NCBI GenBank assembly: GCA_023134755.1
Contig: JAGLUM010000441.1
Span: 1-5,148, forward strand
Reading direction: 5' to 3'
Source: Fidelibacterota bacterium
GTDB taxonomy: Bacteria; Fidelibacterota; Fidelibacteria; Fidelibacterales; Fidelibacteraceae
Length of the DNA stretch: 5,148 bases
Shown here: positions 1 through 5,148 of the stretch, one piece after another
Layout: the number at the start of each line of letters is the position of its first letter
How positions within the stretch are numbered: the stretch's first letter is position 1
The notes under the pieces: model-generated
Seen by the model: only the letters and a program-made list of their open reading frames with translations
Told to the model about the DNA's origin: nothing
Database searches by the model: none
Made by a program: the position numbers and the translations under genes

Positions 1-693
1 CTTAGAACAGTCGATATCATCCACTGAATCAATATCCATTTCAATTTTCTGATCATTGATATAAGCATTTAAAAGGATTCTTTCAAAGCCTCTAAGATAG
101 TCAACTTTTAATAAGGCCTTATTCTCTTTATCATATGACAGATGTTCCGTTTTCAGAGATTTTATTTTGAAAAGTTCATTTTTATATGCCATTATTCTAA
201 ATGAATTCTCGTAAGTTTTATCATCTGAATTCTCTGTAAATCTGACGGTGTACCATTGAAAATCTCCGTCATTTTTGTCGTTTTCTATTTCCGCTTTAAA
301 ATATTCGCCATAATTATATGCGTCTTCAGAATATTCTTTATTTACAATTTCAAAAAATTCCGACATTTTCAGAGGTTTGTCTGCCATAATAAAAATATCT
401 TTGTATGCCTTTTCTGCTTTTTTAACGAGATCGGTATCAACTAATCCAGTTAATACTTTTTTAATTCTATCAATTATTACATCTCTATAACCAGAAAAAG
501 AAATTTCTTCTAATAACGGCTCCATTTCTGCAGATAGTTTTTTTTCCAGATCTCTTTGAAATGAATAACTGCCGAATTTATCAGCAATGACTTTTCTGAT
601 TGACAATTCTACATTTTCAGCCACCATTTTTTCCAATTCACCGGACTCAACTAATTTCTCTGTCTGTTCGTCTACTATTTTTTTAATATCCAT
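1..693 (-). CDS. Phage hypothetical protein (3' end outside the window)
   Basis: This frame is open from an ATG at 693 to the window edge with no stop, giving the first 231 residues; the C-terminus is missing. The start is well supported: GGGAG lies five bases upstream (699-703) and a strong promoter precedes it. The first 80 or so residues are acidic and helical (begins MDIKKIVDEQTEKLVESGEL), with repeated charged heptad-like stretches, a 'SYSFQRDLEKKL' segment and a 'FSGYRDVIIDRI' segment. From memory, this N-terminal pattern resembles uncharacterised proteins encoded near head genes of many siphophages and prophages, but I cannot name a function. The rest is mixed and acidic, ending in an Asp-rich run. 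It has no signal peptide or membrane segment, so it is probably cytoplasmic or virion-associated. It is transcribed separately from the head operon to its right, from its own promoter. Confidence 0.82.
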   Translation of the reverse strand, partial: MDIKKIVDEQTEKLVESGELEKMVAENVELSIRKVIADKFGSYSFQRDLEKKLSAEMEPLLEEISFSGYRDVIIDRIKKVLTGLVDTDLVKKAEKAYKDIFIMADKPLKMSEFFEIVNKEYSEDAYNYGEYFKAEIENDKNDGDFQWYTVRFTENSDDKTYENSFRIMAYKNELFKIKSLKTEHLSYDKENKALLKVDYLRGFERILLNAYINDQKIEMDIDSVDDIDCSK

Positions 694-711
694 ATTTTCT
701 CCCTGTATGGA

Positions 712-740
712 ATATTACCATATAGTATAAATACAGTCAA
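712..740 (-). promoter_or_regulatory. Sigma70-like promoter for the leftward phage gene
   Basis: Read on the minus strand, there is a TTGACT -35 box (740-735), a 17-base spacer and a TAATAT -10 box (717-712). Both hexamers match the consensus at five of six positions and the spacing is ideal. The predicted start is near 705, leaving a leader of only about 12 bases that just contains the GGGAG ribosome binding site of the gene starting at 693. The -35 box abuts the palindrome at 740-754, so a repressor bound there could block it. Confidence 0.75.
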
Positions 741-754
741 GACTAATATAGTCT
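740..754. promoter_or_regulatory. Perfect 15-bp palindrome, candidate operator
   Basis: AGACTA-ATA-TAGTCT is a perfect inverted repeat with 6-bp arms around a 3-bp centre. It lies between two divergent -35 boxes and touches the leftward one. Flanking half-sites repeat the same core: GTCAAGAC on the left, GAGACGTTGAC on the right. Position and symmetry fit a dimeric repressor or activator site. No protein in this window is an obvious helix-turn-helix regulator that would bind it. Confidence 0.5.
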
Positions 755-764
755 AAATGAGACG

Positions 765-793
765 TTGACAATATTACTTAGGTGCTGTAGGAT
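765..793 (+). promoter_or_regulatory. Divergent sigma70-like promoter for the rightward mini-ORF cassette
   Basis: A perfect TTGACA -35 box (765-770) is followed by 17 bases and a TAGGAT -10 box (788-793, four of six matches to TATAAT). A start near 800 would leave a leader of about 25 bases to the first supported start codon at 825. It faces away from the leftward promoter, with 24 bases between the two -35 boxes, so the two probably share control. Confidence 0.55.
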
Positions 794-824
794 TGCAGGA
801 GGAATAAAGAGAGGGAAAAAATGA

Positions 825-905
825 ATGTCATGTAGAAAGTTTATCAGGGATGCCGCAGGTGTGAACCTGACTTGTTTAAAACAAAATCCATTGGAAAAAT
901 TATGA
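825..905 (+). CDS. Small ORF 1 of the rightward cassette (26 codons)
   Basis: This is a 26-residue frame, MSCRKFIRDAAGVNLTCLKQ followed by NPLEKL. It sits just below the rightward promoter, with GAGGG at 811-815 nine bases before the ATG. A stronger AGGAGG lies at 797-802 but has no start codon at a usable distance. An alternative ATG at 821 gives only four residues. The stop overlaps the next ATG as ATGA (902-905), a sign of translational coupling. The product is basic and has two cysteines. I do not recognise it. It may be a leader peptide, a real microprotein, or the 5' piece of a frameshifted gene of about 100 codons covering 825-1140. A small CAGGT/ACCTG hairpin (856-869) lies inside. 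Confidence 0.4.
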   Translation: MSCRKFIRDAAGVNLTCLKQNPLEKL

Positions 906-952
906 ATGAACAGATAGATGAGATAATAGATTGTTCGGAAAAACACAATTGA
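902..952 (+). CDS. Small ORF 2 of the rightward cassette (16 codons)
   Basis: This 16-residue frame, MNEQIDEIIDCSEKHN, is coupled on both sides: its ATG overlaps the preceding stop (ATGA, 902-905) and its TGA shares one base with the next ATG (TGATG, 950-954). It has only a weak GGAA upstream, so its translation would depend on ORF 1. The peptide is acidic and amphipathic. On its own it would not be called; the pair of overlaps is the only support. It may be part of a single ancestral protein now split across three frames, since each step is a -1 frame change. Confidence 0.3.
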   Translation: MNEQIDEIIDCSEKHN

Positions 953-1140
953 TGACTGACCCCGATATACACAAATCTGTATCACTTATAGAAGATCTTA
1001 AGGACAAAATTGAAAACAAAACTATAGAAATTCTAAAAGATAACTCTAAAGCCGAAGAGTTCTTAATAGAAACAGGTATTTACACAGAAGATGGTGAACT
1101 TTCAGGTGAATATAGGCCGAGAAAAATAACGGAACAATAG
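952..1140 (+). CDS. Small acidic hypothetical protein, last ORF of the rightward cassette
   Basis: This 62-residue protein starts MTDPDIHKSVSLIEDLKDKI. The first 40 residues look helical and charged, and it ends with a motif of the type 'FLIETGIYTEDGELSGEYR'. That TGI-x-T-x-DG-x-L tail is, from memory, common at the C-termini of small prophage and accessory hypothetical proteins, some near toxin-antitoxin genes, which supports a real product. I chose the ATG at 952 because it overlaps the TGA of the preceding mini-ORF (TGATG). A TTG at 931 would add seven residues but has no better ribosome binding site. The gene runs opposite to the flanking structural genes and converges on the co-chaperonin operon. 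Its function is unknown; an antitoxin-like or regulatory role is only a guess. Confidence 0.65.
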   Translation: MTDPDIHKSVSLIEDLKDKIENKTIEILKDNSKAEEFLIETGIYTEDGELSGEYRPRKITEQ

Positions 1141-1199
1141 AAGATTTTCCCTGCCTGAAAAAATAGGGTTATGCTCCTATCGAATAAATTATTACAACT

Positions 1200-1228
1200 A
1201 AAAAACCCCCCTATATTCTAAGAGGGTT
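1200..1228 (-). terminator. Rho-independent terminator of the head operon, possibly bidirectional
   Basis: On the minus strand, AACCCTCT...AGGGGGGTT forms a short GC stem with one mismatch and an AT-rich loop, followed directly by six T's (1205-1200). It begins only a few bases after the stop of the GroES-like gene. Read on the plus strand, the same hairpin is followed by TTATTAATTT, a poorer but possible U-tract, so it could also stop the convergent cassette ending at 1140. Confidence 0.75.
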
Positions 1229-1234
1229 ATTAAT

Positions 1235-1546
1235 TTACAATACCGCAAGAACATCCTGTTCAGATAAAATGGTATAATCATAAAGGCCATTAGAAAATTT
1301 AAATCCGGTGAACGGCTGATGAATTATAAATACACCTTTCTGAATATCCATATTATTCAGCTCTCCGATCCCTGCCACCTCAGTAATATTATCAGGTTCT
1401 TTTTTCCCGACTTCTGTCTGTGCTGCCACAACTATTCCCGAATCCCGTTTTTCCCATCCATCATTTTTCTCCGGACTTTTTGTTCTGATCAGCAATCGAT
1501 TCCCGGATACTTTTAATTTTTCAATATCTATTTCTTTGAAATTCAT
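1235..1546 (-). CDS. Phage GroES-like co-chaperonin (chaperonin-10 family)
   Basis: This 103-residue protein aligns along its length with GroES (97 residues in E. coli). Residues 11-21 (LKVSGNRLLIR) match the first strands (IRPLHDRVIVK). Residues 22-46 form a mobile loop containing GIVV (37-40), equivalent to the GIVL tripeptide that docks on GroEL. EVAGIGE (56-62) matches LAVGNGR. DIQKGVFIIH (67-76) matches VKVGDIVIF. The end, SEQDVLAVL (95-103), matches SESDILAIV. The mobile loop is longer than in GroES and the roof hairpin after GIGE is shortened, as happens in phage co-chaperonins such as T4 gp31. It should form a cytoplasmic heptameric cap on a GroEL ring, probably host-encoded, for folding a capsid or other virion protein. 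It is the last gene of the head operon; its ATG overlaps the upstream TGA (1543-1546), and GGAG lies five bases before the start. Confidence 0.87.
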   Translation of the reverse strand: MNFKEIDIEKLKVSGNRLLIRTKSPEKNDGWEKRDSGIVVAAQTEVGKKEPDNITEVAGIGELNNMDIQKGVFIIHQPFTGFKFSNGLYDYTILSEQDVLAVL

Positions 1547-1797
1547 ACAGACTCCGAATCACAGGATATTGTAGAATCGATAATCGATATTTCAGTATCG
1601 GATATTTCCCTATAAGCATCTTCAAAAGTTTTCTTTGGCGACCAGCTCTTATATCCATCAGGATATTCAACCATATAACCGGTTCTGGATAGTTGACCTT
1701 CTTTTAAATCTTTTCCTTTGAACTTTCTATCAAATTCACGCTCACCCATTTCTACCGCTTTAATAATCTTTGTACCAATGTACGCTTTCATTTCCAT
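1543..1797 (-). CDS. Small conserved phage protein (YIGTK ... YPDGYxSWSPK type)
   Basis: This 84-residue protein carries MKAYIGTKIIKAVEM near its start and YMVEYPDGYKSWSPKKTFED in the middle (about residues 41-60), then an 'AYRE' and an acidic Ser/Thr-rich tail. From memory, this combination (YIGTK at the N-terminus, YPDGYxSWSPKxxFExAYR later) is typical of a widespread small phage hypothetical protein with no assigned function. The usual central segment between the two motifs is short here. Two starts are possible: ATG at 1797, with GGAG eight bases upstream, or ATG at 1791, which overlaps the preceding stop as ATGA and matches the usual family N-terminus. It overlaps the co-chaperonin start by four bases. 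Confidence 0.8.
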   Translation of the reverse strand: MEMKAYIGTKIIKAVEMGEREFDRKFKGKDLKEGQLSRTGYMVEYPDGYKSWSPKKTFEDAYREISDTEISIIDSTISCDSESV

Positions 1798-2048
1798 TCT
1801 CGTTTCTCCGTCAATTCAGATAATACTTTATTTGCTCCAATAAATATTTTTGATACCAGACTGATACTGTCTGAATATTTATCTTTAAGAGAATCTGTTG
1901 TATTAAATAAATGATCAATTTTTATGTTTTTAGCAATATAATCATCTTTAAAAGATTCCTCTATTTGCTGAATAATATCTTTCATATTAAAAAAAGCATC
2001 AGAAGCTTCTTTCCCTACAATCGATTCCAGTTTCGTTTTAGTTTTCAT
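1788..2048 (-). CDS. Small helical hypothetical protein in the head operon
   Basis: This is an 86-residue protein rich in Lys, Asp, Glu and Ser, beginning MKTKTKLESIVGKEASDAFF. It looks almost entirely alpha-helical, with amphipathic stretches at about residues 17-36 and 60-80, so it may form a coiled coil or bind a structural protein. There is no signal peptide, membrane segment or recognisable motif, and I do not know the family. The start is clear: GGAGG seven bases before the ATG, in an 18-base gap after the preceding gene, the only real gap in this operon. It overlaps the next gene by 3 or 10 bases depending on that gene's start. Confidence 0.72.
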   Translation of the reverse strand: MKTKTKLESIVGKEASDAFFNMKDIIQQIEESFKDDYIAKNIKIDHLFNTTDSLKDKYSDSISLVSKIFIGANKVLSELTEKREWK

Positions 2049-2066
2049 TCTAATTCCTCCATATAA

Positions 2067-2516
2067 TTACTTATCTAACAATATAACATTACCAGAGAAC
2101 TTTTGCAATACAGAGTTTTCTTTCATACCGATAACCGCATTAAACTGCTTATCCGGCAAGCCCAGAAAACATTCACATTTAGCCGGATCGTTTTTACATC
2201 CCGTACACCCCGGATATTTCCGGTAGTTTCCACATGTCCTGATCAGATCTATATCTTCTATTTTTCTGTCGTCTATAATTTTTATACCTTGCTTATGGAA
2301 ATCAGCCCTTTTCTTTTTATCGGACTCAACCACATAATACTGCCCGGAAAAATCACAGGCCATTAGTATTTTATATGTTGTCCCGTCCATAGGACAGACA
2401 TCAAGAATATTACCGGATAAATCCATGACAGAATTAAATATTTTTTTAATAATATTATCTTTTAATTTAGAATCTCTGTATATTTCAAGAATTTTTTGCC
2501 TGTCTAAGTTTTTCAA
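2067..2516 (-). CDS. Cysteine-rich protein with methyltransferase-like layout (function unproven)
   Basis: I place the start at a TTG (2516) because AGGAG lies eight bases before it, giving 149 residues. The longer frame from a TTG at 2555 has no ribosome binding site and overlaps the head gene by 71 bases. Numbered from 2555, the pattern suggests a class I methyltransferase-like Rossmann fold: a motif I-like GNILDVCPMDGTT (48-60), a strand ending in an acid (YYVVESDKK, 73-81), IKIIDDRKIED (91-101) and a strand FNAVIGM (138-144). Between the last two sits a cluster C108-x8-C117-x2-C120-x6-C127-x-C129, which could bind zinc or an iron-sulfur cluster. The glycine-rich loop is degenerate, so catalysis is doubtful. 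I do not recognise a named family. It overlaps the minor head gene by 32 bases. Confidence 0.7.
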   Translation of the reverse strand: MKNLDRQKILEIYRDSKLKDNIIKKIFNSVMDLSGNILDVCPMDGTTYKILMACDFSGQYYVVESDKKKRADFHKQGIKIIDDRKIEDIDLIRTCGNYRKYPGCTGCKNDPAKCECFLGLPDKQFNAVIGMKENSVLQKFSGNVILLDK

Positions 2517-3582
2517 TGGCTTTGCTCCTGTATTTCGATCCCGTTTTATATCCAAGATCTTTTTCTGCTATATTATGAATCTGGGTTTTAGAAACCAGCC
2601 ATTTTCTTCTGCATCTGCAATTAATGTCCTGCCCCGGAGGCCCTGTCTCCTCCGGTGGAAAATCTACATGGAATATTTTATTATTATTTGCCCTGTGGGT
2701 TTCACGCTCTCTATTATCATCCGATCCACTCCAGATATACCATAACATTCCGGCATCACGTCCACGGGCTTCCTCCAGTGCTGAAAAAACCTTCTGAGTC
2801 TGATCACGGGCAATAGTTGTCGCCCGTGTTTTATTGATACCTTCTATTTCCATCAGCTGTTCTATTAAACTGGTTTTCTCCGGGATTGCTTTTAATTCTA
2901 CTTTTGATGCTTTTAAGATAATATCTGCAAGATCAAATACCTGCGGTTCTTCTACCGGTGTTGCCTGTAGTACTTTCTTTTTAGACATTTTTTTTGTTTT
3001 TTTACCGGGAATAGATGTTTCCGGTTCTGGAAGATCTATTCCTATCTGAGAAAAAACCATTCTCTGTATATCGTTAAAATATTTATCGGGAAGATTCCCT
3101 ATTAAAAATACATTTTGAAATACAGCATCAGATAATTGATCCTCTACATTTCGTTCGCCCAGTACAGGTTCAACAATTTCCAGTCCTATAGCCTCTGCAT
3201 TCCGTTTAAATTTTCTATTCTGATCTTTGTTTACAGACGACGTAAAATCTATTGATATTTTTTCAGCAGCATCTTTTCTGTTCTGATTTGCATTTTCCGA
3301 CCGGACTATACTGAGATTAGAAAGGAATTCTCCGATAAAACTAAAAATACTTTCTTTATCTGATTTACCGCCATATCGTTCAACCAGACCGGTTAAACTT
3401 TCTTTCATTCTTGTTGTTGCCGGTTTTAAAAAATTCCACATGTTCTTTCTATATTTATCGGATGAAGATTCCGATGGATCAGAAACATTTAAGGTTTTAA
3501 TTCCTTTTTTTGTGAGTTCTTTTCGTTTTGATCGTGTAAGAGGCCTGTTCTTTGGCCCGAATGGGTTATTTTTTCGGGGCAT
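2485..3582 (-). CDS. Minor head / head morphogenesis protein (Mu gpF, SPP1 gp7 family)
   Basis: This 365-residue protein carries the Mu-F/SPP1 gp7 signature in its C-terminal third: IARDQTQK (257-264), G-x-L-WYIWSGSDDNRERETH (278-296) and GPPGQDINCRCRRKW (314-328). This combination of R/H pair and CRCR tail is diagnostic of the family. Family members bind the portal, enter the prohead in a few copies and help head assembly or DNA ejection. The N-terminus is very basic (residues 1-30). An unusual Lys-rich, Pro/Glu-rich segment (about 184-238) separates the first helical region from the signature domain. The start ATG at 3582 shares one base with the preceding stop (TAATG) and lacks a strong ribosome binding site, so it depends on coupled translation. 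It lies downstream of the likely portal gene, as is usual. Confidence 0.9.
   Translation of the reverse strand: MPRKNNPFGPKNRPLTRSKRKELTKKGIKTLNVSDPSESSSDKYRKNMWNFLKPATTRMKESLTGLVERYGGKSDKESIFSFIGEFLSNLSIVRSENANQNRKDAAEKISIDFTSSVNKDQNRKFKRNAEAIGLEIVEPVLGERNVEDQLSDAVFQNVFLIGNLPDKYFNDIQRMVFSQIGIDLPEPETSIPGKKTKKMSKKKVLQATPVEEPQVFDLADIILKASKVELKAIPEKTSLIEQLMEIEGINKTRATTIARDQTQKVFSALEEARGRDAGMLWYIWSGSDDNRERETHRANNNKIFHVDFPPEETGPPGQDINCRCRRKWLVSKTQIHNIAEKDLGYKTGSKYRSKAIEKLRQAKNS
2525..2529 (-). promoter_or_regulatory. Ribosome binding site that decides the TTG start at 2516
   Basis: Minus-strand AGGAG lies eight bases upstream of the TTG at 2516 and inside the coding sequence of the minor head protein. 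No comparable site precedes the TTG at 2555, and there is no in-frame ATG until far into the protein. Confidence 0.6.
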
Positions 3583-3767
3583 TATTTAGACAACCATTCT
3601 GTAAAATCATCGTTACAATAATCACAACTTGTTCCACTACATGAACCCATATCGCAATAAGGACAAATTATTATATCAACATTACAATTTTCACAATAAT
3701 CTTTCTGATATAAATTCCCAGACTTACTTGTCCACGTTCTTTTTTCTTTATTAAATCTCTTTTTCAT
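3582..3767 (-). CDS. Small zinc-ribbon-like protein
   Basis: This 61-residue protein starts with a basic stretch (MKKRFNKEKR) and carries seven cysteines: C25-x2-C28, C35-x2-C38, C43-x4-C48-x2-C51. The CxxC pairs (CENC, CPYC, CDYC) suggest one or two zinc-binding knuckles. The fold is not recognisable beyond that. It is tightly linked in the operon: the ATG overlaps the upstream TGA (3764-3767), with a GAGGA seven bases before it, and the stop overlaps the minor head start by one base. Such small zinc proteins are common in phage modules as hypotheticals; nucleic-acid or protein binding is possible but unproven. Confidence 0.8.
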   Translation of the reverse strand: MKKRFNKEKRTWTSKSGNLYQKDYCENCNVDIIICPYCDMGSCSGTSCDYCNDDFTEWLSK

Positions 3768-4924
3768 TTACCATTCCTCAGCGGCTCAATAAAAAACCCA
3801 AGGGGATTGATGCGTATTTCATATCCGAATTTCTTAAGCTGTGAATCAAATACTTTTAACATAGGAATTTTTAAAAGGAATTTCCCATATTCTGCTGCGG
3901 TAATCGAAACAAACCATCCCCGGCCTATCCAGCGCATACGTGAAAATCCTAATTTCATCATTAGTTTTTTTATCAAAGGAGTAAGCAGCACTTCTGTTAT
4001 GGGGGAGACGTCAGCAATAGAAGGGTTCTCCCTTTCCAAATAACAGTGCCACTCTCCTTTATCGTCTGTCCATCCTAATTTTAAAGGAGTATTTCTCTTT
4101 CTTCCGACTTTAGACAACTCTTTTACCGCCTCTTCAATAAACGGATGATCGGGATTAATATAATAATCTGAATCTTCTTTTAAATGATCTGTAGCTATCT
4201 TTTCTGCTTCCCTGACATTATCTGTATGTTCCATTTCAATTAATATGCCAAGTACGAGGTTTGTGATAGCGTCTTTTATACGGGAGTCTTTTCTATAAAA
4301 ATCGGTTATTTTACTAGATCCAATAGATTTACCTTTTCTGGATTTATCTTTTATCATGTCTTTAAAAACCTCAATCGAAACAATATCAATCGGACCAAGA
4401 AAACCCGGTCTGTTATATTGTTCCTTAAATGCTTTTTCGACCTGCTTCTTTGTCTTGAATCCAATAAAAATCTTATCTTCATCATAGCATTTCTTCCATG
4501 GATCCTGCTGGTGGACTATAAACACAAGCTCAGAATCAAGGTCATCTCCAAGATATACATCGATTTGATCTCCATCTGCCCCCTCTGTTCTAGGGATTCT
4601 ACCATAGGCATATTTCATTTTAATAGACCAGGGTTTCCCGTTAGGATCTATACCGGAACGAATTGATCCTTTTTTATTTTCAATAGAAATATTTATCCCG
4701 TTCCATACTCTTTTTCCCTGGAGTTTATATTTATAATCTTCTTTGTCTATTAAAATACCTCTAAAATCATATGTCTGCATTTTTGCTCCCATTTGTATCG
4801 CATTATTACAATCACATCTTTTTCTTTCTTCCTGAGCATTTATTCTTTTTTTCGGAGGCCTACATTCCGGCATTGGTGTTTTTGTATGTGTATATGGGAG
4901 TTTTCTATATGTCTGCATTTTCAA
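3764..4924 (-). CDS. Phage inorganic-pyrophosphatase-like domain protein with DUF5661-like segment
   Basis: A 386-residue multidomain protein. Residues 72-190 match the phage/polyvalent-protein 'InPase' domain: NISIENKKGSIRSGIDPNGKPW (78-99), KYAYGRIPRTEGADGDQIDV (104-123), YLGDD, VHQQDP (137-142), YDEDKIFIGF (147-156) and YNRPGFLGPI (170-179). D117-G-D119-Q-I-D122-V resembles the D-x-D-x-x-D metal-binding signature of soluble pyrophosphatases. Residues 224-256 (GILIEMEHTDN...ATDHLKEDSDYY) match the DUF5661 pattern. The C-terminal 130 residues are unassigned. The N-terminal 45 residues are basic and Cys-containing. Start choice is open: TTG at 4924 overlaps the preceding TGA; ATG at 4918 follows AGGTGG by about ten bases; an internal ATG at 4780 begins a repeat of the same KMQTY-coding sequence right before the conserved domain. 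It sits between the likely portal and the minor head gene, where such proteins occur in Mu-like and siphophage modules. Its role is unknown. Confidence 0.83.
   Translation of the reverse strand: MKMQTYRKLPYTHTKTPMPECRPPKKRINAQEERKRCDCNNAIQMGAKMQTYDFRGILIDKEDYKYKLQGKRVWNGINISIENKKGSIRSGIDPNGKPWSIKMKYAYGRIPRTEGADGDQIDVYLGDDLDSELVFIVHQQDPWKKCYDEDKIFIGFKTKKQVEKAFKEQYNRPGFLGPIDIVSIEVFKDMIKDKSRKGKSIGSSKITDFYRKDSRIKDAITNLVLGILIEMEHTDNVREAEKIATDHLKEDSDYYINPDHPFIEEAVKELSKVGRKRNTPLKLGWTDDKGEWHCYLERENPSIADVSPITEVLLTPLIKKLMMKLGFSRMRWIGRGWFVSITAAEYGKFLLKIPMLKVFDSQLKKFGYEIRINPLGFFIEPLRNGK
4769..4921 (-). repeat. 15-bp direct repeat at two candidate start regions (4769-4783 and 4907-4921)
   Basis: The 15-bp sequence atatgtctgcatttt occurs twice, 138 bp (46 codons) apart and in the same reading frame. 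Each copy encodes K-M-Q-T-Y, once at the annotated N-terminus and once just before the pyrophosphatase-like domain. The intervening 46 codons are basic and include a CxC pair. This looks like an in-frame duplication or insertion at the 5' end of the gene. Confidence 0.7.
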
Positions 4925-5148
4925 TTAACCACCTTACTTGATATATATTCTGACAATGAAGCATTGATTTCCTGAGAACTTTCTTTTTTCTCTTCGCCAT
5001 AACCGGAAGGTTTATATTTCGGGCCGGGGTCGCTGTCATCAAAAAAGCCATACTCAGGCCAGACGCCGGACTCTGCTGCCTCTGCTGTTCTATCCTGCAT
5101 ATCCAGCCATTCCACATATTTGTCAGTTATAACAGAGAAAATATCACG
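4921..5148 (-). CDS. C-terminal end of an upstream structural protein, probably portal
   Basis: The frame is open from the window edge to a TGA at 4923-4921, giving the last 75 residues of a protein whose beginning is missing. The piece is acidic and polar, with VEWLDMQDRTAEAAESGVWP in its first third, then FFDDSDPGPKYKPSGYG, and a helical Ser/Glu-rich tail. It shows no diagnostic motif. A portal protein is inferred only from position: in phage head modules the portal gene normally precedes the minor head gene, and small accessory genes such as the pyrophosphatase-like one may come between. The stop overlaps the next gene's TTG start (TTGA) or lies two bases before its ATG. A GTG at 5115 is not a real start, since coding continues upstream. 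Confidence 0.65.
   Translation of the reverse strand, partial: RDIFSVITDKYVEWLDMQDRTAEAAESGVWPEYGFFDDSDPGPKYKPSGYGEEKKESSQEINASLSEYISSKVVN

What the first reader, a model, noticed from the sequence alone, without database searches (positions are those of the whole stretch)
1235..1546. GroES-like co-chaperonin at the end of a phage head operon
The 103-residue product matches GroES from its first strand to the SEQDVLAVL end, with a GIVV mobile-loop tripeptide. The mobile loop is extended and the roof hairpin is shortened compared with GroES, as in T4 gp31, where the changes let the chaperonin hold a large capsid subunit. Being in the same operon as the minor head protein suggests a dedicated capsid-folding cap in a phage that otherwise looks Mu- or siphophage-like. 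No GroEL gene is visible, so it would act with host GroEL.
Basis: partly seen in the sequence, partly recalled or inferred. Interest (0 to 1): 0.72.

Follow-up and report, generated by a model that had tools for sequence, protein, structure and literature searches.

The report
Phage GroES with extra-long mobile loops
A phage DNA fragment found with the genome of an uncultured bacterium carries its own gene for GroES, the lid of the GroEL protein-folding machine, with a loop longer than in any ordinary GroES we compared, and the lid would likely help host GroEL fold phage shell proteins, as phage T4's gp31 does.

Summary
ORF 1235-1546(-) encodes 103 residues that match Pfam Cpn10 nearly end to end (29.2 bits, cut-off 21.1), about as well as T4 gp31 (30.8). 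An AlphaFold model (pLDDT 86) is a GroES barrel. The gene ends a run of overlapping phage ORFs that includes a Phage_Mu_F head protein, and a terminator-like hairpin follows. The bin, Neomarinimicrobiota by its own GroES, has normal GroES and GroEL.

Nine relatives define a small family. Its mobile-loop segment is 32-35 residues in 10 of 10, against 25 in 37 of 37 cellular GroES, 20-28 in 80 of 80 IMG/VR GroES and 30-31 in 7 of 7 gp31 proteins. The "shortened roof" is weak evidence: the bin's own GroES is nearly as short (11 against 9), and relatives reach 25.

Phage GroES genes among structural genes are already in print (siphovirus B8b). The likely mechanism is a dedicated lid for host GroEL that suits a phage structural client. 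The client is untested. A new variant of a known kind, of moderate interest.

The parts
1235..1546 (-). GroES-type (Cpn10) co-chaperonin ORF, 103 aa
   Evidence: PF00166 29.2 bits vs cut-off 21.1; PHROG 3188; AF2 model pLDDT 86.2, Foldseek and VIA-align hits to GroES
1523..1546 (-). N-terminal extension of 8 residues before the GroES start
   Evidence: 16 residues before the conserved Arg in 10 of 10 family members, 8 in the bin's and E. coli GroES
1382..1483 (-). extended mobile-loop segment, residues 22-55 (34 residues)
   Evidence: 25 in 37 of 37 cellular GroES, 30-31 in 7 of 7 gp31
1427..1435 (-). hydrophobic mobile-loop tripeptide IVV (residues 38-40), predicted GroEL contact
   Evidence: aligned to LII of the bin's GroES and of T4 gp31, IVL of E. 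coli GroES
1337..1363 (-). short roof segment, residues 62-70
   Evidence: 9 residues; bin's GroES 11, E. coli 17, family 8-25
1552..1555 (-). GGAG, Shine-Dalgarno-like, 5 bases before the ATG
   Evidence: sequence
1204..1228 (-). terminator-like hairpin with T run just after the GroES stop
   Evidence: 10 pairs; consensus match only
1543..1797 (-). 84-aa phage ORF (phrog_9467/872), overlaps the GroES start by 4 bases
   Evidence: a homologue lies about 0.5 kb after a GroES gene in IMG/VR contig L067
1788..2048 (-). 86-aa ORF, only weak PHROG matches (E 0.03 or worse)
2067..2555 (-). 162-aa ORF, no Pfam family over its cut-off, overlaps the head gene by 71 bases
2485..3582 (-). Phage_Mu_F / SPP1 gp7-type minor head protein
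   Evidence: PF04233 57.2 bits vs 29.6; phrog_324 E 6.6e-41; TIGR01641 over cut-off
3582..3767 (-). 61-aa Cys-rich ORF
3764..4924 (-). phage protein with inorganic pyrophosphatase-like (PF18823) domain, virion/minor head-type relatives
   Evidence: PF18823 135 bits; phrog_20705 and phrog_4660
4921..5148 (-). C-terminal part of an upstream ORF, cut by the contig end
1..693 (-). phrog_2600 protein, cut by the contig end; beyond the terminator, 66% identical to a protein of an 81-kb IMG/VR phage

Best explanation
The ORF at 1235-1546 is a phage gene of the GroES (Cpn10) family, with a mobile-loop segment 9 residues longer than in cellular GroES; its product is predicted to form a GroES-like lid that would dock on host GroEL and likely help fold a phage head or other structural protein. 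Shown: family membership, loop length, position as last gene of a run of overlapping phage ORFs that includes a minor head protein, and a normal GroEL gene in the bin that holds the contig. Predicted: the GroES barrel. Inferred: one transcript, heptamer, docking through the IVV tripeptide, a taller or differently bound cage because of the longer loops (as reported for gp31, PMC6318259), and a structural client made from the same operon.
Against: No capsid gene was found in the window, and the 88.6-kb contig with the same protein could not be read, so the client is unknown. The tripeptide is VLY in one relative, P0004. The contig may be misbinned, so the host GroEL is an assumption. An 81-kb phage record related in two other genes shows no GroES, though the record may be incomplete. 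In three of seven isolates looked at, no head gene is annotated within about 3 kb of GroES (Hallingskeid, LIS04, RAS14), and in two more none is annotated in the stretch shown (immuto, with GroEL beside it, and SJC03). For T4 itself, cage size may not be the whole reason: same-size gp31 homologues prefer their own capsid protein (PMC3012670, passage). The single-sequence search of the PDB gave only weak matches (best Cpn20 E 0.013).
Confidence: 0.62

Rival explanations
1. A general booster: the protein likely caps host GroEL for many phage and host proteins alike during infection, with no special structural client.
For: Phage GroES genes are widespread and sit in varied contexts (at least 275 IMG/VR stretches). 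gp31 can itself replace GroES generally (PMC6318259, passages).
Against: The bin already has a normal GroES, and the constant long loop (10 of 10) suggests a changed cage rather than more of the same.
Confidence: 0.22
2. The lid's partner is a phage-encoded GroEL elsewhere in the phage genome, to which the long loop is fitted.
For: Flavobacterium phage immuto has GroES next to GroEL; P0001 also lies on an 88.6-kb contig that could hold one. 27 of 80 IMG/VR GroES stretches had a GroEL within the stretch held, some perhaps cellular.
Against: No GroEL next to the gene in the window, unlike immuto; the only PF00118 match in the bin is a cellular-type GroEL with a GGM tail on a 15.8-kb contig.
Confidence: 0.07
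3. A GroES barrel reused as a virion part or as an inhibitor of host GroEL.
For: Position inside a structural gene run.
Against: A hydrophobic tripeptide at the GroEL-contact place is kept in 10 of 10 family members, VLY in one, as binding to GroEL would need; B8b's GroES row lists no virion peptides while some neighbouring rows do (PMC4294664).
Confidence: 0.06
4. Chance or decayed ORF, or a host gene fragment.
For: Score is modest (29.2 bits).
Against: Intact ORF with nine relatives, agreement of Pfam, PHROGs and fold; T4 gp31 scores 30.8 in the same test.
Confidence: 0.01

Closest known systems
Bacterial GroES / Cpn10 (PF00166)
   Same: Barrel fold (predicted here), hydrophobic mobile-loop tripeptide, C-terminal strand; profile comparison 95.7%, E 9.3e-09
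   Different: Loop segment 34 against 25, 8-residue N-terminal extension, far below NCBIfam equivalog cut-offs (26.7 against 120)
T4 gp31 (and gp31 of other Straboviridae)
   Different: Profile match weak and partial (42.5%); C-arm longer than in gp31; ordinary GroES-like C-terminal strand; gp31 gene lies by rIII in T4, not in a head run
GroES of Pseudoalteromonas siphovirus B8b (PMC4294664)
   Same: Non-T4 phage GroES in a structural module
   Different: Loop length not compared here; different phage
GroES of Vibrio phage Va1
   Same: Long loop (29), long N-terminus, short roof, near neck/head-completion genes
   Different: 195-kb phage with a gp13-type neck protein; only a marginal sequence match to P0009 (E 0.6) and none to the window protein
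phage DSL-LC05 GroES
   Same: Gene overlaps a structural neighbour (portal)
   Different: Loop short (20)

Membership tests
GroES/Cpn10 superfamily (PF00166) | Profile score over the curated cut-off | tested here: met
   29.2 vs 21.1 bits; 8 of 9 relatives also over, P0007 at 17.9 is under
GroES/Cpn10 superfamily (PF00166) | GroES beta-barrel fold | tested here: met
GroES/Cpn10 superfamily (PF00166) | Hydrophobic tripeptide in the mobile loop | tested here: met
   IVV at residues 38-40
GroES/Cpn10 superfamily (PF00166) | Heptameric ring that binds GroEL | not testable with these tools
   needs protein
Housekeeping bacterial GroES (NCBIfam equivalogs) | Score over an equivalog cut-off | tested here: not met
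   best 26.7 vs 120 bits
Housekeeping bacterial GroES (NCBIfam equivalogs) | Loop segment of 25 residues | tested here: not met
   34; 37 of 37 cellular GroES have 25
T4 gp31 family | Sequence relation to gp31 beyond that of GroES at large | tested here: not met
   hhalign 42.5%, E 2.6e-4 with 7 gp31, against 95.7%, E 9e-09 with 9 GroES; tblastn of the window protein finds none of the gp31-bearing phage records (1355 such records)
T4 gp31 family | Lengthened mobile loop | tested here: met
   34 vs 30-31 in 7 of 7 gp31
T4 gp31 family | No roof loop | tested here: inconclusive
   9 residues here, 9-12 in gp31, but 11 in the bin's GroES and up to 25 in relatives; the T4 gp31 value depends on the alignment (18, 10)
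T4 gp31 family | Needed for folding of the phage's capsid protein | not testable with these tools
   no capsid gene found in the window

The most novel reading that the evidence does not exclude
A non-T4 phage family has reached the gp31 solution on its own from ordinary GroES: lids with the longest mobile loops seen here turn host GroEL into an enlarged cage reserved for an oversized or slow-folding head protein encoded in the same operon.
Probability: 0.3. Interest if true: 0.55.

Novelty: new variant of a known kind. Interest (0 to 1): 0.36.

Why it matters
gp31 is the best-known case in which a phage lid changes what GroEL can fold (recalled; PMC3012670 and PMC6318259 passages), and the usual explanation rests on one phage lineage. 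A second family with lengthened loops, on the GroES side of the profile comparison, would let one ask whether loop length as such sets cage size and client choice. The near-constant loop beside a highly variable roof (8-25 residues) is a natural experiment that separates the two features credited for gp31.

Tried and rejected
Roof shortening as the gp31 signature: rejected as evidence, because the bin's own GroES has 11 residues there, relatives have up to 25, and 18 of 80 IMG/VR GroES have 12 or fewer.

Relatives in named collections: none of the window protein in INPHARED at E 1, nor in IMG/VR or GTDB contigs by pattern scans; in 100 and 245 genomes of kin and phylum only the window itself and one ordinary GroES at E 9.3e-4. 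Pattern scans reach limited ranges, so this is not absence.

Other phage pieces in the bin: Terminase_6N none, phrog_2600 and Phage_Mu_F only in C381; whether the phage belongs to this host stays open. GC 34.5% against 35.9% and 38.9% for the GroES and GroEL stretches does not decide.

First structure job with 8 rows failed (pLDDT 46). No RNA family over threshold and no tRNA in the window.

Neighbours of other viral GroES: 97 ORFs (of 167 chosen by script, from 25 of 28 selected stretches) scanned against PHROGs; terminase, portal, major head, head protease, head closure and head morphogenesis families were among the 25 shown of 163, but so were DNA polymerase, ParB, transposase and nucleotide-metabolism families.

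Rows dropped: 13 of 30 GroES loci were lost because the script read one strand; one search put all 13 back (37 cellular rows: most from the bin's phylum, plus E. coli, one Cloacimonadota MAG and one MAG labelled archaeon). One IMG/VR row has a wrong start (N-terminus 112). The 80 IMG/VR GroES are the best 80 of 275 picked by one canonical motif, so they lean towards ordinary GroES; seven isolates fetched apart gave loops of 20-29.

Papers: PMC6318259, PMC3012670, PMC4294664, PMC9599517, PMC10149686, PMC6487183, PMC5934643 and PMC7185714 were seen as passages found by term only. Marine et al. 2017 on virioplankton chaperonins was seen only in reference lists; the paper is not held.

Full report
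What is there. The window is a whole contig (C381, 5148 bases) of a 1.85-Mb draft bin in 476 contigs. On its minus strand a run of ORFs goes from an upstream ORF cut at 5148 to 1235: 4921-5148, 3764-4924, 3582-3767, 2485-3582, 2067-2555, 1788-2048, 1543-1797, 1235-1546, each overlapping the next or at most 18 bases away (starts are the tool's first possible ones). The 2485-3582 product is a Phage_Mu_F / SPP1 gp7-type minor head protein (57.2 bits, cut-off 29.6; phrog_324 E 6.6e-41), and 3764-4924 has a phage pyrophosphatase-like domain with minor-head and virion relatives. The last ORF, 1235-1546, is the finding. Its start overlaps the stop of the previous ORF, with GGAG 5 bases before its ATG, and a terminator-like hairpin with a T run begins 7 bases beyond its stop. 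One transcript is therefore likely, but not shown.

Loop and roof. I counted residues between the end of the first strand and the next strand, and across the roof, on common alignments. Loop segment: 34 in the window protein; 32-35 in 10 of 10 family members; 30-31 in 7 of 7 gp31 proteins; 25 in 37 of 37 cellular GroES; 20-28 in 80 of 80 IMG/VR GroES; 20, 25, 25, 25, 25, 26 and 29 in seven phage isolates, the longest being Vibrio phage Va1. The arm before the tripeptide is 16 in the window protein, 15 (once 16) in gp31, 11 in the bin's and E. coli GroES; the arm after it is 15, 12-13 and 11. There are also 8 extra residues at the N-terminus. Roof segment: 9 here, 17 in E. coli, but 11 in the GroES of the same bin, and 8-25 in the family. 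The loop is thus a nearly fixed family trait; the short roof is not, and it cannot be read as a gp31-like adaptation. For T4 gp31 itself the roof count moved from 18 to 10 between alignments, and for P0010 from 4 to 8.

Kinship. Profile comparison puts the family with ordinary GroES (95.7%, E 9.3e-09) rather than gp31 (42.5%, E 2.6e-4); GroES against gp31 gave 93.4%. So loop lengthening probably arose apart from gp31, though 100-residue proteins this far apart do not settle descent.

Host. The bin's GroES is 88% and 84% identical to GroES of two Candidatus Neomarinimicrobiota MAGs. The bin has one GroEL match, on another contig, 349 residues identical over the 548 of E. coli GroEL, with the same residue at 8 of 8 apical positions that bind GroES and substrate (list recalled). 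The phage may not belong to this host: a 5-kb contig is easily misbinned.

Mechanism. Most likely (0.62) the protein forms a seven-fold lid that docks through IVV into the GroEL apical grooves; the longer loops would lift the dome or change its affinity, as reported for gp31, whose longer loops (22 against 16 residues by that paper's count) go with a cage about 8% larger (PMC6318259, passages). The client would be a phage structural protein; T4's capsid protein needs gp31 and GroES cannot replace it, though same-size gp31 homologues prefer their own capsid protein, so more than size may matter (PMC3012670, passages). Family membership, loop length and gene order are shown; ring, docking, cage and client are inferred.

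Related phages. An 81-kb IMG/VR phage record shares the phrog_2600 protein (66%) and a pyrophosphatase-like protein (53% and 44% over two pieces), but shows no GroES; it may be incomplete. Among 25 IMG/VR stretches with a relative of the 84-aa neighbour ORF, 1 (L067) also has a GroES gene in the DNA held, about 0.5 kb away, with terminase and portal genes in the same contig.

Known or new. Phage GroES is common: at least 275 IMG/VR stretches by one motif (some may be cellular), a core gene of HTVC023P-type pelagiphages (PMC9599517, passage), overlapping the portal gene in DSL-LC05, and in the structural module of siphovirus B8b, where the authors took it as a hint of a more complex capsid or tail (PMC4294664, passages). 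In Hallingskeid, LIS04 and RAS14 no head gene is annotated within about 3 kb, and none in the stretches shown of immuto and SJC03. What I did not find in print (searches, open-licence library only, listings and passages) is a non-T4 phage GroES family with gp31-like or longer loops. Hence a new variant of a known kind, interest 0.36.

Noticed in passing
genomes of the bin's phylum, e.g. G036:C14:79429-79752, G044:C62:13333-13473: Many genomes carry, besides GroES, an ORF of about 125-175 aa that matches PF00166 weakly, often only its first half; perhaps a divergent chromosomal Cpn10-like family.
   Followed up: no
window 931-1140 (+): Small plus-strand ORF between the GroES terminator and the phrog_2600 gene, ending in an FLIETGIYTEDGELSGEYR tail that looks antitoxin-like; from reading only.
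   Followed up: no
L067:925-3693 and L049:1046-2659: The terminase of L067 and the pyrophosphatase-domain protein of the 81-kb phage seem to carry intein-like inserts (from reading; family matches come in separate stretches).
   Followed up: no
window 3764-4924 (-): Pyrophosphatase-like PF18823 domain (135 bits) inside a phage structural gene run.
   Followed up: no
L166 (Vibrio phage Va1) 2935-3240: Isolate phage GroES with loop 29, long N-terminus and short roof, intermediate in length between GroES and the window family; from an isolate with a named laboratory host, so easier to test.
   Followed up: partly
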